From Candidatus Krumholzibacteriota bacterium (GTDB taxonomy: Bacteria > Krumholzibacteriota > Krumholzibacteriia > Krumholzibacteriales > Krumholzibacteriaceae), in contig JAUWCL010000011.1 of the NCBI GenBank assembly GCA_030609325.1, positions 25,001 through 77,554 on the forward strand: a stretch of DNA of 52,554 nucleotides, given 5' to 3'. The notes under the pieces are model-generated. The model made no database searches and was not told where the DNA came from. It worked only from the letters and a program-made list of their open reading frames with translations. Positions 1-52,554 of this stretch are shown here, one piece after another. The position numbers were made by a program, and so were the translations under genes. How positions within the stretch are numbered: the first letter of the stretch is position 1; each line of letters begins with the position of its first letter.

Positions 1-588
<588 letters not shown>

Positions 589-653
589 GTTTTTTTACCT
601 GATCTCGTAAAAATGTCCTTCCATTACCCGATTCTGCTGTCATTTAAGTTTTT

Positions 654-768
<115 letters not shown>

Positions 769-773
769 TTTTC

Positions 774-805
774 AAGGGTTGCGATAAAACGCAGCCCTTT
801 TTTTA
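774..805 (+). terminator. rRNA operon intrinsic terminator 1
   Basis: AAGGGTTGCG and CGCAGCCCTT form a 10-bp stem with one G-U pair and a six-base loop, followed by a run of T. It sits directly downstream of 5S rRNA. Confidence 0.85.
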
Positions 806-813
806 TATCGAGT

Positions 814-838
814 GCCGCTTCATATGGAGCGGCTTTTT
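814..838 (+). terminator. rRNA operon intrinsic terminator 2
   Basis: GCCGCT and AGCGGC pair across an eight-base loop, followed by TTTTT. Tandem terminators are common behind rRNA operons. This one insulates the rRNA operon from the glycosyltransferase gene that starts 40 nt later. Confidence 0.7.
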
Positions 839-863
839 CTATGCTCTGAATCCGCCGCCGTTC

Positions 864-869
864 TATAAT
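864..869 (+). promoter_or_regulatory. TATAAT -10 box just upstream of the GT39 gene
   Basis: A perfect TATAAT lies eight bases before the ATG at 878. Transcription would begin almost at the start codon, giving a leaderless or nearly leaderless mRNA. This fits the lack of a ribosome binding site there. No good -35 element is seen at 16-18 nt. Confidence 0.4.
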
Positions 870-877
870 GGTCCGGT

Positions 878-2581
878 ATGGAAAACGGGAAGAGCGATAA
901 GTTCGGATGGAAGATCATCCTCGCGGTGACAGTGATAGTGCTCGTCCTTCTCTCGCTGGATCTCGGCGTGAACGATCTCGTCGGCGGAGACGAGGGGTAC
1001 TACGGGGTGATGGCGCGCAACATCCTGCATGATCCCCGATACATCGTGAACACGTCGATGAGCCCGCTCGGCCCGCCGGGAGACAAGCCGTTCCTCTATC
1101 CGCTGGTCCTTGCCGGATCGCTCGTTGTAGGAGGAATCGGTGAGGTCCCGATGCGTTTTGTCACCCTCCTTGCCGCGGCGGTCTCCGGGTTGTTCCTGAT
1201 GCTGATCGGATCGGAGCTGGGTAATCGGAGGGCGGGGATGCTCGCCGGTCTGATGTTTCTCTTCACGCCCCTGCTGGCTAACACCGGACGTACCGTGTCC
1301 GCCGAGCCCCTGCTCGTATCGCTTTCGCTCGCCGCCGTATTCCTGTTTCTCCAGGCGGTCCGTTCGGGCAGGCCGGCTCGTGGATTTGCAGCCGGGATGC
1401 TGTTCGGTCTTGCATTCCTGACGAAGCTCTGGCTTGTCGCCATCCCGATGGCGGGGGCACTGGGCGCCCTGCTGTTTTTCCGGAAGTTGTCTCCGGAGAG
1501 GTCCGGGAGGTCCGTGCTGCCCGTTATCGGCACAGCCCTCTCGGGATTACTGCTGTTTGGATCGCTTCAGCTTATCTTGTGTCTTATATTTTCCCCGGCC
1601 ACATTCCGGCACTGGCTGGGGATCTACACGGGATTCTCCCTGGCCGACCGTGTGGCGGGCGGCTCTTTCGCTTCGTACTGGCACAGGCCCTGGCATTTCT
1701 ATATCCTGCTGATCGGAAGGGTGTTCGGGCAGTGGCTGCCGCTTGTTCCCCTCGGAGTCATGACCGTACTCCGGAATCGCAGGGAATCGCCTGCTGCGGC
1801 AGTGACGATGCTCTGGCTGATTCCACTGGTCGTGATGTCATTTATCCCCATAAAGAGCGGCAATTATATCCTGCCGCTGATGCCGGCGATATTTCTTCTC
1901 GCCGGCTCGGGAGCAGCAGCGCTGATCGGCGTGCCGGCAGGATCGACCATAAGAATTTGGGATGCTGTACTGGCAGCCGCGATGGGTATGGCTCTCTGTC
2001 TCGCCGTCCAGCTCGATTTCAACGGCGGGGCGATACCGCGCATATACAGCACTCACATGCTGCGCATCCAGATCGTAATGACCGCAGCCGTGATGATACC
2101 GGCGTTCGCGCCGCGCGTGAGCCGCCGTGTCGCCGGAGTCTTTGCCATGGCGGCGATGTTGATCGCAATTGCCGGGGGATTGATCAGGGACATCCAGATC
2201 GTCAGGGCGCGAGATCATGTGACCGGCTACAGGAAGGCAGCGGCGACCCTTGCTCCCGGTCTGGAAGATATCGATCCCCGCTGGCTCTGCTTCATCTCGC
2301 CGGAGTGGCCGGCCGTGTCGTTCTACACATTCAGGACGGGCCGCTATTGGCAGTCGCCCTACGTGGATGCCGATCCAGGTGCGGCGATCGCCAGCCTCGA
2401 GGGGCCTCCGTTCTTCTATGTCATCCAGTACGACGACCGGTTATATGGGGGCGTCCCCGACGAGGATGTACTCGAGGTCATAGAGAGGGAAGCGTTTCCA
2501 CTCGAGTCCGGGGATGGCAGGATGAGCATCTACGTTAATCCGGCGCTGCGGGAGCGGCTGACGAACGGTATAGTTCCCTGA
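878..2581 (+). CDS. Dolichyl-phosphate-mannose-type glycosyltransferase (GT39/ArnT-like), integral membrane
   Basis: This 567-aa polytopic protein has a cytoplasmic N-terminal tail, a first membrane helix (about residues 12-30), then an extracytoplasmic loop with the acidic motif GGDEGYYGVMARNIL. That D-E signature is the catalytic/metal-binding motif of GT-C enzymes of the PMT/ArnT type. About ten further hydrophobic segments follow, then a soluble C-terminal domain from about residue 445. The family transfers a sugar from a polyprenyl-phosphate donor to protein or lipid A on the outer face of the inner membrane; the acceptor here is unknown. No Shine-Dalgarno precedes the ATG, and the mRNA may be leaderless. 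It stands alone, right after the rRNA terminators. Confidence 0.85.
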   Translation: MENGKSDKFGWKIILAVTVIVLVLLSLDLGVNDLVGGDEGYYGVMARNILHDPRYIVNTSMSPLGPPGDKPFLYPLVLAGSLVVGGIGEVPMRFVTLLAAAVSGLFLMLIGSELGNRRAGMLAGLMFLFTPLLANTGRTVSAEPLLVSLSLAAVFLFLQAVRSGRPARGFAAGMLFGLAFLTKLWLVAIPMAGALGALLFFRKLSPERSGRSVLPVIGTALSGLLLFGSLQLILCLIFSPATFRHWLGIYTGFSLADRVAGGSFASYWHRPWHFYILLIGRVFGQWLPLVPLGVMTVLRNRRESPAAAVTMLWLIPLVVMSFIPIKSGNYILPLMPAIFLLAGSGAAALIGVPAGSTIRIWDAVLAAAMGMALCLAVQLDFNGGAIPRIYSTHMLRIQIVMTAAVMIPAFAPRVSRRVAGVFAMAAMLIAIAGGLIRDIQIVRARDHVTGYRKAAATLAPGLEDIDPRWLCFISPEWPAVSFYTFRTGRYWQSPYVDADPGAAIASLEGPPFFYVIQYDDRLYGGVPDEDVLEVIEREAFPLESGDGRMSIYVNPALRERLTNGIVP

Positions 2582-2756
2582 GCACACCAGGCACAATGAA
2601 ATGTTATTATATCATGCGTAGACAGGCGGTGAACTCATGACATATCGAGAAGAAGTACAACCATTATAAAAAGAAGATAAAGACGCCCGAGGATTTCATA
2701 GAGCGCAGCGCCGTGGCAACCGAAGCACCCGCCGATACGACCGGGAAAGGAAAGGG

Positions 2757-3005
2757 ATGCGAACACGATTCGCTCTGATAGTCATCGGCGCGGTCTTCGA
2801 ACTGTACGGGGGGCAGGCAGGCGGCGAATCGCGCGGAGGGCTGAGGATTCTCAGTGCGGTCAAATTCTTCATGCTCCAGTTCGGCGGTGATTACTCTTTT
2901 CAGAACAATAAATGGGTCGAGGACGTCGAGACGCTCAACGAGCTCACGCCTGCCTACCAGGGATTCAAGTACAGGATGAGTCGGTATATCAAGCTGGCGC
3001 TGTGA
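2757..3005 (+). CDS. Hypothetical 82-aa protein or remnant of a broken gene
   Basis: The ATG is preceded by a purine-rich stretch (GGAAAGGAAAGGG) that could serve as a ribosome binding site, and codon third positions look like those of neighbouring genes. The product has no recognisable domain. Just upstream, frame 2641-2775 is also open and coding-like (lysine-rich, containing KTPEDFIERS) but has no start and ends in a different frame. The pair may therefore be one frameshifted gene. It ends about 37 nt before the BamA-like gene. I cannot assign a function. Confidence 0.35.
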   Translation: MRTRFALIVIGAVFELYGGQAGGESRGGLRILSAVKFFMLQFGGDYSFQNNKWVEDVETLNELTPAYQGFKYRMSRYIKLAL

Positions 3006-3042
3006 CGCTGAGGAACTCATCGATTTGCATGGAGGAAGATCC

Positions 3043-4347
3043 TTGTTGAGAAAAAGCACCGTTTCTCTCATCGTCGCGGCCTGTCTTCTCGCCGTTGCCG
3101 TATCCGATGTGTTTTCCCAAGCGGACGATTCCCATGTATACGGCCAGGTCGTTACCGACATCAGAGTAATCGGCTTGAAAACGACGAAGCCGTACATTGT
3201 CGAACGTGAACTTGCCACAAAGGTTGGAGAGCCGTTCACGAAAGAGAACGAGAGGAAGGACTACGGGCGACTCGACCGCCTGCATATCTTCAGTGAGATA
3301 GCGATCTACACAGCCCTCGAGGATGGGGGGCTCGTCGTATTCATCGAGGTCAAGGAGACCTTCGCCTACATGCCCGTCATAAGCCTCAGCATCAGCGATG
3401 AGAACGGCCTGTCGATCGGCGGCGGTCTCAAGTCGGTCAACCTGCTCGGGCAGGCGATCTATTTCTCCGGGGTCGCCAGGTTCGGGGGGGAGCTGACAGT
3501 GGAACTGGACCTTCGCGATCCGTGGGTGGCGGGAAATCACATCGGATACGTCGTCGAATATTATCACCGCAGCAGGGAGAACGCGATACACCAGTTCGAC
3601 GAGACTGCCAACGAGGCTTACCTTCTGGTCAGGAGTTACGTCAGGGAGAACGGCAGGGTGGCGGCACGTATGTTCTATCACGGGATCCAGAGCGATCGCG
3701 ACGGGAAGACTCTGTCCCCGGAGAACATCGACCATGTCATATACGGAAGCCTCGTTGTCGGGTACGACAGCAGGGACCTGTGGTCGAATCCGCAAGCCGG
3801 ATGGTGGAACAATATCGAGATCATCAAGTCGGGGCTTTTTGGCACCGACAGCGATTTCTGGCAGGGCAATTTCGACCTGAGACGTTTCCAGCCCCTCGCG
3901 CGCGGCCATACACTGGGCCTGTTTTCTCTATATACGTATACCACCGGCACTGTCGGAGTCGATGTGGCGAACTGGCAGACGTTCGGCATCGGAGGGAGCA
4001 ACTTGATCAGGGGTTATAATGTGGGGACAAAGGTCGGCAAGAACCAGTTTCTCAACACGGTAGAATACAGGTGGAATTTCATGCAGCCGAGACCGTTCAC
4101 ATACTTTGGTGTAACCGCCTCGCTTGGTCTGCAGCTCGCCCTCTTCACAGACTTCGGTTCGGAGTGGAACACGAACGACGAGTTCGATGACAACTTCATC
4201 TGGGGTGGTGGAACAGGGCTGAGGCTGATCATTCCCTATGTCGGACTCGTGCGGCTGGATTTCGGGTTCGGCGATAGCGATCCGTGGGTGGTGTTCCACC
4301 TCGCTACGGGGGAGAAGTCCGAACGGCAGAGGGAGAGGGTCAGGTAG
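3043..4347 (+). CDS. BamA/TamA-family outer membrane protein with one POTRA domain
   Basis: A ~434-aa protein with a signal peptide (hydrophobic SLIVAACLLAVAVSDVFS, cleavage likely before QADD). One POTRA-like domain follows at about residues 32-105 (VVTDIRVIGLKTTKPYIVERE ... YGRLDRLHIFSEI), and then a 16-stranded surface-antigen barrel running to the C-terminus. Typical barrel features are SIGGGLKSVNLLG, GGSNLIRGYN and the GGTGLRL segment near the end. The single POTRA makes it shorter than BamA (five POTRAs) and closer to small Omp85 variants. I chose TTG at 3043 (3046 is the alternative) because GGAGGA lies at 3031-3036; an earlier TTG at 3025 would place the Shine-Dalgarno inside the gene. 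Its substrate cannot be told from context. Confidence 0.85.
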   Translation: MLRKSTVSLIVAACLLAVAVSDVFSQADDSHVYGQVVTDIRVIGLKTTKPYIVERELATKVGEPFTKENERKDYGRLDRLHIFSEIAIYTALEDGGLVVFIEVKETFAYMPVISLSISDENGLSIGGGLKSVNLLGQAIYFSGVARFGGELTVELDLRDPWVAGNHIGYVVEYYHRSRENAIHQFDETANEAYLLVRSYVRENGRVAARMFYHGIQSDRDGKTLSPENIDHVIYGSLVVGYDSRDLWSNPQAGWWNNIEIIKSGLFGTDSDFWQGNFDLRRFQPLARGHTLGLFSLYTYTTGTVGVDVANWQTFGIGGSNLIRGYNVGTKVGKNQFLNTVEYRWNFMQPRPFTYFGVTASLGLQLALFTDFGSEWNTNDEFDDNFIWGGGTGLRLIIPYVGLVRLDFGFGDSDPWVVFHLATGEKSERQRERVR

Positions 4348-4371
4348 TTGCCGCGCTCAGTTGCGGCGTAC

Positions 4372-5057
4372 TCAGGGATGATCCGGCGGAAGCGGATTCA
4401 AGATCGTCCAGAGCGGAACATGATCGCTCGCCTGCCCTTCCTCGAACTTCCCCGCGGCTACGACCTCGAATCCCTTCGTGAAGATATGATCGAGCTCCAT
4501 CTTCCACAGTCCGAATGGAAGTACTCTTGCCGTCCAGCCCACGCCCGAGTTTGCCCTGACGAATCCCGATGCGGTGAAAGACTTCGCGATATTCTTCACA
4601 TTCCTCCCGAACGGAGTGTTGAAATCCCCCGCGATTATCACGTGTGAATAGTTCTTCGAGACGGCGCGCACGAGCGAGTCGGCCTGCTCGAGAGGACGGC
4701 GTTGCCGAAGTCCCTGCCGTGAGCCTTGTGTACCGATGCGGGGTAGTAGACGTATTCGAGGTCGAGGCTGTCGGCGACGAGCCTGGCACCCTCGCCGTCC
4801 ATCTCCTGGAGCAGTATGATGTCGGCAAGACTCAGGTAGGGGACCGTTCTGAGTTCCTCGATCGCGGTAGATACCTTTTTACCGTACTTGACGTTGTAAG
4901 AGATGACCTTGACGGTGTCGGGCGCGGTCTCCCGCGGGGCGCAATCCGCGTAGTCCCCTTCGAGCCTCGGCCCCTCGGGATCGAGGTAGTTGTTTATCGT
5001 GCCGCATGATGTCGCCATGAGCGCGAGCATGAATACGTATATCGGCAGTCTCTTCAT
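4372..5057 (-). pseudogene. Endonuclease/exonuclease/phosphatase-family lipoprotein gene with internal out-of-frame deletion
   Basis: Read on the minus strand, ATG at 5057 begins a lipoprotein signal (MKRLPIYVFMLALMATSCG) after a GGAGAAAAGAAG ribosome binding site. The N-terminal half of an EEP-superfamily fold follows: VKVISYNVKYG, DIILLQEMD, YYPASVH and DFGNAVLSS. Reading then jumps to another frame near 4684-4695 and continues as EQADSLVRAV, VIIAGDFNTPFG, the DHIF segment and the C-terminal catalytic ASDHVPLW. The ~60 residues that normally lie between GNAVLS and the GDFN strand are missing. Both frames can be read through the same ~10 bases at the junction, as expected from deletion between short direct repeats. 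The gene is probably inactive. Confidence 0.8.
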
Positions 5058-5130
5058 CTTCTTTTCTCCGGTCCCGTCGCATCCGGGCATCCATGGATAT
5101 ATCTTGACAACCCTATTTCTATAATAATAA

Positions 5131-5400
5131 GTTACTGAAAACAATGATATTCAGACAGAACATCATTGTGCCTCGAAAGCCGGGGATGTACCGTGCTGGG
5201 GACCGTGGGGCGAGTCGATAGATGTCCAACAGTACACCGAAGGGACGCTGCTCATCGATTTCATCAGCTACGAGACCAAGACCCTGATCTGGAGGGGTAC
5301 GGCGCAGAAAGTTCTCTCGGGCAGTCCCGATCCGGACAAGATGAACGCCGAGATCAACAAGGTCGTCGAAAAGCTGCTCATCAACTTTCCGCCTAAGTAG
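5131..5400 (+). pseudogene. 5'-truncated DUF4136-family lipoprotein gene
   Basis: From about 5197 to the stop at 5398 the frame encodes WGPWGESIDVQQYTEGTLLI, then the DUF4136 hallmark TLIWRGTA and the C-terminal VVEKLLINFPPK. These features are characteristic of the C-terminal ~65 residues of DUF4136, a family of small lipoproteins of unknown function. Upstream the frame runs back only to a stop at 5128-5130, with no start codon and no signal peptide. The N-terminal ~100 residues are absent. It lies beside the broken EEP gene. Confidence 0.7.
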
Positions 5401-5433
5401 GCAGGCAGGGACAACGGAAAATCGATCGCCATG

Positions 5434-5461
5434 GCCGCGTCCCTCTATGGCGCGGCTTTTT
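5434..5461 (+). terminator. Intrinsic terminator behind the DUF4136 remnant
   Basis: GCCGCG and CGCGGC pair across an 11-base loop, followed by TTTTT. It would have ended the DUF4136 transcript and is still well formed. Confidence 0.6.
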
Positions 5462-5468
5462 GGGGAAT

Positions 5469-5594
5469 ATGATCCATGAAGTGAAATATATCTTCAGGCC
5501 GCTGGCGATCAAATGGCGCGGATACGCCCAGTTCGCCGCCAGGAACAGGTTTCGCGGATATGAATCGATAATCGGACTTCTCTTCTCGTTCTGA
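5469..5594 (+). pseudogene. 41-aa ORF, possibly the N-terminal stub of an ABC-2-type permease gene
   Basis: ATG at 5469 opens a 41-residue frame (beginning MIHEVKYIFRPLAIKWRGYA) that ends 12 nt before the histidine kinase start. The basic segment with FRP...NRFRG before a short hydrophobic end resembles the cytoplasmic N-terminus of some ABC-2-type exporter permeases, whose remaining ~500 residues would be missing. That resemblance is from memory and weak. It could also be a genuine micro-ORF ahead of the kinase. Confidence 0.3.
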
Positions 5595-5606
5595 CGGGAG
5601 TAAACG

Positions 5607-8291
5607 ATGCCGGAGATTTCTTCGAGGAAAGATCTTCTTGCAAGAATAAAGGAGCTGAAAGGGCGGGCTGGTGATGCCGGGTCCACCTCCGCCTGGCGTG
5701 ACCTCTTCTTCGATCTCTCTATCGACATGCTGTGCGTCGCCGGCCTTGACGGCTGCTTCCTCCATCTGAGTCCGTCATGGAAGAGGATTCTCGGATGGGA
5801 CGAGAAGGATCTCCTCGACAGGACGCCCCTCGAATTCGTCCATCCCGACGATCACGAAAGGACGCTCGAGGCCTGGAAGAGGCTCGCCGCCGGCGAAGAA
5901 ATCCTCGGATTCGAGAACAGGTACAGGTGCAGCGATGGTTCGTACAGATGGATCGAATGGAACTCGTTCCCCCTTCCCGAGGCCGAGCTCGTATTCGCCG
6001 TGGCGCGTGATATCACGCGGGCAAAGGAGACCGGGCGTGAGCTCAGAGAGAGCGAGACGAGATACAGGCTGCTTTTCGAGCTTGCGAACGACGCGATCTT
6101 CCTGATGAAGGAGGATATGTTCGTCGACTGCAATCCCAAAACCCTTGAGATGTTTGGATGTACGCGCGACCAGATCATCGGGCGTCCTCCGTACGAGTTC
6201 TCGCCTCCGACGCAGCCCGACGGCAGGGACTCGCGGGAAAAGGCGCTGGAAAAGATAAATGCCGCCATCGAAGGCAGGTTCCAGCTCTTCGAGTGGCAGC
6301 ATATACGCGCCGACGGCACCCCGTTCGACACCGAGGTCAGCCTCAACAGCCTCAAGCTGACCGACGAGGTTTTCATCCAGGCGATAGTGAGGGACATCAC
6401 GAAGCGCAAGGAGTCGGAGGAGAAGTTCAGAAATATCGTCGAGGCGTCTCCGATGGGCATATTTCTCTACCAGCTCGAAGATGACGGGAACCTTGTCTTC
6501 ATCGGCGCGAATCCTGCCGCCGATACGATTCTGGGGGTGGACAACAGCCTCTTTATCGGCAAGACGATCGAGGAAGCGTTTCCCCCGCTGGCCGAGACGG
6601 AGATACCCGACAGGTACAGGGAAGTGGCACGCGGCGGCAAGCCGCGGCAGACCGAGCAGGTCGATTACGGGTACGGAGAGATCAGAGGCGTGTTCGAAGT
6701 ATATGCCTTCCAGACCGCTCCGGGGAAGATGGCCGTGATGTTCCTCGACGTAACGGAGAGAAAGAGGACCGAGGATGCGCTGCGCGAGAGCGAGAGCAGG
6801 TACAGGCGGATCTTTGAGAACGTCAGGGAGATCTACTTCGAGTCGACACTCGATGGGGAGGTCGTCGAGGTCAGCCCGTCCATCGAGGATATCCTCAAGG
6901 TCAGGAGAAAGGATGTCCTGGAGAAGAACGCCGTCTTCATGTACGCCGATCCTGAGGCGCGGAAGATATACATAGAAACACTGCGCACCAAGGGTTCGGT
7001 GACGAACTACATCGTCGATATGGTCGACAGCGAGGGGACGGTGCATCCCGTTTCTATCACGGCGACACTCATTCCTGTGGAGGGAGACGAGTCGCTGAGA
7101 ATCGTGGGTTCAATGCGGGACATCACAGAGAGCAGGAGACTGCAGGAACAACTGCAGCAGGCGCAGAAGATGGAGGCGGTCGGAACGCTGGCGGGAGGGA
7201 TAGCCCACGATTTCAACAATATTCTCACGACGATTATCGGGGGCACCGACCTGATACTGAGCCTGATCAGCGAGGACGATCCGGTATATCCGACCGTTTA
7301 CGATATGCACAAGACGGGGATCAAGGCCTCGAGGCTGACGAGGCAGCTCCTCGCCTTCAGCAGGAAGCAGGTCTTCGAGGCGAGTGTGGTCGACGTCAAC
7401 GAGGTCATAGAGGAGCTCCAGCCGCTGCTCAAGAGGCTTCTAAGGGAGGATATCGAGCTGGCCGTGCACCTCGGCCCCGGCGAGAAGAAGATCAAGGCCA
7501 ACCCGACACAGCTCGAGATGATGCTGATCAATCTCTCGATAAACGCCGTGGACGCGATGCCGGACGGTGGCAAGCTGATCATCGAGACCGGATTCGTCGA
7601 GCTCGAGGAAAGGCTCGTAAAATCGCATTTTATAATCGAGCCGGGCAGCTACGTACAGATATCGGTATCTGATACGGGGACCGGCATGGACGAGAGTATC
7701 GTAGACAAGATCTTCGATCCCTTCTTCACGACGAAAGAGAGGGGAAAGGGTACGGGCCTCGGGCTTGCGGTCGTCTACGGGATCGTCAAGCAGCACGGTG
7801 GATACATATACGTCTACAGCGAACCGGGCGAAGGCTCGAGCTTCAAGCTCCTCTTCCCGCCGACCAGCGGGGCGATCATGAGAGAGGAATCCGCAAGGCT
7901 GGGAGAGAGCGCCGCCGGCGGCAGCGAGACGGTGCTCGTCGTCGAGGACGACAGGATCGTCCTCAATCTGGTCGAGAGAATACTGAAGGAGCAAGGATAC
8001 GACGTACACTGCGCCTCTGACGGAGAGGAGGCGCTCGAGATAGCGAAGAAGATCGGCGGCGGGCTCGATATCCTTGTCACCGACATCGTGATGCCGGGAA
8101 TGAACGGCAGGGAGCTCCACCGCCGAGTCACGGAATTCTACCCGAAGGCGAAGGTCCTCTTCATGTCCGGCTACACCGACAATGTGATTATCCACAAGGG
8201 ATTCGCCGACGAGGGCGTGAGGTTCCTGCAGAAGCCGTTCACCGTCCGGGAACTTGCTGACAAAGTAAGGGAGACACTGGAGGATCGATGA
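5607..8291 (+). CDS. Hybrid sensor histidine kinase: four PAS domains, HisKA, HATPase_c, receiver
   Basis: This 894-aa soluble protein has no membrane segment. Four tandem PAS domains occupy about residues 30-150, 151-275, 276-390 and 393-515, each closed by a D(I/V)T(R/K/E) PAC-type end such as [10 protein letters not shown]. The HisKA H-box [11 protein letters not shown] has phospho-acceptor His534. The HATPase N-box ([14 protein letters not shown]), G1 (SDTGTGMD), F-box ([18 protein letters not shown]) and G2 follow. A C-terminal receiver domain (about 775-894) has VVEDD, phospho-acceptor Asp826 in [11 protein letters not shown] and the KPF lysine. It probably senses a cytoplasmic signal and autophosphorylates, then passes phosphate His534 to Asp826. 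No separate response regulator or Hpt gene is adjacent. It overlaps the next gene by 4 nt (ATGA). Confidence 0.95.
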
Positions 8292-8779
8292 ACGCCCGCC
8301 ATTCCGGGAGCGAACCATCAATAACGTTCGATGTGCCCCCGTCTCCGGGCACCTATGTTCTCGTACTGAAGCTTCACTGGGAGAGTGTGATAGAGGTCGG
8401 CGGGCTCGGAGAACTCACCTTTCCCGCGGGGACCTGTCTCTACTGCGGAAGCGCGCTGGGACCGGGCGGGCTCGCCGCAAGGATCGCCCATCACACCCGT
8501 TTTCCAGCGCTGCCGAGATGGCACATCGATTATCTCAGGTTCGCCGCGTCTCCCACGGAGGTGTGGTATACCGAATCGGACGAGAGACTCGAGCACGAGT
8601 GGGCCGGAATCCTGGCCGGCATCGAGGGCGTCGAGGAAGCGGCGTCCGGGTTCGGTTCCTCCGACTGCGGCTGTGCCTCCCATCTCTTCCGCACGGACAG
8701 GGATAATATCTTCGATATCTTCAGCAGCCTCGCCGGCGGTTGGGTGATGAGGGCGGTCGCCGTCAGACAGAGCGGATAA
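8288..8779 (+). CDS. DUF123 (GIY-YIG-like fold) protein
   Basis: A 163-aa protein matching the stand-alone DUF123 family: GTYVLVLKL near the N-terminus, then [27 protein letters not shown] and the C-terminal [13 protein letters not shown]123 is distantly related to GIY-YIG nucleases and sometimes fused to endonuclease III in archaea, so a nucleic-acid role is likely but unproven. Its ATG overlaps the stop of the hybrid kinase gene (ATGA), so the two are translationally coupled, an odd pairing. Its 3' end overlaps the convergent aminotransferase gene by 17 nt. Confidence 0.85.
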
Positions 8780-9620
8780 CCGCTGAGAACGCGGCCTGAA
8801 GTTTCCGTGTCAGGGAGCCTGGAGTTCCGCCACCCACATCCATCCCGTCCACCGATATGACCGGCATGATCTCCCTCGTTGTGCTGAGCAGCATCATCTC
8901 CGCCGCCCGGGGGAGCTCTTCTTCCCTGAACGGTCTCTCCGCCACAGGGATCCCGGTCCGCGAGCAGAGATCGAAGACGATCCTCTTCGTGATCCCGGGA
9001 AGGACCACGTTCGACTCGGGATGTGTTACGACGGTCCCGCTTAATACGGCGCAGAACGTGGATGTCGCCCCTTCCGTTACCACGCCGTCGCGGACGAACA
9101 CCGCCTCGCCGGCGCCGGCGTCCTCGGCCATCTGCCTTGCGAGGATGTTCGGAAGGAGGGAGATTGATTTGATGTCGCACCTGCTCCATCTCGTGTCGGG
9201 GACTAGAATCACCGGGATGCCCCTGTCGCGCTGCTCCAGCGGCGGATCGAAGGGGACGGCATGGGCATAGACGGTAGGGGCTGCTTTCACCGCGGGGAAC
9301 TGGTGCGTGCGCGGTGCGGCGCCCCTCGTGATCTGGACGTAGATCAGCGCCTCCGATCCCGCGAGGCCGCTTCGATCGAGGAGCTCGGGAAAGATTTCTT
9401 CGAGCCCGTTCGCCGCGCCCTTATCGATCCTGATCTCACGGAGGCTGCGGTGCAGTCGCTCGATATGGGCGGCCTCTTCGAAGAGCGAACCCCGGTATGA
9501 GCGGATTACCTCGTAGACGCCGTCGGCGAACATGAAGCCGCGGTCGAGGGGCGATACGGCAGCCTCTCTCTGCGGGACGAAGCTGCCGTCGAGATAGACG
9601 ACGGTGTCGCCGGTCTTCAT
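8763..9620 (-). CDS. dat: Class IV aminotransferase, probable D-amino-acid transaminase
   Basis: A 285-aa fold-type IV PLP enzyme. It begins VYLDGSFVPQREAAVSPLDRG followed by FMFADGVYEVIR, the pattern of D-alanine aminotransferases. The PLP lysine is Lys151 in DIKSISLLPNILARQ, again closer to Dat than to IlvE, where NYLNNILA is usual. TEGATSTFC and the glycine-rich PGITKRIV segment bind the cofactor phosphate. Expected reaction: D-alanine + 2-oxoglutarate to pyruvate + D-glutamate, feeding peptidoglycan precursors. Branched-chain or aminodeoxychorismate specificity cannot be excluded. It converges on the DUF123 gene. A C-terminal stub of another gene ends 3 nt before its start. Confidence 0.85.
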   Translation of the reverse strand: MKTGDTVVYLDGSFVPQREAAVSPLDRGFMFADGVYEVIRSYRGSLFEEAAHIERLHRSLREIRIDKGAANGLEEIFPELLDRSGLAGSEALIYVQITRGAAPRTHQFPAVKAAPTVYAHAVPFDPPLEQRDRGIPVILVPDTRWSRCDIKSISLLPNILARQMAEDAGAGEAVFVRDGVVTEGATSTFCAVLSGTVVTHPESNVVLPGITKRIVFDLCSRTGIPVAERPFREEELPRAAEMMLLSTTREIMPVISVDGMDVGGGTPGSLTRKLQAAFSAVIRSV

Positions 9621-9623
9621 GGG

Positions 9624-9764
9624 TCACTTCCCAGGCTTCTCGTAATCGTTGATCCTCCCGAACCACAGCAGGTCGTCGATCTGATCATCGGTCTTTCCTT
9701 TCGGTGAATCCGTTTGGTTCCGTACAACGGTTTTCTCGCCAGTATATTGAAGAAATCGTCCAGT
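9624..9764 (-). pseudogene. C-terminal stub of an unidentified gene upstream of dat
   Basis: On the minus strand a 46-codon frame without ATG, GTG or TTG runs from a stop at 9765-9767 to TGA at 9624-9626, three bases before the dat ATG. Its sequence (ending DDLLWFGRINDYEKPGK) has a natural protein composition and the tight spacing of an operon partner. It looks like the tail of a gene once translated ahead of dat and cut off near the tyrS promoter region. No family is recognised. Confidence 0.3.
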
Positions 9765-9887
9765 TCAAGCCCTATTCGACGACAGGGCCGCCGCCTTTTC
9801 GGAGCAAAATACCTGTGTCGGACCTTTCTTTACCGTGTTATCATTCTTCGACGCGTCCTGATGGCCGATCTGAACGGAGAAGATAGG

Positions 9888-11117
9888 GTGAACGTATACG
9901 AAATATTCGAGGAGCGGGGATTCATCGAACAGTGCTCCGACACAGACCGCGTGAAGGAGATGCTGGAAAGCCCGCTCACGTGCTATATAGGCTTTGATCC
10001 GACGTCGGACAGCTTCCACTGCGGGAGCCTCGTACCGATCATGGCGCTCGCCCATATGCAGCGTGCCGGTCATCGGGTTATCGCGCTCGTGGGCGGTGGT
10101 ACGGCGATGATAGGGGACCCGAGCGGGAAGACCGAGCTTCGGCAGTTGATGACGCCCGAACAGATCGAGGCGAACGCCGAAGGGTTGAAGAAACAACTCG
10201 CCCACTTCATGGATTTCTCCGGCGACAGGGCTCTTATGCTCAACAATGCCGAATGGTTGATGCCCCTCAACTTCATCGAGTTTCTGCGGGATATCGGACG
10301 ATATTTCAGCGTCAACAAGATGCTGGCCGCCGAGAGCTACCGGGTGAGGCTCGAGACCGGCCTCAACTTCATCGAATTTAATTACATGCTCCTGCAGGCA
10401 TACGATTTTCTCCACCTGTACAGGGAATACGACTGCACGATACAGATGGGGGGCAACGATCAGTGGGGTAATATCCTCGCCGGCACCGACCTGGTAAGGA
10501 GGGCAGAGGGCGGCGATGCCGAGGCGCTTACTTTCCCGCTCCTTACCACTGCGGCGGGCAGCAAGATGGGTAAGACGGAGAGGGGGGCGATCTGGCTCGA
10601 TCCGCAGCGCACCTCGCCGTACGACTACTACCAGTACTGGATCAACACCGATGACAGGGATGTAGGAAAATTTCTAGCACTGTTCACATTCCTGCCGATG
10701 GATGAGGTGCGGCGCCTCTCGTCACTCGAGGGAGCGGAGATAAGGGAGGCGAAGGAGATTCTCGCGACCGAATGCGCCGCCATCCTGCATGGAGAGGATG
10801 TCGCTGCGGAGGCGAAGGAGACATCGAAGGCTCTGTTCGCGGACGGAGGAAAATCGGCGGGAGAAGCGGTCCCCACGATCGAGTTTCCGGAGACGAAGCT
10901 CCGTGAGGGCATTCCGGTGTTCGTGCTGTTTGCCGAATCCGGCCTGGCGAAATCGCGCGGAGAGGCAAGACGCCTCGTTCATCAGGGAGGCGCGTATGTG
11001 AACGGGCGGAGGATCGAGCAGTTCGACGAGAATATCACGGCGGATGATATCGAGGACGGCTGCGTCCTTCTAAGGGCCGGTAAGAAGAAATACATGAGGC
11101 TCCTCCCGGTAGAGTGA
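9888..11117 (+). CDS. tyrS: Tyrosyl-tRNA synthetase
   Basis: A ~409-aa class I synthetase that charges tRNA-Tyr. The catalytic domain has the HIGH-type motif in GFDPTSDSFHCGSLVPIMAL, the tyrosine pocket residues in NYMLLQAYDFLHL and QMGGNDQWGNI, and a KMSKS-type loop reading SKMGKTERGA. A C-terminal S4 RNA-binding domain (about residues 345-409) contains SRGEARRLVHQGGAYVNG. I prefer GTG at 9888, where GGAG lies 8 nt upstream and the protein starts MNVYEIFEERGFI like other TyrS. In-frame ATG at 9861 is the alternative. A TG-n-TATCAT extended -10 at about 9831-9839 may be its promoter. Confidence 0.95.
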   Translation: MNVYEIFEERGFIEQCSDTDRVKEMLESPLTCYIGFDPTSDSFHCGSLVPIMALAHMQRAGHRVIALVGGGTAMIGDPSGKTELRQLMTPEQIEANAEGLKKQLAHFMDFSGDRALMLNNAEWLMPLNFIEFLRDIGRYFSVNKMLAAESYRVRLETGLNFIEFNYMLLQAYDFLHLYREYDCTIQMGGNDQWGNILAGTDLVRRAEGGDAEALTFPLLTTAAGSKMGKTERGAIWLDPQRTSPYDYYQYWINTDDRDVGKFLALFTFLPMDEVRRLSSLEGAEIREAKEILATECAAILHGEDVAAEAKETSKALFADGGKSAGEAVPTIEFPETKLREGIPVFVLFAESGLAKSRGEARRLVHQGGAYVNGRRIEQFDENITADDIEDGCVLLRAGKKKYMRLLPVE

Positions 11118-11142
11118 CCGGGTTACGGGGAGGTCTTGGACG

Positions 11143-11357
11143 ATGTCCGAGGACTGGAGAAAAGATTTCGAGGAAGAGAGAGACCGGTTTAACAAGACGG
11201 TCATCTCTTCCGATCACCTCGACATCCAGGCGTACACCGGCGGTGCGCTCGACGTGAGGACCAAGAAACTCATGGGGCTGGCGTCGTCGGCGGTTCGATC
11301 GTGATTCCGCATCTGGGGCGTGCCGCCGCCAGGATAGAGGAACTTTTCGGCGGGTGA
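11143..11357 (+). pseudogene. Carboxymuconolactone decarboxylase/AhpD-like gene with internal out-of-frame deletion
   Basis: ATG at 11143 begins a protein containing ALDVRTKKLMGLASSAV, the conserved helix that precedes the catalytic CxxC in CMD/AhpD proteins. That frame stops at 11302-11304. A different frame then supplies the family's C-terminal end, VVGGSIVIPHLGRAAARIEE, to a TGA at 11355-11357. About 33 residues, including both redox cysteines, are gone. Over about 13 bases (near 11280-11295) both frames give family-conserved residues (SSAV and VVGG), the footprint of deletion between direct repeats. The product cannot be a working peroxiredoxin reductase. It follows tyrS by 25 nt. Confidence 0.8.
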
Positions 11358-11384
11358 TCCTCCCGCCGCACGAGAGGTGTCCCG

Positions 11385-12563
11385 ATGGGATTCAGGCTTT
11401 TCGATTACCTGATGAAGAAAAGGCGGACGATACTCGCCGCCGCAGTGGTGTTCGCTGTCGCGGGGTTGCTGTACGTCCTGATCGCCGATCCGGTGTACGA
11501 GTCGCGGGCGATGCTGATGCCTCCGATGGAGGAGGGAGGAGAGGGGATTCTCTCCGCCTGGATGGCCTCGATGAGCCTGCCTTCGATGATCGCCCCGATG
11601 ACGGGCGGTTCGATGTCGGCCGCGGTGATGGTAGACATCCTCGGTAGCAGGGGGCTGGCGGAGAAGGTGGTCGCCGACCTCGGTCTCATGGAGTGGTACA
11701 AGGCCGATGCGATGGACGACGCTGTCAGGAGGCTCAGGGGATCGGTGTCCGCAGGATCGTCACAGGTCGGGATTATCACGCTGAAGGTCCGCGACAGGGA
11801 TCCTGTAGTGGCGATGAATATCGCAAGGCATCACATAGCCGGTCTCGACTCGGTCAATCACAGCCTGCTTTACGAGCGGGCCGAGGGCATCCTGGAATTC
11901 ACAAGAAAGCAGATAGAGGCCTACAGGCACCGTCTCGAGGAGTCGAGGACCCGGATAGCGGCATTCCAGGAAGAGCACGGGATATTCAGTTTCGAGGAGC
12001 AGATCCGCGGCGCTATAGACGTGGCAAGCGCACTCAGGATCAGGGCGGCCATAACCGCTATACAGATAGACGTTCTTCGCGAGTTCTCGAGGGATGAAGC
12101 CATCGATCTGAACAAAAAGGAGCTCGAGCTGAGAAACATCAACCTCCAGCTCGAAAATATCGTAAAGGGCGATACCTCGATGACGGTCTTCGTATCTCTC
12201 GAGAAGCTCCCCTCGCTCCATCAGGAATACGCCGCGATGCAGAGGGACCTCGAGGTCAACGAGAGGGTATACTCCTTCCTGCTGCAGAAACACGAGGAGA
12301 GCGGCATCGACCTGGCGAGAACCACACCGTCCCTTCAGGTCGTCGATTCGCCGGGGATTCCCGAGAAGAGAGCCGGTATCCCGAGGTGGGCCATGGTCCT
12401 GATCGCATTCGCCGCCGGAGGCATATGGATGTCCCTCGTTCTGGTGTGGTGGGGCTGGACCAGCATGAAGGAGAGGACGGGCGAAGAGAACGAGGCGTTC
12501 CGCAGCGTTGTCGCCCAGGTGAACAGCGACCTCTCCGAACTTCGCAGAAGACTCCGGATCTGA
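11385..12563 (+). CDS. Wzz/chain-length-determinant-like membrane protein
   Basis: A 392-aa protein with a first membrane helix at about residues 12-32 (ILAAAVVFAVAGLLYVLIA) followed by DPVYESRAMLMPP, the standard entry into a Wzz periplasmic domain. Long coiled-coil stretches occupy about residues 160-300. The family proline motif VVDSPGIPEKRAGIPRWA then leads into the second membrane helix at about 330-352. No tyrosine-kinase domain follows, so it is a short PCP-type regulator. It would set the chain length of a surface polysaccharide, yet no polymerase or flippase gene is adjacent; the nearest related gene is the O-antigen ligase-like protein at 50993. Confident about family, unsure about substrate. 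Confidence 0.85.
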   Translation: MGFRLFDYLMKKRRTILAAAVVFAVAGLLYVLIADPVYESRAMLMPPMEEGGEGILSAWMASMSLPSMIAPMTGGSMSAAVMVDILGSRGLAEKVVADLGLMEWYKADAMDDAVRRLRGSVSAGSSQVGIITLKVRDRDPVVAMNIARHHIAGLDSVNHSLLYERAEGILEFTRKQIEAYRHRLEESRTRIAAFQEEHGIFSFEEQIRGAIDVASALRIRAAITAIQIDVLREFSRDEAIDLNKKELELRNINLQLENIVKGDTSMTVFVSLEKLPSLHQEYAAMQRDLEVNERVYSFLLQKHEESGIDLARTTPSLQVVDSPGIPEKRAGIPRWAMVLIAFAAGGIWMSLVLVWWGWTSMKERTGEENEAFRSVVAQVNSDLSELRRRLRI

Positions 12564-12567
12564 CCGG

Positions 12568-13323
12568 TCACCTCCCCTGGATATCGCTGATGATCTCTTC
12601 GGTCCTCGAGACGAGGCCCGGCAGCACCTCTCCGGACGGACCCTCCAGAAAAACGTCGGCCAGCGGCGTGATCGCCGACCTTGCCGTGTTTACCTCTATT
12701 ACAGCGGCTCCGGCGTTCTTCGCCGTGAGGGGCAGGTGAGAGGCGGGTGATACCAGGCCGGACGTCCCGACTACCAGCATCACGTCGCACTCTCCGGACT
12801 CGGCGAAGGCCCGGTCGATCTCATTTTCCGGCAGCTGCTCGCCGAACCAGACGACGCCGGGCCTGATGATCGATCCGCAGCTGCAGAGCGGCGGTTCGTC
12901 TCCCCACCCGGGGTCGTATTCGGCCGGATGGGCTGCCTCGAGGCACCTGAACCGCTCGATGTTGCCGTGCAGCTCGATCAGGTCGGCGCTTCCCGCCTTG
13001 CGGTGGAGATCGTCGACGTTCTGCGTGATGAGGACGAACCGGGGCAGGATCCGCTCGAGCCTTGCCAGAGCGTAGTGGCCCGGATTGGGTTTCTTCGTCC
13101 GGGCTGTGAAGAGCCTCTCCATGTACCATCGCCAGACGAGGCCGGGATCGGCGAGGAACCCCTCGAGCGTGGCTAGGTCCTCGGGCCTGTATTTGCCCCA
13201 GATCCCGTCGCTGTCTCTGAAGGTCGGGATCCCGCTCTCCCTGGAAATCCCGGCGCCGGTCAGAGCTGCCGTCCTTGTCGAGCGGGCCAGTATCGATGCC
13301 GCCCTGTCGAACTCTCCGTTCAT
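12568..13323 (-). CDS. SIR2-family NAD-dependent protein deacylase
   Basis: A ~251-aa sirtuin with NAD-binding motifs AALTGAGISRESGIPTFRD and ITQNVDDLHRKAG, catalytic His in ELHGN, and VVGTSGLVSPAS. The zinc site is atypical: instead of two CxxC pairs there is RCLEAAHP and CSCG, so only three cysteines and possibly a histidine remain. The YxxR motif in WRWYMERL is that of class III sirtuins such as CobB and SIRT5, which remove succinyl or malonyl groups. I start at ATG 13323; an earlier TTG at 13359 would add 12 residues. It converges on the Wzz-like gene with 4 nt between the stops. Confidence 0.9.
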   Translation of the reverse strand: MNGEFDRAASILARSTRTAALTGAGISRESGIPTFRDSDGIWGKYRPEDLATLEGFLADPGLVWRWYMERLFTARTKKPNPGHYALARLERILPRFVLITQNVDDLHRKAGSADLIELHGNIERFRCLEAAHPAEYDPGWGDEPPLCSCGSIIRPGVVWFGEQLPENEIDRAFAESGECDVMLVVGTSGLVSPASHLPLTAKNAGAAVIEVNTARSAITPLADVFLEGPSGEVLPGLVSRTEEIISDIQGR

Positions 13324-13465
13324 GGTGGCATCGTATGATATCGAACCGCGGATAGTCAAGACGCTGGAATGTACCTTGCAACCGGCTCATGCGGGGAATG
13401 ACGCGCCGGGAGGGCCTGCCGCGGCGCAGTCCGGTCCGGGTACCGTCCGGTGGAGGCATTGACAG

Positions 13466-14860
13466 ATGGAACTGTACAAGAGCATATCCAGGATTGTCGC
13501 AATTGCTTTGTTTGCAATGAGTCTGGTCGTTGTGACCATGGCGGTGCCGAGGTCCGGTGCGCCCGATCCCGCCCTTGCATGGTCGGTTCGACTGAAGGAC
13601 GCCGGTCTGAACGTCGTCACCGTGGAAGGTAAGGTTTTGGGCCGCACTGGCAGAAAATTCACGTTCTTTGCCGTGGAGACGGAGTCAGGCGGAAGGATCG
13701 AGCCGATAGGGATGGAGGCTTTTGCCCCGGACGGCCGCCCGTTCGGGATCACGGCCACTCCGGAGGGCTGGGAAGTCGCATGCGGTGGGGACGACTTCAC
13801 GATCAGATACGATGTGGTCATGACGATCGAGGACAGGTACTCGCCCGAAGTGAGGGGGATGCTGAGCCATCTCGGCGCGGACAGGTCCAGGCTCATGGGG
13901 AAGGATCTCTTCGTCCAGCCGGCGCATTTGGTGGCGGGAGGGGTCCTGGTCGACATCGACCTCCACGAAGGCGACAGGATCGGATCTCCATGGGAAACGG
14001 TCGGCACCAGGATGATAGTACCCTCGGTAACCGAGCTCCCGATGACGTTCGTCGCGACGGGCGGCTACCGATTTCTCGAGATGTCCGTATCGGGTGTCAG
14101 GCTCGTCCTGGCCATCGGGGGGAAGTGGAGCTTCGGAGACGATGAGCTGCTGGAGACCGTACGGTCCATCGTCTCGGAGGAGATCGCAATGTTCGGCTCG
14201 TCGCCAAGGGACAGGCACCTCGTGATCTGCGACCACAATCCGGTCAGGGGTGGAAGGAGATTCGATTACTACGGGGTGCATTTCGGAGGGACGATCCTCC
14301 TGTTTCTCGATCCCGCCATCGACAGGAGCGAGCTCTACGGAGCACCGATGTCGATAATCGCACACGAGTTCTTCCACAACTGGAACGGGGAGGCCCTGCG
14401 GCCGGCCGACGATTCGTTCATGTGGTTCACCGAGGGGGCCACGGTATATTTCTCCTACCGGGTGCTGCTGAGAGCGGGAATTATCAACGACCTGCAGTAC
14501 GACGCGGCGGAGTCCGCGATAATCGGCAGGTGCAGGGAGAATGCGCTTCGCGGCTCGGTCCATCTCTCCATGGCGGGTAATAGTGATCTTTCGAACCGGG
14601 AGATGGTCAACCTCCTTTACGACGGGGGCTTCGTCGCCGCACACGCGATCGACGAGAGGATCTCCTCGCTTACGGGCGGAAGTTCCGGTCTGATCGACGT
14701 GATCAGGAGGCTCTACAGGGAGAATCCGGACGGAAGGGAGATCGGAACCGGCGATCTGAACGCGGCCATCCTCGCCGAGATCGGCGCCGACCTGTCCATC
14801 TTCATCGAGGAACTCCTCGCCGACCCTCTGCCTGTATCGTTCGCCGACGTATCTTCTTGA
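13466..14860 (+). CDS. M61-like metallopeptidase (gluzincin), membrane-anchored or exported
   Basis: A 464-aa protein with an N-terminal hydrophobic segment (residues 9-27). The zinc motif HEFFHNWNG starts at His300 (H300, E301, H304), and the third ligand is Glu323 in WFTEGATVYFSYR. The spacing of 18 residues between H304 and the glutamate is that of gluzincins, and HNWN resembles the HTWN of M61 glycyl aminopeptidases. The N-terminal half is probably the beta-rich M61 domain. No C-terminal PDZ domain is present, unlike many M61 enzymes. Downstream ORFs begin at its stop. Peptidase activity is likely; the substrate is unknown. Confidence 0.8.
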   Translation: MELYKSISRIVAIALFAMSLVVVTMAVPRSGAPDPALAWSVRLKDAGLNVVTVEGKVLGRTGRKFTFFAVETESGGRIEPIGMEAFAPDGRPFGITATPEGWEVACGGDDFTIRYDVVMTIEDRYSPEVRGMLSHLGADRSRLMGKDLFVQPAHLVAGGVLVDIDLHEGDRIGSPWETVGTRMIVPSVTELPMTFVATGGYRFLEMSVSGVRLVLAIGGKWSFGDDELLETVRSIVSEEIAMFGSSPRDRHLVICDHNPVRGGRRFDYYGVHFGGTILLFLDPAIDRSELYGAPMSIIAHEFFHNWNGEALRPADDSFMWFTEGATVYFSYRVLLRAGIINDLQYDAAESAIIGRCRENALRGSVHLSMAGNSDLSNREMVNLLYDGGFVAAHAIDERISSLTGGSSGLIDVIRRLYRENPDGREIGTGDLNAAILAEIGADLSIFIEELLADPLPVSFADVSS

Positions 14861-14916
14861 TTTACACTGCCCGCTGTAATAGAGTTTTCTCCATGAAATC
14901 ATGCTTTGAAAGGCAG

Positions 14917-16908
14917 ATGATGAAGATCTCCGGAACCGCCCTGACGATTCTTGTTCTCGCGGCCGCCGCCGGGTTCCCCGACGCCCGGTCCGCGGAAAAG
15001 GTGAAGATCGAAGAGACGGCGGGATGGCTTCAGTCCGGTGAAAAGGTATCGATGGGCGGGCTGACCCACAGGCAGGAGGAATCGCCGGCAGGGAGATTCG
15101 AGATCCTCATGCCGGCCGGCGGTATAAGGGCGGTCCTCGCCTCGTGCGATTCGGTATGGGTCGGCGCCGAGGGAGGCCTGTTCATATTGGTGCCCGGATC
15201 CGACACCGTCCTGGCCGAAAGGGGCTGCCGTCTCGCTTCTGTGACGAGCCTGGCGGTGGGCGAGGGTGGGGAGATCTGGGTGGGGGGAGAGGCCGGCCTG
15301 AGCATAAGGCACTCCTGGGGCTGGGACCGCTATACGGCCCGGGAGCACCCTTTCTTCTCCCGCATAACCGATATAAGGCACGGTGAGGGGAAGATGTGGA
15401 TATCTACCTGGGGACAGGGCTGCGGGCACGTGGTCGGAAATACGTTGACGATTCTGACAAGGGCCGATTCTCTTCTCGACGACAGGGTCACATGCGTTGT
15501 CGAACAGAACGACAATACGATCTGGATCGGGACTGAGAGCGGTGTCTGCAGGGCGGACAGCTTCAGCTGGACATCGATGAGATACGGAACCCGGATTCCC
15601 ATCGGCATGGTCCGCGACATCATCCTCGCTGAGGAAGGGTATCTCTTCGTTTCCGTGGCCAGGCAGGGCGTGGCCAGGTACAGTCTCGGCAGGATCAAAA
15701 GGTACGGGCCGGGACAGGGGCTTCCGGACAGGGATATTTACCGGTTCGGCCTTGATGCCGAGGCGAGGGTCTGGGCGGCCGGCCGCTATGGCGTCAGCAT
15801 CTGGGACGGGTCTGGCTGGACACCGCTGCGGCTTCCAGGGGTCTCGCTCGGCTCGCATGATTTTCTCTCGGTCGGCCACGATCTCGAGGGAAATGCCTAT
15901 CTCGGCACCTCCAGGGGGATATTCGTCTCGATAGCGCGGGATTTCTACCGCGAGACAGCGCTGCCCGGAGACGGTCCCGAAAGGACGATCGGGAATATCG
16001 TCAGCTCGGGCAGGACGCTGCTTCTGACGGGAAGAAAGGCCGTATACAGGTTCGACGGTGGATTCACGCCGATCGGGCTTCCCGGACAATGGTTCGAGGG
16101 GACGGTGACCGGGATCGTGCCGGAACCGGGCGGAGGGTTGTGGCTCTCGACGAGGTTCGGCATACTTCATCACACCGGAAGCGCATGGGAGGTGTTCGAC
16201 CGCAGGCATGGACTGCCGACCGAGCACTTCACAACCGCCGCGGCAGGCTGCGACGGCGAGCTGTGGTTCGGCTCGTTCGACAGCGGGGTGTTACGGCTGA
16301 CTTCGGGAGGATGGGTCCATTACAGGCGCAGGCACGGTCTTCCGGACGAGCGAATATCTTCAATGGCGACCGATAGATCTGGAACGGTATGGGTATCCAC
16401 GCTTTCCGGCATGATCGCAAGATTCTCGGGCGACAGGTGGGAGACGCTCGATATTCCAGGCGCCTCCCCGGGGTCCGGATCGACAGGGATGCCGGACGAT
16501 TCGTTTTACCATGGGGATCCCGCCGTCAGGATGCTCCCCTCTTTGGGGGGGGGACGGAGCGGGTTGTTTGCTCCTGTCATCGGGCTCGACGGCTCGGGAA
16601 GGTGCATGTTCTGTACGGATGCTGGGATATTCTTCCAGTCGGAGGCTGGATGGAGGCTCATAGAAACCCCTCTGCACAGGTCCGGCAAGCGGCCGACCGC
16701 GCTGAAGGGAACGGTAGATGGGGGCATATGGCTGGGGACAGGCAGAGGTGGGGTGTACGTGCTGACCGGCGGCAGATGGCTCCATGTCGACAGCACGAGC
16801 GGCCTCGGGGATGATCACGTGCTTTCGATAGAGGAGGATCTTTCGGGCACGGTATGGATAGGAACAAGATACGGCGGAGTCACCAGATACAGCGCCGGTC
16901 GTTATTGA
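14917..16908 (+). CDS. Exported two-component-regulator-propeller (Reg_prop) protein
   Basis: About 663 aa with a signal peptide (ISGTALTILVLAAAAGFPDARS) followed by repeated propeller blades with the signature (I/V)W(V/I)GTxxG(V/L). Examples are SVWVGAEGGLFIL, TIWIGTESGVCRA, ELWFGSFDSGVLRL, TVWVSTLSGMIARF and, at the C-terminus, TVWIGTRYGGVTRYS. At least ten blades, enough for one or two beta-propellers, take up the whole mature protein. In hybrid one-component sensors such propellers sit ahead of a Y_Y_Y domain and kinase; here both are missing, so it may bind a ligand or partner in the periplasm. ATG 14917 or 14920 has AAAGG upstream; earlier starts lack a ribosome binding site. Confidence 0.8.
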   Translation: MMKISGTALTILVLAAAAGFPDARSAEKVKIEETAGWLQSGEKVSMGGLTHRQEESPAGRFEILMPAGGIRAVLASCDSVWVGAEGGLFILVPGSDTVLAERGCRLASVTSLAVGEGGEIWVGGEAGLSIRHSWGWDRYTAREHPFFSRITDIRHGEGKMWISTWGQGCGHVVGNTLTILTRADSLLDDRVTCVVEQNDNTIWIGTESGVCRADSFSWTSMRYGTRIPIGMVRDIILAEEGYLFVSVARQGVARYSLGRIKRYGPGQGLPDRDIYRFGLDAEARVWAAGRYGVSIWDGSGWTPLRLPGVSLGSHDFLSVGHDLEGNAYLGTSRGIFVSIARDFYRETALPGDGPERTIGNIVSSGRTLLLTGRKAVYRFDGGFTPIGLPGQWFEGTVTGIVPEPGGGLWLSTRFGILHHTGSAWEVFDRRHGLPTEHFTTAAAGCDGELWFGSFDSGVLRLTSGGWVHYRRRHGLPDERISSMATDRSGTVWVSTLSGMIARFSGDRWETLDIPGASPGSGSTGMPDDSFYHGDPAVRMLPSLGGGRSGLFAPVIGLDGSGRCMFCTDAGIFFQSEAGWRLIETPLHRSGKRPTALKGTVDGGIWLGTGRGGVYVLTGGRWLHVDSTSGLGDDHVLSIEEDLSGTVWIGTRYGGVTRYSAGRY

Positions 16909-16972
16909 CAGCGCCGGCCTGATATCGTATATTGACGTGGAAAAAGGAGTTTTATAGCATTAGCGTTACTGT

Positions 16973-17040
16973 TTTTCCGTATCTGCTTTCGATGAACGCG
17001 GTCTGATGTACGGAAAAGCGGGCGACGCGTTTTTGTTTTT
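16973..17040 (+). terminator. Hairpin and T-rich tail, probable terminator of the propeller gene
   Basis: TTTTCCGTA (16973-16981) and TACGGAAAA (17009-17017) form a perfect 9-bp inverted repeat. Immediately after it, AAAAGCG and CGCGTTTT pair with one mismatch before TTTTTGTTTTT. Either structure could end transcription from the propeller gene before the glycosyltransferase promoter. Confidence 0.4.
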
Positions 17041-17055
17041 CAGGGAGATTTTTAT

Positions 17056-17083
17056 TTGAAGATTATCCTTTATATGTTATCAA
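17056..17083 (+). promoter_or_regulatory. Probable sigma-70 promoter for the GT2/GT4 pair
   Basis: TTGAAG (17056-17061), a 16-nt spacer and an extended -10 TG-T-TATCAA (17075-17083) lie 35 nt before the GT2 start in an AT-rich stretch. Confidence 0.45.
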
Positions 17084-17117
17084 TGCATGACTTCGCTTAT
17101 ACGGGGGAATAGCGGAA

Positions 17118-18359
17118 ATGGATACCATCTTCAAACTCGTCATCTTCTCTATCATAGGGCTTGTTGCCTATATCTACGCCGGATACCCCCTGATCCTGGC
17201 TTTCCTCGGCATCTTCGCACCACACCGCCGCGGACGCGGAGGGGAAGAGCTGCCGACTGTCGCGCTTATTGTCTCCGCTCATAACGAGGAGAGGATAATC
17301 CGGGAAAAGATCGAGAACTGCCTGAAGCTCGATTATCCCCGTGACCGGCTGAAGATCGTGGTTTCGAGCGACGGGTCTGTTGACGGGACGAACGACATCG
17401 TCCGCGAATACGAAGGCCGAGGAGTCATTCTCAAGGCTTTCGACCGCCGCGAGGGAAAGAGCGTGACGCTGAACAAAACGATTCTGGGGATCGAGGAACA
17501 GGTCCTCGTATTCTCCGACGCGAACGCGTTTTATAAGGAAGACGCGCTGCTTCGGCTCGTGAGGAATTTCGGCGTCGAGAGGACTGGATGCGTCGTCGGG
17601 AGACTCGTATATCTCGACAACGAATCGTATGTCGGCAGGGGCGAGAGTCTCTACTGGCGCTATGAGGGGCTGCTCAACAGGCTCGAGAGCAGGCTCGGTT
17701 CGGTCCTGGTAGGGACCGGGACTATCTTCGCGATCCGCAGGGAGCTGTTCAGGCCGGTCATAAAGGACGTGGCCAACGATTTCCAGCTGCCCGCCGAGGT
17801 CGCTTCGCAGGGGTACGGTGTTGTATACGAGCCGGAGGCGGTCGCGTACGAGCGTTCGACATATTTCTTCAGGGAGGAATTCAGCCGCAAGCGGCGGATC
17901 GTCGTCAGGGGACTGACCGGTTACAGCCATCTGCGGCACGATTTCGGAGGAACGTTCAGGTCGTTCCAGTTCATCTCGCGCAAGCTGCTGCGATGGGGCG
18001 TGGGGGCGGCGCTTCCCGTCGTATATGTTGCCAGCATGTTCCTGCTCGATGAGCCGTTTTTCACCGTTTTCTTCGTCCTCCAGAACATCTTCTACATCTT
18101 CACCGCGATCGGTGCCCTGCTGAGACGGGGCAGGGTCAGGACGAAGATATTCTTCGTGCCGTTCTATTTTGTAATGGTGAACGCCGCAGCTATAGCGGCG
18201 ATATTCAAATACTTGTCGGGCGGAAGGCTCTCCTCATGGGAGAAGGCGGAGACGACGAGGTACATCGAGGAGCATTCCTTCATCGAGCCGGCCCTGAGGG
18301 TCATAGAGGGAAGAAAAAAGATCACCGATCCGATTGAGAAGTATGAACGGATCACATGA
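17118..18359 (+). CDS. Membrane glycosyltransferase family 2 (processive-type)
   Basis: A 413-aa protein with an N-terminal membrane helix (residues 5-34), then a GT2 catalytic domain. Its motifs are VALIVSAHNEE, VVSSDGSVDGTNDIV and the metal-binding VFSDANAFY, with an acceptor region GTGTIFAIRRELF. Two or three C-terminal membrane helices lie at about residues 295-370. The RKRRIVVRG segment stands where processive GT2 enzymes carry QxxRW. It resembles PgaC/IcaA-like or exopolysaccharide synthases. The GT4 gene begins before its stop, so the two form an operon and may build one cell-surface glycan. Confidence 0.85.
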   Translation: MDTIFKLVIFSIIGLVAYIYAGYPLILAFLGIFAPHRRGRGGEELPTVALIVSAHNEERIIREKIENCLKLDYPRDRLKIVVSSDGSVDGTNDIVREYEGRGVILKAFDRREGKSVTLNKTILGIEEQVLVFSDANAFYKEDALLRLVRNFGVERTGCVVGRLVYLDNESYVGRGESLYWRYEGLLNRLESRLGSVLVGTGTIFAIRRELFRPVIKDVANDFQLPAEVASQGYGVVYEPEAVAYERSTYFFREEFSRKRRIVVRGLTGYSHLRHDFGGTFRSFQFISRKLLRWGVGAALPVVYVASMFLLDEPFFTVFFVLQNIFYIFTAIGALLRRGRVRTKIFFVPFYFVMVNAAAIAAIFKYLSGGRLSSWEKAETTRYIEEHSFIEPALRVIEGRKKITDPIEKYERIT

Positions 18360-19536
18360 CGATTCCGGTATGATATCCCGCAATATCCTGTTTTTCGTTT
18401 CATCGCTCAAAGTCGGTGGTGCGGAACTGCACGTGCTCAATCTGTGCGGCTATCTCGCTGGGCACGGGATGGATGCGGCAGTCTGTTCGCTCAAGCATGG
18501 CGGGGCTCTCAAGGCCAGGTTCGAGGATCTCGGAATCCAGGTTCATGAACTTCCGATCGGGTCGCTCGCCGATCTCGCAAGGCCGTCGGTGAGGATGAGG
18601 ATACGGGAGATCCTCGCCGCCGCAGATCCGGATATCCTTCATGCTCATCTGTATCATGCCGAGATCGTCGCTGCAGTAACGGCGGCGATCTCGGGCGTGC
18701 CGCTCGTAGTGACCAGGCACAGCTCGGGCCTCGAGTTCAACGGCCTGCACAGGATAATCGTGGCGATCTCGGGCTGGAGGACGCAGCGTGTGATCGCAGT
18801 CAGCGAAGAGGCCGCGAAGGAGGCGTTGAAAATCGGGGTGGGCAGGAATTCGGTGGTCACGATACCGAACGGCGTTGATACGTCGAGGTTCAGGCCCCTC
18901 GAATCCGATCTGCGGGAAAGTGAGAGAGAGGGACTTATGAGGGAACAGTTCCCGGCCGACTGCGATCCGGGCTGTCTTCTGATCGGATCTGTGAGCGCCC
19001 TCAGACCGGTCAAGAATCTCTCAATGCTGGTAGAGGCATTTGCCGCTTTCGAATCATCCCCGGCTGCCGGGAGCGAAGGAGCGAGGCTGATCATATTCGG
19101 GGAAGGGCCCTCGAGAGAAGAGCTCGAGAGACTCGTCGAAGACCTCGGGCTGGAGAGGAAGGTGTTGTTTCCGGGCCACAGCGACAGGCCCGAGGAATAT
19201 CTTCCACTGCTCGACGTCTTCGTACTCCCGTCACGGTCGGAAGGTGTCCCCCTGGCCCTGCTCGAGGCGATGTCCTGCGGCCTCGCCTGCGCGGCCAGCC
19301 GGGTCGGCGGGATGCCGGACGTGCTGGGAGACTGCGGAGTCACGTTCGAACTCGACGACCATGCGGGCCTCGGCGAGATACTGGGACGGCTCGCCGCGGA
19401 CGCCCCATACCGCCAGGAGCTCGGGAGACGCGCCAGGATCAGGGCGATGGAACACTTCGACATGGAGATATGGGGAAGCCGGACGGTCGCAGTATACGAA
19501 GGACTGATAGGCCGGCACGGGCGGCGTTCGCCCTGA
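18343..19536 (+). CDS. Glycosyltransferase family 4
   Basis: A ~397-aa GT-B enzyme. The N-terminal domain has the acceptor-side motif FFVSSLKVGGAELHVLNL. The C-terminal domain has IPNGVDTSRFRPL, SVSALRPVKNLSMLVEAF, LIIFGEGPSREELE, the FPGHSDRPEEYLPLLDVFVLPSRSEG segment and the nucleotide-sugar glutamates in EGVPLALLEAMSCG, a retaining GT4 signature. It overlaps the upstream GT2 gene by about 17 nt if ATG 18343 is used; ATG 18370 would leave a gap of 10 nt. Neither start has a strong Shine-Dalgarno, fitting translational coupling. The sugar donor is not predictable. Confidence 0.88.
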   Translation: MNGSHDDSGMISRNILFFVSSLKVGGAELHVLNLCGYLAGHGMDAAVCSLKHGGALKARFEDLGIQVHELPIGSLADLARPSVRMRIREILAAADPDILHAHLYHAEIVAAVTAAISGVPLVVTRHSSGLEFNGLHRIIVAISGWRTQRVIAVSEEAAKEALKIGVGRNSVVTIPNGVDTSRFRPLESDLRESEREGLMREQFPADCDPGCLLIGSVSALRPVKNLSMLVEAFAAFESSPAAGSEGARLIIFGEGPSREELERLVEDLGLERKVLFPGHSDRPEEYLPLLDVFVLPSRSEGVPLALLEAMSCGLACAASRVGGMPDVLGDCGVTFELDDHAGLGEILGRLAADAPYRQELGRRARIRAMEHFDMEIWGSRTVAVYEGLIGRHGRRSP

Positions 19537-19662
19537 AGAAACATCCCGAAAAATCTGAAACTTTTTCATCTCTCCGGGATATGAGAGGGAGAAGAGAGTC
19601 ACGCCCCTTTCCATTATGCCCCTGAGGAGGTGAGCGGCAGCTGGAAATAGCGGCCGACGGAG

Positions 19663-20733
19663 ATGAGAAAACCGGCAATACTGTCACTGGCCGTTTTCGT
19701 CGCCGTCTCTCTCTCCATGACCGTATTTGCGTTCGCGGAGAAGAAGACGATCGTGATCGAAAACAAGAAGGTAAGGAAGATCGAGGAAAAGGGAGCCTTC
19801 CTCGGTATCTACATGGAAGATCTCGACAAGAAAATGATCAAGAAGTTCGATTACCCCAAATCGACCGGGGTCCTCATCACCGGGATTGTCGACGACAGCC
19901 CCGCCGAGAAGGCAGGGCTCGAGGAGCATGACGTGATCTACTCGATTGCGGGCGACAGGGTGAAGGATTCGAAGGAGCTCGGCAAGCTGATCGGATCGAA
20001 GAAGCCCGGTGACAAGGTCAGAGTCGTCGTCTATCGCGATGGCAGGAAAAAGACATTCGATCTCGCCCTCGGCGAGAAGAAGACCGCCTACATCACCATC
20101 AACATGGACGATTACGACGATATTGCAGAGAAGGCATTCATCAATACTCTCGGTATGGGCGCTCCCGTCTGGGTGCATTCCGAAGGCGACAGGGTCTCCG
20201 TATTCGGCGGCGGCCGCGGCAGGATGGGTGTACAGCTGCACAAGCTCAACGCCGATCTGGCGCCTTACTTCAAGGTCGATGAGGGTGAGGGGATGCTCGT
20301 GCTGGGCGTCATAGAGGATTCACCGGCCGGAAAGGCCGGCATAAAGGCCGGCGACGTTATCGTGAAGATCGGCGATGAGGAAATCGAGGATACCGACGAT
20401 GTATACGAAGCGCTCGCCGAGATCGATGTGGACTTCGACGAGGATGACGACGAGGCGGAAGACGGAAAGTTCGCCGTTACCGTCATCCGGATGGGCAAGA
20501 CGAAGGTCTTCGAGGTAGAGCTCGAGAACGACTTCGCCATTCACAGGCAGATCATGATTAAGGGTCCCCACATGGACGAAATGAAGCGCATTGAGATGAT
20601 GTACGAGCCTCAGATCAAGGCGTACAGGCTTCACGGGATGGAGCAGGAGAAGCTCAAGGCAAAGATGAAGGCTCTTGAAAAGGAGATGAAAAAGCTCCAG
20701 AAAAAGCTGGAGGAAATCGATAAAAACGATTGA
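19663..20733 (+). CDS. Exported protein with two PDZ domains and C-terminal coiled coil
   Basis: A 356-aa protein with a signal peptide (ILSLAVFVAVSLSMTVFAFA, cleavage before EKKT). PDZ domain 1 lies at about residues 45-130 (GAFLGIYMEDLDKK ... DDSPAEKAGLEEHDVIYSIAG). PDZ domain 2 lies at about 185-290 (RMGVQLHKLN ... EDSPAGKAGIKAGDVIVKIGD), followed by a lysine/glutamate-rich coiled coil to the end. There is no protease domain, so unlike DegP it is a binding or adaptor protein of the envelope. An acidic run (DVDFDEDDDEAED) interrupts PDZ 2. It is monocistronic and closed by a strong terminator. Confidence 0.85.
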   Translation: MRKPAILSLAVFVAVSLSMTVFAFAEKKTIVIENKKVRKIEEKGAFLGIYMEDLDKKMIKKFDYPKSTGVLITGIVDDSPAEKAGLEEHDVIYSIAGDRVKDSKELGKLIGSKKPGDKVRVVVYRDGRKKTFDLALGEKKTAYITINMDDYDDIAEKAFINTLGMGAPVWVHSEGDRVSVFGGGRGRMGVQLHKLNADLAPYFKVDEGEGMLVLGVIEDSPAGKAGIKAGDVIVKIGDEEIEDTDDVYEALAEIDVDFDEDDDEAEDGKFAVTVIRMGKTKVFEVELENDFAIHRQIMIKGPHMDEMKRIEMMYEPQIKAYRLHGMEQEKLKAKMKALEKEMKKLQKKLEEIDKND

Positions 20734-20759
20734 AAACCAGCAGCATACCAGCGTATCGG

Positions 20760-20796
20760 GGAGCCGGCCGCCTTCGGGGAGGCCGGCTCCTCTCTT
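20760..20796 (+). terminator. Intrinsic terminator after the PDZ gene
   Basis: GGAGCCGGCC and GGCCGGCTCC form a perfect 10-bp GC-rich stem around an 11-base loop, followed by the pyrimidine tail TCTCTTTC. Confidence 0.8.
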
Positions 20797-20810
20797 TCTC
20801 AAGCGGGATA

Positions 20811-20839
20811 TTGACAGGACGGGTAAAGTAGTCTATTTT
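20811..20839 (+). promoter_or_regulatory. Sigma-70 promoter opening the housekeeping cluster
   Basis: TTGACA (20811-20816), 17-nt spacer, TATTTT (20834-20839). It sits between the PDZ-gene terminator and the Yip1 gene and probably starts the long transcript that continues into the EF-G-like gene and beyond. Confidence 0.75.
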
Positions 20840-20916
20840 ATTTGATGTTCCCTTCCTGGGGCGATGCCTGTAAGGGTGATCGTCGAAGGCTATTCACGGG
20901 TAAAAGGGGTGCAAAG

Positions 20917-21651
20917 ATGAACGAGAACCCGGGCAACGTTCCCGAGGGGATGGAAGAGGTATTGCCCTCCGGAGAGGTCGAGGGCGAGTTCTGGGCATCG
21001 CTGATCGACATATTCATCGATCCGGTCAAGGTCTTCAGGAGAATCGGTGCCGGTCTCCCGTGGTGGCAGCCGTTTATCGTCATAGCGATAGCTTCATCCG
21101 CGATCGCGTATTTTCAGCAGCCGATCAACAAGCAGCTCTTCCTGCTGAACGAGAGAGGCCTGTCGGAGGAACAGCTGCAGGTCCAGGGCGAGATGATGGA
21201 CAGATTCGGCTTAGTGGGGCTGATAGCGACGCCTATAGTTGTCCTGATCATCTACGTGATCCTGGCCGCTCTTTGCAATGTCGCGGTGAACCTTGCAAGC
21301 GGCAAGTCGAACTTCAAGAAAATACTCTGCCTGCTCAGCTTTACCGCTTTCGTCGGTATCATCGAGCAGGGGCTTCGCATGCTTATAATACACAAGAGAG
21401 GCATAGAGAACATCACCTCTCGCGACGATCTCTATGCGATTTCTTTCTCGCTGACCAGATTATTCCCGGCCGACGGGCTTCTGCGGGCTGTGTTGGAGAG
21501 TTTCAGCATATTCCAGATCTGGTTCCTGATACTGTTTACTATCGGAGTGTCGGTCGTCTACGAGATAAGCCGGAAGGCTGCTCTCATCCCGACGTTCGTT
21601 GTGTGGCTGCTCGGAGTGGCAATGCTCATGCTGCAGGGGCTGGGTGGCTGA
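20917..21651 (+). CDS. Yip1-domain membrane protein
   Basis: About 244 aa. A hydrophilic N-terminus is followed by FWASLIDIFIDPVKVFRRI, the usual entry into the bacterial Yip1/DUF1282 domain, and five hydrophobic segments. Function in bacteria is unknown. ATG at 20917 is preceded by AAAGGGG at 20903-20909; an earlier ATG at 20842 lies within the promoter's expected start region. It is first in the cluster, 68 nt before the EF-G-like gene. Confidence 0.75.
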   Translation: MNENPGNVPEGMEEVLPSGEVEGEFWASLIDIFIDPVKVFRRIGAGLPWWQPFIVIAIASSAIAYFQQPINKQLFLLNERGLSEEQLQVQGEMMDRFGLVGLIATPIVVLIIYVILAALCNVAVNLASGKSNFKKILCLLSFTAFVGIIEQGLRMLIIHKRGIENITSRDDLYAISFSLTRLFPADGLLRAVLESFSIFQIWFLILFTIGVSVVYEISRKAALIPTFVVWLLGVAMLMLQGLGG

Positions 21652-21719
21652 GGCCGATCCTGAGGCTGTCCGCCTGCGGCGGATCTGAACAAACGACAAG
21701 AAAAAAACTGGAGGTTGTC

Positions 21720-23801
21720 TTGAAAAAGTTTTCAATCGACATGATAAGGAACACAGTCTTCGTCGGGCACCAGTCGTCGGGGAAGACGATTCTCGGCGAG
21801 GCGATGCTCTTTGACGCGGCCGTTACGAACAGGATCGGGAAGATCGAGGACGGAAACACCGTTTTCGACTCGGCCCCTGACGAGATCGAAAGGCAGATCT
21901 CGATCAACGCCGGGTTGGCCTGGCTCGAGCACGACAAGACCAAGATCAATATCCTCGACACCCCCGGGTATGAGGATTTCGTAGGCGAGGTCATATCCTC
22001 GATAGCGGTTGCCGAGGGAGGAGTTGTGGTGATCAGCGCCGACTCGGGCGTCGAAGTCGGCACGGAGAAGACATGGAAGCACCTCGATGCGAAGGGGCTT
22101 CCGAGGATCGTATGCGTCAACAAGATGGACAAGGAGCACGCCGATTTCGACAAGTGCCTCTCGGACGCGCAGAGTTATCTCGGGGCGAAGGTCATGCCCC
22201 TGACGCTTCCGATCGGCCGGGGCGATTCGTTCAAGGGCGTGGTCGACGTATTGAAGAACAGGGTTTTTGTCTACTCCGGCGGCGGCAAGTTCGCCGAGGA
22301 GGATGTCCCCGCGGAGATGGAGGGCGCTGTCGGCGAGTGGCGGCAGAAGCTGATGGATTTTGCCGCCGAATCGGATGATTCCCTTCTCGAGAAGTTCTTC
22401 GAGAGCGGCGAGTTGAGCAGTGAGGAGCTCGTCAAGGGACTTTCCGCCGGCTGCCTGGCGGGGACGTTCGTTCCCCTCGTCGTTGTATCGGCGACAAAGA
22501 ACATCGGCGTCCGCCAGCTCATGGATACCATCGTATCGATGCTTCCCTCGCCTGAATGGCGGACCGAGATAGACACCGTTTCCGGGTCGGGAGAGACCGG
22601 GAAGACAAAGATCGGACCGGGCGAGCCCACTGCCGCTTTCGTGTTCAAGGCGCTTTCCGAGAAGCATCTCGGGGACCTTTCGTTCATCAGGACGTACTCG
22701 GGAGACATGAAGGTCGGAGACGATCTCTTCAACTCCTCCCTCGAGTCGTCTGAGAGGATCGGCCAGCTCTACTTCGTCCAGGGGAAGGAGAGAGTGGACA
22801 CCGATTCGATTCCCGCCGGCGACATCGGCGCTGCGGTTAAACTGAAGTCGGCGAAGGTGGGCAATACGCTCTGTCCCAAGTCGAAGCAGATCGTGATCGC
22901 CGCAATCGAATTCCCGCAGCCCTCGCTTCACACGGCGATTGAGGCGAAGGCCAAAGGCGAGATGGACAAGGTCAGTGGAGGATTGACCAGGCTGTCCGAG
23001 GAGGATCTCACATTCACGGTGGAAAATAACGCCGAGCTGAGACAGACGATCCTGTCGGGTCAGGGCGAGCTTCATCTCGAGGTGATCCTCGGTCGCCTGA
23101 AGAGGAAGTTCGGCGTCGAGGTCGAAATGATCTCCCCCAAGATTCCCTACAGGGAGACGATTGCGGCGACGGCCGAGGCTCAGGGCAAGCACAAGAAACA
23201 GAGTGGCGGCCGCGGGCAGTACGGCGACGTCTGGTTGAGGCTCGAGCCCCTGTCGCGCGGCGGCGGATTCGAGTTCGTCAACGCGATTGTCGGCGGGGTC
23301 ATTCCCGGAAAGTTCATCCCCGCGGTGGAGAAGGGCGTCAGGAATGCGATGGAAAACGGCGTCGTGGCCGGGTACAAGTTCCAGGATGTCAAGGTCACCC
23401 TCTACGACGGCTCGTTCCACACCGTCGACTCGTCCGACGCCGCATTCAAGATGGCCGGTTCGAAGGGATTCAAGGCCGCGGTCCAGGACGCCAAGCCGGT
23501 GATCCTCGAGCCGGTTTATAACGTCGAGGTGCTTGTTCCTGAGGAATTTATGGGAGACATCATGGGCGACCTGTCGGGACGGCGCGGCAAGATCCAGGGC
23601 ACCGAGCAGGAGGGAAGCCTGCAGAAGATCAAGGCCCAGGTGCCGCTGGCAGACCTGCACCGCTACGCCACCTCGCTGCGTTCGATGACCCAGGGCAAGG
23701 CCTCGCACATGAGGGAGTTTTCTCACTATGAGGTCGTGCCTCATGACATAGTGCAGAAACTGATCGCTGAGGTAAAGGCGAAGAAGGAAGAAGAGAAGTA
23801 A
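21720..23801 (+). CDS. Elongation factor G-like GTPase (EF-G2-type paralogue)
   Basis: A 693-aa translational GTPase. Its P-loop reads GHQSSGKTIL rather than the GHIDAGKTT of canonical EF-G; G3 is DTPGYEDF and G4 is NKMD. EF-G domains II-V follow, including GQGELHLEVILGRLKRKFGV, the domain IV segment GGRGQYGDVWLRLEP, and the domain V ending LRSMTQGKASHMREFSHYEVVP. The altered P-loop and start fit the EF-G2 subfamily found beside a canonical FusA. TTG at 21720 is chosen because GGAGGT lies just upstream; the open frame extends further 5' but without a start signal. It precedes yebC. Confidence 0.88.
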   Translation: MKKFSIDMIRNTVFVGHQSSGKTILGEAMLFDAAVTNRIGKIEDGNTVFDSAPDEIERQISINAGLAWLEHDKTKINILDTPGYEDFVGEVISSIAVAEGGVVVISADSGVEVGTEKTWKHLDAKGLPRIVCVNKMDKEHADFDKCLSDAQSYLGAKVMPLTLPIGRGDSFKGVVDVLKNRVFVYSGGGKFAEEDVPAEMEGAVGEWRQKLMDFAAESDDSLLEKFFESGELSSEELVKGLSAGCLAGTFVPLVVVSATKNIGVRQLMDTIVSMLPSPEWRTEIDTVSGSGETGKTKIGPGEPTAAFVFKALSEKHLGDLSFIRTYSGDMKVGDDLFNSSLESSERIGQLYFVQGKERVDTDSIPAGDIGAAVKLKSAKVGNTLCPKSKQIVIAAIEFPQPSLHTAIEAKAKGEMDKVSGGLTRLSEEDLTFTVENNAELRQTILSGQGELHLEVILGRLKRKFGVEVEMISPKIPYRETIAATAEAQGKHKKQSGGRGQYGDVWLRLEPLSRGGGFEFVNAIVGGVIPGKFIPAVEKGVRNAMENGVVAGYKFQDVKVTLYDGSFHTVDSSDAAFKMAGSKGFKAAVQDAKPVILEPVYNVEVLVPEEFMGDIMGDLSGRRGKIQGTEQEGSLQKIKAQVPLADLHRYATSLRSMTQGKASHMREFSHYEVVPHDIVQKLIAEVKAKKEEEK

Positions 23802-23823
23802 GCGCAGCATCCGGAGGCAGCCG

Positions 23824-24579
23824 TTGTCAGGGCATTCCAAGTGGAGCACGATCAAGCGTAAGAAGGCGAAGGTCGATGCCGAGAGAGGGAAGATCTTCAC
23901 CAAGCTCATAAAGGAGATCGTCGTGGCCGCCCGCGAGGGCGGGGGCGACATCGACACGAATCCGAGGCTCAGGGCGGCCGTACAGACAGCGCGGGACGCC
24001 AATATGCCCACGGCGAACATCGACAAGGCTATCAAGCGAGGTACGGGCGAATTGCCCGGTGTGACCTATGAGGCGGCGACCTTCGAGGGATACGCCCAGG
24101 GCGGAGTGGCCGTGCTCGTGGAATCGCTGACCGACAACAGGAACAGGACGACAGCCGATGTCCGCCACCTCTTCACCAAACACGGCGGGCATCTCGGCGA
24201 GCCCGGTTCGGTCGCGTACATGTTCGAGAACAAGGGCGTGGTCGTAATCGACCAGGCAGTCGCCGAAGAGGACAAGGTGTACGAAATAGCGCTGGAGAAC
24301 GGCGCGGAGGACATCCGGGCCGAGGGTGACCAGTTCGAGATAATCTGTCCGCCCGAGGCTTTCGAGGGAGTCAGGGACGGGATGAAAACGGCCGGCATCG
24401 AGTACCAGATCGCCGAGGTATCCCTCTTTCCGAAGACGACGGTCGAACTGGACGGCGAAAAGGCGGTCAAGGTCCTCAAGCTCGTCGCCGCGCTCGAGGA
24501 CAACGACGACGTCCAGCGTGTCAGCGCGAATTTCGATATCTCCGACGAGATCCTCGGGGAGATAGAGGACCAGATATAG
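23824..24579 (+). CDS. yebC: YebC/PmpR-family translation/regulatory factor
   Basis: A 251-aa protein with the family's fixed N-terminus SGHSKWSTIKRKKAKVDAERGKIF, followed by GGGDIDTNPRLR, NMPTANIDKAIKRGTG and the central YEGYA-like segment TFEGYAQGGVAVLVESLTDN. YebC proteins bind DNA as regulators (PmpR), and members have also been shown to relieve ribosome stalling at proline stretches. The start is TTG at 23824 with GGAGG six bases before. It lies 22 nt after the EF-G-like gene and 18 nt before ruvC, the usual yebC-ruvCAB order. Confidence 0.95.
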   Translation: MSGHSKWSTIKRKKAKVDAERGKIFTKLIKEIVVAAREGGGDIDTNPRLRAAVQTARDANMPTANIDKAIKRGTGELPGVTYEAATFEGYAQGGVAVLVESLTDNRNRTTADVRHLFTKHGGHLGEPGSVAYMFENKGVVVIDQAVAEEDKVYEIALENGAEDIRAEGDQFEIICPPEAFEGVRDGMKTAGIEYQIAEVSLFPKTTVELDGEKAVKVLKLVAALEDNDDVQRVSANFDISDEILGEIEDQI

Positions 24580-24597
24580 CGCCCTGCGGAGGGAGCA

Positions 24598-25092
24598 TTG
24601 TCGATCATCATCGGTATAGATCCCGGAAGCAGCGTCACCGGTTACGGTCTGGTCGAGAAGCGGGGCTCCGGGATCGTCTATATAGGATCGGGAGTGATCA
24701 GGCTCAGGGCTTCGGACCCGATGCCCGAGAGGCTCGCGTCGATCAAGCGCGGGCTCGACGAGGTGATCAGGGAGTACCGGCCGGCCGCGATGGCCGTCGA
24801 GGATATATTCATTTCGAAGAACCCCAAGAGCGCGCTGAAACTCGGACAGGCGCGCGGAGTGATCATCCTGGCAGCCGCCGAGGCGGGGATCGAGGTATTT
24901 GAATACGCACCCCGCAAGGTAAAGAGGAGTGTGACCGGTGTCGGCTCGGCGCACAAGAGCCAGGTGGGGGCGATGATAATCCGGCTTCTGCGCCTCGATC
25001 ACGAGCCGGCCTGCGAGGACGAGACCGACGCCCTCGCAGTGGCGTTCTGCCACGCGGTCAGGGCTGGATCGCCGGTGGGGAGGATCGTATGA
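24598..25092 (+). CDS. ruvC: Holliday junction resolvase RuvC
   Basis: A 164-aa endonuclease with the RNase H-like catalytic acids in place: Asp8 in IIGIDPGS, Glu68 in AVEDIF, and Asp141/Asp144 in CEDETDALAVAFCHA. It cuts Holliday junctions brought to it by RuvAB. The start is TTG at 24598 after GGAGGGAG. Its stop overlaps the ruvA ATG by 4 nt. Confidence 0.97.
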   Translation: MSIIIGIDPGSSVTGYGLVEKRGSGIVYIGSGVIRLRASDPMPERLASIKRGLDEVIREYRPAAMAVEDIFISKNPKSALKLGQARGVIILAAAEAGIEVFEYAPRKVKRSVTGVGSAHKSQVGAMIIRLLRLDHEPACEDETDALAVAFCHAVRAGSPVGRIV

Positions 25093-25688
25093 TATCGTCG
25101 GTGGAAGGAATTCTCGCAGTGAGGAAGGAAACGAGCGTCGTTGTGGAGACGGGCGGCTTCGGCCTTGAGATGCACGTTCCGGCGCCCGCCCTCGCCGTAC
25201 TCGGAACTGTGGGCGAGAAGGTGTGGCTCAGTACCTACCTTCACGTCCGCGAAGACGCGCTGACTCTCTACGGATTCGCGACGGAGTACGACCGCGGCGT
25301 CTTTACCGCCCTTCTCGGGGTAAGCGGCGTCGGGCCGAAGGCGGCGCTCGCGATGATGTCGCAGGATAGCGCCGCCGTCCTGGCAGGGATGATCCGGGAC
25401 GAGAACGTCAGCGCCCTGGTCAAGATCCCGGGGATCGGGAAAAAGACGGCCGAGAGGATAGTCCTCGAGCTGAAAGACAGGATCGAGGTCGAGGGAGGCG
25501 CCGCGGGTCCGGTCGGGTCTGCGGTCCGTTCCGAGATATTCGAAGAGGCGGCGGCGGCACTGATGTCGCTCGGCCTCACGAGGAGCAACGCCGAGAAGGC
25601 CCTCGAGCGGATAGATCTCGAAGGCGACGCCTCGGAATATCAGGTCGAGGACATCGTGAGGATGGCGCTGAGGAAGGTCACTCTCTAG
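25089..25688 (+). CDS. ruvA: Holliday junction branch migration protein RuvA
   Basis: A 199-aa protein with the N-terminal OB fold (MISSVEGILAVRKETSVVVETGG), two helix-hairpin-helix motifs (LLGVSGVGPKAALAMM and LVKIPGIGKKTAERIVLEL) and the C-terminal RuvB-binding three-helix domain after a glycine/alanine linker. The ATG overlaps the ruvC stop, so the two are coupled. It tetramerises on Holliday junctions and loads RuvB. Confidence 0.97.
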   Translation: MISSVEGILAVRKETSVVVETGGFGLEMHVPAPALAVLGTVGEKVWLSTYLHVREDALTLYGFATEYDRGVFTALLGVSGVGPKAALAMMSQDSAAVLAGMIRDENVSALVKIPGIGKKTAERIVLELKDRIEVEGGAAGPVGSAVRSEIFEEAAAALMSLGLTRSNAEKALERIDLEGDASEYQVEDIVRMALRKVTL

Positions 25689-25703
25689 GCACGGAAGGAT
25701 CCC

Positions 25704-26732
25704 ATGCAGGAGAAGCTGATAACCGATCCGAATGCGACGCGCGACGAGCTGATTTCAGAGTCGACGCTGCGGCCGTCCTCGCTCGCCGAGTTCGTCGGCC
25801 AGAACAAGGTGAAGGAGAACCTCTCTGTATTCATCGAGGCGGCCGGCAGGCGGGGCGAGCAGCTCGACCACGTGCTGCTCTACGGTCCTCCGGGGCTGGG
25901 CAAGACGACGCTGGCCCATATAATCGCCTCCGAACTCGGCGTCCACATAAGGAGTACTTCGGGCCCCGTATTCCAGAGCGCGGTCGAGCTTCTCGGCATC
26001 CTCACCCAGCTCGAGCCGAGGGATGTCGTATTCATAGACGAGATCCACAGGCTCAGCCACATCGTCGAGGAGCACCTATATCCCGCTATGGAGGAATTCA
26101 GGTGCGAGCTGATAGTCGACAAGGGCCCGCACGCGAGGCATTATTCGCTTCAGATAGAGCCCTTCACCCTTATCGGCGCGACGACGAGGGCGGGGATGAT
26201 CACTCCGCCGATGAGAAGCAGGTTCGGCGTGGTGGCCAGGCTCGACTTCTACTCGCCGGACGACCTCTACATCATAGTAAAGCGCTCAGCCGGTCTTCTG
26301 GGAGCCCGGATCGACGACGACGGGGCCACGGAGATCGCGGGCCGCTCGAGGGGCACGCCGAGGATCGTCAACAGGCTGCTCCGCCGGGTGAGAGATTTCG
26401 CGCAGATAAAGGGCGACGGAACCATAGATCTCGAGATGGCGAGATACGCCCTCGAGAAACTCGAGATCGATGAACGGGGACTCAACGAGATGGACAGGCG
26501 GATCCTCTCCGCCGTTATAGAAAAGTTTTCGGGAGGCCCGGTGGGAATCGGCTCGCTCGCCGTGGCGGTTTCCGAGGAGAGCGACACGATAGAGGACTTA
26601 TATGAGCCGTTCCTCATACAGGAAGGCCTGCTCCAGAGGACACAGCGGGGGAGGATCGTCACCGAGGCCGGCTACAGGCATCTCGGCGCCGAGCCGCCCG
26701 CGGGCGACGGAAGGCAGGGCAGGATCCTCTAG
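25704..26732 (+). CDS. ruvB: Holliday junction branch migration ATPase RuvB
   Basis: A 342-aa AAA+ motor with Walker [10 protein letters not shown], Walker [10 protein letters not shown], sensor 1 IGATTRAG and the arginine-finger region PPMRSRFG. The C-terminal winged-helix domain ends [22 protein letters not shown]. It lies 15 nt after ruvA and drives branch migration with RuvA before RuvC cleavage. Confidence 0.98.
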
Positions 26733-26770
26733 GGCCCGTGCGGCCCGTTCCCCCGGTAACGGAAAGTCTC

Positions 26771-27826
26771 ATGAGAATAAGCGATTTCGATTACGAACTA
26801 CCCGAGAAACTCATCGCGCAGTATCCGGCGCAGCGGCGTGACGAGAGCAGGATGCTTCTGCTCGACCGCTTGAGGAAAGAGGTGCGCGAGACGAAGTTCG
26901 CGAACTTCCCGAGGTATCTCCATGAGGGCGATATCGTCGTCGTCAACGACACGAAGGTAATACCCGCCCGCCTTCTCGGCAGGAAGAAGAGTGGGGCCGC
27001 GGTGGAGGTGTTTCTCGTCCGGTGCCTCGGAGAGGGAAAATGGCGGGCTCTTTGCCGTCCTTCGCGAAGGCTCAAGGCGGGGGACAGGGTCCTGATCGGC
27101 GAGGTGGGCCACGTGCTCACCATCGGCGAGGAGGTCGGCGGCGGCGAATGGGTCGTCTCGATGCCCGAAGGGATAGCGGAGGCGGGATTCATCGAGAGGT
27201 TCGGGCACATGCCCCTGCCGCCGTACATCAGGCGTGGAGACGACGAGATTGACAGGGAACGTTACCAGACGGTCTACGCGAGGGTCGAAGGATCTGTCGC
27301 GGCGCCGACCGCCGGGCTGCATTTCACGGGAGAGGTCCTCGAAGGCCTGCGCCGCAAGGGGATCACGGTGATGCCCGTCACCCTGCACGTTGGACCCGGC
27401 ACCTTCAGGCCGCTCGGCAAGGAGGTGGTCGAGGAGAACGTTCTTTCCCCCGAGCACGTAGCAGTAAGGAAGGACTATCTCGAAGAGATAATGTCCGCGA
27501 AGAAGCGCGGGAGAAAAATCGTCGCGGTCGGCACGACCGTGACGCGCGCGCTCGAGGCCGCCGCTTCAGGAGCCCTGGACGGTGTCGGGACGATCGTTTC
27601 CGAAGGTGCGGAGTACCTCACCGGGTGGACCGATCTCTTCATATACCCCGGATTCGAGTTCAGGGTCGTCGACTCGATTCTTACGAACATGCATCTTCCG
27701 AGGTCGAGCCTTCTCGTGCTCGTATCGGCCTTCGCCGGCAGGGAGAGGATCCTCAGCGCATATCGCTGGGCCGTGGAGCGGAGGTTCCGTTTCTACAGCT
27801 ACGGTGACGTCATGTTCATCCGTTGA
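26771..27826 (+). CDS. queA: S-adenosylmethionine:tRNA ribosyltransferase-isomerase QueA
   Basis: A ~351-aa enzyme that adds the ribosyl part of SAM to preQ1 at tRNA position 34, forming epoxyqueuosine. Family motifs: SDFDYELPEKLIAQYPAQRRDESRML, VVVNDTKVIPARL, VAAPTAGLHFT, HVGPGTFRPL and the C-terminal FSYGD-like FRFYSYGDVMFI. ATG at 26771 gives the standard N-terminus. It lies directly between ruvB and tgt, the next enzyme of queuosine synthesis. Confidence 0.97.
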   Translation: MRISDFDYELPEKLIAQYPAQRRDESRMLLLDRLRKEVRETKFANFPRYLHEGDIVVVNDTKVIPARLLGRKKSGAAVEVFLVRCLGEGKWRALCRPSRRLKAGDRVLIGEVGHVLTIGEEVGGGEWVVSMPEGIAEAGFIERFGHMPLPPYIRRGDDEIDRERYQTVYARVEGSVAAPTAGLHFTGEVLEGLRRKGITVMPVTLHVGPGTFRPLGKEVVEENVLSPEHVAVRKDYLEEIMSAKKRGRKIVAVGTTVTRALEAAASGALDGVGTIVSEGAEYLTGWTDLFIYPGFEFRVVDSILTNMHLPRSSLLVLVSAFAGRERILSAYRWAVERRFRFYSYGDVMFIR

Positions 27827-27834
27827 CAGAGTGA

Positions 27835-28977
<1,143 letters not shown>

Positions 28978-29034
28978 CGGCCGGAACGATTCCCGCAGAG
29001 ACAGTACGGTTTTCCATTTCACCCAGGAGGAACC

Positions 29035-29352
29035 ATGTCAGCTCTGATTTTCGCGGTTGCCAGTCCCGGCGGTGAGGGCGGGGGCAATCCGCTCACGATG
29101 TTCATCCCGATCATAATGGTGTTCATCGTCTTTTACCTTCTCCTCATCAGGCCCCAGCAGAAGAAGCAGAAGGAGCATCAGCGGCTCCTCTCCAAGCTGG
29201 GCAGGGGCGACAAGGTCGTCACCAACGGCGGCCTGTACGGCACCATCTCTGATACCAAGGACCACGTTGTGATCCTCAAGATAGCGGAAAACGTCAAGGT
29301 CGAGGTCGTCAAGAGCGCGATCGCTACGGTGATCGAGAGAAAGAAAGAATAG
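29035..29352 (+). CDS. yajC: Preprotein translocase subunit YajC
   Basis: A 105-aa single-pass membrane protein: short glycine-rich N-terminus, helix IPIIMVFIVFYLLLIRPQQKK, then a basic cytoplasmic domain (KLGRGDKVVTNGGLYGTI). It associates with SecDF-SecYEG. An AGGAGG site precedes the ATG. secD and secF, which often follow yajC, are not here; def comes next, 7 nt downstream. Confidence 0.95.
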   Translation: MSALIFAVASPGGEGGGNPLTMFIPIIMVFIVFYLLLIRPQQKKQKEHQRLLSKLGRGDKVVTNGGLYGTISDTKDHVVILKIAENVKVEVVKSAIATVIERKKE

Positions 29353-29359
29353 TCCGTCC

Positions 29360-29875
29360 ATGAGATCGCTCAGGATAAGGATATACGGCGATGACATACT
29401 TCGTGCAGAGAGCGCGGAGGTCGAGAAGTTCGACGGCGAGCTCGGAGAGCTGATCGAAAAGATGGTCGAGACGATGATTGTCGAGGATGGCGTGGGTCTC
29501 GCCGCGCCCCAGGTCGGCGTCTCGCGCCGCATAGCCGTGGTCAATCCCGACCCGCAGAATCCCGATACGCTGCTGACTCTCGTCAATCCGCGGATCCGCT
29601 CTTGCAGCGACGAGACAGACTGCGTAGAGGAAGGATGCCTCAGCGTGCCCGGCATCAGGGGCAGGGTCGAAAGGCCGATCGCCATAGAGGTCGAGTATCA
29701 GGACAGGCACGGCGGAAGGCACTGTGTCAAGGTCGTCGGGCTCGTGTCGAGGATCATGCAGCACGAGGTCGACCATCTCGACGGCGTACTGTTCGTCGAC
29801 CGTCTTTCCTTCGGCAGGAAGACCCTGGTGAAGGGAAGGCTCAGGGACCTGGCCCGAAAGGGAAAGAGGGAGTGA
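29360..29875 (+). CDS. def: Peptide deformylase
   Basis: A 171-aa metalloenzyme that removes the formyl group from nascent proteins. All three family motifs are present: GVGLAAPQVGV, EEGCLSVPG (metal-binding Cys) and QHEVDHLDG (two metal His and the catalytic Glu). It forms a pair with fmt, which begins 7 nt later and makes the formyl-Met-tRNA that this enzyme's products derive from. Confidence 0.97.
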   Translation: MRSLRIRIYGDDILRAESAEVEKFDGELGELIEKMVETMIVEDGVGLAAPQVGVSRRIAVVNPDPQNPDTLLTLVNPRIRSCSDETDCVEEGCLSVPGIRGRVERPIAIEVEYQDRHGGRHCVKVVGLVSRIMQHEVDHLDGVLFVDRLSFGRKTLVKGRLRDLARKGKRE

Positions 29876-29882
29876 TCGAGCG

Positions 29883-30833
29883 ATGCCGCGGATCATCTTC
29901 TTCGGTTCCCCCGATTTCGCCGTTTCGTCGTTGAAGGCCCTGTACGGGTCGGCGTACAGGCCGGAGCTTGTGGTGACGCAGCCCGATCGCCCTGCCGGCA
30001 GGGGGAGAAAGACAGCGCCTACCGCCGTGAGAAAAGCGGCCGAAGAGCTCGGGCTCCCCGTGATGGTCATGGAGAGCTTCAGGGACGAGGGCTCATACGG
30101 GAAGCTGGCCGGACTGGAGCCGGATTTCTTCATCGTCGCCGCGTTCGGCCTGATTTTTCCGAAGAAGGCGCTCGAGCTCCCGGCAGTATCCTGTATCAAT
30201 GTTCATGCCTCGCTCCTCCCGAGATGGAGGGGGGCGAGTCCGATAAACATGGCGGTCGCGGCCGGCGACCGGTTTACGGGGGTGTCGATCATGAGGATGG
30301 TCAAGGCCCTCGACGCCGGCCCCGTCTACGCTCAGAGGTCTGTGCCGGTCGGATCGATGGAAACGGCGGGCGACCTCTTTGAGATCCTTTCCGGCGAAGG
30401 CGCCGCTCTTCTCGTCGAGACGCTCGACAGGATATCCGGAGAGGGGCTCGAGCCGGAGGAGCAGCCCGGTGAAGGCGTGACATTCGCGCCGCTCCTGAAG
30501 AAGAGCGACGGGCTGATAGACTGGAACAAAGACGCCGTTTCGGTGCATAATCACATAAGGGGCATGAATCCATGGCCCGGCAGCCATACGAGGATGGGGA
30601 GGACCCTGATCAAGGTCCACCGGTCCGAGCCTTGTGATCGGGAGATCGGCGACGCCCGGTCGGGAAAGGTCCTGAAGGCGTCGGACGGGATCATCGAGGT
30701 CGCCTGCATTTCGGGAGCCGTAAGGCTGACGATGCTGCAGGCCGAAGGGAGAAAAGTACTGTCGGCGGAGGAGTTTCTGAGGGGATCGGGCCTTCAGGTG
30801 GGAGCGGTTCTGGGAGGAGAAGGAGATGAGTGA
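29883..30833 (+). CDS. fmt: Methionyl-tRNA formyltransferase
   Basis: A 316-aa enzyme with the Rossmann start RIIFFGSPDFAVSSLKAL, the formyl-THF site (INVHASLLPRWRGASPIN, with catalytic Asn/His) and SIMRMVKALDAGPVY. A C-terminal OB-like domain begins around residue 205 (IRGMNPWPGSHT). It formylates Met-tRNA(fMet) using 10-formyl-THF. The last 8 nt overlap the PASTA gene. The rsmB gene that often follows fmt is absent. Confidence 0.97.
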   Translation: MPRIIFFGSPDFAVSSLKALYGSAYRPELVVTQPDRPAGRGRKTAPTAVRKAAEELGLPVMVMESFRDEGSYGKLAGLEPDFFIVAAFGLIFPKKALELPAVSCINVHASLLPRWRGASPINMAVAAGDRFTGVSIMRMVKALDAGPVYAQRSVPVGSMETAGDLFEILSGEGAALLVETLDRISGEGLEPEEQPGEGVTFAPLLKKSDGLIDWNKDAVSVHNHIRGMNPWPGSHTRMGRTLIKVHRSEPCDREIGDARSGKVLKASDGIIEVACISGAVRLTMLQAEGRKVLSAEEFLRGSGLQVGAVLGGEGDE

Positions 30834-31569
30834 GGGAAAAAGGAGTTATCATCCGTTCTTGATCTACACGGTGGCTGTTGCAGGTATCTTCATACTCGGG
30901 ATGGCCGCGTTCAACTTCGTGATACTCCCGCTTCTCACCGGCCGCAGCGATATCGTCATCGTGCCGGAGCTGAAGGGCATCCCCCTCGAGGCTGCGGAGG
31001 AGGCGTGCAGGGAGAGGGGCCTGAATCTCATGGTCACCGGCGAACGCTATTCCGGCAGCGCCCCGGCCGGGTACGTTCTCGATCAGGATCCTTCACCGGG
31101 TGAGGGGCTCAAGGGCAGGAGGACGGTCAAGGTGATAGCGAGCTCGGGGATGCAGATGGAGGAAGTGCCCGATCTGGACGGGAAGTCGCTGAGGGAGGTC
31201 GAGCTCGACCTGGACGGCGCACGCCTCAGGCGCGGCAGCCTCTCCCGTGTGTTCACGGCCGATACCGGGCCGAACAGGGTTGTTGCTTCAAGCCCCCAGG
31301 GCGGGTCTCGCGCACCGACAGGATCATCAGTCGACCTGCTCCTCTACATGACGGGTGAGCCCGCCGTCTTTCTCATGCCCGACCTGACCGGGAAAGACCT
31401 CCTCTTCGTGAGGGAGCATCTCGAGAGGGGCGGATTCCACATTACCCGGGTCGTGAGCAGGCGGGACGAGAGCCGGTTCCCGGGAACTATACTTTCGCAG
31501 AACCCTCCCGCGGGATACTCGATAAAGGAAGGTGGGACGATTGAGCTCGTCGTTTCTACAGTCGATTGA
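30826..31569 (+). CDS. Membrane-anchored protein with three PASTA domains
   Basis: A 247-aa protein with a short cytoplasmic N-terminus, one membrane helix (about residues 11-35) and three PASTA repeats facing outwards at about 45-105, 110-178 and 185-247. Each starts like VPELKGIPLEAAEEACRERGL or MPDLTGKDLLFVREHLERGGF and ends with a SPxG/NPPAG turn. PASTA domains bind peptidoglycan or lipid II-like muropeptides. There is no kinase or transpeptidase domain. It overlaps fmt by 8 nt and rpe by about 29 nt, so it is tightly co-translated with housekeeping genes. Confidence 0.88.
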   Translation: MSEGKRSYHPFLIYTVAVAGIFILGMAAFNFVILPLLTGRSDIVIVPELKGIPLEAAEEACRERGLNLMVTGERYSGSAPAGYVLDQDPSPGEGLKGRRTVKVIASSGMQMEEVPDLDGKSLREVELDLDGARLRRGSLSRVFTADTGPNRVVASSPQGGSRAPTGSSVDLLLYMTGEPAVFLMPDLTGKDLLFVREHLERGGFHITRVVSRRDESRFPGTILSQNPPAGYSIKEGGTIELVVSTVD

Positions 31570-32224
31570 GAAGGGCTGCGCGGCAGTCGCGCCGTCGGTC
31601 CTCTCTGCGGATTTTACCAGGCTCGCCGATGAGATCCAGGCGGTCGAGGAGGCCGGAGCCGATTTTCATCATCTCGACGTCATGGACGGTCATTTCGTAC
31701 CCAATATCACCTTCGGGCCGATGGTCGTCGAGGCGATCTCCAGAGTCGCGACCAGACCGCTGATCACCCACCTGATGATCAGCGATCCGGCGAAGTACGC
31801 CGGGGCCTTCGCCAGGGCCGGCAGCGACGTCGTCTCCTTCCATTACGAGGCGGTCGAAGAAGGTCACCTGGAGATCGTCCACGCGATCCGCGAGGCGGGG
31901 AGCGCGGCCGGGCTGGCAATCAATCCCGATACACCCCTGGACAGCGTGAAGCAACTGCTCGGCGATATCGACCTCCTGCTGATCATGACGGTCTTTCCCG
32001 GTTTCGGGGGGCAGAAGTTCATCGTCGAGGGGCTCGACAAGATCCGCGAGGCTGCCGCCGTCAGGGATGCGGAAGGGCACGCCTTCGTCATCGAGGTCGA
32101 CGGCGGGATAAAAGCCGACAACGCCGGGGCGGTCAGGGAGGCCGGCGGCGAGTGTCTCGTGGCCGGAACGGCCGTATACAGGAGTGACGATTACGTCTCC
32201 GCCATAAGGGCTATAAGGGGCTGA
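31541..32224 (+). CDS. rpe: Ribulose-phosphate 3-epimerase
   Basis: A ~227-aa TIM barrel: VAPSVLSADFTRL, HHLDVMDGHFVPNITFGP with the metal-binding His/Asp, THLMISDP, LLIMTVFPGFGGQKF, and VDGGIKADNAG with phosphate-binding VAGTAVYRS. It interconverts ribulose-5-P and xylulose-5-P in the pentose phosphate pathway. TTG at 31541 has GGAAGG upstream; GTG at 31532 is the alternative. It begins inside the PASTA gene. Confidence 0.96.
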   Translation: MSSSFLQSIEKGCAAVAPSVLSADFTRLADEIQAVEEAGADFHHLDVMDGHFVPNITFGPMVVEAISRVATRPLITHLMISDPAKYAGAFARAGSDVVSFHYEAVEEGHLEIVHAIREAGSAAGLAINPDTPLDSVKQLLGDIDLLLIMTVFPGFGGQKFIVEGLDKIREAAAVRDAEGHAFVIEVDGGIKADNAGAVREAGGECLVAGTAVYRSDDYVSAIRAIRG

Positions 32225-32265
32225 CAGGTCCCTTATCACGATAAAGCGGCTCTCCCCGTTTTTCC

Positions 32266-32294
32266 TTGCCAGCCATGGGGAATCGTGTTATTTT
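32266..32294 (+). promoter_or_regulatory. Sigma-70 promoter for ffh and downstream ribosomal genes
   Basis: TTGCCA (32266-32271), exactly 17-nt spacer, TATTTT (32289-32294), 29 nt before the ffh start codon. It provides an internal promoter within the cluster and has the same TATTTT -10 as the promoter at 20811. Confidence 0.6.
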
Positions 32295-32322
32295 ATGTCA
32301 TTTACGAGCGGGGTGTGTCCCT

Positions 32323-33645
32323 TTGTTCCAGGACCTCGGAAATAAGTTCGCGCGTGTCTTCAAGGAGCTGCGCGGGCACGGAAAGGTCCGCGAGAGTCAT
32401 ATCCAGGCTGCTATGAAGGAGGTCCGCAGGGCCCTCCTCGAGGCCGACGTTAACTACAAGGTTGTCAAGGAATTCGTCGGCCGGGTCGGCGAGAAGGCGG
32501 TCGGGCGCAAGGTGCTCGACAGTCTGACCCCCGACAAGCAGGTCATAAAGATAGTCAACGAGGAACTCGTAGTTCTTCTCGGATCTACACCGGCCGGATT
32601 CGATCTTTCGGGATCGCCGGCAAGTGTTCTGGTGTGTGGTCTTCAGGGTGCCGGGAAGACGAGTTTCTGCGCCAAGCTCGCCGTTTCCCTCGTGAAAAGG
32701 GGGAGGAAACCATTGCTTGTCGCGGCCGACATCTACCGTCCGGCTGCGATCGAGCAGCTCAAGGTGCTGGCGGGGGAGATAGACGTTCCTGTCTTCGCTC
32801 CGGGGGACCAGGTGCCGGTGGCCGATATTGTCCGCGGTGCAGCGTTGGAGGCGAGAAAGACACTGAAGGACACCCTCATCGTCGATACGGCGGGACGGCT
32901 GCATATCGACCGTGAGATGATGGGCGAGCTCTCAACGATAAGAGAGATACTCGACCCTGAAGAAACACTCCTCGTTCTCGACTCCATGACGGGCCAGGAG
33001 GCCGTCGGTGTCGCCGCGGAGTTCAAGAAAGAGATAGACTTTACCGGCGTCGTTCTCACCAAGCTCGACGGTGATTCACGGGGCGGCGCTGCGCTGTCGG
33101 TTCGCGCGGTAACGGGTGTGCCGATAAAGTTCGCCTGTGTCGGGGAGAAGGCATCAGACCTGGAGGTCTTTCATCCTGACAGGATGGCGGGAAGGATCCT
33201 GGGTATGGGGGACGTACTGTCCCTCGTCGAAAAGGCCCAGGAGACGATCGACGAGAAGGAAGCCAGGGAGCTCGAGCGCAGGATGCGAAAGGAGTCTTTC
33301 ACCCTCGAAGACTTCCTCGACCAGCTTCAGCGGCTGAAGAAAATGGGGCCTGTGGACCAGCTCCTCGGGATGATACCCGGGATGAAGGTCGACAAAGCCC
33401 TGGCGTCCGGCGTCGGTGAGACCGAGATGAAAAAACTGGAGGCGATCATTCGCTCCATGACTCCCGATGAGCGGCGTTTCCGGCAGCTCATCGACGGGTC
33501 GAGGAGGAAGCGTATTGCGAAAGGGAGCGGAACGAGTGTCCAGGACGTCAACAAACTGCTCAACCAGTTTCAGCAGATGCGCAAGATGATGAAGCGTTTT
33601 TCCAAGCTGTCGGGCAGGATGCCCGCGGGATTTCCCTTCTCGTAA
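32323..33645 (+). CDS. ffh: Signal recognition particle protein Ffh
   Basis: A ~440-aa SRP54 homologue. It has the N domain (FQDLGNKFARVFKELRGHGKV), a GTPase G domain with VLVCGLQGAGKTSFCAKLA, DTAGRLHID and TKLDGDSRGGAALS, and a methionine-rich M domain that binds 4.5S RNA and signal peptides (PGMKV, TPDERR, RRKRIAKGSGTSVQDVNKLLNQFQQMRKMMK). TTG at 32323 gives the standard N-terminus; the frame is open further upstream. It targets membrane and exported proteins to SecYEG. The 4.5S RNA gene is not in the window. Confidence 0.98.
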   Translation: MFQDLGNKFARVFKELRGHGKVRESHIQAAMKEVRRALLEADVNYKVVKEFVGRVGEKAVGRKVLDSLTPDKQVIKIVNEELVVLLGSTPAGFDLSGSPASVLVCGLQGAGKTSFCAKLAVSLVKRGRKPLLVAADIYRPAAIEQLKVLAGEIDVPVFAPGDQVPVADIVRGAALEARKTLKDTLIVDTAGRLHIDREMMGELSTIREILDPEETLLVLDSMTGQEAVGVAAEFKKEIDFTGVVLTKLDGDSRGGAALSVRAVTGVPIKFACVGEKASDLEVFHPDRMAGRILGMGDVLSLVEKAQETIDEKEARELERRMRKESFTLEDFLDQLQRLKKMGPVDQLLGMIPGMKVDKALASGVGETEMKKLEAIIRSMTPDERRFRQLIDGSRRKRIAKGSGTSVQDVNKLLNQFQQMRKMMKRFSKLSGRMPAGFPFS

Positions 33646-33675
33646 TCGAGAGGGATACCTGATACGGAGGTCAAA

Positions 33676-34260
33676 TTGGCAGTCAAGATCAGACTGAAGA
33701 AGATGGGTTCGAAGAAGAGGCCTTTCTACAGGCTCATAGCGGCCGATTCGCGCTCGCCGCGCGACGGACGGTTCCTCGAGACCCTCGGTCATTACAATCC
33801 CATGGTGGAGCCGGCCGAGATCAAGATCGACGAGGACAAGGTCTACAAGTGGCTCGGCAACGGCGCGAAGCCGACGGTCAGCGCGGCGAACCTGCTCAAG
33901 GCGCAGGGCATCCTCGAGAGGTGGGAGCTCCTCAAGTCGGGCGTGACGATCGCCGAGCTCGATGCGAAGATCGAGGAGAGAAGGGTGAAGCAGCCCAAGG
34001 CGCAGCCTAAGGAGAGGAAGAAACTTTCGAAGAAGGCGATAGCAGCCGCGAAGGCGGCCGAGGAAGAAGCGGCGAAGGCTGCTGAAGAGAAAGCGAAGCC
34101 TGAAAAGGTTGCAGAAGAGAAACCGGTGGAAAAGGCGGAAGCGCCCGCGGAGACTCCTGCTGAAGAAACCCCTGCCGAAGAGGAAAAGCCGGCAGAAGAG
34201 GTGCCGGCAGAAAAGGCCGAAGCGCCGGCGGAGGAATCCGGCGAGGAGGAGAAGTCCTGA
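33676..34260 (+). CDS. rpsP: 30S ribosomal protein S16 with long charged C-terminal tail
   Basis: A 194-aa protein. The first ~82 residues are canonical S16 ([41 protein letters not shown]). The following ~110 residues are an Ala/Lys/Glu/Pro-rich low-complexity tail (first basic, [19 protein letters not shown], then acidic EEKPAEE repeats). Extended S16 tails occur in Bacteroidetes and relatives, which supports an FCB-like host. The start is TTG at 33676 after GGAGG. It begins the classic rpsP-(khpA)-rimM-trmD-rplS operon. Confidence 0.96.
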
Positions 34261-34303
34261 CGGGCTTCTCCGCACGATTGTCTCCTTCGAAGGTAATTGA
34301 AAG

Positions 34304-34549
34304 ATGAAGACTGAAAAGATAAGTACGATGATCCGGCGGATCTCCGAGATGCTCGTTGACAAGCCGGACGCGATCAGGCTTTCAGAAGAGAACCGCGACG
34401 ATGCGATCATACTGGTGCTTTCCGTCGACAAGGCCGACGTTGGCAAGGTCATCGGAAGGAACGGACAGACCGCCAAGGCTCTCAGGGCCCTGGTGAACGC
34501 GGCCGCCACGAGAATGGGCGAGAAAGTGCTCCTGGAGATCCGCGAATAG
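34304..34549 (+). CDS. khpA: KH-domain RNA-binding protein KhpA (YlqC)
   Basis: An 81-aa single KH domain with the RNA-contacting GxxG loop in VGKVIGRNGQTAKALRAL. KhpA commonly sits between rpsP and rimM and is a global RNA chaperone linked to cell division in Gram-positives. It lies 10 nt before rimM. Confidence 0.93.
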   Translation: MKTEKISTMIRRISEMLVDKPDAIRLSEENRDDAIILVLSVDKADVGKVIGRNGQTAKALRALVNAAATRMGEKVLLEIRE

Positions 34550-34559
34550 GGAGAAGGGC

Positions 34560-35084
34560 ATGACGGTCGCGACTGTGACACTCGGCAGCATTGTGAAAGC
34601 CGTCGGCCTGAAAGGAGAGCTCAAGCTTCTCCCCAGTCCCGATTTCTGGATCGAAGCGCTCACGCTGGACGGGCTGGACCTGGTATCGGCGGACGATATC
34701 CACCGCAGGGCCCGGGTCGAGAAATACAGGCCGAAGGGCAGTACGTATATCATCAAGTTCACCGGCATCGAGTCCAGGGATGACGCCGAGCCGGTGATCG
34801 GAAGCAGGCTCAACGTCTCGACCGGTTCTCTGACCGATGCGCAGTTGCCCGATGAGCTCAAGCCCTTCCAGGTGATGGGAGCCGAGGTGAGGCTGAAGAA
34901 CGGTGACCGGGCGGGAGTAGTTGTGGACATGCTGATAGGGCCGGCGCAGAGATGCCTGATCGTCGAGATGGAAAACGGCAGGAGGGCCGTTCCCGTCGTG
35001 CCCGAGGTTGTCGTCGAGACCGATCTCGAGGGCGGCGTGATAGTCATCGATCCTCCCGAGGGACTGCTTGACATAGAGTGGTGA
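34560..35084 (+). CDS. rimM: 16S rRNA processing protein RimM
   Basis: A 174-aa protein with the N-terminal RimM barrel (LGSIVKAVGLKGELKLLP) and a C-terminal PRC-barrel (LPDELKPFQVMGAEVRLKNGDRAGVVVDML ... VVPEVVVETDLEGGVIVIDPPEGLL). It helps mature the 30S head and binds S19. It is located between khpA and trmD as usual. Confidence 0.95.
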   Translation: MTVATVTLGSIVKAVGLKGELKLLPSPDFWIEALTLDGLDLVSADDIHRRARVEKYRPKGSTYIIKFTGIESRDDAEPVIGSRLNVSTGSLTDAQLPDELKPFQVMGAEVRLKNGDRAGVVVDMLIGPAQRCLIVEMENGRRAVPVVPEVVVETDLEGGVIVIDPPEGLLDIEW

Positions 35085-35097
35085 GGAGCGGCCGAAG

Positions 35098-35814
35098 ATG
35101 GAGATCTGTTTTATAACGATCTTCCCGGGAATGATGTTCGGCCCACTGGTCTCGGGGATGCTGGATATCGCGGCGAAAAAGGGAGCCGCGGATTACAAGG
35201 TGGTCGACCTGAGGGATTTCGCGGTCGACAGGCATGGTTCGGTCGACGATTATCCCTACGGCGGAGGGCCGGGCATGGTGATGATGGCTCCCCCCGTCGT
35301 CGAGGCTGTCGAATCGGTGAGAAGTACCGAAGAGGCGGGAGAGGTCCCCGTGATCCTTATGTCGCCGGCGGGCAGGAGATTAGACCAGTCGGTCGCGATG
35401 GAACTGGCCCGACACGAAAAGATCGTATTCGTCTGCGGACGGTACAAGGGGGTCGACGCGAGGGTCGACGAACTGGTAATAACCGATACTATCTCTATCG
35501 GTGATTATATACTGAGCGGCGGGGAGCTCCCCGCACTGGTGGTGGCCGACGCTGTCATAAGGCACCTGCCGGGAGTGATAGGCGACGAGCGGAGCAGGGA
35601 CACCGATTCCTTCTCACGCGACAGGAAATTCCTGCTCGACGCTGCGTATTACACGAGGCCTTCCGAATACAGGGGGCTGAAGGTCCCGGAGATCCTCCAG
35701 TCGGGAAACCACGCGAAGATCGACGAGTGGAGAAGGGAGTCGGCGCTCGAAAGGACGAAACGGCTGCGGCCTGACCTGCTGGACGACGGCGGAGAAGGTC
35801 CCGGACAGCCGTGA
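35098..35814 (+). CDS. trmD: tRNA (guanine-N1)-methyltransferase TrmD
   Basis: A 238-aa SPOUT enzyme making m1G37. Motifs: [30 protein letters not shown], the knot segment [15 protein letters not shown] and [15 protein letters not shown], and [21 protein letters not shown]. m1G37 prevents +1 frameshifting. It is followed by rplS. Confidence 0.97.
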
Positions 35815-35905
35815 GCCGTTTATTGATGACCGGAGTCATCCGCCCGAAGGCGGGATCGACGATCCGGGAAGATCGGACAGACAGCAATCGTTACAAGGAG
35901 GAGAG

Positions 35906-36262
35906 ATGGATATCCTCGATCAGGTTTCCGCGAAGCATATCAGGGACGAGATCCCGCAGTTCGACGTGGGCGATACAGTGAAGTGCGACGTCAAGGTCGT
36001 AGAGGGATCGCGCGAGAGGGTGCAGGCGTTCCAGGGAATCGTGATCCAGAAGAAGGGCAGCGGCGTCAGCGCGACCTTCACGGTCAGGAAAGTCAGCCAG
36101 GGGGTCGCCGTCGAGCGTATATTTCCCCTTCACTCGCCCAACCTTGCGGGGCTCAGGGTCCTGCGCAGGGGCAAGGTCAGAAGGGCCAGGATCTTCTACC
36201 TCCGCGGACTCAAGGGCAAGGCTGCAAGGATCAAGGAGAAGACCGACAGGCCTTCGCGATGA
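35906..36262 (+). CDS. rplS: 50S ribosomal protein L19
   Basis: A 118-aa protein with [43 protein letters not shown] and [15 protein letters not shown], with a C-terminal [31 protein letters not shown] precedes the ATG. Its last bases ATGATG overlap the rnhB start. Confidence 0.97.
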
Positions 36263-36879
36263 TGCCTTCCTCCCGCGTACGTTTCGAGGATCTCGTGCTG
36301 TTCGACCGGCGCAGGGCCGGCGGGGCACCGGGGTTCATCGCGGGAGTCGATGAGGCCGGACGAGGCGCGCTCGCGGGCCCGGTGGTCGCCGCGGCGGTTA
36401 TCTGCAGTCCCTGTGAAGAGCTTCATGAAGTCAGAGACAGTAAGATCCTCGCGGAGAACAAGAGGGAGAGGCTCTACGAGCTGATCCTGGAGAAGGGTAC
36501 GGCGTGTTCGACGGGCATCGTCAGTCATGACGAGATAGACCGGGTCAATATCCTCAGGGCTACGCTGAAAGCGATGAAGATGGCCGTTGAGGGGCTCGGG
36601 AGGATGCCTTCGCTGATCCTTGTGGACGGCCGGCACCTGCCGGCGCTCACCGGACGCTGCGAGGCGATCAAGGGTGGAGACGGTCTGAGTTTCTCGATAG
36701 CCGCCGCCTCTATCGTTGCGAAGGTCACTAGAGACCGGATAATGCGCGAGAGAGACGGCGAGTATCCGGATTACGGTTTCACCAGGAACAAGGGATACGG
36801 GACTGCGGAGCACAGGGAAGCGATCGGACGTCTCGGACGCAGCCCGATACACAGGAGGAGTTTCCAGGTAAAGGTCTGA
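36259..36879 (+). CDS. rnhB: Ribonuclease HII
   Basis: A 206-aa enzyme with the catalytic motif [20 protein letters not shown] (Asp and Glu), the third acid in VDGRHLPAL and [24 protein letters not shown] with the final Asp. It cuts RNA at RNA-DNA junctions. ATG at 36259 overlaps the rplS stop codon; the open frame extends into rplS without significance. Confidence 0.97.
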
Positions 36880-36895
36880 GGGAAGGGAGGAAGAT

Positions 36896-37261
36896 GTGAA
36901 AGGGAATCCGGACTGCGGAAGGACCGGGGAGACGATAGCCGCCGAATACTTGAATCTCATCGGATACGGGATCATCGAGAGAAATCTGAGGATAGGTAGA
37001 AACGAGATAGATATCGTGGCCGTTGATGGGGAGTGCCTCGTCTTCGTCGAGGTCAAGACGAGGAGGAGCTGCCGGTTCGGCAGTCCGGCCGAGGCGGTGG
37101 GAAGGAAGAAACTCCTCGGAATGAGGCGCGCGGCCGGCAGGTATCTGAACCGGTCCGGCAGCCGGCGGAAATTCGCTGAATTCAGGATCGATGTGATCGC
37201 CGTCGAGGTCGACCGGCCCCGGGACAGGATGACCGTGGACCACCTGAGGGGAGTATCCTAG
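36896..37261 (+). CDS. YraN/UPF0102-family endonuclease-like protein
   Basis: A 121-aa protein with the restriction-endonuclease-like core [47 protein letters not shown] (the D-ExK motif) and a PxxAV segment. UPF0102 usually follows rnhB, as here, 16 nt downstream. The start is GTG at 36896 after GGGAGG. It is thought to act on DNA ends or recombination intermediates; the role is unproven. Confidence 0.93.
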
Positions 37262-37268
37262 AAATTTC

Positions 37269-37297
37269 TTGATTATGCGGGGTTATGTCTCTATTTT
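37269..37297 (+). promoter_or_regulatory. Sigma-70 promoter for the SmpA-like lipoprotein
   Basis: TTGATT (37269-37274), 17-nt spacer, TATTTT (37292-37297), in the AT-rich gap after the YraN gene. It is the third TATTTT -10 in the window. Confidence 0.55.
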
Positions 37298-37338
37298 GAC
37301 TTTGTGAATAGATGAACGGTTATTAAGGAGGAGATCGA

Positions 37339-37944
37339 TTGAATGGCAAGAAGTATATGCTTCCGGCTCTCTGCATGTTGCTTCTCGTATCGGGCTGCGG
37401 CGCATACAAGACTGTTGACAAGGATATTCCCATAGAGGAAATGGACGGGCTCAACGAGAAGTACGTCGGCCGTACGGCCTGGACCAGGGCACTGGTCGTT
37501 GATATCAAGCAGACCGGAATCATCGACCGCGGGACCGCGGTCGAGATAGTCGAGCTGGATCTCCACTGGGGGACCGCCGTCGGCGTCAGGGGCCCGAACA
37601 AGCGCAAGTACAGGCACGCTCTCAATCTCGACCGGCCGGTGACATCGGAGGCCTTCGAGGAGGCTATGGACAAGCTGTTCTGGTTCGACAAACCGGATAA
37701 GCGCTACAGAATGAACCTTCGCGAATACGGCAAGCGAACGGCGAGGGCGGTCAGGGACAACGAGCTCTTCAAGGGTATGCAGCGCGAGGCGGCGATCGAG
37801 TCGTGGGGATGGCCGGACGAGATGCTTTCCAACGATATCGGCAACGTGCTCGCCGAGCAGTGGATCTACAGGGATCCGAGACAGCGGACGAAGAAAAGCT
37901 ACATCTGGCTCATCGACGGTATCGTCGACAAATGGGAAGAATAG
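37339..37944 (+). CDS. Lipoprotein of unknown function with SmpA/BamE-like C-terminus
   Basis: A 201-aa protein. The signal peptide ends in a lipobox V17-S18-G19-C20 (LLLVSGCG). The C-terminal segment AIESWGWPDEML ... EQWIYRDP ... YIWLIDGIV has the G-x-P-D-x and WxY pattern of the SmpA/BamE-type small outer-membrane domain; this is inference from pattern only. The middle (37-160) matches no family I know. The start is TTG at 37339 with AAGGAGGAG upstream. It has its own promoter. A similar W-Y pattern appears in the small exported protein at 41623. Confidence 0.65.
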   Translation: MNGKKYMLPALCMLLLVSGCGAYKTVDKDIPIEEMDGLNEKYVGRTAWTRALVVDIKQTGIIDRGTAVEIVELDLHWGTAVGVRGPNKRKYRHALNLDRPVTSEAFEEAMDKLFWFDKPDKRYRMNLREYGKRTARAVRDNELFKGMQREAAIESWGWPDEMLSNDIGNVLAEQWIYRDPRQRTKKSYIWLIDGIVDKWEE

Positions 37945-37963
37945 GCGGCTGTTATTCCAAGCG

Positions 37964-37991
37964 AAAAAAGCCCCCGCCGAAACCGTGGGGG
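37964..37991 (-). terminator. Minus-strand intrinsic terminator
   Basis: On the minus strand CCCCCAC and GCGGGGG pair (one G-U) around a seven-base loop and are followed by C and TTTTTT. It faces leftward transcription and lies ~100 nt downstream of the consensus promoter at 38087-38115. Confidence 0.75.
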
Positions 37992-38080
37992 AGAATCATT
38001 CTGGATCAAACTCTTAATGAGTTGAGCCCGCGGATTTTTACTCCAAAATCATTCACCTCACCAATTCAGCAGGGACATCT
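37992..38080 (-). pseudogene. Remnant of an rRNA operon: leader plus first bases of 16S rRNA (possible orphan small RNA)
   Basis: Read leftward from the consensus promoter, ~65 nt of leader are followed by AAGAGTTTGATCC (38015 to 38003), the exact and nearly universal 5' end of bacterial 16S rRNA. AGAATGA (38002 to 37996) follows, which in 16S comes after six more bases (TGGCTC). Then the sequence passes directly into the terminator at 37964-37991. Everything from 16S base ~17 on, apart from AGAATGA, is missing. The unit would still give an RNA of about 115 nt. It lies behind the AGCS symporter gene on the same strand. What I see is the match and the promoter; that it was an rRNA operon is inference. 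Confidence 0.6.
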
Positions 38081-38086
38081 GTATAA

Positions 38087-38115
38087 ATTATATCCGGCAT
38101 GCGCAACTGTGTCAA
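38087..38115 (-). promoter_or_regulatory. Perfect consensus sigma-70 promoter, leftward
   Basis: On the minus strand TTGACA (38115-38110), exactly 17 nt, TATAAT (38092-38087), with an AT-rich stretch upstream that could act as an UP element. It is the strongest promoter in the window, yet no protein gene lies within reach; the start site would be near 38080. Confidence 0.85.
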
Positions 38116-38177
38116 TGATAGCATGCAATTATAGTTGATAATACCCATGCGATATCTTAACGGCACCCGGCACCGAC

Positions 38178-38207
38178 GGAACGGCACTGATCGCGGTGTA
38201 CCGTTCC
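38178..38207. other. Intergenic inverted repeat behind the AGCS symporter gene
   Basis: GGAACGG (38178-38184) and CCGTTCC (38201-38207) form a perfect 7-bp arm, extended by CAC/GTG with a two-base bulge. It begins 10 nt past the symporter stop on the minus strand but has no T-run, so it may be a Rho-independent-like or RNA-stabilising 3' structure. The rest of 38116-38216 shows nothing else. Confidence 0.4.
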
Positions 38208-38216
38208 AGGGTGTTC

Positions 38217-39929
38217 TCATCGCCCGAACAGCTTCTTCTTGTATCTCTTGTGCGGCCTTGAGAAATAATCGACTGTCAGGCGCCTGACCACTCCCGACAG
38301 CGCGAACAGGGCTATGAGATTAGGGATGGCCATCATTCCGAGCGCAGTGTCGCCGAATCCCCACACTATCTCGAGTGAGAGGACGGTGGCGAGGAAATGC
38401 ACGATACAGAATACGAATCTGTAAGGCATGATGAACCGGCGCCCAAAGAGGTACTCTACCGATCTGTCGCCGTAGTACGACCACGATATAGCCGTCGATA
38501 TGGCGAAGAGGAACACGGCGATCGTTACGATGTAATTGCCGCCACCAGTGATCGGCGCGAGCCCGGTCTGGAACGCCCACGCGGTGAGCGGCGAGCCGTT
38601 CTGCATCATTGCGCCGGCGAGCCGTATGTCCGTTGAGGAGACTGCGTAGCCGAATTTGTCCATGAAGACAGCCGTACCGTCATCGCCGATCTCGCAGATC
38701 CCGTCGAAGGGTTCGTTTGAGCGCAGTACCACCGCGTCGTCTACGAAGCTGCCGTTTCGGACGAAGCTTGCCCCGGACGCCGCCCCGCGGGCTATCGGGA
38801 AGGTGCCTGTCTTGAGGTGCGAATCGTCTATGTGTCCGTTCACCCCGATCGAGGCAGACTCGACCAGTATCTTGATGTTGGACTGCCTGGTGAACGGAAC
38901 GGCCTCGGTCTTCTTCCCGTGCCACACGCCGACGGTGACTATGACCAGGCCGGTCAGCGTGCATATCAGGAGGGTGTCGATGTAGGGGCCCATCATCGCG
39001 ACGAGGCCCTCGCGGACCGGCTCGTCGGTCCTGGCCGCGGCATGGGCGATAGGCGCGCTTCCCTGTCCCGCCTCGTTGGAGAAGATCCCCCGCTTGACTC
39101 CCCATACCATCATGAACATAAAGGTCGACCCGAAGAATCCTCCGACCCCGGCCTTGGCGGTGAAGGCGTCGTTGAAGATCGTCATGATCGCCTGCGGTAT
39201 GCGGGGAGCGTTGAGAAACAGGACTGTTACAGCGCCGATGAAGTATATGATCGACATGAAGGGCACCAGTTTGCTCGTCACGCGTCCGATGCGCTTGATG
39301 CCGCCGATGATCACGAGAGCGACCAGAGAAGCGCTTACAGCGCCTGTTATCCAGGTCGGGATTCCGAAATCGCTCCTGAATGAGTCTGCGACGGTGAAGG
39401 ACTGGACGGCGTTCCCGCTGCCGAAGGAGGAGATCACCGCGCAGGCGGCGAAGATGATCGCGAGCCACTTCCAGTTCTTTCCCATCCCCTTCTCTATATA
39501 GTACATCGGCCCGCCCGAGACCGTCTCGTCCTCGTGGACCTCGCGGTAGTGGTTGCTCAGCGTGCACTCGGCGTACTTCGAGGCGCATCCGAAGATCGCC
39601 GTGACCCACATCCAGAAGAGCGCTCCCGGCCCGCCGTAGTGGATCGCCGTTGCCACTCCCGAGATGTTTCCGATGCCTATCGTTGCGGAAAGCGCCGCGG
39701 TGAGGGCCTGGAAGTGACTGATCTCCCCTGTGTCCTTCGGATCGTCGTAGTAACCCGCGATGATCGCCAGGCTGTGAGAGACCTTCCGGAGCTGGATCAC
39801 CCGGAGCCTCGTTGTCAGAAAGATACCCGTGCCGAGCAGGAGCACTATGAAGTAAGGAAGCACTTCGGGCCATTCCCATATATACTTGTATACAGAGTCG
39901 ATCACCCGCTTGATCGCGTCACTGTTCAT
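38217..39929 (-). CDS. Alanine/glycine:cation symporter (AGCS family) with a large soluble insertion
   Basis: A 570-aa transporter for sodium-coupled uptake of alanine or glycine. AGCS features: FQALTAALSATIGIGNISGVATAI, GGPGALFWMWVTAIFGCASKYAEC, SGGPMYYIEKGMGKNWK and FSNEAGQGSAPIAHAAA. About ten membrane helices are present. Between the helix ending VIVTVGVWHGKK and the next conserved segment (SPLTAWAFQTGL), about residues 335-446 form a hydrophilic, beta-rich insert not found in typical ~450-550-aa members. ATG 39929 has GGGAG upstream. Expressed leftward with the NSS transporter 33 nt upstream, so probably one amino-acid uptake operon. Confidence 0.9.
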   Translation of the reverse strand: MNSDAIKRVIDSVYKYIWEWPEVLPYFIVLLLGTGIFLTTRLRVIQLRKVSHSLAIIAGYYDDPKDTGEISHFQALTAALSATIGIGNISGVATAIHYGGPGALFWMWVTAIFGCASKYAECTLSNHYREVHEDETVSGGPMYYIEKGMGKNWKWLAIIFAACAVISSFGSGNAVQSFTVADSFRSDFGIPTWITGAVSASLVALVIIGGIKRIGRVTSKLVPFMSIIYFIGAVTVLFLNAPRIPQAIMTIFNDAFTAKAGVGGFFGSTFMFMMVWGVKRGIFSNEAGQGSAPIAHAAARTDEPVREGLVAMMGPYIDTLLICTLTGLVIVTVGVWHGKKTEAVPFTRQSNIKILVESASIGVNGHIDDSHLKTGTFPIARGAASGASFVRNGSFVDDAVVLRSNEPFDGICEIGDDGTAVFMDKFGYAVSSTDIRLAGAMMQNGSPLTAWAFQTGLAPITGGGNYIVTIAVFLFAISTAISWSYYGDRSVEYLFGRRFIMPYRFVFCIVHFLATVLSLEIVWGFGDTALGMMAIPNLIALFALSGVVRRLTVDYFSRPHKRYKKKLFGR

Positions 39930-39962
39930 TTTGCGCTCCCTCGCTGAACGTACTCCGCGGGA

Positions 39963-41309
39963 TCAGCCCGTGATGAGTTCCCTGAACTTGAAGAAAAGCA
40001 CGATAGCTATCGCAATGGGGCAGAAGAATCTCAGAAAGAACAGGATGGCCGGCGCCCAGGCGCCGTAGCCGGGGCACCCTTGTTCTATCTCGGCTGTCGA
40101 CTTCGCCCTCTTCCATATCCATCCGAAGAAGATTGAGATGAATACGGCGCCGATGGCGAGCATCACGTTCCCGAAGAGCCAGTCCATGAATCCGAAGAAA
40201 CTCATTCCGACCAGGGGAAGGTCGCCCAGCCATTCGATCGCCCCCATCGACAGGGCCGACGGGAGACCGAATACGAAGGCGACGGCCGCCACAAACCATA
40301 CGGCCTTCCTGCGCAGTATATGTTTCTCGTCGACGAGATAGGCCGTGACGACCTCGAGGAGCGAGATTGTCGAGGTGAGCGCCGCTACGCTGAGAAGGAG
40401 AAAGAAGGACGCGCCGATCAGCGTCCCGCCGGGCAGCTTCGCGAATATCACCGGAAGGACCTCGAAAACGAGGCCCGGCCCTGCGTCAGGGTTCTTGCCC
40501 GCGAAGAAGAGGGCGGGGAAAATGAGCAGCCCTGCCATAACGGCGATCAGGGTGTCGAAGAACGAGACGAATATACCCGATGTGACGATATTGTCCTTCT
40601 TCGAGATGTAGCTCCCGTAGGTAATCATCGCGCCCATGCCGAGGCTCAGCGAGAAGAAGGCCTGTCCGAGGGCGGCGAGGAAGGTCTTGCCGGTGATCTT
40701 GCTGAAGTCGGGTTTTAGATAGAAAGAGAGGCCCTTGCTTGCCCCTTCGAGCGTTACCGAGCGGATGATCAGGATGATCATCAGAACGAGGAGAACAGGC
40801 ATCAGGATCTTCGCCCATCTCTCGATGCCGTTCCTCACGCCGCCCTGGACGACAAGCACCGTAATGACGATGAAGAGGAGCAGCAGGGGAATCGTGATAA
40901 TCGGGTTTGCCGTAAAATCGGTGAACGAGGTCGTGTTGCCCGAAAGGGTCTTGGCTATGTAGCCGACGGTGACCCCGGCGATGACGCAGTAGTACGCGAG
41001 GATGCACAGTCCGGTAAAGACGCCCATGAATCCGACGAGGCGCCAGGCGCTTCCCGGCCTGATCGCGTCGAAGGCGCCGACAGGGTTCTTCTTCGTGTGC
41101 CGGCCTATCGACAGTTCGGCGATCATCACGGGAAGGCCGATGAACAGTATGCAGAGAAGATAGAGGAAGAGGAAGGCCGCGCCTCCGTTCTCTCCCGCCG
41201 TGTAGGGGAATCTCCAGATATTGCCCAGTCCTATGGCCGAACCGGCCGCGGCGAGAATGAAGCCTATCTTCGAGCTCCATTCTTCCCTTTCAGACGGACT
41301 CGATGACAA
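39963..41309 (-). CDS. Sodium-dependent transporter of the SNF/NSS family
   Basis: A 448-aa LeuT-fold transporter. TM1 carries FILAAAGSAIGLGNIWRFPYTAGENGG with the unwound sodium/substrate site, followed by FLFLYLLCILFIGLPVMIAELSIGRH. TM6 has FFSLSLGMGAMITYGSY, TM8 has ALTSTISLLEV, and about eleven helices can be counted. Substrate is an amino acid or related osmolyte. The start is TTG at 41309 with GGGAGG six bases before. It is first in the leftward operon with the AGCS symporter. Confidence 0.93.
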   Translation of the reverse strand: MSSSPSEREEWSSKIGFILAAAGSAIGLGNIWRFPYTAGENGGAAFLFLYLLCILFIGLPVMIAELSIGRHTKKNPVGAFDAIRPGSAWRLVGFMGVFTGLCILAYYCVIAGVTVGYIAKTLSGNTTSFTDFTANPIITIPLLLLFIVITVLVVQGGVRNGIERWAKILMPVLLVLMIILIIRSVTLEGASKGLSFYLKPDFSKITGKTFLAALGQAFFSLSLGMGAMITYGSYISKKDNIVTSGIFVSFFDTLIAVMAGLLIFPALFFAGKNPDAGPGLVFEVLPVIFAKLPGGTLIGASFFLLLSVAALTSTISLLEVVTAYLVDEKHILRRKAVWFVAAVAFVFGLPSALSMGAIEWLGDLPLVGMSFFGFMDWLFGNVMLAIGAVFISIFFGWIWKRAKSTAEIEQGCPGYGAWAPAILFFLRFFCPIAIAIVLFFKFRELITG

Positions 41310-41530
41310 TTCGTACCTCCCTCGATGATCCGGTAGCCTGTGCGGAGCGTATCAGGAGAGACGGTACAGTATATGGGGAAAACGCCGCAAGATTTTTCAT
41401 GACGGCGCGCGTCGCCCCGGCCTCTTCTGCGCCAGCCATCCATCATGAGTCTTACAGCCCAGGCAGGGGGACCGTTTTTCGGGGAATCATGAGGCACCGA
41501 AAGAAATCCTTCCGGAACACAGGGAGCGGC
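41310..41530. other. Intergenic region, no gene seen
   Basis: The ~310-nt divergent gap between the NSS transporter and the small exported protein holds an 87-codon open frame on the plus strand (41303-41566) that overlaps the promoter, has no ribosome binding site and has implausible composition. Nothing else is supported apart from the promoter at 41531. Confidence 0.5.
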
Positions 41531-41560
41531 TTGAAACGGAGAGCAATTTTATGGTATAAT
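41531..41560 (+). promoter_or_regulatory. Sigma-70 promoter for the small exported protein
   Basis: TTGAAA (41531-41536), 18-nt spacer, perfect TATAAT (41555-41560), about 60 nt before the start codon. Confidence 0.7.
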
Positions 41561-41622
41561 AAGTAGCAGCAGGGTCAAGTGTACAGCAACTAGTGGAATC
41601 GCATCGAAAGGGAGTAACTGCG

Positions 41623-41976
41623 ATGTTGAGACGACTGACCCTGATGGTCCTTCTCATGGCTCTTGTCGTGGGCAGCGCCGACGCGAGTATATATCGCGGA
41701 AAAAGAGAGCGCAGATACTGCCGCAGACAGGGGCTCCTTCTTTATCTGCACAGCGACGCGCTGAAGATCTACCAGCAGTACGGATATCCCATCCATCGAA
41801 TCCGTGTGCGGGGAATCGGTGAGACTCACGAGCACTGGACCTTCTACGAGGCGGGACGTGAGTTCATCTTCGACGAGGATCAGAAGCTCGTCAGGACGAG
41901 GGAGTTCTTCCCCGAAGACAAGCGGGAACGGTTCAAGCAATGGGAGAAGAGGAAGATACGGAATCCCAGGTATTAG
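41623..41976 (+). CDS. Small exported protein of unknown function
   Basis: About 117 aa: a signal peptide (LTLMVLLMALVVGSADA, cleavage before SIYR), then a strongly basic and aromatic mature domain of ~95 residues. QQYGYPIHRIRVRGIGE and EHWTFYEAGREFIFDED show a G-x-P ... W-x-Y pattern reminiscent of SmpA-type domains and of the C-terminus of the lipoprotein at 37339; this is a weak inference. ATG 41623 has AAAGGGAG upstream; the earlier in-frame GTG at 41593 lies before that site. It is transcribed from a good promoter and probably alone. Confidence 0.65.
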   Translation: MLRRLTLMVLLMALVVGSADASIYRGKRERRYCRRQGLLLYLHSDALKIYQQYGYPIHRIRVRGIGETHEHWTFYEAGREFIFDEDQKLVRTREFFPEDKRERFKQWEKRKIRNPRY

Positions 41977-42201
41977 GGTGTTCGCATAGACAGGGTTCGC
42001 GGGAGAGTGAAGCGGGTGACACACCTCACCCGGGAAAGGGCAAGGAGCCGACGGCCCCGAGCCATTTTCCCCGAACGGAAGATCGGGGGACGGGTCCCGG
42101 CTGAAGACGGCGCTGCGTGGGGAGATGATCTTCACGGCGCCACAGCCGGTCCGGTTTGGAGTAGCCGGGACCAGCTCCCCCGTTCTATACCCCGTTTTTT
42201 T
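41977..42201 (+). ncRNA. Structured GC-rich intergenic element with alternative hairpins
   Basis: GGGGGA (42086-42091) and GGTCCCGGCT (42094-42103) pair with AGCCGGGACC (42163-42172) and TCCCCC (42176-42181), giving 16 bp interrupted only by CG/AGC. The same GGGG run can instead pair with CCCCGA at 42070-42075 (8-base loop), so the two structures exclude each other. A further hairpin, CGGGTGA/TCACCCG, lies near 42012-42031, and a T7 run ends at about 42201. It matches no riboswitch I recognise. It may be the 3' region of the upstream transcript, a small RNA, or an attenuator. Confidence 0.35.
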
Positions 42202-42205
42202 CAGG

Positions 42206-42234
42206 TTGGATTAATCCGGTAAATCTGATATATT
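42206..42234 (+). promoter_or_regulatory. Probable promoter for the lysine aminotransferase gene
   Basis: TTGGAT (42206-42211), 17-nt spacer, TATATT (42229-42234), 80 nt before the lat start. Confidence 0.5.
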
Positions 42235-42314
42235 TAGTCGGCCAGGTCCTGCGGCCCGGGCCTGTATCTGTTTAATCAGGTGTAGTAGAACGACTTGTCC
42301 AGGAGAGGTGTTCA

Positions 42315-43652
42315 ATGAGCGGAAAAGGTATCACTGTAGCCCCGGGCGATGTCCACAAGACTCTCGAGCAGAACATGCTCGTCGATGGATTTTCTTTCGT
42401 CCTCGATCTCGAGAAGAGCCACGGCAGCTGGCTGTACGACTCGGCGACGGGCAGGGAATATCTCGATTTCTTTACCTTCTTCGCTTCCAGCGCCCTGGGG
42501 TACAACCACCCGGCGCTGACCAGCGACGAATTCCTCGCGAAGCTCGGTCGTGTCGCGGTGAACAAGGTCTCCAACTCCGATCTCTACACGACAGAGATGG
42601 CCGAGTTCGTGGCGACCTTCGCGAGCATCGCAGTGCCGAAGAACCTTCCTAACCTCTTCTTCATAAGTGGTGGAGCCCTCGCCGTCGAGAATGCGCTGAA
42701 GGCCGCCTTCGACTGGAAGGTCCGCAAGAACTTCGCCAGGGGGATCAAGGAAGAGAAGGGTCACAAGGCGATCCACTTCCGCGAGGCTTTCCACGGGCGC
42801 ACCGGTTACACGATGTCGCTGACCAACACCGATCCGACGAAGACAGATCTCTACCCCAAGTTCGACTGGCCGAGGATCGAGAACCCCAAGGTGATCTTCC
42901 CCCTCGAGGACCATCTTGACGAGGTCGTGGCCGCCGAGAAGCGGGCGATCAAAGCTATCGAGAAGGCGATTGCCGATGACGGCGACGACATCGCTGCTAT
43001 CATCATCGAGCCCGTCCAGGGCGAAGGCGGCGACAACCACTTCCGCAGGGAGTTCTTCCAGGAACTCCGCCGGATCGCCGACGACAGCGAGATTATCCTG
43101 ATCTTTGATGAGATCCAGACCGGCGCGGGTATCACCGGAAAAATGTGGGCGCACCAGAACTTCGGCGTCGAACCCGACATCCTCTGCTTCGGCAAGAAGA
43201 CGCAGGTATGCGGCATCATGGCGAGCGACCGTCTCAACGAGGTCGACAGCGTGTTCAAGGTCTCGAGCAGGATCAACTCGACCTGGGGCGGCAACCTCGT
43301 CGACATGTACCGCGCCAAGAGGATCTTCGAGGTGATCGAGGAGGAGAACCTCGTAGAGAACGCTGCGAAGATGGGAGCGATCCTTCAGGATACACTCAGG
43401 GGATTCGAGAAGAAGTACCCGGGATTTGTCGGCAACGTTCGCGGCATGGGTCTCTTCTGCGCCTTCGATCTTCCCGACTCGGCATGCAGGGACGCCTTCA
43501 TCACGACGACGATGAAGAAGGGCCTCGTGGTGCTGAAGTGTGGTCCGAAGACGATCAGATTCCGCCCGCCCCTGAACGTCACCGCCGACGAGATCGAGAA
43601 GGCCGCCGTCATCCTCGACGAGGCGTTCGCCGAGTCGGACAAGCCGACCTGA
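42315..43652 (+). CDS. lat: L-lysine 6-aminotransferase
   Basis: A 445-aa class III PLP aminotransferase. It follows the Lat subgroup rather than general GABA/ornithine enzymes: GFSFVLDLEKSHGSWLYDS, FFTFFASSALGYNHPAL, FFISGGALAVENALKAAFDWK, the IIEPVQGEGGDNHF and FDEIQTGAGITGKMW segments, and the PLP lysine in FGKKTQVCG (Lys294). It moves the epsilon-amino group of lysine to 2-oxoglutarate, giving alpha-aminoadipate semialdehyde (piperideine carboxylate) and glutamate, usually for lysine breakdown or osmolyte or antibiotic precursors. No dehydrogenase for the next step is adjacent. GGAGAGG precedes the ATG; a bidirectional terminator follows. Confidence 0.93.
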   Translation: MSGKGITVAPGDVHKTLEQNMLVDGFSFVLDLEKSHGSWLYDSATGREYLDFFTFFASSALGYNHPALTSDEFLAKLGRVAVNKVSNSDLYTTEMAEFVATFASIAVPKNLPNLFFISGGALAVENALKAAFDWKVRKNFARGIKEEKGHKAIHFREAFHGRTGYTMSLTNTDPTKTDLYPKFDWPRIENPKVIFPLEDHLDEVVAAEKRAIKAIEKAIADDGDDIAAIIIEPVQGEGGDNHFRREFFQELRRIADDSEIILIFDEIQTGAGITGKMWAHQNFGVEPDILCFGKKTQVCGIMASDRLNEVDSVFKVSSRINSTWGGNLVDMYRAKRIFEVIEEENLVENAAKMGAILQDTLRGFEKKYPGFVGNVRGMGLFCAFDLPDSACRDAFITTTMKKGLVVLKCGPKTIRFRPPLNVTADEIEKAAVILDEAFAESDKPT

Positions 43653-43694
43653 CATCATGATATCCCGGGTTTTCGTACGGGCGACCGCATAATA

Positions 43695-43724
43695 AAAGAG
43701 CCTCACCATCCGGGGAGGCTCTTT
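43695..43724. terminator. Bidirectional intrinsic terminator between lat and the FmdB gene
   Basis: AAAGAGCCTC (43695-43704) and GAGGCTCTTT (43715-43724) form a perfect 10-bp stem with A- and T-rich flanks, suited to ending transcription from both converging genes. Confidence 0.8.
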
Positions 43725-43768
43725 GCTTCTCGCGATCCGTTGTGGCAGGGTTTCCGGGATCCACCGTA

Positions 43769-44041
43769 TCAGGTGTCGCAGGCATCTTTGTTTCCGCAGC
43801 CGTTGCACTTCGACGGACCCGCCGCCTGTTTCTCCTCGGCGAGTTTACTCTTTGCGTAATCGTCACTGCGGTAGTCGGTCCTGTAGAATCCCGATCCCCT
43901 GAGAATGTGATCCACCGCGTGGATCACCCTGAACACCTTTCCGCGGCACTCGGGACAGCGCTTGCGCGGGGGATCTGTTATCTTCTGATCGATCTCGAAG
44001 ATGTGCGAGCATTTCTCGCATTCGTAGGTATATGTCGGCAT
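43769..44041 (-). CDS. FmdB-family zinc-ribbon protein
   Basis: A 90-aa protein with the family start MPTYTYECEKCSHIFEIDQKITD, second Cys pair CPECRGKVFRV, an HILRGSGFYRTDYRSDDY middle and a C-terminal extra Cys cluster (KCNGCGNKDACDT). The first two CxxC pairs form a zinc ribbon. Family members are called putative regulatory proteins; the role is unknown. It converges with lat. Confidence 0.9.
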   Translation of the reverse strand: MPTYTYECEKCSHIFEIDQKITDPPRKRCPECRGKVFRVIHAVDHILRGSGFYRTDYRSDDYAKSKLAEEKQAAGPSKCNGCGNKDACDT

Positions 44042-44188
44042 CGTCAGCTCCTGTATTTCAAAGTCTGTCTGCTGTTGTCCGGTCAGAACAATTTACATTC
44101 TCGAGATACCGAAATCAAGCCCGCCGGGCGCGTGGTGCCGGGGGCGAGTGGGGCTGTGCTTTATAAATCCAAGAAAGACAAGGTGTTA

Positions 44189-44218
44189 TTGACATTGAAG
44201 GTCCTGCGGTGATAGAAT
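44189..44218 (+). promoter_or_regulatory. Sigma-70 promoter for the GT2/DUF2304/flippase-like operon
   Basis: TTGACA (44189-44194), 18-nt spacer, TAGAAT (44213-44218), about 65 nt before the GT2 start. Confidence 0.6.
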
Positions 44219-44284
44219 TATAATCTGTATATGCTCCTGCAGCTATTTACGGCCCGGGAGCCCCGAATCGAAAGGTCATATCGG

Positions 44285-44986
44285 ATGCGACTGCTGGCCC
44301 TGGTCCCCGCATACAACGAGGAAGGCAACATCGAGAAGCTCGTCGGCGGCATCAGGGCCGAGCTGCCCGGGGCGGATATCCTCGTCGTCAACGACTGCTC
44401 TACAGACGGGACGGGAAGGATCCTCTCGTCGACCGGCGGAATCAGGTATCTCGACATGCCATTTAACATGGGCATCGGTGGGGCCGTCCTCTCGGGATTT
44501 ACCTATTTTCTCGAAAACGGATACGATACGCTCGTGCGGCTCGACGGCGACGGGCAGCACCCTCCGTCTGAAGCGGTAAAGCTCGTCGCGGCTGTACGGG
44601 AAGAGGGGGTCGACGCGGTTGTCGGTTCGAGGTATCTCGTGCGCGACGCCGCCTATTCCTCGAGAACGCGGATGATGGGGATCAAGCTGCTCGATCATCT
44701 CAGCGCCGTCATACTGGGAAGGAGATTTACCGACAACACGTCGGGATTCCGCGCCTACCGGCGCCGGGCGGTGGAATATCTCGTAAAGGACTATCCGTCC
44801 GACTATCCGGAGCCGGAGGAGATATATCTCCTCACCAAGGGAGACTTCACGGTCGTGGAGGTGCCGGTGAATATGCGCAGCCGCGAGGCGGGTGTTTCGT
44901 CGATAGGCACGCTGAACACGTTCTACTATCTCATCAAGGTGCTTCTCACGATATTCGTCAAGTATATGATCGGAGGAAGGAATTGA
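44285..44986 (+). CDS. Glycosyltransferase family 2, polyprenyl-phosphate sugar synthase-like
   Basis: About 233 aa. A single GT2 catalytic domain without membrane helices: LALVPAYNEEGNIEKLV, ILVVNDCSTDGTG, MPFNMGIGGAVLSGF and the metal-binding LVRLDGDGQHPP, then FTDNTSGFRAYRR. This matches the DPM1/GtrB-like group that puts a sugar on undecaprenyl phosphate. ATG at 44285 has AAAGG ten bases upstream. The DUF2304 gene starts over its stop (TTGA), a standard partnership in surface-sugar operons. Confidence 0.9.
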   Translation: MRLLALVPAYNEEGNIEKLVGGIRAELPGADILVVNDCSTDGTGRILSSTGGIRYLDMPFNMGIGGAVLSGFTYFLENGYDTLVRLDGDGQHPPSEAVKLVAAVREEGVDAVVGSRYLVRDAAYSSRTRMMGIKLLDHLSAVILGRRFTDNTSGFRAYRRRAVEYLVKDYPSDYPEPEEIYLLTKGDFTVVEVPVNMRSREAGVSSIGTLNTFYYLIKVLLTIFVKYMIGGRN

Positions 44987-45381
44987 ACCATATCTACTAC
45001 ATGAGCAGGATCCAGTTCTTCAGCGTACTCGGCGCGGTGCTTCTCCTGGCGGCCCTCATATGGCTGATCCGCAGGAAGAAGCTGCTCGTCGAATACGCCA
45101 TACTCTGGCTGGGGATCTTCGGGATATTCACCGTGATAGCGATATTCGGCGGGCTGCTCGACCGCATCTCGTCCTTTTTCGGCATTCTCTATCCGCCAGC
45201 CGCGCTGTTCATCGTCCTCATAGCAGGCGTCTTTCTTCTTCTACTCAATTTTTCCGTCGTCATCTCCAATTTGAAAAGGAAGCTCGACGATCTCGCCGTC
45301 CGCAACGCCCTGCTCGACGAGAAACTCAGGTCGCTCGAAGAGGAGAAAGGGCGGGATACGACCGCACCGGCAGCTGAGTGA
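44983..45381 (+). CDS. DUF2304-family membrane protein
   Basis: A 132-aa protein with three hydrophobic helices (residues ~10-27, 35-55, 66-88) and a C-terminal coiled coil (VISNLKRKLDDLAVRNALLDEKLRSLEEE). This is the DUF2304 layout that nearly always follows a GT2 gene. It may help the sugar-lipid synthase or a flippase. The start is TTG at 44983 overlapping the GT2 stop with GGAGGAAGG upstream; ATG at 45001 is the alternative. Confidence 0.85.
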   Translation: MNHIYYMSRIQFFSVLGAVLLLAALIWLIRRKKLLVEYAILWLGIFGIFTVIAIFGGLLDRISSFFGILYPPAALFIVLIAGVFLLLLNFSVVISNLKRKLDDLAVRNALLDEKLRSLEEEKGRDTTAPAAE

Positions 45382-45393
45382 GCCGCCCGGAGA

Positions 45394-46431
45394 ATGCTTT
45401 TGAAGAAAAGAACGCTGATCGGCCTTCTAGTGAGCGCGGTTCTTCTATACCTCGCTTTCCGTAAGGTGGATGCCCGCCTGCTCGCGGAGTCCCTCGCGCG
45501 GGCCGAGTACATATGGCTCGTTCCGGCATTTTTCCTCATGCTGATCAGCATCGTATTCAGGGCGCTGAGGTGGAAGTACCTCATCAGGCCGATAACCGAA
45601 GCCGAATTCTTTCATCTCTTCTCAGCATCGGCGATCGGCCTGATGGCGAACAACCTCCTGCCCGCCAGGCTCGGCGAGATCGCGAGGGCCTGGGTGATAG
45701 GGGAGAAGGCGGGAATCAGCAAGACCGCCTCGTTCGCCACGATCGTCGTCGAGCGGATATTCGACGGCTTCACCATGATCTTCTTCCTCGTCGTCGTTCT
45801 GCTCTTCGGGGAGCTCGATTTCCCTGCTCCCATGAGGAAGGTGGTCTACGCCGCGGTGGTTTTCTACATCCTCGCGCTCGTTTTCCTCGCGATGCTGCGC
45901 TTCAAGCGCGATAAGGTGTTCGCTATCGCGAAGGTCCTGACCGCCCGTCTCCCGGCCGGCGCTGCGGCGAAGATAACGAATCTGCTCGGCTCGTTTGTCG
46001 AGGGTCTCGCCGTGCTCAAGCGCCCGCGGGACATAGCTGCAGCCGGTCTCCTATCTTTTCTCGTATGGATTCCCAATATAATCGTCATGCATCTCATGAT
46101 CAGGTCGTTCGGGGTCGATATCCCCGTCCTCGCGTCGATCACCGTATTCATCATCGTCACGTTCGGGATAATGATCCCGTCAGCCCCGGGATTCGTCGGG
46201 ACGGTTCAGTACTGTTTCGTCATCGGGCTCGGCCTCTTCGGGGTGGCCGAGTCGAAGGCGCTCAGCATCTCGATCGTCTATCACGCCGGGGTATTCATCC
46301 CGATAACCGCCGCAGGGCTCTTCTGCCTCGCCAGGGAAGGTATGTCCTTCTCCGGCCTCAAAGCCTTGGTCAAGGAGGGGGAAATCACCGAAGTCGGTTC
46401 GAAACAGACACCATCGGAGAAACCTCGATGA
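45394..46431 (+). CDS. Flippase-like (lysylphosphatidylglycerol synthase TM region/UPF0104) membrane protein
   Basis: A 345-aa polytopic protein of about eight helices. UPF0104 signatures: RALRWKYLIRP near the second helix, ASAIGLMANNLLPARLGEIARAWVIG, and ASFATIVVERIFDGFTM, later APGFVGTVQYCF. The family includes the flippase domain of MprF and AglD-like proteins, so lipid-linked sugar or phospholipid translocation is likely. It sits behind GT2 and DUF2304, suggesting one pathway. Its stop overlaps the M14 peptidase ATG by 4 nt. Confidence 0.88.
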   Translation: MLLKKRTLIGLLVSAVLLYLAFRKVDARLLAESLARAEYIWLVPAFFLMLISIVFRALRWKYLIRPITEAEFFHLFSASAIGLMANNLLPARLGEIARAWVIGEKAGISKTASFATIVVERIFDGFTMIFFLVVVLLFGELDFPAPMRKVVYAAVVFYILALVFLAMLRFKRDKVFAIAKVLTARLPAGAAAKITNLLGSFVEGLAVLKRPRDIAAAGLLSFLVWIPNIIVMHLMIRSFGVDIPVLASITVFIIVTFGIMIPSAPGFVGTVQYCFVIGLGLFGVAESKALSISIVYHAGVFIPITAAGLFCLAREGMSFSGLKALVKEGEITEVGSKQTPSEKPR

Positions 46432-48743
46432 ACATCCGGCGCGCATCCGTCCTCGTATTCCTGCTGATCGTCACAGTCGCGTCCGCGGTCATGGCGGAGA
46501 ACGGCACTACTCTGGTCCGGGCCCGGCTTCCAAGGGGAGCAGGCTTCGGCGACCTGACGGTCCGTGGGATCGACGTCCTGGCCGTCAACCGGGACGGATC
46601 GTTCGACATGGCCGTAACGGCCGAGCAACTTAACTGGCTGCGCATCGGAGCCACCTCGGTGGATATCCTCACCCGGCCGATGCTCGGCGCAGCCGCCGAC
46701 CTCGACGAGAACCTCGGTCTGTACCATACCTACGACGAGATGCTCTCGGTGCTTGAGCAGATGGTCCTCGACTACCCCGCTCTGACGAGGCTCGACACGA
46801 TCGGAACGTCGCACGAGGGAAGGGTCATCGTCGCGCTGAAGATCTCGGACAACGCCGGCGTCGACGAGGGCGAGACGGAAGTGCTGATAGTCGGATGCCA
46901 TCACGCCCGAGAGCTGATGTCGGTCGACGTTCCGCTGATGTTCGCCGAATACCTTCTCTTGAACTACGGCGCCAATTCTTTCGTTACCTCGATGGTCGAC
47001 GAACGGGAGATATGGATAGTGCCGATGATGAATCCCGACGGGCACGTGTTCGTTCAGAACAACCACACCGGCGACTGGTGGAACTGGTGGAGGAAGAACC
47101 GGAGGGACAACGGCGACGGCAGCTTCGGCGTCGACCTGAACAGGAACTACGGCTACCACTGGGGATACGACGATGCGGGCAGCTCGCCAGATCCCGCGAG
47201 CCTGGTTTACAGGGGCCCCTCCGAATTCAGCGAGCCGGAGACGCAGGCGGTGAGGGACTTCTGCGCCTCGAGGGAGTTCTCCTCAGCACTCTCGTATCAT
47301 TCGTACGGAGAGCTGATCATCCACCCGTGGGGATACGATGCCGTCTATACCGACGACCATGAGATGTTCACCGTTCTCGGCGATTCGCTCAGCCGCGGCA
47401 ACGACTACTACGTTGGGTGCACGGCGACGAACATCCTCTACCCGGTCAACGGCGATTCGGACGACTGGATGTACGGAGAGACGGCGTCGAAGAACAGGAT
47501 ATTCAGCTACACGATCGAGCTCAATACATATGACGAGGGAGGCTTCGGGCCTCCCGACTCTCTCATCGTGCCGACCTTCGAGAAGGTCCTCGGGCTGAAT
47601 CTCACCCTGCTCAGCAGGGCTGATGATCCATACTCCGTTCTCGGTCCATATCGGCCGGAGATCGCTGATGTCATCGATCTCGCCGATCCCGCCCATCTCG
47701 TGTCGTGGTCGGGTCCGCAGGCGGGCGATCCGAACGAGCCCGTCGCGTGGGAAGTGCTGGAGTACACTGGATACGGATCTGCGAGCGACCCCGGCAGCGC
47801 CGGCGGGACCGTCTGGGAGCTGGACGGATTCACGCTCAGCCCGGCAAGGTACGGCACTCCCGCGGAGAGCTACTACTCCGGCCGCGACGACGGCAGCGAG
47901 TATTCGATGACGATGATAGAGCCGTACCCGGTGGATCAGTTCGGCGACATCCTCCGGTGCAGTCTCTGGTTCGAGATCGAGGAGGGCTGGGACTACGCCT
48001 ACCTCGAGTTGAGCGCCGACGAGGGACTCACGTGGACGACCGTGCCGGGGAATCTGACGACGACGGTCGATCCGAACGGCAATAACCGCGGGTACGGCAT
48101 CACCGGGTTTTCGGGAGGATGGACGACGGCGGAATTCTGGCCGGGACTGGCGGCTCCGCTCCAGCCGGGCGCCGCCGTGTGCCTGAGGTTCGCCTACTCC
48201 ACCGACTCGTACATCAACGAGGAAGGGATATACATTGACGATATCACGCCGGTTCCCTCCTACGACACCAGGTTGGTCATCGCGGACGCACATCCCGATA
48301 CCTTCCTCGTACGCGAGGCGCCGGGCATTGATACGTATGCCTACAGGGTGAGGGCAATCGATGGCGAGGGCCACATGAGCAGGTGGAGTTCCCTCGCATT
48401 CCATACGGTTTCCGACATCACCGATTCCGGGGAGATCCCGGTGCTGCGGTCCGGCATGGAGAGTGTCTATCCCAATCCGTTCAATCCGCGGACGACGATC
48501 AGGTTCACCGTCGGAAAGGGCGATGTGTCAAGTTCGGGGCGCGCCCGCGTCCGGCTCGAGATCTTTGACGTAGCGGGGAGAAGGGTGTCGGTCCTCGAGG
48601 ACGGTTTCAGGAAGGCGGGATCGTATTCTGTCTCGTGGGACGGGACAGGGACGGGGGGCGGGACAGCTGCCAGCGGCATTTATTTTATAAGGCTGACCGT
48701 GGGATCGAAATCGTTTTCTTCTAAGATTGTGTTGTTCAGATAA
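46428..48743 (+). CDS. Secreted M14 zinc carboxypeptidase with C-terminal FlgD-like sorting domain
   Basis: A ~771-aa protein. Signal peptide (RRASVLVFLLIVTVASAVMA), a short prodomain, then an M14 catalytic domain (about residues 95-400). Its zinc ligands are in VGCHHARELMS and SYHSYGE, the substrate arginine region is FGVDLNRNYGYHW, and the catalytic glutamate is in SYTIELNT. A beta-sandwich region follows (about 430-640). The C-terminal ~80 residues start VYPNPFNPRTTIRF and end SGIYFIRLTVGSKSF, a FlgD-Ig/type IX-like sorting module typical of FCB-group exported proteins. ATG 46428 overlaps the previous stop; the open frame further upstream lies in the flippase gene. Confidence 0.9.
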   Translation: MNIRRASVLVFLLIVTVASAVMAENGTTLVRARLPRGAGFGDLTVRGIDVLAVNRDGSFDMAVTAEQLNWLRIGATSVDILTRPMLGAAADLDENLGLYHTYDEMLSVLEQMVLDYPALTRLDTIGTSHEGRVIVALKISDNAGVDEGETEVLIVGCHHARELMSVDVPLMFAEYLLLNYGANSFVTSMVDEREIWIVPMMNPDGHVFVQNNHTGDWWNWWRKNRRDNGDGSFGVDLNRNYGYHWGYDDAGSSPDPASLVYRGPSEFSEPETQAVRDFCASREFSSALSYHSYGELIIHPWGYDAVYTDDHEMFTVLGDSLSRGNDYYVGCTATNILYPVNGDSDDWMYGETASKNRIFSYTIELNTYDEGGFGPPDSLIVPTFEKVLGLNLTLLSRADDPYSVLGPYRPEIADVIDLADPAHLVSWSGPQAGDPNEPVAWEVLEYTGYGSASDPGSAGGTVWELDGFTLSPARYGTPAESYYSGRDDGSEYSMTMIEPYPVDQFGDILRCSLWFEIEEGWDYAYLELSADEGLTWTTVPGNLTTTVDPNGNNRGYGITGFSGGWTTAEFWPGLAAPLQPGAAVCLRFAYSTDSYINEEGIYIDDITPVPSYDTRLVIADAHPDTFLVREAPGIDTYAYRVRAIDGEGHMSRWSSLAFHTVSDITDSGEIPVLRSGMESVYPNPFNPRTTIRFTVGKGDVSSSGRARVRLEIFDVAGRRVSVLEDGFRKAGSYSVSWDGTGTGGGTAASGIYFIRLTVGSKSFSSKIVLFR

Positions 48744-48795
48744 AACGATATCTAAATATTATAGAATGTATCGTGCCGAGTTCAGGGGAGTTTTG

Positions 48796-49770
48796 ATGAT
48801 CGAGTATGTTGATCCCGTGACGAAAGAATCGTTGAAATTAAATAGTGATGGCGACTTGTTTTGTCCCGATGATGAAAAAGGCAAAATCTATAAACAACAC
48901 AGCGGGATTTTTGATTTTGTGAATTCCTCTGGCAGACTTTGTAAGGAACGAAACCATTACGATTCCGTGTATTCCAATTTGCCTGTTGATGACTTATCGC
49001 CTGAAAGCATCAAGAAAATATGGAAAGGGAAGTATACTTTAGGACTTCCAGTTCTGCTTGACAAAATGGGCAATGTAAAAGGAAAGAGGATATTGATTTT
49101 AGGTAATGGCACCTCATATCGAGAATTTTACTTTGTGCATCTTGGAGCTCATGTTGTCTATACTGATTTATCACTTCAAGCGGTTATGTATATGAAAAAG
49201 CGGTTTGAGGCCTCCAGCATATCTGCATTTAGTAATGGAGACATTGAGTTTCATGCAGTTGATGCGATGAACCTTCCTTTTTCCAACGAATCATTTGATA
49301 TCGTATATGGCTTCGCATTCGTGCATCATATTGAAACGCTGGAAGTTTTTTTAACTGAAGTAAATCGTTGTTTAAAGATAGGTGGAATGTGTCGATTTTA
49401 CGATGATGCTTATTCACCTGTCTGGCAGTTTATGAAAAAAGGTCTGCTCAGGCCGATACAGTATATTGTACATAAAAAAGATGGAATATCACCTGAAGAC
49501 TTGCGGGCGACTAATAGGGGTGGATACCGGGAGGAAAACATGATCGAGCTGAAAAACAACCTGGGATTTAAAGATATGTTATTTGTCAGGCATGCTTTCT
49601 TTTCTCGCATTTGTTGGCGAGGCATGTATAAGCTATTTGGGTATAATAAGTGTACTATGGTTGTTGCATGGCCGCTGGTCTATTTGTTGAAAAAGCTTGA
49701 TATGGCTTTGTCCAAAACGCCCTGGATTAAGAAAAACGGCATTGATTTGATCTGGGGATTTACTAAATAA
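48796..49770 (+). CDS. Class I SAM-dependent methyltransferase
   Basis: A ~324-aa protein. The N-terminal ~45 residues (YVDPVTKESLKLNSDGDLFC) resemble a Trm112-like cap that precedes many methyltransferases of surface-polysaccharide loci. The Rossmann core has motif I in ILILGNGTSYREFYFVHLGA (a divergent G-N-G instead of GxGxG), VYTDLS, DAMNLPFSNESFDIVYGFAFVHHI and LKIGGMCRFYDDA. A C-terminal basic/hydrophobic region may touch the membrane. ATG 48796 has GGGGAG 7 nt upstream. Composition marks it as transferred. The substrate is unknown. Confidence 0.8.
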   Translation: MIEYVDPVTKESLKLNSDGDLFCPDDEKGKIYKQHSGIFDFVNSSGRLCKERNHYDSVYSNLPVDDLSPESIKKIWKGKYTLGLPVLLDKMGNVKGKRILILGNGTSYREFYFVHLGAHVVYTDLSLQAVMYMKKRFEASSISAFSNGDIEFHAVDAMNLPFSNESFDIVYGFAFVHHIETLEVFLTEVNRCLKIGGMCRFYDDAYSPVWQFMKKGLLRPIQYIVHKKDGISPEDLRATNRGGYREENMIELKNNLGFKDMLFVRHAFFSRICWRGMYKLFGYNKCTMVVAWPLVYLLKKLDMALSKTPWIKKNGIDLIWGFTK

Positions 49771-49782
49771 AAATCCTTAGTG

Positions 49783-49941
49783 TTATTTCAACGTGGGAGG
49801 AATTACGGCGACAAGCTCACCTGTATACTTGGTTTCGATCTGCCTCTCTTTGAATTCTTGGCTGAAGTGTTTGAGCAACCTATCACCTATCTTTTTATCT
49901 AGACAAGCTCGACTGATAGGGGAATACTCTCTCCAAAGGCT
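49783..49941 (-). pseudogene. C-terminal fragment of an unidentified gene
   Basis: On the minus strand 52 sense codons lie open between a TAG at 49942-49944 and a TAA at 49783-49785, without a start codon. The product (containing GDRLLKHFSQEFKERQI and ELVAVIPPTLK) has the composition of a real protein. It looks like the tail of a gene carried in with the AT-rich island. I do not recognise the family. Confidence 0.35.
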
Positions 49942-49985
49942 CTATCAGAGACGTATAGAGAAAGATTCAGAACAGGAGGATGTTG

Positions 49986-50930
49986 ATGGATAGATTGATG
50001 AGCGCTGCGAAACAGGCGGTCACCGGTTCTCTCAAGGTGAAGAAGGGCGAGAATTTCCTCATCGTAACCGACAGGCAGAAGATGAGGATCGCCGAGGCCC
50101 TGGCCTATTGGGGCAAGATGAGAGGGGCGGAGGTCACGACCTACCTCATGACGGAGACCCTCAGGCCGATCACCGGCCCGACCGGGATATTCAAGATAAT
50201 GATGAAAAAAGCCGACGTCTCGGTTTACATGCTCGACGCGAGGGTGGCCGAGAAGCCATTCCGCGGGTACATGGTCGAGCACGGCGGCAAGGGCGGCCGC
50301 ATCTGCATGATGCCGGGCATCACCGTCAGCATGATGGAGAGGCTCGTCAACATCGATTTCAAGAAGCTTGACCAGCTGACGAAGAAGGCGATCCGAGCGC
50401 TGAAGGACAAGACCGAGATCCGTGTGACGAACGGGCTCGGGACGGACATCACGTTCAGTGTGAAGGGACGCAAGTGGGAGAACGACAACGGCGATATCAG
50501 CCGGATGGGCAACCACGGCAATCTCCCCGCCGGCGAGTGCTATACCTGTCCGGTGGAGAGCACCTTCACGGGCAAGCTCGTCATCAGTCTCATCGACGAT
50601 AAGATCGGACGCGGGACGATGATTTTCGATAAGGGCAAGCTCGTCGATTTCAAGGGCAAGGGCATCTCCCAGATAATGAAGCAGATCGGGAACGACCCTA
50701 CCGGATACTTAGTCGGCGAGTTCGGAGTCGGCACCAACAAGGGCGCAAAGATCTGCAAGAACATGCTCGAGGCGGAGAAGGCCTTCGGCACGGTCCACTT
50801 CGCAATCGGCGACAGCTACGGGCTCGGGAAGAACAAGAGCAAGTGGCACTTCGACGCCCTGGTCGAGAAGGTCACACTCACGGCCGGCAGGACGGAGATC
50901 ATCAAAAACGGAAAGTTCCTGCTCAAGTAA
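49986..50930 (+). CDS. M29-type aminopeptidase
   Basis: A ~314-aa metallopeptidase-like protein. The C-terminal half has M29 signatures: TNGLGTDITFSVKGR, GNHGNLPAGECYTCPVE with the metal-binding glutamate, VGEFGVGTNKGAK and TVHFAIGDSYGLGKNKSKWHFDAL with metal ligands His and Asp. It is shorter than the ~410-aa AmpS/AmpT enzymes and belongs to the compact group. There is no signal peptide, so it is cytoplasmic. ATG 49986 follows AGGAGG by seven bases; ATG 49980 is too close. A terminator follows inside the end of the convergent gene. Confidence 0.85.
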   Translation: MDRLMSAAKQAVTGSLKVKKGENFLIVTDRQKMRIAEALAYWGKMRGAEVTTYLMTETLRPITGPTGIFKIMMKKADVSVYMLDARVAEKPFRGYMVEHGGKGGRICMMPGITVSMMERLVNIDFKKLDQLTKKAIRALKDKTEIRVTNGLGTDITFSVKGRKWENDNGDISRMGNHGNLPAGECYTCPVESTFTGKLVISLIDDKIGRGTMIFDKGKLVDFKGKGISQIMKQIGNDPTGYLVGEFGVGTNKGAKICKNMLEAEKAFGTVHFAIGDSYGLGKNKSKWHFDALVEKVTLTAGRTEIIKNGKFLLK

Positions 50931-50992
50931 GGGGATCAGGTAGAGTAAGGAGATCCGGCAGAATCATGGAGACGGCGGATGGAACGGATCCG

Positions 50993-52465
50993 TCAGGAGG
51001 GAGCGGCCCCGAGTCGCTCCCTTTCCTTTTTCCCTTTCCGGATGACGTTGTACGTCGCGATGATTATCCCGAAGAAGATCCAGATGAAGAAGGCGTACTT
51101 GTCGTTTCGCAGATATTCGATCTTGATCTGGTCTATCACGAACATCACGAAGCAGACATGGAGGACCTTCATGAACGCCTCGGAGAAAGGCGAGTGTACG
51201 AGCGACGAATGGACGCCCGGCAGGGTCGCCTTTCCGACCCGGAAGAGGAAGAAGAGGAAAACGGCGAGGCCGAGTATGCCTGTGATGTTGAACATGAACA
51301 GATAGAGGTTGTGGGGCCACAGCCCGACGCTGAGACCGCTTTCGAAATCCCACCCCGGACCGTTCCCTAATATCGGATGCTGCATTCCCCTCTCGATAGC
51401 CCCTCCCCAGGGAGCGACCCTGTTCTCGGGGATGAAGCCTCTCTCGAACGTCGTCGTGACAAGGCGGTCGAAGAGTGATCCCGATGTCGTATGCTGTGCC
51501 ACGAACGTCTCGATAATGAAGATCATCAGCATGAATCCGCCCGAGAGGATTACGAGCCTGACGAATCCGAGATCCTTTCTCGACAGGATCACCAGGTAGA
51601 CGACGCCGATGAATAGCGATATGAAAGCCCCGCGGGTGATCGTCGAGAACATCATCATGAGATCGATCACCAGGAGGGAGCCGTAGAAGGCTCTCGTCGC
51701 GAGCCGCTTCGCCCTGATCATCATGAAGAAGAAGATCAGCACGTGCATCGCGAAGAACTCGGCCGACAGCTCAAAATCATGGAAAGGGCCTCCCATGCGG
51801 ATGCCCCTCATGATCAGACTGGTCTCGTGCCGCGTGTACAGCCAGTTGGGGACGATCGTCCTGCCGGGGAAGAGGATCTCGATGATGGTGAAGACGATTA
51901 CAAGCGTCGCTCCAACCACCATGAACCTGACGGTCTTCTCGAGCTTCTCCTCGTCGTCGACGAAGTTGATGATCAGGAACATGAAGAGGACGGCCGAGAA
52001 GAAGTTGCCCGTATTCACCAGCGCGAACCTGAACAGCCGCCCGCCCGGATCGATGTTGTAGAACGACATTATGTACGATCCCATGATCAGGAGGACGGGG
52101 ATTGTGATGGTACTGTCGAACCTGATCTTCTCCGCGCCGCTCGAGACGCGGATCATGTAGATGATGAATATAAGTATGGCGAAGATGAAGTTCGAGTTGC
52201 CGAGCGAGATGGCGAACGGGAACGGATACATCACGATAAGGAACCACAGGGCGCTGAGGGTCGAGAACGACCAGAGGACCGAGATGAGAACGAGGCCGCT
52301 GACAGCCTCGATCACCCTCTTGTTGGGGTTGTATATCTGGCTGCCTGCCAGCCAGCCCACTCCCAGGATGAGGATTATCGTGCGGACCCGGGAGAGGGAA
52401 AACCTGCCTGGGCGCTTTTCCCTTCCGGTTTCGTCGGTTACGGTTGCCAGATCCTGTTCTGCCAT
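50993..52465 (-). CDS. O-antigen ligase/polymerase-like membrane protein
   Basis: A 490-aa polytopic protein with about 12 helices. The Wzy_C/O-antigen-ligase domain lies at about residues 225-400, with SLIMRGIRMGGPFHDFELSA, STITRGAFISLFIGVVYL, the large periplasmic loop containing RGMQHPILGNGPGWDFE and PHNLYLFMF with the conserved histidine. It could ligate or polymerise a surface glycan. The soluble N-terminus is ~30 residues, basic at its end. ATG 52465 is near the window edge, and any neighbours to the right are not visible. Family-level call only. Confidence 0.85.
   Translation of the reverse strand: MAEQDLATVTDETGREKRPGRFSLSRVRTIILILGVGWLAGSQIYNPNKRVIEAVSGLVLISVLWSFSTLSALWFLIVMYPFPFAISLGNSNFIFAILIFIIYMIRVSSGAEKIRFDSTITIPVLLIMGSYIMSFYNIDPGGRLFRFALVNTGNFFSAVLFMFLIINFVDDEEKLEKTVRFMVVGATLVIVFTIIEILFPGRTIVPNWLYTRHETSLIMRGIRMGGPFHDFELSAEFFAMHVLIFFFMMIRAKRLATRAFYGSLLVIDLMMMFSTITRGAFISLFIGVVYLVILSRKDLGFVRLVILSGGFMLMIFIIETFVAQHTTSGSLFDRLVTTTFERGFIPENRVAPWGGAIERGMQHPILGNGPGWDFESGLSVGLWPHNLYLFMFNITGILGLAVFLFFLFRVGKATLPGVHSSLVHSPFSEAFMKVLHVCFVMFVIDQIKIEYLRNDKYAFFIWIFFGIIIATYNVIRKGKKERERLGAAPS
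50999..51031 (+). terminator. Intrinsic terminator of the M29 aminopeptidase gene
   Basis: GGGAGCG (50999-51005) and CGCTCCC (51015-51021) form a 7-bp stem followed by TTTCCTTTTT. It lies within the last codons of the convergent O-antigen ligase-like gene. Confidence 0.65.
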
Positions 52466-52554
52466 GATGATACTGCTCTTTGCAAGAAAGGTACCCGTTC
52501 GGCCGGAATCGCTTCCTATATAAGTATAATATCCCTCTGCGGTTTCGACAGGAA

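Follow-up and report, generated by a model that had tools for sequence, protein, structure and literature searches.

The window analyzed here is a stretch of 52,554 nt (contig C24:25001–77554) from a 2.63-Mb genome in 56 contigs (G000). It opens within the 3′ end of a 23S rRNA gene, followed by the 5S gene (positions 1–769), and further on carries an rpsP-khpA-rimM-trmD-rplS-rnhB-yraN cluster whose final member is a lipoprotein gene; a KhpA-type KH-domain gene lies within the rpsP-rimM-trmD-rplS part of it (34304–34549, plus strand). Facing the lipoprotein gene, on the minus strand, is a small transcription unit that we call RNA1, with a sodium:alanine symporter gene upstream of it (Table 1). 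Direct reading confirmed the perfect TTGACA-17-TATAAT promoter reported in the initial annotation. A scan with spacings of 15–19 nt found a perfect sigma70 promoter in the window at this site only. Judging from the position of the −10 hexamer, transcription is predicted to start at about position 38080. The 13-mer AAGAGTTTGATCC, identical to the start of 16S rRNA, is present about 65 nt past this start as described, with AGAATGA next and then the intrinsic terminator, whose G+C stem runs as far as C37970, with six T residues directly after it.

Table 1. Features of the RNA1 locus, in window coordinates.
Feature	Position	Strand	Remarks
Convergent lipoprotein gene	37339..37944	+	Adjoins RNA1 in 25/25 genomes
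RNA1 gene, ~115-nt rod-shaped small RNA	37964..38080	-	Conserved in 25/25 genomes, with covariation; start inferred from the −10 hexamer; ends in T6
Terminator U tract	37964..37969	-	Read directly; U tract also in relatives
P1 3′ strand UUCGGCGGGGGC	37970..37981	-	Doubles as 3′ arm of the intrinsic terminator
Middle stem, 3′ side	37985..37996	-	From pairing/covariation alignment
P2 3′ strand UCCAGAAU	37998..38005	-	Overlaps the end of the 16S-like stretch
16S-like 13-mer AAGAGTTTGATCC	38003..38015	-	Covers the P3 3′ strand, a linker and the first bases of the P2 3′ strand
P3 apical hairpin ACUC-AUUAA-GAGU	38010..38022	-	3/4 pairs change on both sides in relatives
Partner-pairing segment UCCGCGGGCUCAAC, apical bulge	38021..38034	-	Contains near-invariant CGCGGGCUC; 14-bp perfect complement of RNA2 (G000:C25:27702-27715)
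P2 5′ strand AUUUUGGA	38042..38049	-	Pairs with 37998-38005
Middle stem, 5′ side (GUG + GGUGAAU)	38051..38061	-	Pairs with 37985-37996
P1 5′ strand GUCCCUGCUGAA	38065..38076	-	Pairs with 37970-37981; conserved G-U wobbles
−10 hexamer TATAAT	38087..38092	-	17-nt spacer after −35; TATAAT or TATACT in relatives
−35 hexamer TTGACA	38110..38115	-	Read directly
Sodium:alanine symporter gene (AGCS), upstream of RNA1	38217..39929	-	Neighbor in some relatives only

We investigated the distribution of this unit among related genomes. A search of relatives for the same promoter-terminator unit, as the initial annotation had proposed, was successful in every examined genome of the order: the 196-bp stretch had a counterpart in all 25, including those of the family sister to the window's own, with 69–95% identity, and a covariance model of RNA1 retrieved one full copy per genome (25/25). 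TTGACA was kept in all relatives with a parsed promoter, with a 17-nt spacer throughout, and the terminator, the rod of stems and the small apical hairpin were likewise kept. The same model found no confident match in 55 further genomes of the class. Three weak matches (in G032, G038 and G067) were set apart from the confident ones; those in G032 and G038 were rejected as terminator-like stretches or short repeats without a promoter, and that in G067 spans about 37 nt. In a pattern scan of named genomes, the carriers belonged to Candidatus Krumholzibacteriota/Krumholzibacteriia, some of them deposited as Latescibacterota or UBP1, and 19 pattern-only matches, mostly from Clostridia, failed the RNA1 covariance model.

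At all 25 loci, RNA1 is convergent with the same gene for a lipoprotein of about 200 aa and lies 19–216 nt from its stop codon. Because the next downstream gene is convergent in every case, RNA1 is not a riboswitch or leader. The lipoprotein gene, which has no Pfam match, also occurs in families f3, f7 and f8, where RNA1 was not found; in f7, a family of the same class, a synteny check confirmed that the gene is present and RNA1 absent.

The initial annotation had interpreted the unit as an rRNA operon collapsed from near the 16S start to its terminator, or as an rRNA-derived promoter reused for a small RNA of about 115 nt. The 13-base identity and the adjoining AGAATGA in the window's species favor such an origin, but the gene is intact and syntenic in 25 of 25 genomes, nearly all of which lack the identity. 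As it is also single-copy in each, neither a recent deletion nor the misassembly that had been feared accounts for it. Additionally, RNA1 showed no match to SSU rRNA at E ≤ 10. The exact 13-mer occurs once, and chance alone would give 1.16 matches if two mismatches are allowed. Among the 25 genomes it was found in only two, the window's own and its nearest relative (L002); other relatives have, for example, AAGAGTTTCTTCC, TAGAGTTTGCTCC, GTGAGTTTGATCC or AAGAGATGTGTCCC at the site. Since this stretch varies while its base pairing is preserved, the most plausible view is that the resemblance to 16S arose by coincidence in this lineage. The claim that the arrangement exceeds chance applies to the whole unit, which is conserved in 25/25 genomes and folds 4.2 standard deviations better than shuffles, and not to the unconserved 13-mer. 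A resemblance of AAAUCCGCGGGCUCAAC to helix 21 of 16S rRNA was set aside, because the complementary half of that helix is absent. The suggested growth-rate control similar to that of rRNA is unsupported as well: stringently controlled rRNA promoters, as known from Escherichia coli, have G+C-rich discriminators, whereas the bases between the −10 hexamer of RNA1 and its start are A+T-rich in the relatives. A strong promoter driving a small RNA is thus what remains of the earlier interpretation, and we consider an rRNA origin, by deletion or by reuse of a promoter-leader unit, extremely improbable.

The RNA1 strand folds with a predicted energy of −46.3 kcal/mol (z = −4.2 against shuffles). MAFFT/RNAalifold alone gave a poor consensus for RNA1, and a model-guided alignment was needed. 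In this alignment (n = 25), 92.6% of the cells were paired, compared with 44–51% when the partner strand was slid, and 17 of the 32 pairs had changed on both sides, amounting to 64 such cells versus 22.5 in shuffles. Helix 2, which comprises the middle stem and P2, accounted for 11 of these doubly changed pairs. Within P1, a U-G pair was kept in 25/25 genomes and would become A-C on the opposite strand, which indicates that the minus strand is the RNA strand. This bears on another explanation, that the element serves the convergent lipoprotein operon as a bidirectional terminator or as part of its 3′ UTR and is no RNA gene. Its constant position beyond the lipoprotein stop codon would suit that role; however, besides the conserved wobbles, both promoter and U tract are conserved on the minus strand, and in many relatives a separate lipoprotein terminator lies in between, making this explanation very improbable. 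From these comparative patterns, RNA1 is almost certainly a real conserved RNA gene. It is an undescribed small RNA of about 115 nt common to all examined genomes of one order of uncultured Krumholzibacteriota.

No match to RNA1 was found among 4227 Rfam families, either in the window's genome or in relatives. As a long rod-like hairpin behind a housekeeping-type promoter, RNA1 resembles 6S RNA (RF00013), but it is shorter and does not fit the model, and the genome has a separate 6S RNA (G000:C55). Bacterial small SRP RNA (RF00169) was rejected in the same way: RNA1 did not match the model, and the genome's own copy is at G000:C28. A literature search found no paper combining Krumholzibacteri and sRNA. 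With its own predicted promoter and terminator, RNA1 has the makeup of a trans-acting small RNA.

The sole strongly conserved unpaired stretch of RNA1 is the bulge CGCGGGCUC before the apical hairpin. We searched eight genomes of the family for its reverse complement, TGAGCCCGCGG. Besides the RNA1 gene, one orthologous site recurred, in six of the eight genomes. Homology at this site starts at the complement and spans about 175 nt to an intrinsic terminator, defining a second noncoding RNA, RNA2, which in the window's genome lies outside the window (G000:C25:27687-27858; L182). RNA2 forms three hairpins and has a C-rich loop; 95.7% of its cells were paired, compared with 35–63% in slid controls, and 75 cells had changed on both sides. 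Its covariance model detected RNA2 in 24 of the 25 genomes of the order, the one without a detected copy being G007 (a 93% complete assembly), and gave no match in the 55 other genomes of the class. RNA2 likewise matched none of the 4227 Rfam families. RNA1 and RNA2 each represent a new RNA family, of a general type that is already known.

In the window's genome, RNA2 is flanked by genes for pyruvate kinase and for a citrate lyase-type enzyme. A role as riboswitch or leader was rejected, because the gene that follows RNA2 is oriented the other way in six other genomes. Where the upstream sequence is readable, nearly all copies are preceded by TGGCAY-N5-TTGAT, which resembles a sigma54 −24/−12 promoter, and rpoN is present in all 25 genomes of the order. 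Since the −12 element is mostly TTGAT (GA for GC) and not the canonical TTGCW, sigma54 dependence of RNA2 can only be guessed at. Separately, in L171 and L168, DNA identity between genera stays high beyond the terminator of RNA2, in the direction of the citrate lyase gene, about 200–300 nt downstream of RNA2; this exceeds the expectation for a spacer and possibly reflects another RNA or a leader.

Comparison of the two RNAs across the order indicated that the apical bulge of RNA1, (Y)CGCGGGCUC(A), shows complementarity to a bulge and stem in the 5′ hairpin of RNA2, and that the two segments have coevolved. RNA1 thereby shows the conserved complementarity to an sRNA encoded elsewhere that is expected of a sponge or anti-sRNA. 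An uninterrupted Watson–Crick duplex of 12–16 bp is possible in 23 of 24 genomes, whereas shuffled RNA2 sequences gave a mean of about 7 bp and a maximum of 11 bp with RNA1. In the window's species, the predicted duplex joins UCCGCGGGCUCAAC (38034-38021) to GUUGAGCCCGCGGA. Nine core positions of the duplex are paired in 23–24 of the 24 genomes. Intermolecular position −2 is occupied by A-U in 16 genomes and by U-A in the other eight, so that pairing is kept in 24/24; on the lipoprotein tree this position needs three changes, two of them forced by well-supported branches. At position −1, the pair is C-G in 18 genomes and U-A in the five genomes of family f2, where the duplex is extended to GAAUCGCGGGCUCA in most members and RNA2 changes to match. 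The clean compensation is carried mostly by these two columns.

Native RNA1–RNA2 pairs averaged 12.96 bp versus 11.0 bp for random re-pairing among genomes, and none of 20,000 re-pairings equaled the native mean, although this permutation keeps no relatedness; the tree count is hence the better guard against shared ancestry. Additionally, the CGCGR part of RNA2 is a bulge without a partner inside RNA2, so that RNA1 offers the best explanation for its conservation. G012 (C44, C70) was the exception, a genome in which both partner segments have drifted and the duplex is reduced to 7 bp with both genes kept; it is the only genome in which the complementary motif is lost in RNA1 (CGCGGGCUGU) and in RNA2 (GAGCCAGUAG) alike. 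Taken as comparative evidence, these patterns suggest that RNA1 very probably pairs with RNA2.

As to the consequences of this pairing, RNA1 would act as a stand-alone trans-acting sRNA made from a consensus sigma70 promoter, with the 3′ arm of its terminator closing the rod. Pairing may start where the two exposed bulges meet and then spread to 12–16 bp, opening the outer helix of the first hairpin of RNA2, which would subsequently be sequestered, titrated, destabilized, degraded or inactivated. C-rich loops occur in sRNAs that bind Shine–Dalgarno regions, and the C-rich loop of RNA2 would suit such regions of mRNAs. Together with the sigma54-like promoter, this loop makes RNA2 probably a conditional mRNA-acting sRNA, and RNA1 could then be a constantly made sponge that sets a threshold for RNA2 action. 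The promoter of RNA1 looks constitutive and that of RNA2 activator-dependent, and only RNA2 has a conserved extra unpaired motif, which makes the role of sponge more likely for RNA1 and that of regulator for RNA2. We infer both that RNA2 has mRNAs as its targets and that the effect of RNA1 on RNA2 is inhibitory, not activating. Most likely, RNA1 is the dedicated base-pairing partner of RNA2, and probably its sponge. The best explanation overall, to which we assign a probability of roughly 0.7, is that a trans-acting RNA1 pairs with and restrains RNA2; restraint as the net role of RNA1, considered by itself, appears fairly probable.

Two other assignments of roles must be weighed. One strand of the outer helix of RNA2 (99% of cells paired), GAGCC, belongs to the segment that pairs with RNA1, so that a full duplex must open this helix. 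RNA1 might therefore be a trigger that opens the first hairpin of RNA2 (GAGCC:GGCUC), makes the C-rich loop or the strand lying behind that loop accessible and switches RNA2 on. This is unlikely, as the inner GGGG:CCCC helix of RNA2 can stay closed. In a broader form, the two RNAs would make up an obligate two-RNA circuit, with a sigma70 and a sigma54-like gene at separate loci whose products have coevolved base by base, and RNA1 would remodel RNA2 as a structural trigger instead of being a passive sponge; we regard this as doubtful, but if true, carbon metabolism under sigma54 control would be coupled to a basal housekeeping signal. Conversely, RNA1 itself could be the principal regulator, acting on other mRNAs or on proteins, with RNA2 as its sigma54-controlled antagonist. 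The stronger, constitutive-looking promoter of RNA1 fits this arrangement, as does the CGCGG bulge that in the upper clade lies shortly before a CUCUU...AAGAG-type hairpin in RNA1 and RNA2 alike and could be a shared protein-binding site besides its role in pairing. Yet RNA1 lacks a second conserved unpaired stretch, in contrast to RNA2 with its conserved C-rich loop, and we consider this reversal of roles quite unlikely. The KhpA-type protein encoded in the window is a possible candidate helper for the RNA1/RNA2 pair.

The proposed restraint of RNA2 by RNA1 can be compared with known systems. GlmY and GlmZ are likewise two interplaying sRNAs, and a sigma54 promoter is involved in their case. 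In Escherichia coli, GlmY is a protein decoy for RapZ and does not pair with GlmZ (PMC7073468), unlike the pairing predicted between RNA1 and its partner RNA. By action, the closest analogs of RNA1–RNA2 appear to be RosA–RoxS and CrfA–SisA-D. RosA of Bacillus subtilis is a stand-alone sRNA that titrates RoxS, a C-rich sRNA of central metabolism (PMC8216469). As proposed for RNA1 and RNA2, in this system (with RsaI/RsaE in Staphylococcus) a G-rich stretch pairs with a separate sRNA that has C-rich regions, and the partner is tied to central carbon metabolism, as RNA2 is by its setting. The differences are that RosA relies on G-rich repeats to bind C-rich regions in its partners, whereas RNA1 uses one bulge and a segment of RNA2 apart from the C-rich loop, and that RNA1 keeps to a single partner throughout an entire order, with compensatory changes between the two molecules; there is no Rfam relation between them. 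CrfA of Caulobacter crescentus is a starvation-induced sponge of four partners, SisA-D (PMC12559287). Inactivation of a partner by sRNA–sRNA pairing is what we propose for RNA1, but RNA1 differs in its consensus promoter and in having a single known partner.

Contacts between sRNAs usually come to light only through cross-linking or ligation experiments on a handful of model species, and, to our knowledge, evolutionary evidence of the present type is rare for them. Compensatory changes between separate RNA molecules constitute direct evolutionary evidence of pairing. The steps followed here, from an invariant unpaired motif through a search for its complement to a conserved RNA, may offer a testable computational way to find the partners of sRNAs in uncultured bacteria. 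For the poorly known phylum Krumholzibacteriota, the results add two unrecorded structured RNA families, each of which helps explain the other.
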